A DNA stretch of 43,355 nucleotides from an uncultured Clostridia bacterium (GTDB lineage: Bacteria; Bacillota; Clostridia; Oscillospirales; Oscillospiraceae), in NCBI GenBank assembly GCA_946628965.1, contig CAMOXI010000009.1, forward strand, positions 1-43,355. The letters are read 5' to 3'. The notes under the pieces were generated by a model, which worked only from the letters and a program-made list of their open reading frames with translations, was not told the origin of the DNA and did no database searches. The first letter of the stretch is position 1, and each line of letters opens with the position of its first letter. The position numbers and the translations under genes were made by a program. Shown here one piece after another: positions 1 to 43,355 of this stretch.

Positions 1-1219
1 AGAACACCAGCACATTCTGGTGGGTCTTTACCACCTTGCGCCCGCTGTTGAACTGACGGGCAGCCCGAAGCGCCCCGGTCGCGATCTGAGTTACCAGGAT
101 AATCTCGTTGTAGTAGGCAAGGCCGCTATCTGTGAATGCGTCCTGTGTGTCCTTTACGAAGTTCCGATATGCCCCACGCTTGTCCCGGACGTCACCGACC
201 ACGAACACAGCGAAGCGGTCATTCTTCAGCTTCCGGCAGGCCGTGGCGATGATCTCCCGGTATACCCGTAAGAAATCGGGATATTTCATCGTCGAAATAT
301 CCCGAGGGTTATCACTGTACACTTCCAGATCCGCATAGGGCGGGCAGGAGAAAATCATGTCCGCACTCTCGTCGGCGACATATTGATCCGCATTCAGGGA
401 ATCGTCGCAGATGTACCGCGGCGATACGCCAATTGCCTCGGCCTGCCTCATGTCCTCGGTGATTTGATCCTGCGACAGATCTATTCCTGTGTAGTTATAA
501 CCGAGGTATGCAGCTACCACGCCGCGCACGGAGCCTCCGGCGAAGCAGTCATAGATGGAGCCGCCCGGCTTATTGAACCAATAGTACATCAGTTCCGTAA
601 GCACCGGGTCAAATACGCTGGTGCCGGTCAAGTTGGTGTTCTTCTGGCTATTCTTTGCCAGATCATCGAGGCCGCCGCCTCCGAGCAGGCCGTGGGCGCG
701 GCCCTCGCCGCTGTTGATTCCGAGCTTGATCCAGGCTTTCTTCCGTTCCTGCCATGCCCCGGATCGGCAATCGAGGACGGAGAACGGCGGCATACCGTAC
801 CTTTCCGCAAGGCTCAAATCGTTCTGATTCGCTCCATTGTAGCGGGACGGCTCTTCTTCGTCGAATCCCCAGTCCAGAACCAGGTCGCCGAAGTCCAGAC
901 CTTCCAGCTCGTCGGCAAGCAGCTCCATGTCCCAATCCGCGATCTCGGCGGTCTTGTTGTCCAGGAGCCGGTATTTCCGCTTCTGTTCATCGGTCAGGCC
1001 GTCGATCTGTACGACCTTCGCCTCTTTCCAGCCAAGGAAATACATGGCTTTGAGCCGGGTGTGTCCGGCAAGGATGATGTGCGCCTCGTCTACGATGATA
1101 GGCGAGTTATAACCGCACTGTACGATGCTTTCGGCCACCGCCTGCACAGCATCATCGTTTATGCGCGGGTTCTTCTCGTAGGGCTTTATTTCGCCCAGGG
1201 GCAAGGTGAGAATCTTCAT
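1..1219 (-). CDS. ParB-like nuclease domain / DNA methyltransferase fusion, 3' end outside the window
   Basis: An open frame of about 406 codons begins at ATG 1219, with GGAGGAG seven bases upstream, and runs off the left edge, so the C-terminus is missing. Residues 1-110 look like a ParB/Srx-fold domain (start MKILTLPLGEIKPYEKNPR, then LAGHTRLKA and LLDNKTAE). The second half is a class-I DNA methyltransferase: a SAM-binding segment DCFAGGSVRG, then SCPPYADLE, a [S/D]PPY catalytic motif of the amino-methyltransferase type (N6-adenine or N4-cytosine). Such fusions are common in prophages and conjugative elements, where they may protect element DNA. It is the last visible gene of a leftward operon starting near 3290. 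The target site cannot be read from sequence. Confidence 0.85.
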   Translation of the reverse strand, partial: MKILTLPLGEIKPYEKNPRINDDAVQAVAESIVQCGYNSPIIVDEAHIILAGHTRLKAMYFLGWKEAKVVQIDGLTDEQKRKYRLLDNKTAEIADWDMELLADELEGLDFGDLVLDWGFDEEEPSRYNGANQNDLSLAERYGMPPFSVLDCRSGAWQERKKAWIKLGINSGEGRAHGLLGGGGLDDLAKNSQKNTNLTGTSVFDPVLTELMYYWFNKPGGSIYDCFAGGSVRGVVAAYLGYNYTGIDLSQDQITEDMRQAEAIGVSPRYICDDSLNADQYVADESADMIFSCPPYADLEVYSDNPRDISTMKYPDFLRVYREIIATACRKLKNDRFAVFVVGDVRDKRGAYRNFVKDTQDAFTDSGLAYYNEIILVTQIATGALRAARQFNSGRKVVKTHQNVLVF

Positions 1220-1392
1220 TGTCGCTCCTCCGATCTGTAATCATCGGAGCGGCTGAAAAGAGAAACCGCATCTCCGTCATGGCCGGGGCGAGCGGCTCGG
1301 GAGATGCGGTTACGCAATGATAAAAATTTACAGCTTGAATTTTATCACACTCCTTATTAAGTTGTCATTAAGGACTTTTTAAGGAAATACAG
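1220..1392. other. Intergenic region with a 12-bp inverted repeat
   Basis: No gene is visible here. Arms AACCGCATCTCC (1264-1275) and GGAGATGCGGTT (1300-1311) are perfectly complementary with a 24-nt loop. The structure lies about 45 nt upstream of the methyltransferase start inside the leftward operon, so it may be an attenuator or RNA processing hairpin. No clear T-run follows in the direction of transcription, so a simple terminator is less likely. Confidence 0.5.
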
Positions 1393-1605
1393 TCAGCCTC
1401 TTGTCACCTGATCGGCCAGTTTCCAAAGGCCCCGCTCCCACGCTTCTGTCCTGTCGGGCTCCGGCAGCAGCGGCGCGTCCTCGTTCATGCAGGCCGGGAG
1501 AAGCGGGCACTTGCGGCACCCGTCTCCCTTGCACCCATTCCAAAACTCATTGCAAATGCTGTCGATGATTGCTCCCTGCTCCGGAGTGATGTAGCTCCAT
1601 CCCAT
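1393..1605 (-). CDS. Small cysteine-rich mobile-element protein, unknown function
   Basis: 70 residues from ATG 1605. A GTG at 1611 is in frame but sits one base after the AAGGAGG site, whereas ATG 1605 has the usual 7-nt spacing. The ATG lies just after the stop of the upstream gene (TGA 1608-1610), suggesting translational coupling. Four cysteines (CKGDGCRKCPLLPAC, about residues 25-39) could bind zinc or an iron-sulfur cluster. I do not recognise the family. Its place between a coiled-coil protein and a ParB-methyltransferase supports a role in the mobile element. Confidence 0.7.
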   Translation of the reverse strand: MGWSYITPEQGAIIDSICNEFWNGCKGDGCRKCPLLPACMNEDAPLLPEPDRTEAWERGLWKLADQVTRG

Positions 1606-1607
1606 GC

Positions 1608-2489
1608 TCACGCCTCCTTCAAGGCCGCCATTTCCTCAATGGCCCGCTCCGCCGCATATCTGCCGTGATCGTTTAACATACGCTGCCATGCGCCCTCAGA
1701 AGGTGCCCAGCGGAAGCCCCTGCTCTTCAATATATCTCTGATCTTTTCGTCCGGCTTCCCATCGAAAAGAAATTGAATGCGCCCGATCTCGTGATTCTCT
1801 TTGAGAATGAAGCCGTCTCCCTGCTTCGGGCCGATGTTCTCGGCCGCTCTTTCCGCTTCCTTCTGCAGCTGCTCAATGCGGCCACGAATGCGGCGGATAT
1901 TTGCATTGTTGTTCGAAAGCGCCCAGCTCGGGAATGGGCCGAATTCATCAGGTCTGCGATCCGGGCAGCCGTCCAGGGTCTTGTGCTTCCGATAATAGGC
2001 GTTGATTTCCTTCATGTGCTCTTGCAGACGTTCAAGGCCCTCAAGCTTGAGCTGCAGCTTCAGCATAGCGTCAGGATCGTCGCTCATGACCCCGCCGAGC
2101 CCAGTGCTCTTGATCTTATCGAGGATGCCCTGAATCTCCATGTACTCCCGCTCATTGGTATCGCGGGCGGCGTTCTGCTTCTCCTTGGCCCGCACCGGGA
2201 AATTGCTTCCGCCGGTGATCAGGATAGATGGCACCCGCGCGTCGATCTCATAGCGGCGGTTCAGGTTGTCGGCCAATTTCCGGGCATAGGCATCGAGGAG
2301 CCGGTCGATCTTCTCGTGGTACTCCGTGCCAACCCGCTCCTTCTGGCGCTCGGCAATGGCGGCGGCGTTGTCTACCAGGCGGCGGTATTCGGCGGTGGCG
2401 GAGCCTTCCACGTAATCAAAGTAGCTGTTGGCGTTCTTTGCACGCCGGGCCGCGTCCTCGCGGATGGTGTAGTATTTGACGTTCTCCAT
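1608..2489 (-). CDS. Mobile-element protein with coiled-coil segments, unknown function
   Basis: 293 residues from ATG 2489, preceded by AAAGGAAAG. The N-terminal half is highly charged and helical, followed by a conserved-looking stretch ITGGSNFPVRAKEKQNAARD (about residues 91-110). Two charged helical segments (about 115-165 and 195-225) look like coiled coil. The C-terminus has a compact module with FDGKPDEKIRDILKSRGFRW and AWQRMLND. Proteins of this shape occur in phages and integrative elements of gut Clostridia, but I cannot assign a biochemical role. It belongs to the leftward operon and ends at the start of the small cysteine-rich gene. Confidence 0.75.
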   Translation of the reverse strand: MENVKYYTIREDAARRAKNANSYFDYVEGSATAEYRRLVDNAAAIAERQKERVGTEYHEKIDRLLDAYARKLADNLNRRYEIDARVPSILITGGSNFPVRAKEKQNAARDTNEREYMEIQGILDKIKSTGLGGVMSDDPDAMLKLQLKLEGLERLQEHMKEINAYYRKHKTLDGCPDRRPDEFGPFPSWALSNNNANIRRIRGRIEQLQKEAERAAENIGPKQGDGFILKENHEIGRIQFLFDGKPDEKIRDILKSRGFRWAPSEGAWQRMLNDHGRYAAERAIEEMAALKEA

Positions 2490-2563
2490 ATCTTTCCTTT
2501 CTGCCCTGCCATCATCGGGCCGGGTGGGGCAGTTCCCGGCGACGGGCTTTCGCCCGTTTCGGC

Positions 2564-2752
2564 TTAGATTTCTACACGGTCAATATCATAATCGCACTTT
2601 TTGTACACCAGGTCTTTTCCGCTTTCCATAAGGAGAAGCCAGACCTTAACGGGGCGACCTCTAATCTGGCTATAGCTGCTCTGGATCTGGATTACTCCGC
2701 CCACCGATGTCAAAGTCTCACGGCGCTTGTCGTAAAAGACAACTTTCATCAT
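2564..2752 (-). CDS. Small hypothetical protein of the mobile element
   Basis: 62 residues, start MMKVVFYDKRRE, with AAAGGA seven bases before ATG 2752. The sequence is strand-like, with alternating hydrophobic and charged residues and no membrane segment or signal peptide. Function unknown. It is the third gene of the leftward operon, with about 45-75 bp gaps on each side. Confidence 0.6.
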   Translation of the reverse strand: MMKVVFYDKRRETLTSVGGVIQIQSSYSQIRGRPVKVWLLLMESGKDLVYKKCDYDIDRVEI

Positions 2753-2797
2753 TGTTGTGTCCTTTCTGCCCTCGTGACCTCCGGGGCGGGCTGACTG

Positions 2798-3085
2798 TCA
2801 ATTGAATCGGGCAAGAATGCCGTTCATCATTCCTCGCTCGTTATACAGTTCATGGCTGATCGCAACGCATATCCATGATTGGGGGTTATCAGGCAGGCTA
2901 TCGATCGCTTCATACACTTGTTTGTAGGTGTTGATAAACAAACGGCGATCATCTGCGACAGGCGGAAAAATGTTGTTCCATTCGGTCGCCTTGTTCTCAT
3001 AGTCGTGTGCCCACGACCAAAGCGTCAGATGTTTCCAGTCATCCCGCGCCGCTGCGTCTTTCATAAGCTCTTTCGCTGTTTTCAT
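2798..3085 (-). CDS. Small hypothetical protein of the mobile element
   Basis: 95 residues from ATG 3085, with AAGGAG eight bases upstream. It is predicted soluble and mostly helical, rich in Trp, Asp and Glu (KHLTLWSWAHDYENKATEW). No recognised domain. It follows the 54-residue first gene by 14 bp and is probably co-transcribed from the promoter at 3295-3323. Confidence 0.65.
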   Translation of the reverse strand: MKTAKELMKDAAARDDWKHLTLWSWAHDYENKATEWNNIFPPVADDRRLFINTYKQVYEAIDSLPDNPQSWICVAISHELYNERGMMNGILARFN

Positions 3086-3099
3086 GTGCTTTCTCCTTA

Positions 3100-3264
3100 T
3101 CAGATAGTCGCCCAGTAAAGCGTCTCGATCAGATCATTGACCGATGTGTTTTCGGCGTCCTGTTCCTCTTGCTCAAAGAGTTTGGCTCGGAGTTGCTTGA
3201 CGGTCATTTCCTGATTGTCAATAGCGGTGAGGGCCTGTCTGAGCTGCCGGATCGTGATCTGCAT
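3100..3264 (-). CDS. First gene of the leftward operon, 54-residue protein
   Basis: ATG at 3264 reads MQITIRQLRQALTAIDNQEM and ends at TGA 3100-3102, giving 54 residues. AGGAGG lies eight bases before the start, and the start is about 25 bases from the expected transcription start of the promoter at 3295-3323. It is acidic at the C-terminus and predicted helical. No family is recognised. The position right after the divergent switch matches early genes of temperate phages or integrative elements. Confidence 0.65.
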   Translation of the reverse strand: MQITIRQLRQALTAIDNQEMTVKQLRAKLFEQEEQDAENTSVNDLIETLYWATI

Positions 3265-3294
3265 TCTGTGTTCCTCCTGTCCTTTGATGGCTCA

Positions 3295-3323
3295 ATTATA
3301 AAGGATTTCCTTTCATATGTCAA
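3295..3323 (-). promoter_or_regulatory. Perfect sigma-A promoter of the leftward mobile-element operon
   Basis: On the minus strand, TTGACA (3318-3323) and TATAAT (3295-3300) are separated by exactly 17 nt, a full consensus match. The operator AAAGGATTTCCTTT (3300-3313) lies almost entirely inside the spacer, so a bound repressor would block RNA polymerase. The first gene starts at 3264. Confidence 0.85.
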
Positions 3324-3389
3324 TACTTTTCTTTAAGGTTTTCATTTATTTCTGAAATTCTTTTCTTGACAGATTAAAGGGTTTCGTTT
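3300..3389. promoter_or_regulatory. Three related operator sites of a divergent repressor switch
   Basis: Three 14-bp sites share the pattern WAAGGNTTTCNTTT: AAAGGATTTCCTTT (3300-3313), TAAGGTTTTCATTT (3334-3347) and AAAGGGTTTCGTTT (3376-3389). The first is a 6-bp inverted repeat with a 2-nt centre. Sites 1 and 3 sit in the spacers of the leftward and rightward promoters; site 2 lies between the promoters. Spacings are 34 and 42 bp. The arrangement resembles a phage OR-type switch; the likely ligand is the HTH protein encoded at 3418. Confidence 0.7.
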
Positions 3390-3394
3390 ATCAT
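3366..3394 (+). promoter_or_regulatory. Sigma-A promoter of the small HTH repressor gene
   Basis: TTGACA (3366-3371), a 17-nt spacer and TATCAT (3389-3394). The third operator copy (3376-3389) fills the spacer and would allow autoregulation. The gene start at 3418 follows with GGAGG at 3408-3412. Confidence 0.8.
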
Positions 3395-3417
3395 AACGGC
3401 ATAGGAAGGAGGTATCT

Positions 3418-3627
3418 ATGGATATATCGAAAAAGATTAAGCTGGCCGAGACCTTTGCCGAAGTCAGCGAAGCAGAATTGGCGCGGCGTCTCGGCAGTTC
3501 CTCCCAGGCTTTCGGGCAACGGTTAAAGACCGGCAAGTTCTCTTCGGCGGATCTGGAGCAGATTGCCAAGGCCCTTGGAGCGCAGTACGTCTCATACTTC
3601 GAGTTCCCGGACGGCACCAAAATATGA
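3418..3627 (+). CDS. Small XRE-family HTH regulator, probable Cro/C1-type repressor
   Basis: 69 residues from ATG 3418, with AAGGAGG six bases upstream. Nearly the whole protein is a lambda-repressor-like HTH: helix 2-3 around EAELARRLGSSSQAFGQRLK (residues 19-38), followed by FSSADLEQIAKALGAQYVSY. It lacks a separate oligomerisation or protease domain. It is transcribed divergently from the mobile-element operon and is the best candidate to bind the three AAGG-type operators, including the one in its own promoter. A strong terminator follows immediately. Confidence 0.85.
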   Translation: MDISKKIKLAETFAEVSEAELARRLGSSSQAFGQRLKTGKFSSADLEQIAKALGAQYVSYFEFPDGTKI

Positions 3628-3628
3628 A

Positions 3629-3658
3629 AAAGCCCGGACTGGTAAGTGTCCGGGCTTT
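3629..3658. terminator. Bidirectional intrinsic terminator
   Basis: Perfect 11-bp stem AAAGCCCGGAC / GTCCGGGCTTT with an 8-nt loop. It is flanked by A-rich sequence on the left and TTTCT on the right, so it can stop both the rightward repressor gene (stop at 3625-3627) and the leftward HTH gene that ends at 3683. Confidence 0.9.
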
Positions 3659-3682
3659 CTCATGAGGAAGTGCGTCTATGGA

Positions 3683-3931
3683 TTATAGTTTTTTATTTCC
3701 GGCTCTATCATGCTTCACTCTCGGCTCCTGATTCGGAACGTAGACAATCAGCTCCGAAAGATCACAGCCGAGGGCCTCACAGAACAGGTCGAAGTGTTCC
3801 AGGTTGATCCGTTCAGCTATCTCATGATAGTAGTCGTTGATCGTTGTAGGCCGAACGCCCGTCGCACGGGCAAGATCAGCCTGTGTCCAGCGTCTTTCGC
3901 CCAAAACGCGGGACAGCTTAATTCTAATCAT
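3683..3931 (-). CDS. XRE-family HTH regulator (YozG/Cro-like)
   Basis: 82 residues from ATG 3931, with AAAGGAG upstream. HTH helices at about residues 13-35 (RRWTQADLARATGVRPTTIN), then the common segment LEHFDLFCEALGCDLSELI. This matches the short Cro/C1-type regulators of the YozG group. The gene converges on the other small repressor and lies next to tRNA-Arg, a typical place for a regulator of an integrated element. Inverted repeats upstream (3951-4003) may be its own operators. Confidence 0.85.
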   Translation of the reverse strand: MIRIKLSRVLGERRWTQADLARATGVRPTTINDYYHEIAERINLEHFDLFCEALGCDLSELIVYVPNQEPRVKHDRAGNKKL

Positions 3932-3950
3932 TGCGCAGCCGCTCCTTTGT

Positions 3951-4003
3951 GTGATAATCTACCAAAAATCCGCAGATTTCGGTGCGAATTGTTAGATTAT
4001 CAC
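3951..4003. promoter_or_regulatory. Inverted repeat upstream of the leftward HTH gene
   Basis: GTGATAATCT (3951-3960) and AGATTATCAC (3994-4003) are perfectly complementary 10-bp arms separated by 33 bp, directly upstream of the start at 3931. Two operator half-sites for autoregulation are likely. I could not identify a convincing -35/-10 pair here. Confidence 0.5.
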
Positions 4004-4051
4004 TTATTCCGTTATGGAGGGCTTTTCCGGGCGGAGCGCGTATAAAGCAGA

Positions 4052-4096
4052 AAAAGACCAGCAGCTGCACCATATAGGTACAACTGCTGGTCTTTT
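4052..4096. terminator. Intrinsic terminator downstream of tRNA-Arg
   Basis: Perfect 13-bp stem AAAAGACCAGCAG (4052-4064) / CTGCTGGTCTTTT (4084-4096). On the minus strand it follows the tRNA-Arg 3' end by about 75 nt and ends in a T-run, so it probably terminates the tRNA transcript or shields the element. Bases 4097-4170 between it and the tRNA hold no gene; this is where an attachment site would be expected. Confidence 0.8.
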
Positions 4097-4170
4097 CACT
4101 TCGCCGCAAATACGGACGCCACGAATACCCCATTGAGGAAGTATATCACGGTGTTCGTATTCGCGCCATT

Positions 4171-4247
4171 TGGTACGGCTGACGGGATTCGAACCCACGA
4201 CCTCCAGAGTCGGAGTCTGGCACTCTATCCAGCTGAGCTACAGCCGC
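4171..4247 (-). tRNA. tRNA-Arg (anticodon CCG)
   Basis: 77 nt including an encoded CCA end (4171-4174 on the complement). The acceptor stem GCGGCTG pairs with CAGCCGT (one G-U), the D arm is GCTC..GAGT, the anticodon stem is CCAGA/TCTGG with loop CTCCGAC giving anticodon CCG (codon CGG), and the T arm is GTGGG-TTCGAAT-CCCGT. Mobile-element genes begin directly beyond its 3' end, so this tRNA is the likely integration site. Confidence 0.97.
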
Positions 4248-4270
4248 GAATATTCCGGTCAATCCGCTTA

Positions 4271-4299
4271 TTGCCTTTACGGCAGATCTTTGTTATAAT
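4271..4299 (+). promoter_or_regulatory. Probable promoter of the aldo/keto reductase-apbE-recG operon
   Basis: TTGCCT (4271-4276), 17-nt spacer, TATAAT (4294-4299) on the plus strand. A perfect palindrome CCGTTAACGG (4310-4319) follows the -10 and could be a binding site near the transcription start. Confidence 0.65.
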
Positions 4300-4419
4300 T
4301 ACATAGATACCGTTAACGGATCAACCTTTGCGTATTATAGCAAAGATGCGGCGCAAAGGCAAGAGTTGTTTTTCATTTTATTTGTTGAAATTCGGCATAT
4401 GCCTATGGGAGGGCTTAAA

Positions 4420-5448
4420 ATGAAGAAAATACCCCTCGGTAAGACCGGGCTGATGGTCACCAAAACCGCCATGGGCTGCTTGCCCGTGCAGCGCTGCAGC
4501 AAGGAGGATGCTGTGAAGCTCCTGCGCGCTGCCTTTGAGGGCGGCATCACCTACTTCGACACCGCCAACGCCTATACCGACAGCGAGGAGAAGATCGGCC
4601 TCGCCCTCGCCGACGTGCGCGATCAGATCGTGCTGTCTACCAAGAGCGCCGCGCGGGACAGGGAGACGGTTCTCAAGCACATTGAGCTCAGCCGGGAGCG
4701 CATGAAGACCGATTTCATCGACCTCTTCCAGTTCCACCAGGTGCCGGAGGTGCCTGACCCGAACGATCCGAACGGCGCCTATGCCGCCGCCCTGGAGGCC
4801 AGAGAGCGCGGCTGGATCCGGCACATCGGCGTCACCACCCACCGGGTCAACGTGGCGGAGGACTGCATCGCCTCCGGTCTTTTCGAGACCCTGCAGTTTC
4901 CTTTCAGCTACATCTCCAACGATCGCGATCTGGCTCTGGCCGATAAGTGCAAAGCCGCCGGCATGGGCTATATTGCCATGAAGGGGCTTGCGGGCGGCAT
5001 GCTCACGAACGTGCGCGCCTGCCACGCCTTCATGAAGCAGTATGACAACGTGGTGCCGATCTGGGGCATCCAGCACATGGAAGAGCTGCAGCAGTGGCTC
5101 GCCGTGGCGGAGGAGGACCCGGATATGGACGAGGAGCTGGCAGCCTTCATTCGCAGGGAGCGGCAGGAGCTCTCCGGCTCTTTCTGCCGCAGCTGCGGTT
5201 ATTGCATGCCCTGCCCCATGGGCATCGAGATCCGCAACTGTGCCCGCATGAACATGCTGCTGCGCCGCTCCCCCTGGCAGCAGTACATGACCCCCGAGTG
5301 GCAGGCCAAGATGAACAAGATCGATGACTGCATCGGCTGCCGCAGCTGCAGCAGCAAGTGTCCCTACCAGCTGGACACGCCCAATCTGCTCAAGTACATG
5401 TTAAAGGACTACAGAGAATTCTATGAAGCTCACAAAGATCAGCTCTAA
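4420..5448 (+). CDS. Aldo/keto reductase with C-terminal 4Fe-4S ferredoxin domain
   Basis: 342 residues from ATG 4420, chosen because GGGAGGG lies just upstream; an earlier in-frame ATG at 4366 lacks a site. The TIM-barrel starts MKKIPLGKTGLMVTKTAMGC, with FDTANAYTDSEEK (catalytic Asp and Tyr) and DLFQFHQV (His) in the usual order. The last 100 residues carry two cysteine clusters, CRSCGYCMPCP and CIGCRSCSSKCP, as in the COG1453 group of predicted oxidoreductases, where clusters may pass electrons to the barrel. Substrate unknown. Its 3' end overlaps apbE by 26 bp, implying one operon. Confidence 0.92.
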   Translation: MKKIPLGKTGLMVTKTAMGCLPVQRCSKEDAVKLLRAAFEGGITYFDTANAYTDSEEKIGLALADVRDQIVLSTKSAARDRETVLKHIELSRERMKTDFIDLFQFHQVPEVPDPNDPNGAYAAALEARERGWIRHIGVTTHRVNVAEDCIASGLFETLQFPFSYISNDRDLALADKCKAAGMGYIAMKGLAGGMLTNVRACHAFMKQYDNVVPIWGIQHMEELQQWLAVAEEDPDMDEELAAFIRRERQELSGSFCRSCGYCMPCPMGIEIRNCARMNMLLRRSPWQQYMTPEWQAKMNKIDDCIGCRSCSSKCPYQLDTPNLLKYMLKDYREFYEAHKDQL

Positions 5449-6475
5449 ACGCCTGCTGGCCGCCCTGCTCTGCCTGTGCATGATCCTGCCGCTTTCCGCC
5501 TGCGGCGAATCCAAGATGACACAGCGGCAGGTCTCGGCCATGAATACCATCATGACCCTGACCGCTTACGGCAAGAAGGCCGAGGTTGGCCTGAACGCCG
5601 CAGAGGGCGTCATCGTCGCCATGGACGCGGCGCTGGATCCGGAGCTGCCGAACAGCACCACCTACGCCATCAACCACGCAAACGGCCAGAACGTGATCGT
5701 CTCGGCCCAGGTGGCCAAGATGCTCTCCTCCGCCATGACCGTCTATACCCAGAGCGGCGGCGCGCTGGATCTGTCGATCTATCCGTTGGTCAAGCGCTGG
5801 GGCTTCGTGGACGGCAAGTACTATCTCCCCACGGACGAGGAGATCTCGGCCGAGATGATGAAGCTCTGCTACGACAAGCTGGTGCTCACCAGCTTCCCCT
5901 CCTCCGGCGCCTACTCGGTCTCCCTCCCCATCGGGGCAGAGCTGACCTTTGCCGCCGTGGCGAAAGGCTGCGCCAGCGAAAATGCCATCGACGCCATGCG
6001 CCAGGCCGGTGTGGAGAGCGCGTTCATCTCCATGGGCAGCAACGTGCAGACCCTGGGTGTCAAGCCGGACGGCTCACTCTGGACCGTCGGCGTGCAGGAT
6101 CCCGAATACCCCGCCGCCCATCTGGGCGTCATCAACGTGGGCGAGACCGCCGTGGTCACCAGCGCGGCCTATCAGGACCGCTTCACCGCCATGAACGGCA
6201 AGACCTATCACCATCTGCTCAATCCCGCCTCCGGCTACCCGGCCAACAACTCCCTGACCTCCGTCACCATCATCTGCGAGGACGGGACCATGGCCGACTG
6301 CCTCTCCACCGCCATGTTCATTCTGGGCGAGACCCGGGCGCTCAATTACTGGCGGCAGTACGGCGGCTTTGAGATGATCCTGGTCACGGACTCCAAGCGC
6401 GTCATCTGCACCAGCGGCCTCATTGAGAAGTTCACTCTGGTCAACGACAGCTACACCTTAAAGTTTTCCGAATAA
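5423..6475 (+). CDS. apbE: FAD:protein FMN transferase (ApbE family lipoprotein)
   Basis: 350 residues. The N-terminal signal ends in a lipobox LPLSAC (about residues 22-27), so it is an exported, lipid-anchored protein. ApbE attaches FMN from FAD to Thr/Ser of flavoproteins such as RnfG or NqrC outside the membrane. Family landmarks: MNTIMTLTAYG, LDLSIYPLVKRWGF, AAVAKGCASENAIDAM and TYHHLLNPASGYP. Compared with the usual HxxDPxTG and NxGGN motifs, it has NP for DP and SMGSN, conservative but noticeable changes. It overlaps the upstream reductase and abuts recG (TAATG). Confidence 0.9.
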   Translation: MKLTKISSKRLLAALLCLCMILPLSACGESKMTQRQVSAMNTIMTLTAYGKKAEVGLNAAEGVIVAMDAALDPELPNSTTYAINHANGQNVIVSAQVAKMLSSAMTVYTQSGGALDLSIYPLVKRWGFVDGKYYLPTDEEISAEMMKLCYDKLVLTSFPSSGAYSVSLPIGAELTFAAVAKGCASENAIDAMRQAGVESAFISMGSNVQTLGVKPDGSLWTVGVQDPEYPAAHLGVINVGETAVVTSAAYQDRFTAMNGKTYHHLLNPASGYPANNSLTSVTIICEDGTMADCLSTAMFILGETRALNYWRQYGGFEMILVTDSKRVICTSGLIEKFTLVNDSYTLKFSE

Positions 6476-8529
6476 TGGCTGATTTCAACACCGACGTACG
6501 TTACATCAAGGGCATAGGAGAGAAAAAGGCGCTGGCGTTGGGTAAGCTCGGCGTCTTTACTCTCCGTGACCTTGTTTCCTTTTTTCCCAGGAAATATGAG
6601 GACCGCAGCCAGTACCGCCCCATCGCCCTCGCGATGGACGGCGAACAGGTCTGCATCCGCGCCGTGGTGGCCGACACGCCTCGGCTCACGCGCATCCGCC
6701 GCGGGCTGGAGCTGGTGAAGTTCAAGGCTGTGGACGACAGCGGCCTTGTGGACATCACCTACTTCAACCAGTCCTACCGGAAGGACAGCTTCCACCGGGG
6801 AGACGAATATGTCTTCTTCGGGAAGATGGAAGTAAAAGGCGCCCACCGGAGCATGAGCAACCCGGTGGCGGAGCCGGAGGGGCGCGAAGGCGGTCAGACC
6901 GGCCGCATCGTCCCCATCTATCGGATGACGGCCGGGCTCAACCAGGCCAGCATCCTGCAGGCTGTACGGCAGGGGCTGGATCTCTGCGGTGAGAAGCTGC
7001 CGGAGATCCTGCCCGAAGAGGTGCGACAGCGCTGTGAGCTGGTGCCCGCTCGCTACGCCTATGAGCAGATCCACTTCCCCGCCGATTTCGGCACGCTGGA
7101 GCTGGCCCGCCGCCGCCTGATTTTTGAGGAGCTCTTCGTACTGGCCTGCGCGCTGGGCCGCATCCGCGGCGAACGTGTGCGGGAGGGCGGCATCCCCATC
7201 GGCGAGGCCGATCTCACGGAATTCTGGTCCTCGCTCCCCTTCTCCCCCACCGGCGCCCAGCGCAGGGCCGTGGAGCAGGCCGTACAGGACCTGCAGAGCG
7301 GCGGGGTGATGAACCGGCTGGTGCAGGGCGACGTGGGCAGCGGTAAAACGCTGGTGGCCGCGGCCCTGATCTGGTATGTGTGGAGAAGCGGGCACGGCAG
7401 CGCCTTCATGGCACCAACGGAGATTCTGGCGGATCAGCACTACCACACGCTGAGCGGCATGCTCTCCCCCTTCGGGCTTCGCATCGGGAAACTCACCGGC
7501 GCCATGAGCGCGAAGGAAAAGCGAGAGGTCAAGGCAGCGCTGAAAGCGGGCGAGCTGGACCTCATCATCGGCACCCACGCCCTTTTCAGCCAGGATGTGG
7601 AGTATAGCAATCTCGGCCTCGTGGTCACGGACGAGCAGCACCGCTTCGGTGTGGAGCAGCGCTCCGCCCTGATCGGCAAGGCTGGCAAGCCCCATGTGCT
7701 GGTCATGTCCGCAACGCCCATCCCGCGCACCCTGGCGCTGATCATCTACGGCGATCTGGACGTATCCATTATCGACGAGATGCCGCCCGGGCGGCAGAAG
7801 GTGGACACCTTCACGGTGGACGAGAGCTATCGCGCACGGCTCAATGGTTTTATCCGCAAGCTCACCGGCGAAGGGCGGCAGGTCTTCGTGGTCTGCCCCA
7901 TGGTGGAGGAAAACGAGGATCTCCCCACGCCTCTCAAATCCGCGGAAGAACACGCGAAAGAGCTGCAGAGCGTGTTTCCTGACCTGCGCGTGGCCTGCGT
8001 ACATGGCAAGATGAAGGCCAGGGACAAGGACGCGGTCATGGCCGCCTTCGTGGCCGGGGAGACGGATATTCTGGTCTCCACCACGGTCATCGAGGTAGGC
8101 GTGGACGTTCCGAACGCGGCGCTGATGATCGCGGAAAACGCGGAGCGCTTCGGCTTAAGCCAGCTGCATCAGCTGCGCGGCCGCGTGGGCCGCGGCCAGC
8201 ACAAGAGCTGGTGCATCCTGGTCTCCGACGCGGACACCGAGGAGGTCAGGGCGCGCCTCGGCATCATGACGAAAACCAACGACGGCTTCAAGATCTCCGA
8301 GGAAGATCTGCGGCTGCGCGGCCCCGGCGATTTCTTCGGCTCCCGCCAGCACGGCCTGCCGGAGACGCACATCGCCGATCTGGGCGCGGACGCGGACACG
8401 CTGCAGCGTGCGCAGCAGGAGGCGACCAGGCTTCTGGCTGCGGACCCGCAGCTAGTACTGCCGGAGCATACTGCCCTGCGGGAGCGCGTGGAGCAGCTAT
8501 TCCGCGAGAATGCAGACAGCTTCAACTGA
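6475..8529 (+). CDS. recG: ATP-dependent DNA helicase RecG
   Basis: 684 residues, normal for RecG. The start ATG overlaps the apbE stop (TAATG). An N-terminal OB-type wedge domain (about residues 50-150) is followed by helicase motifs: Walker A GDVGSGKT near residue 285, DEQH near 386, SATPIPRT, and the C-terminal LRGRVGRG motif VI. RecG remodels stalled replication forks and Holliday junctions by branch migration. It ends at a strong bidirectional terminator. Being the third gene of a redox operon is probably only gene packing. Confidence 0.97.
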   Translation: MADFNTDVRYIKGIGEKKALALGKLGVFTLRDLVSFFPRKYEDRSQYRPIALAMDGEQVCIRAVVADTPRLTRIRRGLELVKFKAVDDSGLVDITYFNQSYRKDSFHRGDEYVFFGKMEVKGAHRSMSNPVAEPEGREGGQTGRIVPIYRMTAGLNQASILQAVRQGLDLCGEKLPEILPEEVRQRCELVPARYAYEQIHFPADFGTLELARRRLIFEELFVLACALGRIRGERVREGGIPIGEADLTEFWSSLPFSPTGAQRRAVEQAVQDLQSGGVMNRLVQGDVGSGKTLVAAALIWYVWRSGHGSAFMAPTEILADQHYHTLSGMLSPFGLRIGKLTGAMSAKEKREVKAALKAGELDLIIGTHALFSQDVEYSNLGLVVTDEQHRFGVEQRSALIGKAGKPHVLVMSATPIPRTLALIIYGDLDVSIIDEMPPGRQKVDTFTVDESYRARLNGFIRKLTGEGRQVFVVCPMVEENEDLPTPLKSAEEHAKELQSVFPDLRVACVHGKMKARDKDAVMAAFVAGETDILVSTTVIEVGVDVPNAALMIAENAERFGLSQLHQLRGRVGRGQHKSWCILVSDADTEEVRARLGIMTKTNDGFKISEEDLRLRGPGDFFGSRQHGLPETHIADLGADADTLQRAQQEATRLLAADPQLVLPEHTALRERVEQLFRENADSFN

Positions 8530-8603
8530 GCCGGAAAGTACGTTTTTCAACTTGCAAGGCGGTTATCAGCCGTTTCTGCTCTCTCGTACTGAAATAAATC
8601 AAA

Positions 8604-8647
8604 AAAAGAAGGCAGATTCTGACGCAAATCAGAAGCTGCCTTCTTTT
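8604..8647. terminator. Bidirectional terminator between recG and the FGGY kinase gene
   Basis: 12-bp stem AAAAGAAGGCAG / CTGCCTTCTTTT with an inner TCTGA/TCAGA helix. A-run on the left, T-run on the right, so it serves the two convergent genes. Confidence 0.9.
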
Positions 8648-8675
8648 CTGTTTTCAATGGTTCGAGCTGACCGGC

Positions 8676-8694
8676 GGGCGGCTGATAGCCGCCC
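8676..8694. repeat. Short GC-rich palindrome of a REP-like type
   Basis: GGGCGGCT-GAT-AGCCGCCC, followed by CCTACGG. From memory this GGGCGGCTRATAGCCGCCC..TACGG pattern recurs between genes of gut Clostridia. It lies between the bidirectional terminator and the end of the FGGY kinase gene. Only one full copy is present here. Confidence 0.5.
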
Positions 8695-8711
8695 CTACGG
8701 CAGAATAAGCT

Positions 8712-10265
8712 TTATATGCTCTCGGCTGCGAGTTTCTCCACAGCCAGCGCCTTCTTGTAGCGCGACAGGAAGCGGTTGAAGCCGTCCACATCCGCGGCGT
8801 CGGCCATCAGAGTGGAGGATTTCGCCCCGGCGAAAACCTTGTTGTCCAGATAATCCGCAAGGCTCTCGCCCTCGTCCTTCCACAGCATATAGGCGCCCAG
8901 CAGGGCCATGCCGTAGGGGCCGCCCTCGCCCGCAGTCTCCATCACGGAGACCGGCGCGCCGACTGCGGCGGAGAGCATCCGCTGGCCGACCTCGGGCGTC
9001 TTGAAGAAACCGCCGTGGCCGTAGAGCTTGTCGATGCCCACCTGCTCGGTCTGCGTCAGGATGTCGAGACCGATCTTCAGCGTGGAAAGCGCGGAGAGGA
9101 TGTGGGTGCGCATGAAGTTTGCCAGCGTAAACTTCGCGTCCGGCGTGCGGGCAAAGAGGGGCCTGCCCTCGTCCAGATCGGTCACGCCCTCACCGGAGAA
9201 ATAGTTGTAGCTCAGGAGGCCGCCGCAGTCGGCGTCGCCCTCCAGGGCTTTTTTGAACAGCATGGTGAACAGCGCGCCCTTCGCCTGGGGAGCGCCGATG
9301 GCCTCGGCAAACTCGCTGAGGAGATTGACCCAGGCATTGATGTCGGACGTGCAGTTGTTGCAGTGCACCATGGCGACCGGCGCGCCGTCCGGCGTGGTGA
9401 CCATGTCGATCTCCCGGTGGACGCCCAGGGGCTTCTCGGTGACGATCATGGCAAAGTCGGAGGTGCCGGCGGAGACGTTGCCGGTGCGCGGGCGGACGGA
9501 GTTGGTGGCGGCCATGCCGGTGCCCGCGTCGCCCTCGCAGGGGGCCACGGGGATGCCGGGCTGCAGCACACCGCTGGGATCGAGGAACTTCGCGCCTTCG
9601 GCAGTCAGCACGCCGCCCCGCTCGCCGGCGGAGACCACCTTCGGCAGGATCATGCGCAGATCGATGCCTGTGAGCTCGCGGAATTTCTGCAGCATGGTCT
9701 CGTCATAGTCGCACTTTGCGCTGTCGATGGGGAACATGCCGGAGGCTTCGCCCACGCCCATGAGCTTTTCCCCGGTGAGCTGCCAGTGGATGTAGCCCGC
9801 CAGGGTGGTGAGATAGGCGATGTTCTTCACATGCTCCTCCCCGTTCAGGATGGCCTGATACAAGTGGGCGATGCTCCAGCGCTGGGGGATGTTGAAATCA
9901 AAGAGCGCGGTCAGGCTCCCGGCCGCCTCACCGGTGATGGTGTTGCGCCAGGTGCGGAATTCCGCCAGCTGCTTCCCGTCCTTGTCAAAGGGCAGGTAGC
10001 CGTGCATCATGGCGGAGACGCCGATGGCGCCGACAGTGTCAAGCTCCAGGCCGAACTTGGCCTTCACGTCCGCCTTCAGGTTGGCAAAGCAGGTCTGCAG
10101 GCCGGTGTGCACCATGTCCATGGAGTAGGTCCAGATGCCGTTTACCAGCTGGTTTTCCCACTCGAAATCGCCGGAGGCAATGGGAAGATGCCGTTCATTG
10201 ATCAAAACGGCCTTGATGCGGGTCGAGCCCAGTTCGATGCCGAGTACCGTGTTTTTCAGTTCCAT
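8712..10265 (-). CDS. FGGY-family carbohydrate kinase
   Basis: 517 residues from ATG 10265, with AAGGGGA seven bases upstream; an ATG at 10286 lacks a site. The actin-like ATPase fold of sugar kinases is shown by [15 protein letters not shown] (phosphate 1), [26 protein letters not shown] (phosphate 2) and [16 protein letters not shown] near the C-terminus. It phosphorylates a sugar or polyol, perhaps xylulose or ribulose, but no transporter or isomerase is nearby to name the substrate. It is the last gene of a four-gene leftward operon. Confidence 0.88.
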
Positions 10266-10286
10266 AGCGTTCCCCTTATGATTCAT

Positions 10287-10943
10287 TTATTCTTCAGGCA
10301 GCAGGTCCAGACAGGCGTTTTCCACCGTGAGGCAGAAATACAGCGGCCCGTCTGTCCCGATGTCCTTATAGCTCTGGTGAAATTCAGTCCCCTCCGCTGT
10401 CAGTGCCGTAAAACTGACCTCGGCGGTTTTGCCCTTGTTGGTGACCGTAAGCGTGATCTCGGCGTCGTTACTGTCACTGCAGAAGGTATCCCAGTTCCAG
10501 TCGCTCTCGGCCACGGCGTTCTTATACCCGCTGCCGCTGCCGAAATGGTCGGCCCGGAGCACGGCATAGGCGTTCTCGATCTCCTCCGTCCCGGTCTCGG
10601 GCGTGTCGGGTTCCGACAGCAGGATCACGGAGAAGGTATCCCACAGGCCGAGGCCGTCCGTGTAATGGATGAAGCGTTTCTGCACGCTCTCCCCTTCCGG
10701 CACTTCCCAGACTTCGGAAAACACCGTGCGGAAGGGCGTATCGCAGGAGAGGCTGCCGAGCGCGGTGCCCTGCAGCTTCACGCCGCTGTTGTCGAAGGCT
10801 TCCCGCAGCGGGGCTGCGGAGACCGGCGCCGCAGTTGTCCCGGCAGGGGCCGGGCTCGCCGCAGGCGACGGGTTCTCCTTCCCGCAGGCGCAGAGCGACA
10901 GCAGCAGAAGGAGCGCGAGCAGATAGGAAAGCCCTCGCTTCAT
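10287..10943 (-). CDS. Putative lipoprotein, unknown function
   Basis: 218 residues. The N-terminus MKRGLSYLLALLLLLSLCAC is a lipoprotein signal with Cys at about residue 20, followed by a Ser/Pro/Ala-rich linker. The rest is a strand-rich extracytoplasmic domain with no recognised family. The start overlaps the upstream kinase-like gene by 4 bp (ATGA), so translation is coupled. Possible substrate-binding or envelope role; not testable from sequence alone. Confidence 0.75.
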   Translation of the reverse strand: MKRGLSYLLALLLLLSLCACGKENPSPAASPAPAGTTAAPVSAAPLREAFDNSGVKLQGTALGSLSCDTPFRTVFSEVWEVPEGESVQKRFIHYTDGLGLWDTFSVILLSEPDTPETGTEEIENAYAVLRADHFGSGSGYKNAVAESDWNWDTFCSDSNDAEITLTVTNKGKTAEVSFTALTAEGTEFHQSYKDIGTDGPLYFCLTVENACLDLLPEE

Positions 10944-11533
10944 GCCTTCTCCATGGCCTCCAGACAGGCCTTGATGATGGTCACGGCGCCCTGGACGCCC
11001 ACCTTGTCGCTGTTGATGCAGAGGTCATAGTACTCCCGATCGCCCCAGTCCTGATCGGTGTAGTAACGGTAGTAGCTGGCACGGTCCTTGTCCACCTGAC
11101 GGATCAGCTTTCTGGCCTGCTCCTCCGTGAGATCGCGGCGCTTCATCATTTCCCGGGTGCGGCTCTCCTCTCCGGCCTGGATGAAGACGCGCAGCAGATC
11201 CTCCCGGTTTCGCAGCACATAGTCGGCGCAGCGGCCGACGAAGATGGCGTTCCCCTTTTCGGCCAGGCTGCGGATCGCCTCAAACTGGGCGGCCGCCACC
11301 TGCATGTTCAGGCGGAAGCTCTCCCCCATGCCCACGAAATTGGGTACGGGCACCACATAGGGGGAAACCCGCTTCTCGTCAAAGGAATCCATGACCTCGC
11401 GGCTGAAATGCGAGGCCTCCGCCGCGTGATCCACGATTTCCTTGTCATAGCAGGCGTAACCCAGCGCTTCCGCCAGGGTGCGGGCGATCTCATGGCCGCC
11501 GCTGCCGTGCTCTCTGCCGATGGTGATGATCAT
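10940..11533 (-). CDS. Cytidylate kinase-like family protein
   Basis: 197 residues from ATG 11533, with AAGGAGG seven bases upstream. P-loop-like GREHGSGGHEIARTLAEAL at residues 6-24, then IFVGRCADYVLRN and a helical lid RTREMMKRRDLTEEQARKLI, as in the cytidylate-kinase-like proteins widespread in Clostridia. It lacks the full NMP-binding insert of Cmk, so the true substrate is unknown. Operon partner of the polysaccharide deacetylase (12-bp gap). Confidence 0.88.
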   Translation of the reverse strand: MIITIGREHGSGGHEIARTLAEALGYACYDKEIVDHAAEASHFSREVMDSFDEKRVSPYVVPVPNFVGMGESFRLNMQVAAAQFEAIRSLAEKGNAIFVGRCADYVLRNREDLLRVFIQAGEESRTREMMKRRDLTEEQARKLIRQVDKDRASYYRYYTDQDWGDREYYDLCINSDKVGVQGAVTIIKACLEAMEKA

Positions 11534-11545
11534 AGTGATTCCTCC

Positions 11546-12808
11546 TTATTGGTTGATCAAGTTCTCATACGTTGCGATGCTGGTGCCCCGCGGGATGAAG
11601 ATGCGCCAGATAATCACCGGGTCGTCGCCGGTGACGTAGGTGGGGCCGGACATCTTCACACCGAAGCGATAGGTCTCCCGGGTGACGCTGTAGGTCAGAT
11701 CCGTGGCCTTGCCCTCGGGATAGGAGACCACAAAGGGTTCCTTTCCGATCTGCCGCACCAGCATGAGCTTGGAGCCCTCCAGCTCCCGGTGGGTGGACGG
11801 CTCGCCCAAGATGCCCATGTCCAGATGCTCCTCGGTATGGCTCTGGATCGAGCAGAGGCCGGAGGCGTCCATCTCCCGCAGGTTGTCCCAGGTCAGGTAC
11901 TGCTCAAGATTGGAGTAGCCGGAGCCCTCGGGGCGGCTCAAGTAGTTCGTGATGATGAAGAAGGTGGCCTTGACGTTATACTTCTGCAGCAGCGGGAAGA
12001 GGATATTGTAGTTGCAGACGTAGCCGTCGTCAAAGGTCAGAATGATGGGCTTCGTGTAATCCTCCACATGCTCCAGGTCCTCAAACCAGATGGGCTCCCA
12101 GCCGTTATCCAGCAGGTACACGATCTGCTCCTCCATCTCCGCCGGGGTGACGAAGAGGCTGGGCATAGTCCAGGCATAGTCATTCACGCCGTGGTACATC
12201 AAAACCGGCACCTTGTAGCCCTCGGCCAGCGCCCAGTCGCCCGCGCCGGGCGTACAGTAGAGGTGCGCGTTCTCCTCATCCAGAAACACGGAGATCTCCA
12301 ATGCATCACAGAAGGAGCGCACCGGCACCCATACAGCGCCGTGATAGCGGAAGGGCGCGGTCTCCAGCTCAGCGGTTTTTTCGCCGTAGGAGATCTGCGT
12401 GCCGTCGATGCTGAGGGCAACATTCCGCTTACGCCAGGTGAAATAGACCGAATCCCCGTCCGTATTCACTTCGATGCCCAGGGCATCGGCGGCCTCGTCC
12501 AGGCTCATGCACTCCACGTCAAAGCGCAGCACAGTGCCGCTCTCCTGCACCTTTCCGTCCACGGTCAGGGCCATGCCGGAAGCGAGCTCCGGCTCCGGCG
12601 TGGGCGTCGGCGTCGGCTCGGGCGTGGGTTCCGGCTCCGGGGTGGGCGCGGGCTCCTCTGTGGAAGCCAGCGTCGGCGCTGAGGCGGAAACACTTGACGG
12701 CGCGCGGTGGAAAAGCGCCTCTCCGATGCCGTTGGAGCAGCTGGAGGGCAGCAGGATCATGATCAGCAGCGCGACCACGATCAGTGTGATTTTCGTTGCT
12801 TTCTTCAA
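11546..12808 (-). CDS. Polysaccharide deacetylase lipoprotein with a proline-rich stalk
   Basis: 420 residues starting at TTG 12808, the only in-frame start after the AAGGGG site. Signal peptide with lipobox LPSSC (Cys about residue 24), then a Thr-Pro-Glu repeat linker (about residues 52-75), a copper-amine-oxidase-N-like binding module (about 80-185), and a NodB-type deacetylase domain with TFDDGY (metal-binding Asp) and QSHTEEHL (HxxxH). It probably removes acetyl groups from peptidoglycan or an exopolysaccharide at the cell surface. First gene of the leftward operon; promoter at 12841-12869. Confidence 0.9.
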   Translation of the reverse strand: MKKATKITLIVVALLIMILLPSSCSNGIGEALFHRAPSSVSASAPTLASTEEPAPTPEPEPTPEPTPTPTPEPELASGMALTVDGKVQESGTVLRFDVECMSLDEAADALGIEVNTDGDSVYFTWRKRNVALSIDGTQISYGEKTAELETAPFRYHGAVWVPVRSFCDALEISVFLDEENAHLYCTPGAGDWALAEGYKVPVLMYHGVNDYAWTMPSLFVTPAEMEEQIVYLLDNGWEPIWFEDLEHVEDYTKPIILTFDDGYVCNYNILFPLLQKYNVKATFFIITNYLSRPEGSGYSNLEQYLTWDNLREMDASGLCSIQSHTEEHLDMGILGEPSTHRELEGSKLMLVRQIGKEPFVVSYPEGKATDLTYSVTRETYRFGVKMSGPTYVTGDDPVIIWRIFIPRGTSIATYENLINQ

Positions 12809-12840
12809 TGCAATATCCCCTTGAAAGAATTGTTTTATTT

Positions 12841-12869
12841 ATTTTACCACCGCCAGCGGCCCATTGCAA
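12841..12869 (-). promoter_or_regulatory. Promoter of the deacetylase operon
   Basis: On the minus strand TTGCAA (12864-12869), 17-nt spacer, TAAAAT (12841-12846). Lies 33 bp upstream of the TTG start. Confidence 0.7.
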
Positions 12870-12909
12870 GGATGATTCTATGCCTGTCTGCACCCGCATA
12901 GGATGAAGC

Positions 12910-14304
12910 ATGGCATCGAAAACACTTGTCCGCAACACGCTGCTGCTCACCGGCGTGTCGCTCTGTATGCAGGCGGTGGGCATGATTTTTCAGAGCTGGC
13001 TGGCCCGAAACCTGGGCGCTGCCGGGCTCGGGCTCTGGCAGCTCACGCTGTCGCTTGTGAATCTCTGGGCGACCTTCGCCATCTCCGGCATCCGCTTCGC
13101 CTCCACCCGGCTCGTCGCCGAGGAGCTGGGGCGCGGCAGCACCGGCAGCATCCGCGCGGCCATGGGCCGCTGTCTCTGCTACGGCGGCCTTTCCGGTCTT
13201 CTCGCCGGTGCGCTGCTGCGGCTTCTCGCGGAGCCGCTGGGCTTTCTCTGGATCGGGGACGCGCGCACGGTGCGCGCGCTCGGCATCGCGTCGCTCGCCA
13301 TGCCCTGCATCTCGCTCTCTGCCTCCCTCTCCGGCTACTTCACGGCCTGCGGCCGGGTCTGGAAGGCGGCGCTGGTGCATCTGGCGGAGCAGATCGCCGG
13401 GATCGTGCTCGTGATGCTCTTTCTCCGCAGGGCCGCTTCCGGAGATCTGGAGCAGAGCTGCTGTGCGGTCACGCTGGGCCGCACGGCGGCAGATTTCCTG
13501 TCCCTGCTGCTGATGGCGTGCTTTTATCTGCAGGACCGGCTCACGCATTACCGTGCCGAAAACGATGGGAAAGCTCTCGCCGGGCGCATGCTGCGCATCG
13601 CGGTACCGCTGGCCTTCTCCGCCTATACCCGCAGCGCCCTCACCACGCTGCAGCAGCTCTGGGTTCCACGTGGGCTGCGGGCCTATGGTCTCGCCCCGGA
13701 TCGGGCGCTGGCTGGCTACGGGATCGTACAGGGTATGGCCATGCCGCTGCTCTTTTTCCCCTCCTGTCTGCTTGCCTCCGCCGCGGAAGTGATCGTGCCG
13801 GCACTCACCGAGTCCCAGGTGCAGGGAGACGCGGAAGGGATAAAAAACACCGCCGGGAAGCTTCTGCGCATGAGCCTGCGCTACTCCCTGGCGGTGTCAG
13901 CTGTTCTGTTTTTCTGCGCCGATCTCCTCTGCGGCACGATCTACCACAATCGGGAGGCCGCGCGCTATCTGCGTATTCTGGCCCCGCTGGTGCCGGTGAT
14001 GTATCTCGACATGGCGGTGGACGGCTGCCTGAAGGGCCTGGGTCAGCAGGTCTGGAGCATGGGGATCAACGTTGCGGAATCCGTCGCCGGTCTCGTGCTG
14101 CTCTGGCTGCTTCTGCCGCGCTGCGGCCTTGCCGCCTATCTCGGCGTTCTCTGGATCTCGGAGTTTTTTAATCTCACGCTCAGCGCGCTCAGGCTGCAGC
14201 CTTTTCTGCGTTCTTCTCCCGGCGCCGCTCGTCACCCTTGTGGAGGATCGGAGAGATGCGCTTATAGAGCAGGAAGGTCAGCAGAGAGACCACAAAGCCC
14301 TTGA
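12910..14304 (+). CDS. MOP-superfamily flippase (SpoVB/polysaccharide exporter type)
   Basis: 464 residues from ATG 12910 with AGGA eight bases upstream. About 12 hydrophobic helices. The N-terminus (TLLLTGVSLCMQAVGMIFQS..LGAAGLGLWQ) is typical of SpoVB/MurJ-like lipid II or O-antigen flippases, which move lipid-linked sugars across the membrane. Its last 39 codons run across the end of the convergent ECF gene, giving a 116-bp tail-to-tail overlap. The C-terminal 30 residues look like antisense filler, so the original stop may have been lost. Confidence 0.88.
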   Translation: MASKTLVRNTLLLTGVSLCMQAVGMIFQSWLARNLGAAGLGLWQLTLSLVNLWATFAISGIRFASTRLVAEELGRGSTGSIRAAMGRCLCYGGLSGLLAGALLRLLAEPLGFLWIGDARTVRALGIASLAMPCISLSASLSGYFTACGRVWKAALVHLAEQIAGIVLVMLFLRRAASGDLEQSCCAVTLGRTAADFLSLLLMACFYLQDRLTHYRAENDGKALAGRMLRIAVPLAFSAYTRSALTTLQQLWVPRGLRAYGLAPDRALAGYGIVQGMAMPLLFFPSCLLASAAEVIVPALTESQVQGDAEGIKNTAGKLLRMSLRYSLAVSAVLFFCADLLCGTIYHNREAARYLRILAPLVPVMYLDMAVDGCLKGLGQQVWSMGINVAESVAGLVLLWLLLPRCGLAAYLGVLWISEFFNLTLSALRLQPFLRSSPGAARHPCGGSERCAYRAGRSAERPQSP

Positions 14305-14920
14305 GCAGATTGAAGGGCACCACCGCGAAGAGGACCAGCGTGGGGACGCTGGTGATGGCGGAATTGACCTTGGTGCCCATGCCCACGATGACCTCCATCG
14401 GCATGCCGAAGAGGACGGCGAACTTGGGCAGCAGATAGATCGCGTTGAAGGCGCTGCCGAAAACGGTCATCACCAGGGTGCCGACCACCATGCCCCAGAG
14501 GGCGGACTTGCGGCTGGGCTTCGCGTGGTAGACGATGCTCGCGGGCAGGACGAAGGAGCAGCCCACGGCAAAGTTGGCAAAATCGCCCACGAAGGCGGTG
14601 GAGGTGCCCTTCAGGAGGAGCTTGATGCAGACCTTGATCAGCTCCGCCACCACGCCGGCCACGGGGCCGAGATAGAAGGTGCAGATCATGATCGGCAGCT
14701 CGCTCAGGTCCATCTTATAAAAGCCAGGCGCGAAAAAGAGCGGGATCTCCACCAGCATCAGCACGCCCGCCATGCAGGCAAAGATGGCGGTATAGGTGAT
14801 ATAGTGGGTGTCCGACAGGCGCTTGCGGTCCTTCACGAGCAGGCGCTCAAAGGCCACGGCGATGAGCACCAGCGCGGCGAAGATCGCGAGACAGGTGAGA
14901 ATGAACTTCAGGTTTTCCAT
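14189..14920 (-). CDS. ECF transporter S component, RibU-like riboflavin uptake protein
   Basis: 243 residues from ATG 14920, with AAGGAGG six bases upstream. Six or seven membrane helices. KMDLSELPIMICTFYLGPVAG followed by ELIKVCIKLLLKGTSTAFVGD matches the S-component signature. The FMN riboswitch and terminator directly upstream (14935-15439) point to riboflavin, so RibU is the best name. S components work with an EcfA-A'-T energising module, which is not in the window. The 3' end overlaps the flippase gene. Confidence 0.9.
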   Translation of the reverse strand: MENLKFILTCLAIFAALVLIAVAFERLLVKDRKRLSDTHYITYTAIFACMAGVLMLVEIPLFFAPGFYKMDLSELPIMICTFYLGPVAGVVAELIKVCIKLLLKGTSTAFVGDFANFAVGCSFVLPASIVYHAKPSRKSALWGMVVGTLVMTVFGSAFNAIYLLPKFAVLFGMPMEVIVGMGTKVNSAITSVPTLVLFAVVPFNLLKGFVVSLLTFLLYKRISPILHKGDERRREKNAEKAAA

Positions 14921-14934
14921 ATTGATTCCTCCTT

Positions 14935-14964
14935 AAAAAAATTACCCGAAGCAATCGCTTCGGG
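14935..14964 (-). terminator. Intrinsic terminator of the FMN riboswitch expression platform
   Basis: Minus strand: CCCGAAGC-GATT-GCTTCGGG (14945-14964) followed by TAATTTTTTT, ending just before the AAGGAGG site of the ECF gene. When FMN is bound, transcription should stop here. Confidence 0.93.
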
Positions 14965-15073
14965 CGCAATAAGGAAGGACAGGAGAAAAAATACAGTTTC
15001 CCCGTCTTCTTCCATCCAGACTTGACGAAGATGCAAGGAAGATGTGAGAGGAATTTGCGAGGCAAATCTGAGC

Positions 15074-15134
15074 CAGACGAAATGGAAAGCGCAGAAAATA
15101 CTATGTGTATTTTCGAGCATTTCCATGAAGTATG
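15074..15134 (-). repeat. Palindromic element copy inside riboswitch P6 (core)
   Basis: Core of the P6 insertion, read on the minus strand: CATACTTC (15134-15127), ATGGAAA/TTTCCAT and GAAAATAC/GTATTTTC helices around the loop, then CGTCTG ending at 15074. The complete insertion spans about 15024-15185. It is homologous to the P3 copy, which lies in the opposite orientation. Confidence 0.75.
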
Positions 15135-15289
15135 GAACAGATTTGACCGTAAAGGCGCTCACAATCTTTTTTGTATCTTCGTTACACTGTCGGTCCCGGA
15201 ATCGCACCGGGTCAGCTGCTTTCGCAGGTCGCGGACTCTCATGCTGAACGCTGACCAAAAACCTAAAGTTTCATCGCCCCGCTTTCCGT

Positions 15290-15352
15290 CATACTTCGTC
15301 AATTGCTGCGGGAAATACACAAAGTATTCCGCCGCATCAATTTCCTCGTCTG
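15290..15352 (+). repeat. Palindromic element copy inside riboswitch P3 (core)
   Basis: Core of the P3 insertion, read on the plus strand: CATACTTC (15290-15297), helices AATTG/CAATT and TGCGG/CCGCA, loop core AATACACAAAGTATT, then CGTCTG (15347-15352). The full insertion is about 15242-15402, closed by a 22-bp helix. Landmarks are spaced 48, 63 and 50 nt, against 51, 61 and 50 nt in the P6 copy. Confidence 0.75.
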
Positions 15353-15444
15353 ACGAAAACCGGCCGCGGTGCTCTTTTCAGGTTTTTGGTCGGCGCTCAG
15401 CATACCGCCGGTCGGGAATTACACCCTGCCCTGAAGACGATGTC

Positions 15445-15473
15445 ATTATAGCACCGCAGATAGACTTTGACAA
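15445..15473 (-). promoter_or_regulatory. Promoter of the FMN riboswitch-RibU transcript
   Basis: Minus strand TTGTCA (15468-15473), 17-nt spacer, TATAAT (15445-15450). The predicted start of transcription falls at the first base of riboswitch P1. Its -35 overlaps the -35 of the rightward promoter. Confidence 0.85.
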
Positions 15474-15495
15474 GACCTCTGCGGGAGGTTATACT
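15467..15495 (+). promoter_or_regulatory. Promoter of the SLOG-family gene
   Basis: TTGACA (15467-15472), 17-nt spacer, TATACT (15490-15495). Back-to-back with the riboswitch promoter: the two -35 boxes share five bases, so polymerase binding is probably mutually exclusive. Confidence 0.8.
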
Positions 15496-15529
15496 GAGTT
15501 AAATCATTGAGTCGATTTGAGGAGCACGT

Positions 15530-16030
15530 ATGGACGAACAGGCAATCACCTGCTGCTTTACAGGACACCGGCCCCAGTCCCTGCCCTGGGGCACAAGGGA
15601 GCAGGATCCCCGCTGTCTGGAGCTGAAGCTGGAGCTGGCCGCCCGCCTGGAGGGCATCTATGAGGCGGGCTTCCGGCGCTTTCTCTGCGGGATGGCCCTG
15701 GGCTGCGACATGTATTTTGCCGAGGCTGTGCTTGCCCTGCGGGACAGTCATCCGGATGTTGCGCTGGAGGCGGTGATCCCCTGCGGCAGCCAGCCGGACC
15801 GCTGGAACCTCGCCCAGCGGCAGCGCTATAACAGCCTGCTCGACCGCTGCGACAGGGTCACGGTGCTGCAGATCCATTACACGCCGGATTGCATGCAGAG
15901 GCGCAACCGCTATATGGTGGAGCACTCCTCCCTGCTGCTGGCCTGTTACAACGGCTATCCCGGCGGCACCCAGAGCACCCTGCTCTACGCCCAGCGCCAG
16001 GGACTGCAGACCATTGTGATTGAAATATGA
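15530..16030 (+). CDS. SLOG-family protein (DUF1273/YpsA-like)
   Basis: 166 residues from ATG 15530, with GAGGAG upstream. CCFTGHRPQSLPWG at the N-terminus and FLCGMALGCDMYFAEAVL (about residues 51-68) are the two signature segments of the YpsA/DUF1273 branch of the SLOG (Rossmann-like) fold, thought to bind nucleotides or their derivatives. CYNGYPGGTQSTLLYA near the end completes the site. Function in Bacillus YpsA is linked to cell division and stress, but the biochemical ligand is unknown. Confidence 0.85.
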   Translation: MDEQAITCCFTGHRPQSLPWGTREQDPRCLELKLELAARLEGIYEAGFRRFLCGMALGCDMYFAEAVLALRDSHPDVALEAVIPCGSQPDRWNLAQRQRYNSLLDRCDRVTVLQIHYTPDCMQRRNRYMVEHSSLLLACYNGYPGGTQSTLLYAQRQGLQTIVIEI

Positions 16031-16035
16031 TGTCA

Positions 16036-16072
16036 CTGTCATTCTGAGCAAAGCGAAGAATGACAGTTTTTT
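16036..16072. terminator. Bidirectional terminator built from a widespread TGTCATTCTGAG-type repeat
   Basis: CTGTCATTCT / AGAATGACAG, perfect 10-bp stem with loop GAGCAAAGCGA, followed by TTTTTT. The same repeat type recurs at 22625-22658. Here it ends the rightward SLOG gene and overlaps the stop codon of the leftward HAD gene. Confidence 0.85.
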
Positions 16073-16718
16073 ATGCTTTGAGTAGAAATGAGAGCAGCTC
16101 CTCCGGATCCGCCGCCATGGCGATGGCGCCGGCGGCCTCCATCTCTCCCGGGGCGGCATAGCCCCAGCGCACGCCGATGCAGGGGATACCCACGCGTCTT
16201 GCCCCGGCCACGTCGTATTTGGTGTCACCGATCAGCACACTGCGTTCTTTGTCCGCACCGATGGCCTTCAGCGCCCGCTCGGTGACCTGCCACTTGGCGT
16301 TGCCGCCGCCCGTGGGTTCGGAGCCGCAGACCGCGTCAAAGAGATCGCGCATATCTGAGCGCTCCAGCAGCTGCTCCGCCAGATGCTGGGGCTTGGAGGT
16401 GGCGACGGCGGTCTTCTTCCCCGCAGCGCGCAGGGCGATGAGCAGCTCCCGCACGCCCTCGAAGGGGCGGGATTCAAAGACCCCGACCGGCTTATAGCGC
16501 TCACGGAATTCCTCGGTCATCTGCAGGCCCATCTCCCGCGTCACGCCGTATTTCTCCATGAACATCTCGTCCAGCGGCGGGCCGGCAAAGCAGCGCAGGT
16601 CTTCCAGCTCTGCGTCCCAGCCGTGCTTGTTGAGGGCGTAGCGCACGCATTTGGTGATGCCCTCCACCGTGTCGTAAACCGTACCGTCAAAATCGAAGAG
16701 AATATAGTCGTACATCAT
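16071..16718 (-). CDS. HAD-family hydrolase (phosphoglycolate-phosphatase-like)
   Basis: 215 residues from ATG 16718, seven bases after AAAGG; an in-frame GTG at 16724 is too close to that site. HAD motifs: FDFDGTVYDT (nucleophile Asp), ATSKPQ (motif II), K in GGNAKWQV (motif III) and VLIGDTKYDVAGAR (motif IV). The helical cap inserted after motif I (residues about 20-85) fits the Gph/PGP subfamily. It dephosphorylates a small metabolite; the substrate is not predictable here. Confidence 0.9.
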   Translation of the reverse strand: MMYDYILFDFDGTVYDTVEGITKCVRYALNKHGWDAELEDLRCFAGPPLDEMFMEKYGVTREMGLQMTEEFRERYKPVGVFESRPFEGVRELLIALRAAGKKTAVATSKPQHLAEQLLERSDMRDLFDAVCGSEPTGGGNAKWQVTERALKAIGADKERSVLIGDTKYDVAGARRVGIPCIGVRWGYAAPGEMEAAGAIAMAADPEELLSFLLKA

Positions 16719-16782
16719 ATTCACGCCTTTCCGGGAATAGTATAAGGGAGAAACAAATCCATGTCAAATTGGGAGGCTGACT

Positions 16783-17316
16783 ATGATACAGACTTATTTT
16801 CTCGGCGCAAACTGCGGCAAGGGCTTTGTCTCGCTGTACGGCGGTTTTCCGCCGGAGGAGGGTGCGTTTCTGCACATTCTCAAGGGCGGGCCGGGCACCG
16901 GCAAGTCCGGCTTCATGCGGCGGATCGGCGAAGCGGCGGAGGAAAGAGGCTATGACGTGCACTACGTGCTCTGCTCCGGCGACCCGGACTCGCTGGACGG
17001 GGTCTATATCCCCGCGCTGCATCAGGCCTGGGTGGACGGCACCGCGCCCCACGTGGTGGAGCCGCGGCACTTTGGTGTTGACTCGGATTATGTAAACCTT
17101 GGGGACTTCGTGCGGCTCCCCATGGCGGAGAAGGACCGGGAGGAAGTGCGGCGGCTCACGGCGGATTACCGGGCGCTCTACGCCGAAGTCTACGAAAAGT
17201 TCCGTCAGGCGAAGGAACTCCACGACCAACTTGAGGCGGTCTATAAGCCCTATGTGGACTTCAGCGCCCTGACAGCGTTTACAGAGAAGACCATACAAGA
17301 TATGTTCCATGAGTAA
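16783..17316 (+). CDS. P-loop ATPase, N-terminal half only (PRK06851-like)
   Basis: 177 residues from ATG 16783. FLGANCGKGFVSLYGG, then Walker A LKGGPGTGKSGFMRR (about residues 33-47) and CSGDPDSLDGVYIPAL match the first half of the PRK06851-type ATPases of spore formers, which are normally about 360 residues with two tandem P-loop halves. Here the frame stops after DFSALTAFTEKTIQDMFHE, right at the expected domain border. I found no second half in the next 213 bp, which hold hairpins instead. Either a natural single-domain form or a truncated gene. Confidence 0.72.
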   Translation: MIQTYFLGANCGKGFVSLYGGFPPEEGAFLHILKGGPGTGKSGFMRRIGEAAEERGYDVHYVLCSGDPDSLDGVYIPALHQAWVDGTAPHVVEPRHFGVDSDYVNLGDFVRLPMAEKDREEVRRLTADYRALYAEVYEKFRQAKELHDQLEAVYKPYVDFSALTAFTEKTIQDMFHE

Positions 17317-17529
17317 AAGAACGCCGCGTCGGCATAAGCTGACGCGGCATCTCTGATAAATTACGTATTTGACGCAGCTTTGCCGCGTCAAATACACCAT
17401 GTTCGTATCCTTTCGTTTTCCCAGCAAAATCAAAGCGCGGGCTTTGATTTTGGAAAGGAAGAAGGAGGGAACAGAGCGCAGTTTTCGCCACGCTTGGCGG
17501 AAACGGAGCGCCGTGAGCTTCTTCTGACG
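17317..17529. repeat. Intergenic region with three consecutive perfect hairpins
   Basis: GCCGCGTC/GACGCGGC (17323-17348), GTATTTGACGC/GCGTCAAATAC (17365-17395) and CAAAATCAAAGC/GCTTTGATTTTG (17425-17452), plus a weaker TTTTCGCC/GGCGGAAA further on. The first may terminate transcription from either side of the convergent genes. No gene is seen. Confidence 0.7.
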
Positions 17530-18225
17530 TCAGCAGCAGATGAACCGGTAGCCGCACATGGGGCCGAGGCACATGTTGGCCAGGCACATCGTCATGCACA
17601 GGCGGCCGAAGCCGAAATTGCTCTGGTAATCCTGCTGGTAGCTGCGGTAGAAGTCCCCGCCCTGCTGCAGCATTTGCACCAGGCGCTGATACTCCTCATT
17701 GCCCGGTTCGATGGAGGCGGCGCGCTTGGCCTGCTCCAGCGCCGCGATCTTGTTGCCCAGGTACATGTTGGCCACGGCGCAGAGATAGTACCAGCGGCCG
17801 TCCCGCTCGGTGGAGGGGACGCCGGAGAGGGCGTTGAGCGCCTCCCGGTACATGCCGTTGCGGATGAAGTTGCGCGCGGCGGTATACTCGCTGCGCTCCT
17901 GGGGCCTGTATTGCTGCTGATACTGCTGCTGGGCGCCGGTATACCAGTTGTCCCAGCCGGTGTAACCGCCACCGCCCCAGCCGTAGCCGGCATCCTGGCT
18001 GTACTGCTGATAGGCGGCGCCGCCGGGGCCGTAGCCCTGCTGGGCGGTGCCATTTTTGATCGCGTCATAGGCGGCGTTGATGTCGTTCATCTTCTCCGCC
18101 GCTTTCGCATCGCCCGGATTCAGATCCGGGTGGTATTTTTTTGTCAAGTCCCGGTAGGCCTTTTTGATCTCCTCATCGGAGGCGTCCGGCGCTACACCCA
18201 GAACTTTATACGGGTCCTGCACCAT
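17530..18225 (-). CDS. DnaJ-domain protein with TPR-like segment and cysteine-rich tail
   Basis: 231 residues from ATG 18225, with GGGGA seven bases upstream. J-domain at residues 1-65 with KYHPDLN (HPD motif that stimulates Hsp70 ATPase). A Gln/Tyr/Gly-rich linker (about 66-115) leads to helical repeats (residues about 115-190) like TPRs. The C-terminus ends in a short segment with six cysteines ([22 protein letters not shown] region). It overlaps the DUF5685 gene by 20 bp. Probably a specialised co-chaperone delivering a client to DnaK. Confidence 0.9.
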
Positions 18226-19054
18226 CAGCGCTTCCCCTTTTCCTGCTGTATTTTTGATTGAATTGCTGCCAGAGACCGGCACAGAGAATATTCTTCAGAA
18301 GCGGCACATCCTGCACCAGTGGCAGGCGGTCAAAAGACGCCAGGCACTCGCCCAGGATCATCTCCAGAATATCCCGGAAGCGCTGCTCGTTGTCCGCAAG
18401 GCCGTACCATCGGCGGAAAGGATTATAACGGTTACGCCGCGTATCCTCATCCAGATCCATGCAGGCGTCCATCACATAGAGGAAGCGACCCAGGCTGCGC
18501 CCCACGGCGCGCAGATCTGCACTCCAGCGGTCCTCCCGCCATATGAGCGCCTCCGCCATCAGGGTACCGAAGCTCTCCGCCGCAGCGTCCGCATCCTCGA
18601 TTTTGTTCTTTTCCAGCTCATACAGCGCGTCGAGCGCCCGGCGCATCGCCTCGCACTGCCGGGGCCAGGCCTCCTGCGTGCGGCGAAAGCTCTCCTCCAG
18701 GAGTTTTGCCTCCGCCAGGGCGCCCAGATTCCCGTCGTCCTCCCAGTCGTCCAGGCACTTGAGATAGGCCAGGGCGGTGTTCAGATCGGCGGCGTACTGC
18801 GTGCTCTCGTTCTGCCACCAGGCGCGCGGCTCGATGGGATGGGGCATACACTTGCCCTCCCCCGCCCGCTCCTCCGGCTCATAGAGCGAGGAGAGCAGCA
18901 GCACGAGAAAGGTCATGTCATAGGTCAGAGCAAGGCCCGCGGCCTGGCCGTGGCGCTCCCGGATCGACCGGCAGAGCCCGCAGTAACAGGCGCGGTAGCG
19001 GGCAAACTCCTCCTCGGTGAGCCTCTCCGTATCGGCGACAAGATAGCCGAACAT
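18206..19054 (-). CDS. DUF5685 family protein
   Basis: 282 residues from ATG 19054. [16 protein letters not shown] and [14 protein letters not shown] near the N-terminus, then [15 protein letters not shown] and a helical body with [17 protein letters not shown], are typical of this uncharacterised, mostly helical family in Clostridia. The Cys cluster (CYCGLC, residues about 24-29) could bind metal, and Asp-rich DxxxD motifs resemble those of prenyl-binding all-helical enzymes, but that link is only a guess. It sits between a zinc-ribbon membrane protein and a DnaJ protein in one operon. Confidence 0.82.
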
Positions 19055-19492
19055 TCAGGATTTCCCCGCGAAGGAATTGCCGCACTTGCGGCAGACGATC
19101 CTGATCTTGCCCCGGCCGCGGGGCACGCGCATGACCGCCTTGCAGGAGGGGCAGGTGAAAAACTTGTAGTCGCGCCGCTGAACCCAGCGTTCCTTCAATA
19201 CACGGATTTTGGAACTTGCCGCGGCGCGCAGATGCAGGTACTTCTCATTCTCCGTCCGGCGCTTGTAGAGGTTTTTGGAGAGCATGCGGAAATAGCTGTA
19301 GCCCAGCAGGATCAGCACCAGCGGATAGAGGATGCCGCCCAGGCTGCGGGAAAAGATCGACGCCAGCAGAAGCAGCACCACGTCCACGATCAGGAGAAAG
19401 AGATTCAGCTGGTCGTTCCCGTTGCGGCCCGCCATGAAGTGTGCCATGCGCATGCGCGCATTGGTCATGAATTGTTCAAAGCGATATCTCAT
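19055..19492 (-). CDS. Membrane protein with C-terminal zinc ribbon
   Basis: 145 residues from ATG 19492; the in-frame GTG at 19504 has no clear ribosome binding site. Two membrane helices (LFLLIVDVVLLLLASIF and ILYPLVLILLGYSYF, about residues 30-70), then a basic linker and a zinc ribbon CPSC..CRKC (about residues 114-137). Stop TGA is immediately followed by the next ATG, so it is co-translated with DUF5685. First gene of a three-gene operon; function unknown. Confidence 0.8.
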   Translation of the reverse strand: MRYRFEQFMTNARMRMAHFMAGRNGNDQLNLFLLIVDVVLLLLASIFSRSLGGILYPLVLILLGYSYFRMLSKNLYKRRTENEKYLHLRAAASSKIRVLKERWVQRRDYKFFTCPSCKAVMRVPRGRGKIRIVCRKCGNSFAGKS

Positions 19493-19570
19493 GTTCCCAC
19501 CCACGAAAAGTGTTATTTCTATCTATTGGTGTATTCTACCACACTGCGGGTCCAAAACATCAAGAAATTG

Positions 19571-20635
19571 TTAATTCCGTTTCCGATCCCGGAGCGACAG
19601 CAGCACGATCTGCTCGCAGAGTTCGGCATAGCTCATGCCCTCTACCGCGGCTGCCTTGGGAATGAGGCTGTTCGGCGTCATGCCGGGGAGCGTATTGGTC
19701 TCCAGATACCAGACGAGGCCGTCCTTGTCCATAATGAAATCCGAGCGGGAATAGACCGAGAGGCCCAGCGCCCGGTGGGCGGCCAGCGCCGCCTCGCTCA
19801 CGCGCTGCTTCTCTTCCTCCGTGATCGGCGCGGGGCAGAGCTCTCTCGCCCCCTCGTCGCCGGACTGATACTTGGACACATAGTCAAAGTCCTTCCCCTC
19901 GGGCGGGACGATCTCAATGGGGCAGAGGGCGCGCCCGTCAAAGATGGGCACCGTGAGCTCCCGGCCGACGATCTTCTGCTCCACCACGAAGCGGGTGCCG
20001 TAGGGCAGCACGTCGTGCAGTGCCTGCCTGAGCTGCTCGCGGGTATCGGGCAGGGCGACGCCGATGGAAGAGCCGCCGCCCACCGCCTTGAGCGCGCAGG
20101 GTACGGGGAGCGTCTCCGCAAGGACGGGGATATCCGCCTCGCTATAGCTGATTTCCTGCCAGGCCGGGGTGCGCACACCCGCGGAGGCGACGATGCGCTT
20201 GGCCACGGCCTTGTCCATGGCCATGGCGCTGCCCAGTGGGCCGGAACCGGTGTAGGGCACGCCCAGCAGATCCAGGGCCGCCTGGATCTTGCCGTCCTCC
20301 CCGTCGGCCCCGTGCAGGCCCAGGAACACGCAGTCCGCAAGCTTGCAGACTTCCAGCACGTTTTTGCCCAGGCGGCTGGGACTCTGATCCTTCCGGGAGG
20401 CGATCACCGCCTGCAGGTCCGGCGCCTCATGCTCGATGGCGACCTGGCCGCAGAAGCCGTCCGGCGCGTCAAAAGCCGTCGTCAGCGGAGCGTCGAAATT
20501 CTCCAGGCCGAGAAACATATCCACAAAAATGGCCTGATGGCCCAGGCTGCGCAGGGCCTTGCAGACAGAGGTGGCGGAAACCAGCGCCACATGGCGCTCG
20601 GTACTGATGCCGCCGCCCAAAACCACAATTTTCAT
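19571..20635 (-). CDS. ddl: D-alanine--D-alanine ligase
   Basis: 354 residues. ATP-grasp enzyme joining two D-Ala for peptidoglycan precursors in the cytoplasm. Seen: VVLGGGISTERHVALVSA at the N-terminus, FLGLHGADGEDGKIQ, KAVGGGSSIGV (ATP-binding loop), SRSDFIMD and LETNTLPGMTPNSLIPKAA (C-terminal signature). The ligase position YSRSDF suggests normal D-Ala specificity, but this is not proof. A single-gene unit with its own promoter at 20677-20705. Confidence 0.93.
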   Translation of the reverse strand: MKIVVLGGGISTERHVALVSATSVCKALRSLGHQAIFVDMFLGLENFDAPLTTAFDAPDGFCGQVAIEHEAPDLQAVIASRKDQSPSRLGKNVLEVCKLADCVFLGLHGADGEDGKIQAALDLLGVPYTGSGPLGSAMAMDKAVAKRIVASAGVRTPAWQEISYSEADIPVLAETLPVPCALKAVGGGSSIGVALPDTREQLRQALHDVLPYGTRFVVEQKIVGRELTVPIFDGRALCPIEIVPPEGKDFDYVSKYQSGDEGARELCPAPITEEEKQRVSEAALAAHRALGLSVYSRSDFIMDKDGLVWYLETNTLPGMTPNSLIPKAAAVEGMSYAELCEQIVLLSLRDRKRN

Positions 20636-20676
20636 AGAGATCCCTCTTTTCGTTGAAGCAAAAAACTACTTTGCTA

Positions 20677-20705
20677 AGAATACCACCATTTTATGCCATG
20701 CACAA
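20677..20705 (-). promoter_or_regulatory. Probable ddl promoter
   Basis: Minus strand TTGTGC (20700-20705), 17-nt spacer, TATTCT (20677-20682), about 40 bp before the ddl start. Confidence 0.55.
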
Positions 20706-20716
20706 GAGAGAATCTC

Positions 20717-20747
20717 CAAAAAGAAAGCCCCGGGCAGAAGCCCGGGG
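20717..20747 (-). terminator. Intrinsic terminator of sufC-sufB
   Basis: Minus strand CCCCGGGC-TTCT-GCCCGGGG followed by CTTTCTTTTT; located 18 nt after the sufB stop and upstream of the ddl promoter. Confidence 0.9.
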
Positions 20748-20764
20748 GGTGGTCTGTATGATTT

Positions 20765-21691
20765 TCACGCCAGAAAGCCGTTGATGATCTCTTCCTCGGC
20801 CTGCTGCTCGGTGAGACCCAGAGTCATGAGCTTGATGAGCTGCTCGCCCGCGATCTTGCCAATTGCGGCCTCGTGCACCAGAGAGGCGTCCACATGATGC
20901 GCCTCCAGCGAGGGGACGGCCAGGATCGTGCCCTCGTCCATGATGATGGAATCGCACTCGGTGTGGCCCTTGCAGGGGGCGTTGCCGACGATGCAGGCAT
21001 CCAGCTTCTGATAGGATCTGTCCCGCGCGATGGAGCGGGAGACCACGTCCGCGCTGGCGTTTTCGCCGTTGAGCTCCACCTTGTAGACGCTCAGGGCGCG
21101 CTGCTCGCCGTGGGTCATCAGGCGCTCGCGCACGACCAGTTTCGCGTCCTTTTTCAGCTCGGCGACGGTGGTGCGCTCGGTGGAGTCCACACCCTTGATC
21201 TGCACCATCTCCATCTCCATATAGCTGCCCTCGTCCATGTGCACTTCCGTGACCGGATTGAGGATGCGCTTGCCGGTCCCGTCGCCGGAGCCGTAGTGCT
21301 TCTCCACATATTTGACCTTCGCGTTCTTCTCCAGGAAGAAGCGGTGCACGCCGTCATGCTCGGAATCCTGGCCGCCGCAGTTGTCGATGCCGCAGCCGGC
21401 AACGATGACCACGTCGGCCCCCTCGCCCACATAGAAGTCGTTATAGACGACCTCTTTGAGGCCGGTCTGGGACAGGACCACCGGAATGTGCACGCTCTCG
21501 TTCACGGTGCCGGGCTTGATATGAATGTCGATGCCGCTGCCGTTTTCCTTGGAGACGATGTCGATGTTGGCGGTGGTCTGCCGCCCGGCAAGGCCGCCGT
21601 TTGCCCGGAAGTTGTACGCGCCCTCGGGAACGCCGTGCAGATCGGCGATCTCGGAGATGAGGCGTTTCTGAATCGCGTCAAGCTGTACCAT
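20765..21691 (-). CDS. sufB: SufB/SufD-type Fe-S cluster scaffold (SmsB)
   Basis: 308 residues, much shorter than E. coli SufB (about 495), as in the compact SufBC (SMS-type) systems of anaerobes. Beta-helix pattern with VVIVAGCGIDNCGGQDSEHDG and SVYKVELNGENASADVVSRS, then ECDSIIMDEGTILAVPSLEA and HEAAIGKIAGEQL at the C-terminus, the usual SufB/D signature. Together with SufC it builds or transfers Fe-S clusters. Last gene of a two-gene operon, 14 bp after sufC. Confidence 0.92.
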   Translation of the reverse strand: MVQLDAIQKRLISEIADLHGVPEGAYNFRANGGLAGRQTTANIDIVSKENGSGIDIHIKPGTVNESVHIPVVLSQTGLKEVVYNDFYVGEGADVVIVAGCGIDNCGGQDSEHDGVHRFFLEKNAKVKYVEKHYGSGDGTGKRILNPVTEVHMDEGSYMEMEMVQIKGVDSTERTTVAELKKDAKLVVRERLMTHGEQRALSVYKVELNGENASADVVSRSIARDRSYQKLDACIVGNAPCKGHTECDSIIMDEGTILAVPSLEAHHVDASLVHEAAIGKIAGEQLIKLMTLGLTEQQAEEEIINGFLA

Positions 21692-21705
21692 ATCTGCGCC
21701 CCTCC

Positions 21706-22434
21706 TTACTTCAGGCGGCTGCAGGCTGCCTGCGCCGCGCTGGTGCCCACCAGGGTGGGATAGATCTCGTCCCGGCTCCCCTGCCGGTCGATGCGCCCGT
21801 CAGAGACGACGGCGATCTTGTCGGCGATTTGCAGGATGCGCTCCTGATGGGAGATGATGATCATGGAGCTGTCCTTGATGTTCTCCCGCATGGACTCGAA
21901 GATGCGGATCAGGTTCTGGAAGCTCCAGAGGTCGATGCCGGCCTCCGGCTCGTCAAAGACCGTGAAGCGTGCCTTGCGGGCCAAGACCGTGGCGATCTCG
22001 ATACGCTTGAGCTCGCCGCCGGAGAGAGAAGCGTTCACCTCGCGCTGGATGTAGTCCCTCGCGCAGAGGCCAACTTCGGAGAGGTAATTGCAGGCCTCGG
22101 ACACGTTCAGGTTCTTCCCCGCGGCCAGCCGCAGCAGCGTCAGCACCCGGATGCCCTTGAAGCGCACCGGCTGCTGAAAGGCATAGCCGATGCCGAGCTT
22201 TGCCCGCTCGGTGATACTCTTGTCGGTAATGTCCTCCCCGTCCAGCAGGATCTGGCCGGAAGTGGGCTTTTCGATGCCGGCGATCAGCCGCGCAAGCGTG
22301 GACTTGCCGCTGCCGTTCGGGCCGGTGATGACCATGAATTGCCTGTCCTTCACGGTCAGGTTCAGATCGTGCAGGATCTCTTTTTTCACGCCGTCTTCTT
22401 CCACGGCGAAGGATAGATTTCTCAGTTCCAGCAT
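21706..22434 (-). CDS. sufC: Fe-S cluster assembly ATPase SufC
   Basis: 242 residues from ATG 22434, with GAGGT upstream; an upstream TTG is less likely. ABC ATPase: Walker A GPNGSGKSTLARL, Q-loop region FQQPVRFKGI, signature SLSGGELKRIE and Walker B FTVFDEPEAGIDL, which is the SufC form of the D-loop. It powers the SufB scaffold. The operon lacks sufD, sufS and sufU, so cysteine desulfurase must come from elsewhere. Confidence 0.95.
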   Translation of the reverse strand: MLELRNLSFAVEEDGVKKEILHDLNLTVKDRQFMVITGPNGSGKSTLARLIAGIEKPTSGQILLDGEDITDKSITERAKLGIGYAFQQPVRFKGIRVLTLLRLAAGKNLNVSEACNYLSEVGLCARDYIQREVNASLSGGELKRIEIATVLARKARFTVFDEPEAGIDLWSFQNLIRIFESMRENIKDSSMIIISHQERILQIADKIAVVSDGRIDRQGSRDEIYPTLVGTSAAQAACSRLK

Positions 22435-22695
22435 AGCGTATACCTCGGTATCAAAACTCAACTTTTGGTATTATATCTCAAACGCTGTAAAATGTACAGG
22501 GGAAAGTCAGCAAGTTTCGTTTTGTCATGATACGTGTGCTTTTCAAAGTGCCCTTTCGCAAACTGAAGTCCGGCACAGACGAAGCGGGGTTTTGTCAGCC
22601 TGACTCGTTACCGGAGTTGGAAATGAGATCCTTCGTCGCTTCGCTCCTCAGGATGACAGCCATCTTTTCAACGTGAAAACTCTTGTCAGCAAAGA
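22435..22695. other. Intergenic region with a TGTCATCCTGAGG-type dispersed repeat
   Basis: No gene seen. Bases 22625-22658 read GAGATCCTTCGTCGCTTCGC.. then CTCCTCAGGATGACA; this is the complement of the widespread TGTCATCCTGAGG..GAAGGATCTC repeat. Arms ATCCT/AGGAT pair. The rest is the sufC upstream region, for which I could not find a strong promoter. Confidence 0.6.
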
Positions 22696-22735
22696 GAACC
22701 GCCGCCCATTAGGGCGGCCCTCGTAAGAAAGTTTT
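22696..22735 (-). repeat. 40-bp inverted boundary repeat, copy A
   Basis: Minus-strand reading: AAAACTTTCTTACGAG, a GC-rich hairpin, then GGGCGGCGGTTC. It matches copy B (25922-25961) at about 33 of 40 positions and lies in inverse orientation. It cuts into the broken reductase gene at 22736. Confidence 0.7.
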
Positions 22736-22842
22736 ATAGTTTTCAGGAATGTCATCACATTCTTCAAGGTCGCGGATCTGAAACACCCCAAACCCTTCCA
22801 GGGGCATCTTCGCTCCTGTATTCAATACTGTGCATATTCCAT
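22736..22842 (-). pseudogene. Remnant of a second aldo/keto reductase (N-terminus only)
   Basis: Minus-strand reading gives VLNTGAKMPLEGFGVFQIRD, clearly the N-terminal strand of an AKR family enzyme, with the possible start ATG at 22842 (MEYA) in a different frame one base off. After about 30 codons the similarity ends at the boundary repeat copy A. So there is both a frameshift and a truncation; no ribosome binding site is seen. It is collinear with the intact AKR gene of the same module. Confidence 0.75.
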
Positions 22843-22889
22843 GATTGTTTTCATTTCTTATGAATGATTTTTTCTGTCTGTTCCGATCA

Positions 22890-23252
22890 TTAATGCACAA
22901 GGGCTGTAAACGTAAACTGGATCAGTTTTACGGTATCCGCCTGTTTCTGATACACTTCCGTTACCATGAAGTGATGGGTTGTCGGGTTTCCGCCCAAAAG
23001 AAGGCCATAGTCTACATCAGTAAGGCAGATAGCGACGTCTCCGAACTCCTTCACTTCCTGATTATGGATCGTAATATCCGTGGGCTGGAAAATCTTCCTT
23101 GTAAATGCCTTGATCTCATGATCCAGGTCAGCATTCATACCGATATGGACAAAACAACAGTCCGGATCCGCGACTTCTCTCATAGCAGCTTCATCGGCAT
23201 AAAGCATTCCGTCCCAAAATTTTCCTGATAATGCAAGAACTGTTTCTCTCAT
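22890..23252 (-). CDS. SnoaL-like / NTF2-fold protein (DUF4440 type)
   Basis: 120 residues from ATG 23252, nine bases after AAGGAGG; the ATG at 23261 touches that site. A typical cone-shaped NTF2-like sequence: helices with LYADEAAMREVADPDCCFVHIG, then strands with DITIHNQEVKEFGDVAICLTDV. Such proteins may be ketosteroid-isomerase-like enzymes or small-molecule binders. It ends the AKR-flavodoxin operon (20-bp gap), which suggests an accessory role in the same redox reaction. Confidence 0.8.
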   Translation of the reverse strand: MRETVLALSGKFWDGMLYADEAAMREVADPDCCFVHIGMNADLDHEIKAFTRKIFQPTDITIHNQEVKEFGDVAICLTDVDYGLLLGGNPTTHHFMVTEVYQKQADTVKLIQFTFTALVH

Positions 23253-23272
23253 AAGTATCATCCTCCTTAAAT

Positions 23273-23773
23273 TTAATCATTTTTCCTGAGTGAACCAAGG
23301 CTGTCAAGCCATTTTTCTACTGCTGCCACAGGTCCGTTCTCAGCGTCACGCATTTCCACCGCGAGACCAGTCAGCACTTTTGCCTTCGGCTCAAGCTTGC
23401 GGATCATATCATATGTGCCACCGTCTCCGGAGCCCATATGGGTGTTGAAGGGGATGATCGTCTTGCCACTGAGATCGTATTTATCAAAGAAAGTGTAAAT
23501 GATCATCGGGAAAGTATACCACCACATGGGATAACCGATGTAGATCGTATCATATGCATCGACATTGATCTCATTTTTGATTGAAGGGCGCTGATCCTCG
23601 TCATGTTCCTTCTTTGCGAGTCTTGCAAGCGCGTTATAATGATCCCGATTGCTGTCATAGGGTACGGCAGACTCGATTTCTGCGATATCTGCGCCGGTCT
23701 GCTTCGCGATCTCCTCTGCCACGATCCTTGCAGTGCCGTAGACACTGAAATAAACTACCAGTTCTTTTACCAT
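23273..23773 (-). CDS. Flavodoxin
   Basis: 166 residues from ATG 23773, with AGGAGG eight bases upstream. The FMN phosphate loop is YFSVYGTARIVAEEI (residues about 7-21), with an unusual Tyr-Gly-Thr for the common SxTGNT. YIGYPMWWYTFPMIIYTF and FNTHMGSGDGGTYDMI are typical of the flavodoxin_4/WrbA-like group of Clostridia that act as small flavin reductases or electron carriers. 19 bp after the AKR gene in one operon. Confidence 0.88.
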   Translation of the reverse strand: MVKELVVYFSVYGTARIVAEEIAKQTGADIAEIESAVPYDSNRDHYNALARLAKKEHDEDQRPSIKNEINVDAYDTIYIGYPMWWYTFPMIIYTFFDKYDLSGKTIIPFNTHMGSGDGGTYDMIRKLEPKAKVLTGLAVEMRDAENGPVAAVEKWLDSLGSLRKND

Positions 23774-23792
23774 CTCTTTTGCCTCCTGCCCA

Positions 23793-24632
23793 TTAAAGGT
23801 CCGGGCCAAGCTCCATCTTCGCATACTGCGCGAGCATTTCCGGAGTTCCGTTGTAGTAGCGTACGCCCTTGTTCACCTTTCCGACCTCAGCCATCTCTTC
23901 ACCGGTCAGGGCAAAGTCGAAAATGTCGAAGTTGTCGCGGATGTGCTCCGGATTCCGGGAGCCGGGGAAGACGACGTTACCGCTCTGCACGTGCCAGCGC
24001 AGGATGATTTGCGCATTGGTTTTCCCGTACTTTCCCGCCAGTTTGGCAAACACAGGCTCGTTGATCAGGTTCTTGTCGCCGTGTCCCAGCGGATACCAGG
24101 CCATGAGCCCCATGCCGGTCTCGGCAAGAAATGCCTTCAGCTCTGTCTGCGGGAAGTAGGGATGGGCTTCCACCTGCACCACATGGGGTTTGATATCCAT
24201 GGTCTCGATCGCTTCTTTCAGAAGGTCTTCCGGGAAGTTGGACAGGCCGATGGCCTTGACCTTGCCTTCTTTATAGGCCTTCTCGATGTTCCTGTAGCCC
24301 TCGCGCCAGTTGTCGGTGGGCTGATGGAGGAAGAGGAGATCGATATAGTCTGTACCGAGGCGTGCCAGGGTCTCGTCGATCGCCGTTTCTTTTTCATAGA
24401 CCGTAGGCCAGAGTTTGGTAACGAGGAAGATCTCTTCTCTGGCAACGCCGCTCTTTTTGATCCCGCGGCCGGTGCCGGATTCGTTCATATAACCGTTTGC
24501 GGTATCGATGAGCCGCACACCGCTCTTTATAGCGCTCTCCACTGCTGCTTCCGCCTCTGCCGGGGACATCATAAATACGCCGATTCCTGCCATAGGCATT
24601 TTGTTTCCGTTGCTGAGAGTGAAGTATTCCAT
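23793..24632 (-). CDS. Aldo/keto reductase
   Basis: 279 residues from ATG 24632, with AAAGGAG eight bases upstream. MEYFTLSNGNKMPMAGIGVF opens the barrel; catalytic tetrad candidates are Asp and Tyr in LIDTANGYMNE, Lys in LVTKLWPT and His in LFLHQPTD. FPGSRNPEHIRDN near the end binds NADP(H) phosphate in the family. Probably reduces a carbonyl or keto-acid with NADPH. First gene of the AKR-flavodoxin-SnoaL operon and divergent from the LysR regulator. Confidence 0.93.
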   Translation of the reverse strand: MEYFTLSNGNKMPMAGIGVFMMSPAEAEAAVESAIKSGVRLIDTANGYMNESGTGRGIKKSGVAREEIFLVTKLWPTVYEKETAIDETLARLGTDYIDLLFLHQPTDNWREGYRNIEKAYKEGKVKAIGLSNFPEDLLKEAIETMDIKPHVVQVEAHPYFPQTELKAFLAETGMGLMAWYPLGHGDKNLINEPVFAKLAGKYGKTNAQIILRWHVQSGNVVFPGSRNPEHIRDNFDIFDFALTGEEMAEVGKVNKGVRYYNGTPEMLAQYAKMELGPDL

Positions 24633-24689
24633 GATTTGATCTCCTTTCGCTTTTACGTCATTTATAGGTTGTTTCTTCTTTCTGTGCCA

Positions 24690-24718
24690 ATTATATATAG
24701 AAATCAGTTGCAAGTCTA
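24690..24718 (-). promoter_or_regulatory. Promoter of the AKR-flavodoxin operon
   Basis: Minus strand TAGACT (24713-24718), 17-nt spacer, TATAAT (24690-24695). The -35 touches that of the divergent LysR promoter, so LysR binding here would affect both. Confidence 0.65.
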
Positions 24719-24736
24719 CTGCTTCTTGTATATAAT
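24708..24736 (+). promoter_or_regulatory. Promoter of the LysR-type gene
   Basis: TTGCAA (24708-24713), 17-nt spacer, TATAAT (24731-24736). Downstream, GTATA-CGT-TATAC (24738-24750) is a small inverted repeat and a possible LysR-type site over the transcription start. Confidence 0.7.
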
Positions 24737-24772
24737 GGTATACGTTATACGAATACAATAGGGGGCAAAAAC

Positions 24773-25654
24773 ATGATCGAGACCTATCTGCTGGAACAGT
24801 TCGCGGCATTTGCGAGATGCGGAACACTCTTAAAAGCATCGGAGGAACTGCATATTACGCAGCCGACCCTATCCCGTTCCATGAAAAAGCTGGAAGAAGA
24901 ACTGGGCGTGTCGATCTTTCACCGGGAAAACAGCAAGCTTTCCTTAAATGAGACTGGCAAGGTGGCCGCTGAATACGCGGAGAAGGCCCTGCAGGCTAAC
25001 CAGGATCTGATCGACCATGTACTGACATACGACCGCAGCCTGCGAACTGTCAGTATCGGGTCGAGCTCACCGTTTCCGATCAACGAACTGATGCCTGCCC
25101 TGCAGGAATACCTCTCTGAAAAAACGATTCTCACTGAACTGGTCGATACGGACGAGCTTCTGCTGACAGGGCTGAAGAACCGGAGGTATGACCTTGTGGT
25201 CCTGCATTCCCTTCCAGAAGATAAAACGTTGTACTGTCAGCGTTACATGGATGAGCAGATCTGCCTTACCGTGGACGAGAACCACCCCTTTGCCCAAAAG
25301 AAAAGCATCTCCTTTGCGGAGATGCTTGGAATGCGTATTCTGGTTTCCGGAAAGATCGGCTTCTGGATGGACATCTGCAAAAAGCATCTTTCGGAAGAAG
25401 ACCTTCTGGTACAGCGTGGTCTTGAGGCCCTGGGAGAACTGATCGAAGCATCGACCCTGCCATTTTTCAACTCCGACCGCATGATCGAAATGGGAGTTCA
25501 GATACCCGGAAGAGTGTCCGTTCCGATCAGCGACGAAGACGCCCATGCCACGTACTGGGTGGCCTGCCGGGCTTCCGATCAGAGCAAATACAGATCGATC
25601 TTTAATACAGTGCGTAGCTATGCACTAAGGCATGACGCAAGGAACTGTCGTTAA
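24773..25654 (+). CDS. LysR-family transcriptional regulator
   Basis: 293 residues. N-terminal winged HTH: LLEQFAAFARCGTLLKASEE and LHITQPTLSRSMKKLEEELG (about residues 5-45), typical of LysR proteins, followed by a periplasmic-binding-like effector domain (about 85-290). GGGGG lies eight bases before the ATG. Divergent from the AKR operon, so it most likely activates it in response to a small molecule, probably a substrate of the reductase. Confidence 0.92.
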   Translation: MIETYLLEQFAAFARCGTLLKASEELHITQPTLSRSMKKLEEELGVSIFHRENSKLSLNETGKVAAEYAEKALQANQDLIDHVLTYDRSLRTVSIGSSSPFPINELMPALQEYLSEKTILTELVDTDELLLTGLKNRRYDLVVLHSLPEDKTLYCQRYMDEQICLTVDENHPFAQKKSISFAEMLGMRILVSGKIGFWMDICKKHLSEEDLLVQRGLEALGELIEASTLPFFNSDRMIEMGVQIPGRVSVPISDEDAHATYWVACRASDQSKYRSIFNTVRSYALRHDARNCR

Positions 25655-25748
25655 CGAATTTTGTACAGGCTTCCTTCGGTTCGCTTCCCGGAAGGAAAGA
25701 AAGATTAGTCTTATTCATATCAGTATTACTATATTTAGTATTATTTGA

Positions 25749-25798
25749 GTGTGATTTTCACACTTCAAGAAGTGTCGTTTTCACACTTCAAGAAGTAT
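25749..25798. repeat. Two tandem 16-bp palindromes with 23-bp period
   Basis: ACACTTC-AA-GAAGTGT (25760-25775) and ACACTTC-AA-GAAGTAT (25783-25798), the first a perfect 7-bp inverted repeat. GTGTGA-TTT-TCACAC (25749-25763) overlaps the first. Period close to two helical turns would place dimers on one face of DNA. Confidence 0.7.
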
Positions 25799-25848
25799 CG
25801 TCCATAACAATACCCGCAACTCATTTTGAGATAATAGGCAACAAAAAA

Positions 25849-25873
25849 CGGACTGCTGTATAACAACAATCCG
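25849..25873. terminator. Terminator between LysR and DUF4914 genes
   Basis: CGGACTGCTG / CAACAATCCG pair with two G-U wobbles on the minus-strand RNA, followed there by CGTTTTTT; on the plus strand CGCTTTTG follows. It probably ends the leftward DUF4914 transcript. Confidence 0.7.
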
Positions 25874-25921
25874 CTTTTGTTTGTCAACCCGCTCAGACAG
25901 ATGCCAAAGTCGTTTTGATAC

Positions 25922-25961
25922 AAAACTTTCTTATGAGCACCCGCCATTTGGGCGGCGGTTC
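25922..25961 (+). repeat. 40-bp inverted boundary repeat, copy B
   Basis: AAAACTTTCTTATGAG, a GC hairpin CCGCC..GGGCGG, then GGCGGTTC. It is the inverse of copy A at 22696-22735, so both face into the 3.2-kb redox module. Confidence 0.7.
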
Positions 25962-25983
25962 GTTCTTGTTATGAAAGTTTTCT

Positions 25984-27882
25984 TCAGCGCAGGTTCAGCG
26001 GGGTGATCTTCAGGTACTCCTCCAGCGGCGCGTCATTGAGGCAGAGCTCAATGATCTGGCGGCCGATGGGATCCAGCTCGTCGGTCAGGAACTCGGAGAT
26101 CTGCTCCTTCATGAAGTCGGTCAGGATCTTGGCGCCGGCGTCGTAGCCCTCGAAGCCCAGCTTGGACTGATACTCGGGGCGCAGGAAGGTGCGGCGGACA
26201 TACTGGCCGTCGATCTTCATCTCGTCCAGGGAGAAGCCGAAGAGCGGGCAGCGGGCGGGCACCAGGTGCTTCATGCGCACGATGCCGTTGCGGCGGGCCA
26301 GGTACTCACGGGTGATCCACTCGCCCATGAAGCCGATGCGGTAGGCGCCGATGTGCTGGTTGGGGATCAGGATATTCAGGGTGTTGGGGGTGTCCAGCAT
26401 CTGGTGGAGCAGGAGGTTTGCCTGCGTCACCTTCTTGCCGGTGCAGAAGGGCCAGTAGGAGCCCACGCCCTCGGCCTTCAGGCCGGAGCCGGCGTTCGTG
26501 TCGGCGATAGAGGGGTTCTTGAAGCCGCGCGGGGACACCAGACGCCACAGCCAGGCGATGGAGGCGGGCACAAACTGCACCATGCCCATGACGCCGTAGT
26601 TCGGCTCCATGACGGTGCTGGGCGGCATACGCACGCCGAAGGAACGCACGTTGACCTCCTGGGGCTGATCGCCGGGTACGATGTTGTCGATCATGGTGCG
26701 GGGGATGATCACGCGGGGGTTGGTGCAGGGCTTGCCGGTGGACTCAATGACATGCTCCCAGATCAGGCAGGTGGCGCCGGGGGTGCCGTCCATGTTGAAG
26801 AACTCCAGCGGCTCGGGCGGATGGATGCTGATGCGCTCGTACATGGGGACGTTGCCGTAGTACTGGTCGCCGTCCATGCGCAGGAACCAGCCGTCCTCGG
26901 CGTCGGCGATGACCAGGTGGCCGGAGCCGTTCTGCAGATCCTTGTGGGCCATGACCATATCGTCGGCGATGGGGTGGATCTTGCAGGTCTCGTTCAGGGT
27001 CAGGTAATAATCTTCGCCGGAAACCAGGTGGGTGCCCAGCAGGACCTGGCCGTTCTCTTCCTTGTGGACCTCTTCCAGCATCTCGGACTTGCCGCCGCCG
27101 GAAGCGCCCTCGTGCATGAAGACGACCTCGTTTTCATACGGAGTCTCCAGCACGGCGGCGGAGGCGTGGTTGGTGACCCAGCCCTCATGCTCGCCGATGT
27201 CCAGCAGCATGGAGAACACGCCCTTCTTGGCGGAAGGACCGGGATAGAGGTTGTAGGCAAAGACCTCGTGCAGAGTCTCGCTGCGCTGGTGGACGACCAC
27301 CTGTCTGCCGTCAAAGTGGGTCAGACGGAAGGGCGGCGCCACGTAGATGATGGCGCGGGGAGTAAAGCCCGCCTCGATGTCATGAATGCTGACGAAGCCC
27401 TGCATGTTGGCCAGGGACAGGGCAAAGAAGGCTGCGTTGGTGGGGCAGACCATCAGCGCGTCATAGCCGAAGTAGCGGCCGCCGGCGTGGAAAGGCAGCA
27501 GGATGATGCCCTGCCCCTCGAACCACTGCATGGTCTCCTCGCGCAGCTTGGAGAACTCGTAGCCGTACACATCCCTGAAGCGGGGCTTGTCGGTGGGCAG
27601 TTCGTCGCCAATGCGCATGCAGTCGGGATCGCGGCGGCGCATGTAATCTTCCATGAAGTTGACCACAGGGCCGTTCTTGCAGCGGACGACCTCCGCCTCT
27701 TTGAAGACGCCGCGGCCGGGGATGGTGTAAGTCACGTCATAGCGGGAGGAATGGGTGGGACCGTAGCACAGCTCCAGCAGCTGATCCTTGGTCTCGGGAT
27801 AGCAGCGCCACTTGGCCTTGGAGACGGCAGCCTTCAGGTCATCGGGCAGGACAAAACGATTGAAAAAGGAATCAATGAACAT
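25984..27882 (-). CDS. DUF4914 family protein, PEPCK-like P-loop
   Basis: 632 residues from ATG 27882, with AAGGTGG six bases upstream. The central FMHEGASGGGKSEMLEEVHK (about residues 251-270) looks like the kinase-1a loop of the PEP carboxykinase/HPr kinase fold, and IADDMVMAHKDL could be the metal-binding partner. To my knowledge this matches DUF4914, a conserved, uncharacterised family of gut Firmicutes and Bacteroidetes. A nucleotide-dependent kinase or carboxykinase-like activity is inferred, not known. Single-gene transcription unit with its own promoter. Confidence 0.8.
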   Translation of the reverse strand: MFIDSFFNRFVLPDDLKAAVSKAKWRCYPETKDQLLELCYGPTHSSRYDVTYTIPGRGVFKEAEVVRCKNGPVVNFMEDYMRRRDPDCMRIGDELPTDKPRFRDVYGYEFSKLREETMQWFEGQGIILLPFHAGGRYFGYDALMVCPTNAAFFALSLANMQGFVSIHDIEAGFTPRAIIYVAPPFRLTHFDGRQVVVHQRSETLHEVFAYNLYPGPSAKKGVFSMLLDIGEHEGWVTNHASAAVLETPYENEVVFMHEGASGGGKSEMLEEVHKEENGQVLLGTHLVSGEDYYLTLNETCKIHPIADDMVMAHKDLQNGSGHLVIADAEDGWFLRMDGDQYYGNVPMYERISIHPPEPLEFFNMDGTPGATCLIWEHVIESTGKPCTNPRVIIPRTMIDNIVPGDQPQEVNVRSFGVRMPPSTVMEPNYGVMGMVQFVPASIAWLWRLVSPRGFKNPSIADTNAGSGLKAEGVGSYWPFCTGKKVTQANLLLHQMLDTPNTLNILIPNQHIGAYRIGFMGEWITREYLARRNGIVRMKHLVPARCPLFGFSLDEMKIDGQYVRRTFLRPEYQSKLGFEGYDAGAKILTDFMKEQISEFLTDELDPIGRQIIELCLNDAPLEEYLKITPLNLR

Positions 27883-27936
27883 GTTGAACCACCTTTCGGA
27901 ATTAAAGCATGTTTATATGAATTTGCGCTTGTTAAG

Positions 27937-27965
27937 ATTTTACCACAAGCCTTTCAAATGTACAA
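27937..27965 (-). promoter_or_regulatory. Promoter of the DUF4914 gene with operator-like palindrome
   Basis: Minus strand TTGTAC (27960-27965), 17-nt spacer, TAAAAT (27937-27942). GCTTGT (27927-27932) and ACAAGC (27945-27950) form an inverted repeat centred on the -10, a likely repressor site. Confidence 0.65.
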
Positions 27966-27980
27966 GAATCACAGTCAGAG

Positions 27981-28010
27981 AAAAAAGCCCCCCAAACGGG
28001 AAGCTTTTTT
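27981..28010 (-). terminator. Terminator of the LRR-glycosidase operon
   Basis: AAAAAAGC-CCC ... GGG-AA-GCTTTTTT hairpin with a small bulge and T-run on either strand; follows the small membrane protein gene that ends at 28050. Confidence 0.85.
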
Positions 28011-28049
28011 CGGCAATTCTGTTCAGTTTGACGAATCGGGCGTCTCCGC

Positions 28050-28244
28050 TCAGCGCCGGAGCGAGGCGATATAGAGGGAGACCACCGTGATCCCGACGAC
28101 GGCCAGCAGCAGCAGATAGAGATAGGAGCTGGTGCTGGTGAGAAAGCGCATGTAGGGATTGCGGGCGTCCACAATGACCAGCACCACAAGGCCCATCAGC
28201 AGGGCGTTTGCCAGCATGGCAAGAAAGAGTTTAAAGCGTCTCAC
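28050..28244 (-). CDS. Small membrane protein, two helices
   Basis: 64 residues, start overlapping the upstream gene by 4 bp. Two hydrophobic helices (LAMLANALLMGLVVLVIV and YLYLLLLAVVGITVVSLYI) separated by a short polar loop, basic ends. No known family. Co-translated with the phosphodiester glycosidase gene, so it may assist or anchor it. Confidence 0.75.
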   Translation of the reverse strand: MRRFKLFLAMLANALLMGLVVLVIVDARNPYMRFLTSTSSYLYLLLLAVVGITVVSLYIASLRR

Positions 28245-29290
28245 TCTTCGCCCTCCTTGATCTCCGCCGCGACGACCAGATCGTTCAGATAGCGGTCGCC
28301 ATAGGGTCGGTTGATGACCTGGCCGTGGAACACCATCACCGAGGAGGCGCCGCCGTCCAGGTTGTAGGCCGCCTTGCAGCCCAGTTCATGCATGATGGCG
28401 GAGAGCGTCTGCATCTCCGCGCCCAGGGAGTAGCCTCCCTGCCGTCCGTCCACCACCACGAAGCAGTAGTGGCCCGGCTCGTAATAGCCCAGGGCCGTGC
28501 GCGGATGGGTGATCAGCAGCGCTTCAGAGATGTTGAAGCTCTCCTTTGGGCTGCCGTCGGCGTTCAGGAGGCTCGGCCCGAAGTGCCAGATCTGCCAGGG
28601 CTCCTGCGAGATCACGTCCTCCGCGGTATACTCCCCGGGGCCGTAGGTCTCCATCCGGCCGTCATAGTAGAGGGCGCAGATGTCGGCCGTCGTATCATTC
28701 ACGTCGTAGATCTGCCCGTTTCGCACCACGAAGCCCGCGCCGCGCTGATCCACAAAGCAGTCGCCGTTGACGGCGATGACCGCCTCGGCGTCCCGGGCGA
28801 TGTCCACCGGGACGGCGAAGGAATAGCCGGTCAGAGGGAAAGCCGCGTGCAGCTGCTCCACGTCGCTCAGATAGATATCCGCCACAAAGTAGACGCCCTT
28901 CGGCAGCAGCTCCGTGTATTCATATTTTGTCACCGTCACCGCCATGGTGGGGCTGCTGTAGTGCAGATCCTCCCACACGGTCTCCTCGCTGAACTGATCG
29001 GCAAACTTTTCCGCCCAGGTCAGCGGCCGCGGCTCCTCGGTGGGTTCTGGCCCGGCCGGTTCTTTTTCAGTGGAAGGCTCCTCTTCCGGCTCCTCCGCGG
29101 GGAGAGCCGTGGGGGCCGGGGTCTCCGTCCGCTCCACCGCGGCGATGGGGGCTGGCATGCCCTCGCTGCGCGTTTTGTAATATGGGATCACATGGTGAAA
29201 GAGCGCAAACACGCAGAGCACCAGTCCCGCCAGCAGCAGCTGCAGCAGCAGGAAAGCCCAGAGCGGCAGGCCCTTATTCTTTTGTTCCAA
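28241..29290 (-). CDS. Membrane-anchored phosphodiester glycosidase (NAGPA/DUF2233 domain)
   Basis: 349 residues. One N-terminal membrane helix (WAFLLLQLLLAGLVLCVFAL, about residues 11-30) and a Pro/Glu-rich stretch (about 45-90) lead to an external domain. VIAVNGDCFVDQRGAGFVVR, THPRTALGYYEPGHYCFVVV and AAYNLDGGASSVMVFHG are the conserved motifs of the NAGPA family, which cleaves phosphodiester-linked sugars and often acts in exopolysaccharide or wall polymer metabolism. In an operon with an LRR protein (6-bp gap) and a small membrane protein. Confidence 0.88.
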   Translation of the reverse strand: MEQKNKGLPLWAFLLLQLLLAGLVLCVFALFHHVIPYYKTRSEGMPAPIAAVERTETPAPTALPAEEPEEEPSTEKEPAGPEPTEEPRPLTWAEKFADQFSEETVWEDLHYSSPTMAVTVTKYEYTELLPKGVYFVADIYLSDVEQLHAAFPLTGYSFAVPVDIARDAEAVIAVNGDCFVDQRGAGFVVRNGQIYDVNDTTADICALYYDGRMETYGPGEYTAEDVISQEPWQIWHFGPSLLNADGSPKESFNISEALLITHPRTALGYYEPGHYCFVVVDGRQGGYSLGAEMQTLSAIMHELGCKAAYNLDGGASSVMVFHGQVINRPYGDRYLNDLVVAAEIKEGEE

Positions 29291-29296
29291 GCGCGT

Positions 29297-30826
29297 TCAC
29301 GCTCCGTTCTCAAATTCCTCCGGATAATAGCCGAAGTAGTAATCTTCCACGCGATAGCGCAGGATCTTATACATATCCAGATACCACTGGGCGCGTACGC
29401 CGCCCGCGGCGTCGAAGCTCCAGCCCACTGCCTTGGAGATCTTCTGCTCAAAGGTGATCCAGCAGTCCGGCAGCTCCTCATAGATCTGCTCCTGCTGCTC
29501 CTCGGGGATGCCGTAGTTCATGATGCAGTAGAAGCGCTCCAGGTTCTTGAGTCCGAAGACGGGGCTGATGTCGTGCACCTTGGTGGCGCTGATGTTCAGA
29601 AGCTTCAGGCTCTCACACTCGGCCAGAGGCGAAATGTCCTCCAGCAGGTGGCAGAAGTAGAGTTCCAGCATTTCCAGCTTCTTGCAGTTGGAAAGAGGAC
29701 TGATGTCCCGCACATAGTTATAGGAGAGTATGACATATTTCAGATTCGGCATGTAGCCCATGAAGGTGATGTCCGACAGGGTGTTGTGCCCCAGGTCCAG
29801 GTACTCCACCTCGTTGCAGAAGCGCAGGATCTGCACGTTTCTGTTGTCCAGCGTCCAGGTCAGATGGACGATCTTGATATCCGTGAGGAAGTTGGAAAGG
29901 GTCAGCCAGATGCGCCAGACGATCTTGGTGGCAGGAAAGTCCTCCCGCAGCTTTGCCAGCACTTCATTGTCGATGCCGCAGCCGTCCAGCAGGAAGTAGC
30001 TGCACTTTTTCAGCACCGGCAGCGCCCGGCGCAGTTCCTCTTCGCCCTCGTTTCCGATGGGGACGCGGATGTACTCGATGCGCTCGTCCTCAGTGGATAC
30101 GATCTGGCCGAAGAGTTCAAAGCGGTAGGCAAAGCAGACCTCGGGAAAAGCCTCCTGCAGGGTGAGGAGCTCTTCCAGGCTCAGCGTGTTGCCGCCCTCT
30201 CCATCCGTCAGCACTACACGGGAGAGTGACGGGAGAAGACGCATGGCAGTGATTGCCTCGTCCAGCTCAGCGCTCTGCAGGGCGGTCAGATCCAGCTTCT
30301 TTGTGTTTTCCCGGTATTCCCTGCCCAGAAGGGAAACCGTGTAGCTGATCTCCCGCTCCGGGTAGCGCTCCCGCAGGGCGGCGATCTGCTCGGGCTGCAG
30401 CGTGGTGCCGGGGAGGGAGATTTTGGAAGCTGCGGGAAGATGCACCAGATTCTCAAGCAGCGTGTCATAGTCAAAGTCCGACGGTGCAAGCGTCAGCTCC
30501 GTCTCGGTGTTCTCCACGGTCTTTTCCCCGATGGGGACGGAGTACAGAACCTGCTGCTCCGGGTGCTCCCCGGCGTAGGCGAGAAGCGCCGCGTAGCACT
30601 CGCTCCCGCGGGCGTCCACGGTTTTCAGGTTGCGGTACTGCGCAAGCGAATCCAGGTCCTCCGCCATCATCACAGCCGTCACTTCCTCCACCGCGTCCAG
30701 CTCGCGCTGGTGCTCCTCAGCCGCGAGGCGGGCGGCCCGCTCCCGGTACAGGATCACGCCCCCGGCCGCAAGGGCCGCTATCAGAAGGATCGCAAGCACG
30801 ATCCCGATCGCCTTTTTTGCTTTCAT
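29297..30826 (-). CDS. Membrane-anchored leucine-rich repeat protein
   Basis: 509 residues from ATG 30826, with GAGGAG seven bases upstream. N-terminal anchor IGIVLAILLIAALAAGGVIL, then a long extracytoplasmic part. Two degenerate repeat areas (about 115-235) precede a clear LRR array of the internalin-like type (about residues 335-450): VEYLDLGHNTLSDITFMGYM, then LKYVILSYNYVRDISPLSNC and LEMLELYFCHLLEDISPLAE, spaced by 22-24 residues. LRRs usually bind proteins or glycans at the surface. First gene of the three-gene envelope operon. Confidence 0.85.
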   Translation of the reverse strand: MKAKKAIGIVLAILLIAALAAGGVILYRERAARLAAEEHQRELDAVEEVTAVMMAEDLDSLAQYRNLKTVDARGSECYAALLAYAGEHPEQQVLYSVPIGEKTVENTETELTLAPSDFDYDTLLENLVHLPAASKISLPGTTLQPEQIAALRERYPEREISYTVSLLGREYRENTKKLDLTALQSAELDEAITAMRLLPSLSRVVLTDGEGGNTLSLEELLTLQEAFPEVCFAYRFELFGQIVSTEDERIEYIRVPIGNEGEEELRRALPVLKKCSYFLLDGCGIDNEVLAKLREDFPATKIVWRIWLTLSNFLTDIKIVHLTWTLDNRNVQILRFCNEVEYLDLGHNTLSDITFMGYMPNLKYVILSYNYVRDISPLSNCKKLEMLELYFCHLLEDISPLAECESLKLLNISATKVHDISPVFGLKNLERFYCIMNYGIPEEQQEQIYEELPDCWITFEQKISKAVGWSFDAAGGVRAQWYLDMYKILRYRVEDYYFGYYPEEFENGA

Positions 30827-30863
30827 CGCAGACTCCTCATAATGATGTATGGAATGACATCTT

Positions 30864-30892
30864 ATTATATTCTCCCTTTCCGCGCTTTGCAA
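30864..30892 (-). promoter_or_regulatory. Promoter of the LRR operon
   Basis: Minus strand TTGCAA (30887-30892), 17-nt spacer, TATAAT (30864-30869). Confidence 0.75.
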
Positions 30893-30904
30893 GCGTTTTC
30901 GACC

Positions 30905-30934
30905 TTGCCCCGGGCAGTCTGCATCTGGTATAAT
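30905..30934 (+). promoter_or_regulatory. Promoter of truA
   Basis: TTGCCC (30905-30910), 18-nt spacer, TATAAT (30929-30934), divergent from the LRR promoter; AAGGAGG and the ATG follow at 30954-30969. Confidence 0.7.
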
Positions 30935-30966
30935 AGGAAAAGATTATCGCAGAAGGAGGCGCGGGC

Positions 30967-31710
30967 ATGCCGAATTACAGACTGACGCTCAGCTATGAAG
31001 GGACGCGCTACCGCGGCTGGCAGAAGCAGGGAAACACCGGCAATACCCTGCAGGAGAAGCTGGAGAACACCCTCAGCCGCCTGCTGGGCGAGATCGTGGA
31101 GATTGCAGGCTGCGGCCGCACCGATGCGGGCGTGCACGCAAGACGTCAGGTCTGTTCCTTCCGGACGAATCAGACCCTGGACTGTACGGAGACGCTGCGC
31201 CGCCTGCGTGACGTGCTGCCGGAGGATATCGGCGCCCTGTCGCTGGAGGAGGCCGCTCCCCGCTTTCACGCGAGGCTCAGCTGCACGGGCAAGACCTACT
31301 GTTACCGCATCCGCACGGTGGAGACGCCGGACGTGTTCTCCCGCCGCTTCGTGCTCCCCTGCCCCGGCAAGCTGGACACCGCTGCCATGCGGCAGGCGGC
31401 GGAGGCCCTCTGCGGAAAGCGTGATTTTTCCGCCTTCTGCTCGCTTAAGAACAGGAAAAAGTCCGCGGTCCGGGAGCTGCGCGAGATCCGTTTTGAGGAG
31501 ACGCCGGAGGAGCTGCGCCTGTATTTCACGGGGGACGGCTTTCTCTACAACATGGTGCGCATCCTCACGGGCACGCTGCTCGAAGTCGGCCTCGGACAGC
31601 GCGCGCCGGAGAGCATGGAAGCGATCCTCGCCTCCCTGGATCGCGCCAAGGCGGGCCCCACCGCCCCGGCTCTGGGGCTGACGCTGTGGGAGGTATACTA
31701 CGACGGATGA
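30967..31710 (+). CDS. truA: tRNA pseudouridine(38-40) synthase TruA
   Basis: 247 residues from ATG 30967. MPNYRLTLSYEGTRYRGWQ, the catalytic CGRTDAGVHA (Asp near residue 53), FHARLSCTGKTYCYRI and FLYNMVRILTG are standard TruA motifs. It converts uridines 38-40 of the anticodon arm to pseudouridine. It is followed by a structured non-coding region, not by another gene, so it is probably a single-gene unit. Confidence 0.96.
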   Translation: MPNYRLTLSYEGTRYRGWQKQGNTGNTLQEKLENTLSRLLGEIVEIAGCGRTDAGVHARRQVCSFRTNQTLDCTETLRRLRDVLPEDIGALSLEEAAPRFHARLSCTGKTYCYRIRTVETPDVFSRRFVLPCPGKLDTAAMRQAAEALCGKRDFSAFCSLKNRKKSAVRELREIRFEETPEELRLYFTGDGFLYNMVRILTGTLLEVGLGQRAPESMEAILASLDRAKAGPTAPALGLTLWEVYYDG

Positions 31711-31734
31711 GCGCCGCTGCGCCCCTCTTTGTCT

Positions 31735-31970
31735 AATAAGGCAAAAGCATGGTACTTTTCGGGTGGTAATTCATGGAATTCCCGCTGTTTTGCCTTATTG
31801 ACAGGCATGGGGAATCCTGATAAAATAAGTCATCTCAATCGGATAGGGTCTATTCGAAGCAAGATGTCGACCGCAAAGGGCGCAGCCGCGCCCGGAGCCA
31901 AGGCCATACGGACAGCCGGGTCGAATGCCGAATCCCCGCGGAATGCGGCGGCAACTTCTGTTGCCTTATT
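31735..31970 (+). ncRNA. Candidate structured RNA between truA and potA, family not identified
   Basis: AATAAGGCAA (31735-31744) can pair with TTGCCTTATT at 31961-31970, closing a 236-nt structure, or with a second copy at 31790-31799 (12 bp as AATAAGGCAAAA/TTTTGCCTTATT). Internal helices: CGGG-AATTC/GAATT-CCCG, TCGACC/GGTCGA (31867-31872 with 31919-31924) enclosing GGGCGC-AGCC-GCGCCC, TGCCG/CGGCA with CCGC/GCGG inside, and GGCAAC-TTCT-GTTGCC. No protein-like frame fits. A cis leader for the pot operon or a separate small RNA are both possible. Confidence 0.55.
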
Positions 31971-32012
31971 GATTGCGTTAAGAGCGCAGTTTTATAAGTT
32001 GGTTACTATAAA

Positions 32013-32167
32013 CCGGTATACAAACTTGTGAAATGGTCAATAAGAGTAGTAAAAGTAATCTTTGCTATATAGACTCTCATACCAAACGAGACGCCGCGGC
32101 CCGCCGCGGGTCATATCGTCTATTCCAAGGTGATGTATACCCGGTGTATATGTCACCTTTTCTTTTT
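32013..32167 (+). promoter_or_regulatory. potA leader with terminator and possible antiterminator (attenuator)
   Basis: AAGGTGATGTATAC-CCGGT-GTATATGTCACCTT (32127-32159) is a 14-bp stem with two G-U pairs followed by TTCTTTTT, a strong terminator ending 13 nt before the potA start, beside its ribosome binding site. Upstream, CCGGTATACA (32013-32022) can pair with TGTATAcCCGG (32134-32144) with one bulge and so disrupt it. AGAGT/ACTCT and AGACG/CGTCT hairpins lie between. This suggests ligand- or protein-controlled transcription of potABCD. An alternative is that the terminator only ends the upstream RNA. Confidence 0.7.
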
Positions 32168-32180
32168 GGGGAGAGAGAGA

Positions 32181-33337
<1,157 letters not shown>

Positions 33338-33341
<4 letters not shown>

Positions 33342-34222
33342 GGAATCAGAACACGGTCTCCCGCCGGCAGCGGGTGATCCAGCGCATGTGCCTCGCGCCG
33401 TACTCGGTGTGGGCCGCGCTCTTCATCGTGGTGCCGCTGCTGTTCGTGGCCTACTACGCCTTTACCGACAACAACTTCAACTTTACCTTCAATAACATCA
33501 CCCGCTTTTTCACCGCCACCTCCTCCGTCGCGGACGAGGCGGGCGTCACGCGAGAAGTGCGCACTTATCTGCTGATCTTCATGCGCTCTTTAAAGCTTGC
33601 GGTGATCTCCACCTTCATCTGCCTGCTGATGGGCTATCCCGCGGCCTACATCATTTCCAAGGCCTCTGCCCGGGTACAGAGCATCCTCATCACGCTCATC
33701 ATGATTCCCATGTGGATGAACTTCCTGATCCGCACCTACGCCTGGATGACCATCCTGCAGGACACCGGCATCTTCAACAGCATGATCGGCCTGATCGGCT
33801 TAAAGCCCATCCACATCATCGGCACCGAATCCGCCGTCGTAATCGGCATGGTCTACGACTACTTCCCCTACATGATCCTGCCCATCTACTCCGTGATGGC
33901 CAAGATGGATGAAAAGCTCATCGAGGCCGCCCGCGACCTGGGCTGCGACGGCTTCGGCGTGCTGCGGCGCGTGATCTGGCCGCTAAGCCTGCCCGGCGTC
34001 TTCTCCGGCATCACGATGGTGCTGGTCCCCTCCATCTCCACCTTCTACATCTCCCAGAAGCTGGGCAACGGCAAGTTCTACCTGATCGGCGACGCGATCG
34101 AGGGCCAGTATGTGGCCAACAACCTGCACTTCGCCGCCGCCATCGCCTTTATCCTGATGGTCATTCTCCTGGCCTGCATGGCCATCTTCCAGCGCGCCGC
34201 CAACAAGCGCGCCGCGGTTTGA
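33338..34222 (+). CDS. potB: Spermidine/putrescine ABC transporter permease
   Basis: 294 residues, start overlapping potA (ATGA). Six membrane helices; the permease EAA loop is [20 protein letters not shown] (about residues 198-217), where PotA docks. Closest to PotB by order and sequence: [21 protein letters not shown] is typical. Small gap to potC. Confidence 0.93.
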
Positions 34223-34236
34223 GAGGAGGGTGCACG

Positions 34237-35100
34237 ATGAAAATGAAACCCATCGCCAAGTTCTACACCGCGCTCGTGATGATCTTCCTCTTCGCCCCCA
34301 TCGCGATCCTGCTGGTCTTCTCCTTCAATGAGGCCAAGAGCCTGTCGGTCTTCTCTGGCTTCTCCCTCTATTGGTACCGGGAGCTCTTCCGCGATTCCGA
34401 CACGCTGGGCGCCGTGCGCAATACGCTGGTGCTCGCTGTGAGCGCCTCGCTCATCTCCACCGTCATGGGCACCGCCGCCGCGGTCGGCATCTTCAAGCTG
34501 CGCAGCAAGTACCTGCGCACCCTGATGGACACCGTCACGAACATCCCCATGATCAACCCCGACATCATCACCGGCATCTCCCTGATGCTCATGTTCGTCT
34601 TTGTCGGCCGCCTCTTCGGCGCCGCCACCAGTCTGAGCTTCTGGACCATGCTGATCGCCCACATCACCTTCTGTCTGCCCTATGTGATCCTGCAGGTGCT
34701 GCCGAAGCTGCAGCAGATGGACAAGTCCCTGCCCGAGGCGGCAATGGATCTGGGCTGCACCCCGCTGCGGGCCTTCTTCAAGGTGGAGATCCCCGAGATC
34801 CTGCCCGGCATCATCACGGGCCTGATCATGGCCTTCACCCTGTCGCTGGACGATTTCGTGATCTCCTACTTCACCGCGGGCAACGGCTTTCAGACCCTGC
34901 CGATCCGCATTTACAACATGACCAAGAAAACGGTCACCCCCAAGATGTACGCCCTGGCAACCATCATCTTCTTTGTGATCCTGGCCCTGCTGCTGATCTC
35001 CAATCTCTTCGACTCAGAAACCAGCGAGTCCGTCAGGAAAGCGAAAGAGAGAAAAGAAAGTCACAGAAGAAAACAAAAACTGAAGGAGAAAACAAAATGA
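34237..35100 (+). CDS. potC: Spermidine/putrescine ABC transporter permease
   Basis: 287 residues from ATG 34237, with GAGGAGGG seven bases upstream; the TTG at 34219 is not needed. Six membrane helices with EAA loop EAAMDLGCTPLRAFFKVEIP. SFNEAKSLSVFSGFSLYWY near the N-terminus and LSLDDFVISYFTAGNGFQTL are PotC hallmarks. The C-terminus is strongly basic (KAKERKESHRRKQKLKEKTK). Overlaps potD by 4 bp. Confidence 0.93.
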   Translation: MKMKPIAKFYTALVMIFLFAPIAILLVFSFNEAKSLSVFSGFSLYWYRELFRDSDTLGAVRNTLVLAVSASLISTVMGTAAAVGIFKLRSKYLRTLMDTVTNIPMINPDIITGISLMLMFVFVGRLFGAATSLSFWTMLIAHITFCLPYVILQVLPKLQQMDKSLPEAAMDLGCTPLRAFFKVEIPEILPGIITGLIMAFTLSLDDFVISYFTAGNGFQTLPIRIYNMTKKTVTPKMYALATIIFFVILALLLISNLFDSETSESVRKAKERKESHRRKQKLKEKTK

Positions 35101-36206
35101 AAAAGCTGGTATCCCTCCTGGTGCTCACCGCCGTTCTCTGCGCGATCCTGCTCTCCGGCTGCGGCGGCAAGGACACGCTCACCCTGAACGTCTACAACTG
35201 GGGCGAGTATATTTCCGACGGCTCCGAGGATTCTTTCGACACCGTCCGCGAGTTTGAAAAGTGGTATGAGGCCGAGTACGGCCAGAAGCTGAAGGTCAAT
35301 TACGACACCTTCGCCAGCAACGAGGACATGTACAACAAGCTCTCCACCGGCGCTGTGAGCTATGACATTGTCATCCCCTCCGACTACATGATCGCCCGCA
35401 TGGCCGACGAAGGCATGCTCCTGCCCCTGAACTTCGACAACATCCCCAACTACCAGTACATCGACAAGAGCTTCCGCGGTCTGTACTACGATCCTGACGA
35501 CACCTACTCCGTCCCCTACACCTACGGCGTGGTGGGCATCATCTATAACGCCAATGTGGTCGATGAGGCCGACGCCGTGGAATGGGATCTGATGTGGAAT
35601 CCCAAGTACGCCGGCAACATCGTCCAGTTCAACAATCCCCGTGACGCTTTCGGCACCGCCCAGTACAAGCTGGGTCTGGACGTGAACGCCACCGACCACG
35701 CCAACTGGGACGCCGCCCTGGCCGAACTGAAGACCCAGGCCCCCCTGGTCAAGAGCTACGTCATGGACGAGATCTACAACATGATGGAATCCGGTGAGGC
35801 CGCCATCGGCACCTACTACGCCGGCGACTACTTCACCATGCTCGACGCCGCCAGCGACAACGTGGATCTGCGCTTCTACTACCCCAGCGAGACCAACTAT
35901 TTCGTGGATGCCATGTGCATCCCCAAGTCCTGCCAGCACAAGGAGCTGGCCGAGATCTTCATCAACTACATGCTCTCCGAGGAACCGGCCATCGCCAACG
36001 CCGAATACATCTACTACGCCTCCCCCAACTCTCTGGTCTATGAGAGCGAGGACTACGCCGAGGAGCTGGGTGAAGAGGCCATGGAGATCCTCTACCCGGG
36101 CATTGAGAACTTCAGCGAGCTGTACAACAAGTTTGCCTACCGCAATCTGGACACCGATACGCTCGACTACATCAACACCCTCTGGGAAGAGCTGAAAATC
36201 AGCTAA
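35097..36206 (+). CDS. potD: Spermidine/putrescine-binding lipoprotein
   Basis: 369 residues from ATG 35097, overlapping the potC stop. Signal peptide and lipobox LLSGC (Cys at about residue 22). NVYNWGEYISD opens the mature domain as in PotD/PotF; ISTGAVSYDIVIPSDYMI-like segments and YYAGDYFTMLDAAS form the binding cleft. It captures polyamines outside the membrane for PotABC. It ends the operon before a strong terminator at 36223. Confidence 0.95.
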   Translation: MKKLVSLLVLTAVLCAILLSGCGGKDTLTLNVYNWGEYISDGSEDSFDTVREFEKWYEAEYGQKLKVNYDTFASNEDMYNKLSTGAVSYDIVIPSDYMIARMADEGMLLPLNFDNIPNYQYIDKSFRGLYYDPDDTYSVPYTYGVVGIIYNANVVDEADAVEWDLMWNPKYAGNIVQFNNPRDAFGTAQYKLGLDVNATDHANWDAALAELKTQAPLVKSYVMDEIYNMMESGEAAIGTYYAGDYFTMLDAASDNVDLRFYYPSETNYFVDAMCIPKSCQHKELAEIFINYMLSEEPAIANAEYIYYASPNSLVYESEDYAEELGEEAMEILYPGIENFSELYNKFAYRNLDTDTLDYINTLWEELKIS

Positions 36207-36222
36207 GGTGCAATAAAATGCA

Positions 36223-36257
36223 AATAGCCGCTGCAGAAAAGCAGCGGTTATTTTTTT
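36223..36257 (+). terminator. Terminator of potABCD
   Basis: AATAGCCGCTGC-AGAAAA-GCAGCGGTTATT followed by a run of seven T. It separates potD from spoVAD; only about 40 bp remain for a spoVAD promoter. Confidence 0.95.
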
Positions 36258-36298
36258 CGCTTCTGCGCAGACTAACAAAAAACGAAGGAGCGATGGCT

Positions 36299-37312
36299 AT
36301 GAGTAAACGGATCGGCAGGCAGACCCTGGCGCTGCCCTCGGCCCCGGGCATCCGGAGCGCAGCCTCGGTGGTTGGAAAGAAAGAGGGCGAGGGGCCGCTG
36401 AAAGACGGTTTTGACCGGATCTCGGAGGACTCCTATTTTGGTGAGGAGAGCTGGGAGAAGGCGGAGAGCAGCATGCTGCGCCAGGCCTTCACCCTCGCCT
36501 GTGGCAAGGCGAAGCTCGCGCCCTCTTCTCTTGACTATGTGCTGGCCGGGGATCTGCTGAACCAGTGCGTCTCCTCCAGCTTCGCGCTGCGGGACAGCGG
36601 TGTGCCCCACCTGGGGCTCTACGGCGCCTGCTCCACCATGGCGGAGGGACTCGTGCTGGGCGCCCTGCTGCTGGACGGCGGCTTTGCCGCTTCTGTCTGC
36701 GCCATCACGGGCTCCCACTTCTGCGCCGCCGAGCGGCAGTACCGCTTCCCGCTGGAATACGGCGGGCAGCGCACGCCCTCCTCCCAGTGGACCGTGACCG
36801 GAGCGGGCGCCGTGATCCTGGGCCGACACGGCGGCAGGCTGCGCATCCCGTTGGTGACGCCCGGGCGGATCGTGGACGCCGGGATCACCGACCCTTCCAA
36901 TATGGGCGCCGCCATGGCCCCCGCCGCCTATGACACGCTCTCCGCCCATTTTGCAGACACGGGCCGGACAGCAAAGGACTACGACGCCATCTTCACCGGT
37001 GACCTGGGCGCGCTGGGGCACGATCTGCTGGAGACGCTGTTTCGGGACGCGGGGCAGGAACTCGGCCCGGGGTATCAGGACTGCGGCGTGCTGATCTACG
37101 ATCCTGCAACCCAGAATGTGAACGCGGGCGGCTCCGGCTGCGGCTGCAGCGCCTCCGTCCTCTGCGGGCACATCCTGCCCGGCATGGGGCGCGGCCTGTG
37201 GAAGCGGGTGCTCTTTGCGGCCACCGGCGCCCTCATGTCCCCCACCAGCGCCATGCAGGGCGAGAGCATCCCCGGCATCTGCCACGCCGTCGTGATCGAA
37301 CGGGAGGACTGA
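36299..37312 (+). CDS. spoVAD: Stage V sporulation protein AD
   Basis: 337 residues from ATG 36299, eight bases after AAGGAG; B. subtilis SpoVAD has 338. RIGRQTLALPSAPGIRSAAS at the start, VLAGDLLNQCVSSSFALRD, GLYGACSTMAEGL (thiolase-like fold with Cys) and CGHILPGMGRGLWKRVLFAA are typical. SpoVAD is a spore membrane protein that binds dipicolinic acid and helps move Ca-DPA into the forespore. Followed by spoVAE; spoVAC is not upstream, which is occupied by potABCD. Confidence 0.95.
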   Translation: MSKRIGRQTLALPSAPGIRSAASVVGKKEGEGPLKDGFDRISEDSYFGEESWEKAESSMLRQAFTLACGKAKLAPSSLDYVLAGDLLNQCVSSSFALRDSGVPHLGLYGACSTMAEGLVLGALLLDGGFAASVCAITGSHFCAAERQYRFPLEYGGQRTPSSQWTVTGAGAVILGRHGGRLRIPLVTPGRIVDAGITDPSNMGAAMAPAAYDTLSAHFADTGRTAKDYDAIFTGDLGALGHDLLETLFRDAGQELGPGYQDCGVLIYDPATQNVNAGGSGCGCSASVLCGHILPGMGRGLWKRVLFAATGALMSPTSAMQGESIPGICHAVVIERED

Positions 37313-37313
37313 A

Positions 37314-37682
37314 ATGGAGATCTTCTGGATCTATCTGAAATGCTTCGCCGCGGGAGGGCTGCTCTGCGTTCTGGGCCAGCTGCTCATCGACTACACGAAA
37401 CTGACCCCCGCGCGCATTTTAACGCTCTACGTTGTGCTGGGCGTGGTGCTGGGCGCGCTGGGCCTTTATCAGCCGCTGGCCGACTGGGCCGGAGCCGGGG
37501 CCACCGTTCCGCTGACCGGCTTCGGGAACACGCTGGCCAAGGGCGTCAGAAAGGCGGTGAGCGAGCAGGGGCTGCTGGGCGTCTTCACCGGGGGACTCAC
37601 GGCCTCCGCGGGCGGCATCTGCGCCGCCGTGCTCTTTGGCCTGCTGGCCGCGCTGCTGTCGAAGCCCAGGGAGAAGAAATAG
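37314..37682 (+). CDS. spoVAE: Stage V sporulation protein AE
   Basis: 122 residues from ATG 37314, one base after the spoVAD stop, with GGGAGG inside the spoVAD end. Membrane protein with about four helices: IYLKCFAAGGLLCVLGQLLI, ILTLYVVLGVVLGALGLYQ and a C-terminal GICAAVLFGLLAALL. VPLTGFGNTLAKGV is the family signature (SpoVAEB type). Works with SpoVAD and SpoVAC in DPA uptake during sporulation. Its stop lies next to the 82-bp tandem array. Confidence 0.93.
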   Translation: MEIFWIYLKCFAAGGLLCVLGQLLIDYTKLTPARILTLYVVLGVVLGALGLYQPLADWAGAGATVPLTGFGNTLAKGVRKAVSEQGLLGVFTGGLTASAGGICAAVLFGLLAALLSKPREKK

Positions 37683-38090
37683 TTTTGAGCTTTAAGGCGT
37701 GAGTTTTGAGGAGTGTACGAAAAAGGCGACCCTTTCGGATCGCCTTTCTCAAAACTCATAATAGTTTTGAGGTTTGAGGCGCGAGTTTTGAGGAATGTAC
37801 GAAAAAGGCGACCCTTTCGGATCGCCTTTCTCAAAACTCATAATAGTTTTGAGGTTTGAGGCGCGAGTTTTGAGAAGTGTACGAAAAAGGCGACCCTTTC
37901 GGATCGCCTTTCTCAAAACTCATAATAGTTTTGAGGTTTGAGGCGCGAGTTTTGAGGAGTGTACGAAAAAGGCGGCCCTTTCGGATCGCCTTTCTCAAAA
38001 CTCATAATAGTTTTGAGGTTTGAGGCGTGAGTTTTGAGGAGTGTACGAAAAAGGCGACCCTTTCGGATCGCCTTTCTCAAAACTCAAACC
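37681..38090. repeat. Five tandem 82-bp units, each with a terminator-like hairpin
   Basis: Units begin at 37681, 37763, 37845, 37927 and 38009, exactly 82 bp apart (410 bp). Each reads AGTTTTGAGGTTTGAGGCGC, then GAGTTTTGAG, a spacer GAGTGTACGAA, AAAGGCGA-CCCTTTCGGA-TCGCCTTT, and CTCAAAACTC. Thus an outer 10-bp inverted repeat GAGTTTTGAG/CTCAAAACTC encloses an inner 8-bp stem. Units differ at only a few bases; the last lacks the ATAAT spacer. 82 is not a multiple of three and no start fits, so it is non-coding. It separates the convergent spoVAE and hexokinase genes. Confidence 0.95.
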
Positions 38091-38104
38091 TGAAAACTCA
38101 AAAC

Positions 38105-39376
38105 TCAATTCAGCAGGGCTGCTGCGGCGGAGCCGGGCAGCGTGGTCTCGTTGCCGATGCGGTATTCCGCAAAGAGGCCCAGCTTTTCGCCGACTTCTTC
38201 CTTCAGGAGCTTCTCCAGCGCCGGGCGGTAGGAGCGGCCCTTCTGCACCAGAGAACCCTCGGCGCAGATGCAGGCGGGCTTGTCGGCCGTGGTGCCGGCG
38301 CCGGTCAGCAGCAGGATGGCGGCGAGGTTCGTGCACATGCAGCGGGCGGAGCGCTCGAACATGGCGCGGCAGATCTCCTCCACAAAGGCCTCGTCCTCCT
38401 CGGTCTCGCAGATCTGCTCCAGACGTTCGCCGCTGGCCCAGGCGTCGATGACGGCGGAGTCGATCCAGCCCAGCGCGCGCACGCGTTCGGAGGCCTCGGG
38501 GCTCAGCAGCCCCTCGTCGGCAGCCGCCTTCAGCATCAGGTGGCACAGCTCGCCCAGATACACGCCGGCGGTCAGCTTCTCGAAGTGCTTCTCGCCGGGG
38601 TTGTGGCTGTTCTCGTCCAGAATGCGGTCGAAGTCGCCGCCCTTGATTCCGTCGTACATACCGGACTCCAGGTTCACGATCATGCTGCGGTCGGAGTCCA
38701 TGCCGATCTTGCCGATGCGGCGGGCGGGAAGCGAGCAGCAGGTGTTGGTGCCCGTGCCGCTGACCTGACCCACAAAGCCGCTGTAATCGCTGCGCCGCAC
38801 GGCGGCCAGACCGCCCAGCAGCACGGCGACCGTGTCATTGAGGATCACGATCCGCTTGCCGAAGACGCCGCGGCGCTCCAGCTCCGCGTTCAGAGAGGCG
38901 GCGACCAGCTGCCCCTCGCAGCCGGTGATGACCACTTCCTTGTCGATGCGCTGAACGCGGCCGTCGATCTCGGGCGTCACGTCGGCGGAGAAGGAGAAGC
39001 AGAAACCCACCTTGTCGGTCTTGTCCATTAGAGAGATGATGCTGTTGGCCGTGAAGGAGATAAACTCCTCCCAGGTGGCGGGGCGGTCGATGCCGGGCAT
39101 CTTCCACTTGCTCAGGCCGTCCACCTTATAGCCTGAATCGTCAAAAGTGATGAGCGCCTTACGGAAATTGGTGCCGCCGGCGTCGATCACGACCACGGGC
39201 GCGGCCTTGGGGATCGCGCCGTCGTCGCTCAGATAGGTGGGGATCATGGGGAGAGAGCTCTTCTCCCCCGCAAGCCCGCGCTCCATCTCTTCCTTCATCT
39301 TCCAGGCCTCACGGGCGGGCTCAACCAGTTCGGGGGACATGCCGTGCCGTTTCAGAAACGCTGCTGCCGTACTCAT
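38105..39376 (-). CDS. Hexokinase-family protein
   Basis: 423 residues from ATG 39376 (no strong ribosome binding site; the next in-frame ATG is at about codon 13). Actin-fold kinase: VVVIDAGGTNFRKALITF (phosphate 1, about residues 61-78), FSFSADVTPEIDG, ILNDTVAVLLGGL with the catalytic Asp, and VGQVSGTGTNTCC (phosphate 2). It matches the COG5026 hexokinases, which phosphorylate glucose or a related hexose with ATP. A single gene with a GC-rich hairpin 13 bp before its start. Confidence 0.9.
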   Translation of the reverse strand: MSTAAAFLKRHGMSPELVEPAREAWKMKEEMERGLAGEKSSLPMIPTYLSDDGAIPKAAPVVVIDAGGTNFRKALITFDDSGYKVDGLSKWKMPGIDRPATWEEFISFTANSIISLMDKTDKVGFCFSFSADVTPEIDGRVQRIDKEVVITGCEGQLVAASLNAELERRGVFGKRIVILNDTVAVLLGGLAAVRRSDYSGFVGQVSGTGTNTCCSLPARRIGKIGMDSDRSMIVNLESGMYDGIKGGDFDRILDENSHNPGEKHFEKLTAGVYLGELCHLMLKAAADEGLLSPEASERVRALGWIDSAVIDAWASGERLEQICETEEDEAFVEEICRAMFERSARCMCTNLAAILLLTGAGTTADKPACICAEGSLVQKGRSYRPALEKLLKEEVGEKLGLFAEYRIGNETTLPGSAAAALLN

Positions 39377-39389
39377 AACACTTTCAATG

Positions 39390-39413
39390 GGCAGGCGGGA
39401 TGAACCGCCTGCC
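39390..39413. terminator. GC-rich hairpin between SPFH and hexokinase genes
   Basis: GGCAGGCGG-GATGAA-CCGCCTGCC, perfect 9-bp stem. On the minus strand no T-run follows, so it may be a weak terminator of the SPFH gene or a 5' structure in the hexokinase message; on the plus strand TTCCTTTCT follows. Confidence 0.55.
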
Positions 39414-39452
39414 TTCCTTTCTATATTCTTTTTGTGTCGTTCCCTGCTTAAA

Positions 39453-40340
39453 TTACTTTTCTTTGCTGGCCTCGATCACGCCGCTGGCAAGACCGGCAAG
39501 GCCCTGGATCTCGCTGGGGATGATGATCTTCGTGGCCTGGCCGTTGGCGGCGGCGGCAAAGGACTCCAGCGCCTTGATGCGGATCACGGCGTCGGTGGGG
39601 GCGGCCTCGTTGATGAGGCGGATACCTTCGGCGGTGGCAGTCTGGACCTTCAGGATGGCCTCGGCCTGGCCTTCGGCCTCCAGGATCTGCTGCTGCTTCT
39701 TGGCGTCGGCGCGCAGGATCGCGGATTCCTTCTCGCCTTCGGCCTCCAGAATGGCGGCGCGCTTTTCGCCCTCGGCGCGGAGGATGGCCTCACGGCGTTC
39801 ACGCTCGGCCTTCATCTGCTTCTCCATCGCGTTCTGGATCTCCTTGGGAGGCAGGATGTTCTTCAGCTCCACGCGGTTGACCTTGATGCCCCAGGGGTCG
39901 GTGGCCTCGTCCAGGATGGAGCGCATCTTGGTGTTGATGATGTCGCGGCTGGTCAGGCACTGGTCCAGCTCCAGGTCGCCGATGATGTTACGCAGCGTGG
40001 TGGCGGCCAGGTTCTCGATGGCGACCATGGGCTGCTCGATGCCATAAGTGTAGAGCTTGGGGTCGGTGATCTGGAAGTAGACGACGGTGTCGATCTGCAT
40101 GGTGACGTTGTCCTTGGTGATCACGGGCTGGGGCGGAAAGTCCGCCACCTGCTCCTTGAGCGTGACGACCTTGGCCACTCTCTCGATGAAGGGGATCTTC
40201 AGGTGCATGCCCACGTTCCAGGTCTCTTTATAGGCGCCCAGGCGCTCGATCACGTAGGCCTTTGCCTGCTGCACGATGCGGATGTTGCGGATCAGGATCA
40301 CGATGACCAGCAGGATCAATGCGATGATAACATACGGCAT
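39453..40340 (-). CDS. SPFH/stomatin-like membrane protein (QmcA type)
   Basis: 295 residues from ATG 40340, eight bases after AAGGAG. One N-terminal membrane helix (YVIIALILLVIVILI), the band-7 domain with VQQAKAYVIERLGAYKETWN and NRVELKNILPPKEIQNAMEK, then a long charged coiled coil rich in AEGEK repeats (about 185-250). SPFH proteins form oligomeric rings in membrane microdomains. Its NfeD partner gene is directly upstream, the usual pair. Confidence 0.92.
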   Translation of the reverse strand: MPYVIIALILLVIVILIRNIRIVQQAKAYVIERLGAYKETWNVGMHLKIPFIERVAKVVTLKEQVADFPPQPVITKDNVTMQIDTVVYFQITDPKLYTYGIEQPMVAIENLAATTLRNIIGDLELDQCLTSRDIINTKMRSILDEATDPWGIKVNRVELKNILPPKEIQNAMEKQMKAERERREAILRAEGEKRAAILEAEGEKESAILRADAKKQQQILEAEGQAEAILKVQTATAEGIRLINEAAPTDAVIRIKALESFAAAANGQATKIIIPSEIQGLAGLASGVIEASKEK

Positions 40341-40382
40341 AATCAATTCTCCTTTACAATATTACATAGTTGATTGCTCTTC

Positions 40383-40823
40383 TTACCTGCGGACGATGAG
40401 CTTTACGCCCTCGATCCGAATACCCTGCAGGATCTCGCCCACGGCTGCCTTATCCTCGTCGTTCTCCATGCGGGCGGTCCAGACCTTTCCGCCCACGGTC
40501 ACGGCGCCGGTGCCGCGGATGTTGTCGATCTCCTCGGTCACGACACAGTCCTTGCCCAGGATCATGTCGGCATTGGTGGGCTTGACGCGGCTGTTGACAT
40601 ACTTTTTGACCAGCGGTCGGGTCGCCGCCAGGGCTACCACGGACACCACCAGAAACCACAGCAGCTGCAGCCACATGGGCGCGTGCAGCGCGGCGGCGAT
40701 CAGGGCAGCCAGGGCGCCGAGGGCAAACCAGATGGAGATCAGCCCGGGGACGATCCCCTCGATCACCAGCAGCACGATCATGGCGATCAGCCAGACCAGG
40801 GCCATATTTACACTTGCTGTCAT
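40383..40823 (-). CDS. NfeD-like membrane protein
   Basis: 146 residues from ATG 40823, eight bases after GGAG. Helices ALVWLIAMIVLLVIEGIVPG and LISIWFALGALAALIAAAL plus a third (LLWFLVVSVVALAAT), then a C-terminal OB-fold (LGKDCVVTEEIDNIRGTGAV) typical of NfeD. Short form without the ClpP-like protease part. Partner of the SPFH protein; the pair likely organises membrane domains. Confidence 0.9.
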   Translation of the reverse strand: MTASVNMALVWLIAMIVLLVIEGIVPGLISIWFALGALAALIAAALHAPMWLQLLWFLVVSVVALAATRPLVKKYVNSRVKPTNADMILGKDCVVTEEIDNIRGTGAVTVGGKVWTARMENDEDKAAVGEILQGIRIEGVKLIVRR

Positions 40824-40858
40824 GAGGACGCTCCTTTCTTTTGGTCATTCTTATGAGT

Positions 40859-40887
40859 ATTATATCTTGCCTCTGCTCTTTTCGCAA
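40859..40887 (-). promoter_or_regulatory. Promoter of the nfeD-SPFH operon
   Basis: Minus strand TTGCGA (40882-40887), 17-nt spacer, TATAAT (40859-40864). Confidence 0.75.
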
Positions 40888-40936
40888 GGGCTTTCAGCGG
40901 GGCGGAAAAATTTTTAATACGGCAGCACTTTAGCTC

Positions 40937-40965
40937 TTTACTTTTTTCGCGCGGTGATGTAACAT
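40937..40965 (+). promoter_or_regulatory. Promoter of the yerC-methyltransferase pair
   Basis: TTTACT (40937-40942), 17-nt spacer, TAACAT (40960-40965); the gene starts at 41003 after GGAGG. Confidence 0.6.
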
Positions 40966-41002
40966 ATGGTTTAACTAAAAATAAGCCGAAACGGAGGAAG
41001 CT

Positions 41003-41299
41003 ATGAACAAGCTGAATCGGAAACCCCGCAACGACAGAATGTACGAGGCGATTCTCTCCCTGCAGACCGTGGAGGAGTGCAAGAAGTTTTTTGACGATCT
41101 CTGCTCCATCTCGGAGCTCATGGCCATGGAGCAGCGCTTTCAGGTGGCCTCCTGCCTCGATGAAGGCATGATTTACAACGATATCCTCGCGGAGACCGGC
41201 GCTTCCAGCGCCACCATCAGCCGCGTGAACCGCTCCCTGCAGTATGGACGCGGCGGCTATGAGATCGCGTTCAGCCGCCTCAAGGAGAAGGCCGAATGA
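41003..41299 (+). CDS. YerC/YecD family TrpR-related DNA-binding protein
   Basis: 98 residues. TrpR-like fold: LCSISELMAMEQRFQVASCL (about residues 35-54), then the HTH YNDILAETGASSATISRVNR and SLQYGRGGYEIAF, the YerC/YecD signature. Unlike TrpR it has no known tryptophan role; target genes are unknown. ATGA overlap with the methyltransferase gene implies co-translation. Confidence 0.92.
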   Translation: MNKLNRKPRNDRMYEAILSLQTVEECKKFFDDLCSISELMAMEQRFQVASCLDEGMIYNDILAETGASSATISRVNRSLQYGRGGYEIAFSRLKEKAE

Positions 41300-42018
41300 G
41301 CGCCTACGGCCCGCTTGCCGCCTGGTATGACACGCTGACGGGCGATGTCCCCTACGCACAGTTTGCTGATTTTTATGAGACGGAGTTCGCGCGTGACGGC
41401 GGCGAATTCCGTCTTCTTTTGGATCTGTGCTGCGGGACCGGCACCCTGACGGCGGAGATGGCCCGGCGCGGCTACGAGATGATCGGTGTGGACGCGTCGC
41501 CCGACATGCTGATGCAGGCCCGGGAAAAGTGCGCGGAGCTGCCGGTGCCGCCGCTGCTGCTCTGCCAGGACGCCAGTGAGATCGACCTCTACGGCACGGT
41601 GGACGCGGCGTACTGTTCTCTGGACGGTTTCAATTACATCCCTCCCGAGGATCTGAAAACGGTGTTCTTCCGCCTGCGCTATTTCATCCGCCCCGGCGGC
41701 CTTCTCTTATTTGACGTACACACGCCGGAATGGTTCCGCTCTCTGGACGGAAATGTTTTCGTGGACGAAAGCGACGACGTGCTCTGCCTCTGGCGGGCGG
41801 ATTTCGACGAAGAGGAGCGGAAGATCGTCTACGGCATGGATCTATTCGAGCGCCGCGGCCGGCTCTGGCAGCGCAGCGGCGAGGAGCATGTGGAGTACGC
41901 CCACGAGCTCAACTGGCTGACGGAGCAGCTGACCGCGCTGGGATACGGCAGCGTGCGCCTGCTCACCGATTGCCCGCAGAAGGAACAGGGCCGGGTGTTT
42001 CTCGCCGCCGTGCGGTGA
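41296..42018 (+). CDS. Class I SAM-dependent methyltransferase
   Basis: 240 residues. SAM motif I LLLDLCCGTGTLTAEMARRG (about residues 38-57), motif II MIGVDASPDMLMQAR, then LLCQDASEIDLYGTVDAAYC and a later FIRPGGLLLFDVHTPEWF. Looks like a small-molecule or tRNA methyltransferase of the Methyltransf_11/25 type; substrate unknown. Second gene after yerC. Confidence 0.9.
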   Translation: MSAYGPLAAWYDTLTGDVPYAQFADFYETEFARDGGEFRLLLDLCCGTGTLTAEMARRGYEMIGVDASPDMLMQAREKCAELPVPPLLLCQDASEIDLYGTVDAAYCSLDGFNYIPPEDLKTVFFRLRYFIRPGGLLLFDVHTPEWFRSLDGNVFVDESDDVLCLWRADFDEEERKIVYGMDLFERRGRLWQRSGEEHVEYAHELNWLTEQLTALGYGSVRLLTDCPQKEQGRVFLAAVR

Positions 42019-42263
42019 GTGTTAGTGGCCAGTGGTCAGTGGCCAGCACTGTGAAATCATGTATCTGAGAGACGAACGCAACCCCTCAGTCGCTAACGCG
42101 ACAGCTATTGCCCACCTTGCGGTACGCGAAAAACGCTTCGGGCTTACGCTTGTCCTCGCGTTTTTCGACCGCTGCGGAAATTCCGATCCCGCTTCCTCTG
42201 CCCCCGGCAGCGCGGGATCGCAATTCCCTTACACAGGGGAGCCTAATAGGAAAGGATATTATA
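42019..42263. other. Intergenic region with short palindromes and direct repeats
   Basis: No gene seen. Direct repeat GTGGCCAGTGGTCAGTGGCC near 42025, then GTCGC-TAAC-GCGAC, CGAAAAACGC/GCGTTTTTCG with about 22 nt between, and GATCCCGC/GCGGGATC. The block resembles dispersed intergenic repeats of gut Clostridia. The hslO ribosome site AAAGGA follows near 42251. Confidence 0.6.
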
Positions 42264-43160
42264 ATGGACAAAATCATTCGTGCCACCGCCGCTGACGGCT
42301 ATATCAAGATGGCGGTCATCACCGCCCGGGACACAGTGGAGCGCGCCCGGGAGATCCACAACTGCTCCCCCACCGCCGCCGCTGCCCTGGGCCGCACGCT
42401 CTGCGCCGCCTCCCTGCTGGGCGAGGCGATGAAGGAGGAAAACGCCACCCTCACCATCCGCATTAACGGCGGCGGCCCCATCGGGAGCGTCGTCGCGGTC
42501 TCCGACTCCGAGGGTTATGTGCGCGGCACCGTGGGCGATCCGTCGGTGGATCCGCCCCGCCGGCGGGACGGCAAGCTCAACGTGGGCGCCGCCGTCGGCC
42601 AGGACGGCATGCTCACCGTCAGCCGGGACATCGGCCTCAAGGAGCCCTACATCGGCTCCACGGAACTGCGCTCCGGTGAGATCGCAGAAGACCTGACCGC
42701 CTACCTGCTGGAGAGTGAACAGGTCCCCTCCGCCTGCGCCCTGGGCGTGCTGGTGGACACCGACCGCAGCATCAAAGCCGCCGGCGGCTTCATCGTACAG
42801 CTCATGCCCGGCGCGGACGAAGAACTGATCGGCAAGCTGGAGGATAACATCTTCCTCATGGATCAGCTCACCACCATTCTGGACGAGGACGGGACGGACG
42901 CCATTTTTGCACAGGTGCTGAAGGGTCTCGAGTACCACCTGGTAGGCGAAGCGCCCGTGGGCTATCGCTGCTACTGCAGCCGGGAGCGCGTGGAAGAGGC
43001 GCTCTCCTGCATCGAGGAGAGCGAGCTGCAGGAGATGATCGGCACGGGCGAGGCCGTGGAGGTCAGCTGCCAGTTCTGCGACGCGCGCTATGCTTTCACC
43101 CCCGACGACCTCAGAGCGCTGCTTCCGAAAGAAAGCGAAAAAATTGAAAATAACTCTTGA
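42264..43160 (+). CDS. hslO: Hsp33 redox-regulated chaperone
   Basis: 298 residues from ATG 42264, with AGGAAAGGA upstream. MDKIIRATAADGYIKMAVIT, INGGGPIGSVVAVSDSEGYV and GKLNVGAAVGQDGMLTVSRD match Hsp33. The C-terminal zinc site has CYC (about residue 236) and CQFC (about residue 273): four Cys that release zinc and form disulfides under oxidative stress, turning the chaperone on. Its stop codon overlaps the -35 box of the following tRNA promoter. Confidence 0.96.
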   Translation: MDKIIRATAADGYIKMAVITARDTVERAREIHNCSPTAAAALGRTLCAASLLGEAMKEENATLTIRINGGGPIGSVVAVSDSEGYVRGTVGDPSVDPPRRRDGKLNVGAAVGQDGMLTVSRDIGLKEPYIGSTELRSGEIAEDLTAYLLESEQVPSACALGVLVDTDRSIKAAGGFIVQLMPGADEELIGKLEDNIFLMDQLTTILDEDGTDAIFAQVLKGLEYHLVGEAPVGYRCYCSRERVEEALSCIEESELQEMIGTGEAVEVSCQFCDARYAFTPDDLRALLPKESEKIENNS

Positions 43161-43185
43161 CAATTTGGGGTTTCTTTAGTATTAT
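43157..43185 (+). promoter_or_regulatory. Promoter of the tRNA-Val/tRNA-Phe cluster
   Basis: TTGACA (43157-43162) overlaps the hslO stop codon; 17-nt spacer, then TATTAT (43180-43185). Confidence 0.85.
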
Positions 43186-43199
43186 AACAAAGCTGTCGC

Positions 43200-43276
43200 G
43201 GGAGCATAGCTCAGCTGGTTAGAGCACCTGCCTTACAAGCAGGGGGTCACTGGTTCGAGTCCAGTTGTTCCCACCA
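43200..43276 (+). tRNA. tRNA-Val (anticodon TAC)
   Basis: 77 nt with encoded CCA (43274-43276). Acceptor GGGAGCA/TGTTCCC (one G-U), anticodon stem CCTGC/GCAGG with loop CTTACAA, giving anticodon TAC (codons GUN, Val), and T loop TTCGAGT. Confidence 0.97.
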
Positions 43277-43305
43277 CCCTTTCCAGTGCGTACAGCTTTG
43301 AATAT

Positions 43306-43355
<50 letters not shown>

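Follow-up and report, generated by a model that had tools for sequence, protein, structure and literature searches.

An FMN riboswitch upstream of ribU enlarged by two copies of a mobile palindromic element, with related insertions in other species

Within a riboswitch class, most variation lies in the peripheral helices, whose origin is seldom known. In the window analysed here (the whole stretch of 43,355 nt, from a genome referred to below as G000), the gene for a riboflavin transporter component, ribU, is preceded by an FMN riboswitch that carries two long hairpins in its loops. The locus raises the question of where these hairpins came from, and of whether the riboswitch core can still form around them. 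The features of the leader, with the evidence for each in brackets, are as follows.

15003..15442, minus strand: FMN riboswitch aptamer with two inserted hairpins (split RF00050 matches; 66 of 68 conserved columns)
15433..15439, minus strand: P1 5′ strand, CGTCTTC (sequence; pairing probability 1.0)
15414..15426, minus strand: P2 with an ordinary loop, GGGTGTAATTCCC (folding of the full aptamer)
15243..15400, minus strand: insert 1 in the P3 loop, a mobile hairpin element with its tip in the riboswitch sense (R1, 90.8 bits)
15216..15227, minus strand: P4, CTGC GAAA GCAG (sequence and folding)
15195..15211, minus strand: P5, CCCGGTGCGATTCCGGG (sequence and folding)
15023..15182, plus strand: insert 2 in the P6 loop, a second element copy in opposite orientation (R1, 88.1 bits)
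15003..15009, minus strand: P1 3′ strand, GAAGACG (sequence)
14973..14986, minus strand: predicted anti-P1, partner of the P1 3′ region, which may also reach the ribosome-binding site (folding of this leader and of relatives)
14934..14964, minus strand: terminator-like hairpin and T-run, with the stem at 14945-14964 and the T-run at 14934-14940 (sequence and folding)
14928..14934, minus strand: ribU ribosome-binding site, AAGGAGG (sequence)
14189..14920, minus strand: ribU, riboflavin ECF transporter S component, 243 aa (PDB 3p5n, E 5.7e-26; PF12822)

The original prediction placed an FMN riboswitch upstream of ribU, and both parts of this assignment are confirmed. The downstream protein is RibU by its match to PDB 3p5n (E 5.7e-26) and to PF12822, and Infernal (cmscan) with the FMN model RF00050 recovers the riboswitch as two pieces, of 38.9 bits (15277-15442) and 19.0 bits (15191-15253). 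Since the two inserts interrupt the match, neither piece reaches the 66.2-bit gathering score, while related leaders without inserts exceed the cut-off; standard annotation can miss riboswitches that are split in this manner. The first piece is genuine in its 5′ half, its 3′ end is a chance match within insert 1, and the true 3′ end of the aptamer lies at 15003. No family other than FMN was found in the riboswitch region by cmscan at E values up to 1. The closure of P1 and its coordinates are as predicted, with seven pairs joining 15433-15439 to 15003-15009, and so are the two self-folding insertions of about 160 nt in the P3 and P6 loops: insert 1 measures 158 nt and insert 2 measures 160 nt, with end positions taken from folding and uncertain by a few bases. 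Elsewhere in the window (31868-31931, plus strand), the Rfam model SpF59_sRNA, which describes a Streptococcus sRNA, matches with 56 bits (cut-off 37.2); the relatives of this genome place it outside the streptococci.

An intact core had also been predicted, and the core bases are indeed kept. Conservation was scored over the 68 columns that reach 95% conservation or more among 79 rows of the same genus without a full-size insertion, with long loops shortened before matching. G000 matches 66 of these 68 columns, and the three other genomes in which we found element insertions (G030, G094, and G100, see below) match 67, 68, and 67, respectively; the lowest value among the 79 rows is 65. A common change, A to G just after the CAGT at P6, is found in G000, G030, and G100, all of which carry a P6 element. 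In the MFE structure of the whole aptamer the core helices are kept and each insert is folded on itself. Helices P1 to P5, closing the multi-way junction, have predicted probabilities of 0.98–1.00 in the full sequence, the same as without inserts. When both inserts were dinucleotide-shuffled, mean probabilities for P1 to P5 were 0.94, 0.61, 0.00, 0.62, and 0.63, and none of 100 shuffled constructs reached the core probabilities of the real sequence. Shuffled inserts break the core and the real ones do not, so that in the model the core survives through the self-complementarity of the inserts; the model describes the folding of one isolated strand and is not proof for cells.

Inserts 1 and 2 both derive from one dispersed mobile element, which is a near-palindrome about 160 nt long and has a conserved tip; the two copies are oppositely oriented. 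The two are alike once one is reversed, and they have diverged from each other and from other copies. A DNA search of the genome with insert 1 found seven other sites that share its tip; the same search with insert 2 returned only itself, and further copies were reached through a structure model alone. When nine copies were folded singly, each formed a single long hairpin capped by the tip; in their alignment, 24 of 35 predicted pairs show one or more double changes. Across copies, both the tip and the internal mismatches keep their sequence. R1, a covariance model covering the inner 111 nt, was built from these nine copies and finds 14 in the same genome, including the nine. Counting G000 in each set, R1 matches 32 of 60 genomes, spread over six of 24 genera, and 78 of 102 genomes within the genus, where it finds at least 1,285 copies (a lower bound, as scoring was limited to 37 candidates per genome).

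At least 119 stretches of the genome collection carry the exact tip. Among the matches listed, the records bear labels that include Oscillospiraceae, Ruminococcaceae, Clostridia, Eubacteriales, and Bacillota, many of them from animal guts. Four stretches of viral contigs also contain the exact tip, and one element copy searched against plasmids gave no match. No family of Rfam 15 accounts for the element in the riboswitch region or at 40 other element loci; none of these 40 has the element inside an Rfam RNA, and the Rfam matches that do overlap it there are microRNA models far under their cut-offs. Among the literature matches listed, none treats, by title and abstract opening, mobile elements inside FMN riboswitches or this element. 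The family is apparently undescribed and the process rarely documented, while the riboswitch class itself is known.

Several copies stand out by their surroundings. Pairs in opposite orientation, with cores about 13 nt apart, occur at L076 (1501-1735), L077 (1378-1610), L078 (6-239), and L084 (1-204), and perhaps reflect insertion beside, or within the end of, another copy. In G000 itself, one copy (L045, 1501-2006) ends a few bases before the RNase P RNA. Another copy (G122:C18:12776-12886, minus strand) lies about 95 nt before the FMN riboswitch of that genome, and in G100 a copy of 59.5 bits (L240, 6-113) lies between the FMN riboswitch and ribU.

The ends and flanks of the copies carry signs of mobility. 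Eighteen copies from one genome (G021) were read with their flanks, which differ; 15 of the 18 start with GTAAACG, and many have a repeated 4-mer (TTAG, TTAA, TCAA, or TTGA) on both sides. Equal flanks of at least 4 nt were found at 64 of 162 copies, a raw count from a permissive search in which some lie away from the real ends. In 47 of these 64, which have ends near position 71, the ends are paired and read GG(N)AAC or GTAAAC, and the commonest flanking 4-mers are TTAA (nine) and TTAG (seven). IS5-type transposons are known to make duplications that read YTAR. Inserts 1 and 2 of the window have no clearly readable target duplications, and no autonomous transposon with the ends of the element was found in the 1.2 Mb of loci examined. 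With its length of about 160 nt, its many dispersed copies, and the terminal inverted repeats of these 47 copies, the element resembles a MITE.

FMN riboswitches were also compared across the genus. RF00050 matches 92 of 102 genomes (G000 included) in 98 rows, which correspond to 97 riboswitches when the two G094 pieces are taken together. Loops were parsed by script for 84 of 95 riboswitches; outside the 95 are those of G114, cut after the P3 region, and G005. The 11 that did not parse comprise five without a full-size insertion, three matches of 115–127 nt, and three whose P2 is extended by about 26 nt. Insertions of 100 nt or more are present in P3 and P6 of G000, P2 and P6 of G030, P4 of G094, P6 of G100, and P4 of G072. 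R1 matches these loops with 90.8 and 88.1 bits in G000, 85.2 and 77.4 in G030, 44.6 in G100, and 39.2 in G094, so that the comparison with related leaders yields six element insertions in four genomes, all in terminal loops (P2, P3, P4, or P6) and with both tip orientations represented. The first interpretation of the window had guessed element insertions correctly, and had missed that both belong to one mobile palindromic family that recurs in other species and other loops. The P4 loop of G072 (L239) holds a different palindromic repeat of about 100 nt, which starts TGTCATCCTGAGCGGAGCG.

These insertions aside, P3 in the 84 parsed riboswitches reaches at most 33 nt and P6 ranges from 6 to 37 nt. 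P6 is 6–7 nt long in 78 of the 84; the other six are three full elements and the short hairpins of G105 (37 nt), G115 (25 nt), and G092 (25 nt). At least one of these short hairpins has element-like ends, that of G105, which begins and ends with GGCAA and TTGCC. G105 and G115 are near relatives with differing P6 hairpins, and G100 has an additional P4 of 62 nt that resembles an internally deleted element. The short hairpins may be remnants of the element, a reading toward which the sequences of G105 and of the G100 P4, and only these, point.

Considering their divergent RibU proteins and different loops, G000, G030, G094, and G100 are most reasonably treated as separate cases: RibU identity to that of the window is 29% in G030, 31% in G100, and 78% in G094. 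The close relatives G033 and G102 have no such hairpins; a RibU tree did not resolve the near relatives of G000 and their P6 history. Opposite tip orientation was considered as proof of independent P6 insertions and is weakened as an argument, since a palindrome can flip in place and since the outer arms of the G000 and G100 elements and of the short G115 P6 hairpin are alike. Independence of the P6 insertions is suggested by the distant RibU types of G030 and G100. In G114 the FMN riboswitch (L238, 637-700) is cut off past the P3 region and has lost its 3′ half, with ribU still following; the riboswitch is therefore not indispensable. Eight of the 10 genomes without an FMN match also lack a RibU match, so that absent sequence or genes are the simpler reason for the missing riboswitch. 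Of 13 loci with weak RF00050 matches in G001, G006, G009, and G028, six were checked by motif, and these six are not FMN riboswitches.

About 0.5 elements would be expected in the 95 riboswitches of the genus if copies spread over intergenic sequence, assumed to be 12% of the genome, and six were observed; without the window there are four (P ~0.002 for four or more). This enrichment is only indicative, because the number of elements is a minimum estimate and the riboswitch class was selected post hoc. If elements landed uniformly over the aptamer, the chance of finding all six in loops is about 4e-4, or 0.006 without the two of the window. Hairpin loops are not a target as a general rule: flank pairing in 47 copies was not above that of shuffled partners (as high in 69 of 300, and in 62 of 300 when limited to copies with at least seven pairs), although single copies do lie in hairpins (L056, L093, and L094). 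Given that no general preference for hairpin loops was found, the loop pattern in FMN riboswitches most likely reflects selection to keep the core intact.

Two other structured RNAs of the genus served as controls. TPP riboswitches were matched in 96 of 102 genomes (114 rows); the longest measures 129 nt, and none showed such an insertion. Interrupted copies could escape this search, although the same search mode did show interrupted FMN riboswitches as partial matches. RNase P RNA was matched in 83 of 102 genomes, with four longer forms, none of them made by the R1 element. These four (L335-L338, in G064, G123, G018, and G124) are about 100–120 nt longer than elsewhere in the genus through one expanded loop. 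Their expansions were rejected as element copies, as the loop is of other sequence and its best R1 score is 12.6 bits.

We consider it probable that the ribU leader of the window is an FMN riboswitch into which one mobile, non-autonomous, palindromic, MITE-like element has inserted twice, in the terminal loops of P3 and P6. The element would have been moved by a transposase acting in trans. Its RNA would fold as a hairpin of its own, stacked on the host helix, and because the element is a long inverted repeat that folds on itself, the FMN-binding core could still form and the insertions could survive selection, projecting from P3 and P6 as passengers. With FMN bound, P1 would be held; without FMN, the 3′ region of P1 would pair with 14973-14986, and the segment thereby released could reach around the terminator-like hairpin to pair with the ribosome-binding site, so that FMN would repress ribU through P1 versus anti-P1. 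The anti-P1 helix is predicted in this leader and in some relatives, though not in all of the five leaders folded. As it does not overlap the terminator stem, control of ribU may run through the ribosome-binding site rather than the terminator, with termination, translation, or both possible.

The alternative that survives best, which we nevertheless judge unlikely, is that the insertions inactivated the switch and left ribU constitutive or silent, the core being conserved merely because the insertions are recent. The truncated riboswitch of G114 shows that loss happens, and the A after CAGT is altered where P6 carries an element. However, the inserts have diverged from each other and from other copies and so are not very young, yet the core retains 66 of 68 columns, and six of six insertions, in four genomes, lie in loops, against the chance probabilities given above. 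A much less plausible alternative makes the hairpins selected parts of an extended FMN riboswitch subclass, whose conserved tip acts in the RNA, for example in protein binding or folding tuning. The sequence conservation of the tip and internal mismatches, and the presence of hairpins in the same loops in several species, would fit such a role, but the tip occurs in both orientations in riboswitches, the close relatives G033 and G102 do without the hairpins, and most copies lie elsewhere, with none at the 40 other loci inside an Rfam RNA. An assembly artefact or misjoined repeat is hardly credible even for a draft genome of 134 contigs and 74.8% completeness whose relatives have element copies at contig ends, because clean aptamer sequence flanks both inserts inside a 43-kb contig, the inserts differ from each other and from other copies, and three further assemblies have the same kind of insertion.

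Under the insertion reading, then, a known riboswitch class has been repeatedly enlarged by a mobile hairpin family absent from the libraries searched, with its core kept and its function probably retained. Such elements look like a natural route to a bigger riboswitch without breaking the core, and these leaders offer natural constructs with which to probe the limits of riboswitch enlargement. Because full elements, another repeat, and short hairpins share the loops of one riboswitch across about 100 species, the gain and decay of helices can be followed and tested. More tentatively, palindromic mobile elements could be a main source of new peripheral riboswitch helices, inserting in loops while the core keeps working and then shrinking through internal deletions until short extra stems remain, like those in P2, P4, and P6 of relatives; selection might keep the palindrome because insertion into transcribed structured RNA would then be nearly neutral.

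The riboswitch of the window shares with the FMN riboswitch (RFN element, RF00050) its core sequence, the P1 to P6 layout, and the ribU gene downstream, and differs in its length of 437 nt, against the usual 115–150 nt or so, in the mobile hairpins in P3 and P6, and in a score under the gathering cut-off. Large hairpin insertions in peripheral loops of structured RNA are also known from TPP riboswitches with a long P3 and from rRNA intervening sequences; these resemble the present case in their position, and in this analysis a link to a dispersed mobile element was traced only for the hairpins described here. Rickettsia palindromic elements (RPE) are palindromes of about 150 bp that settle in genes and are tolerated (PMC10969869). 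Compared by description, RPE are known for in-frame insertion in protein genes, unlike the insertions in riboswitch loops reported here. The bacterial MITEs ERIC, RUP, BOX, SPRITE, and QMITE, some copies of which are discussed in the same outline as sources of terminators or regulators (PMC10969869), are likewise short, numerous, without coding capacity, and able to form stable hairpins. The present element differs from them in pairing over its whole length and in having its tip, rather than its ends, as the most conserved part.
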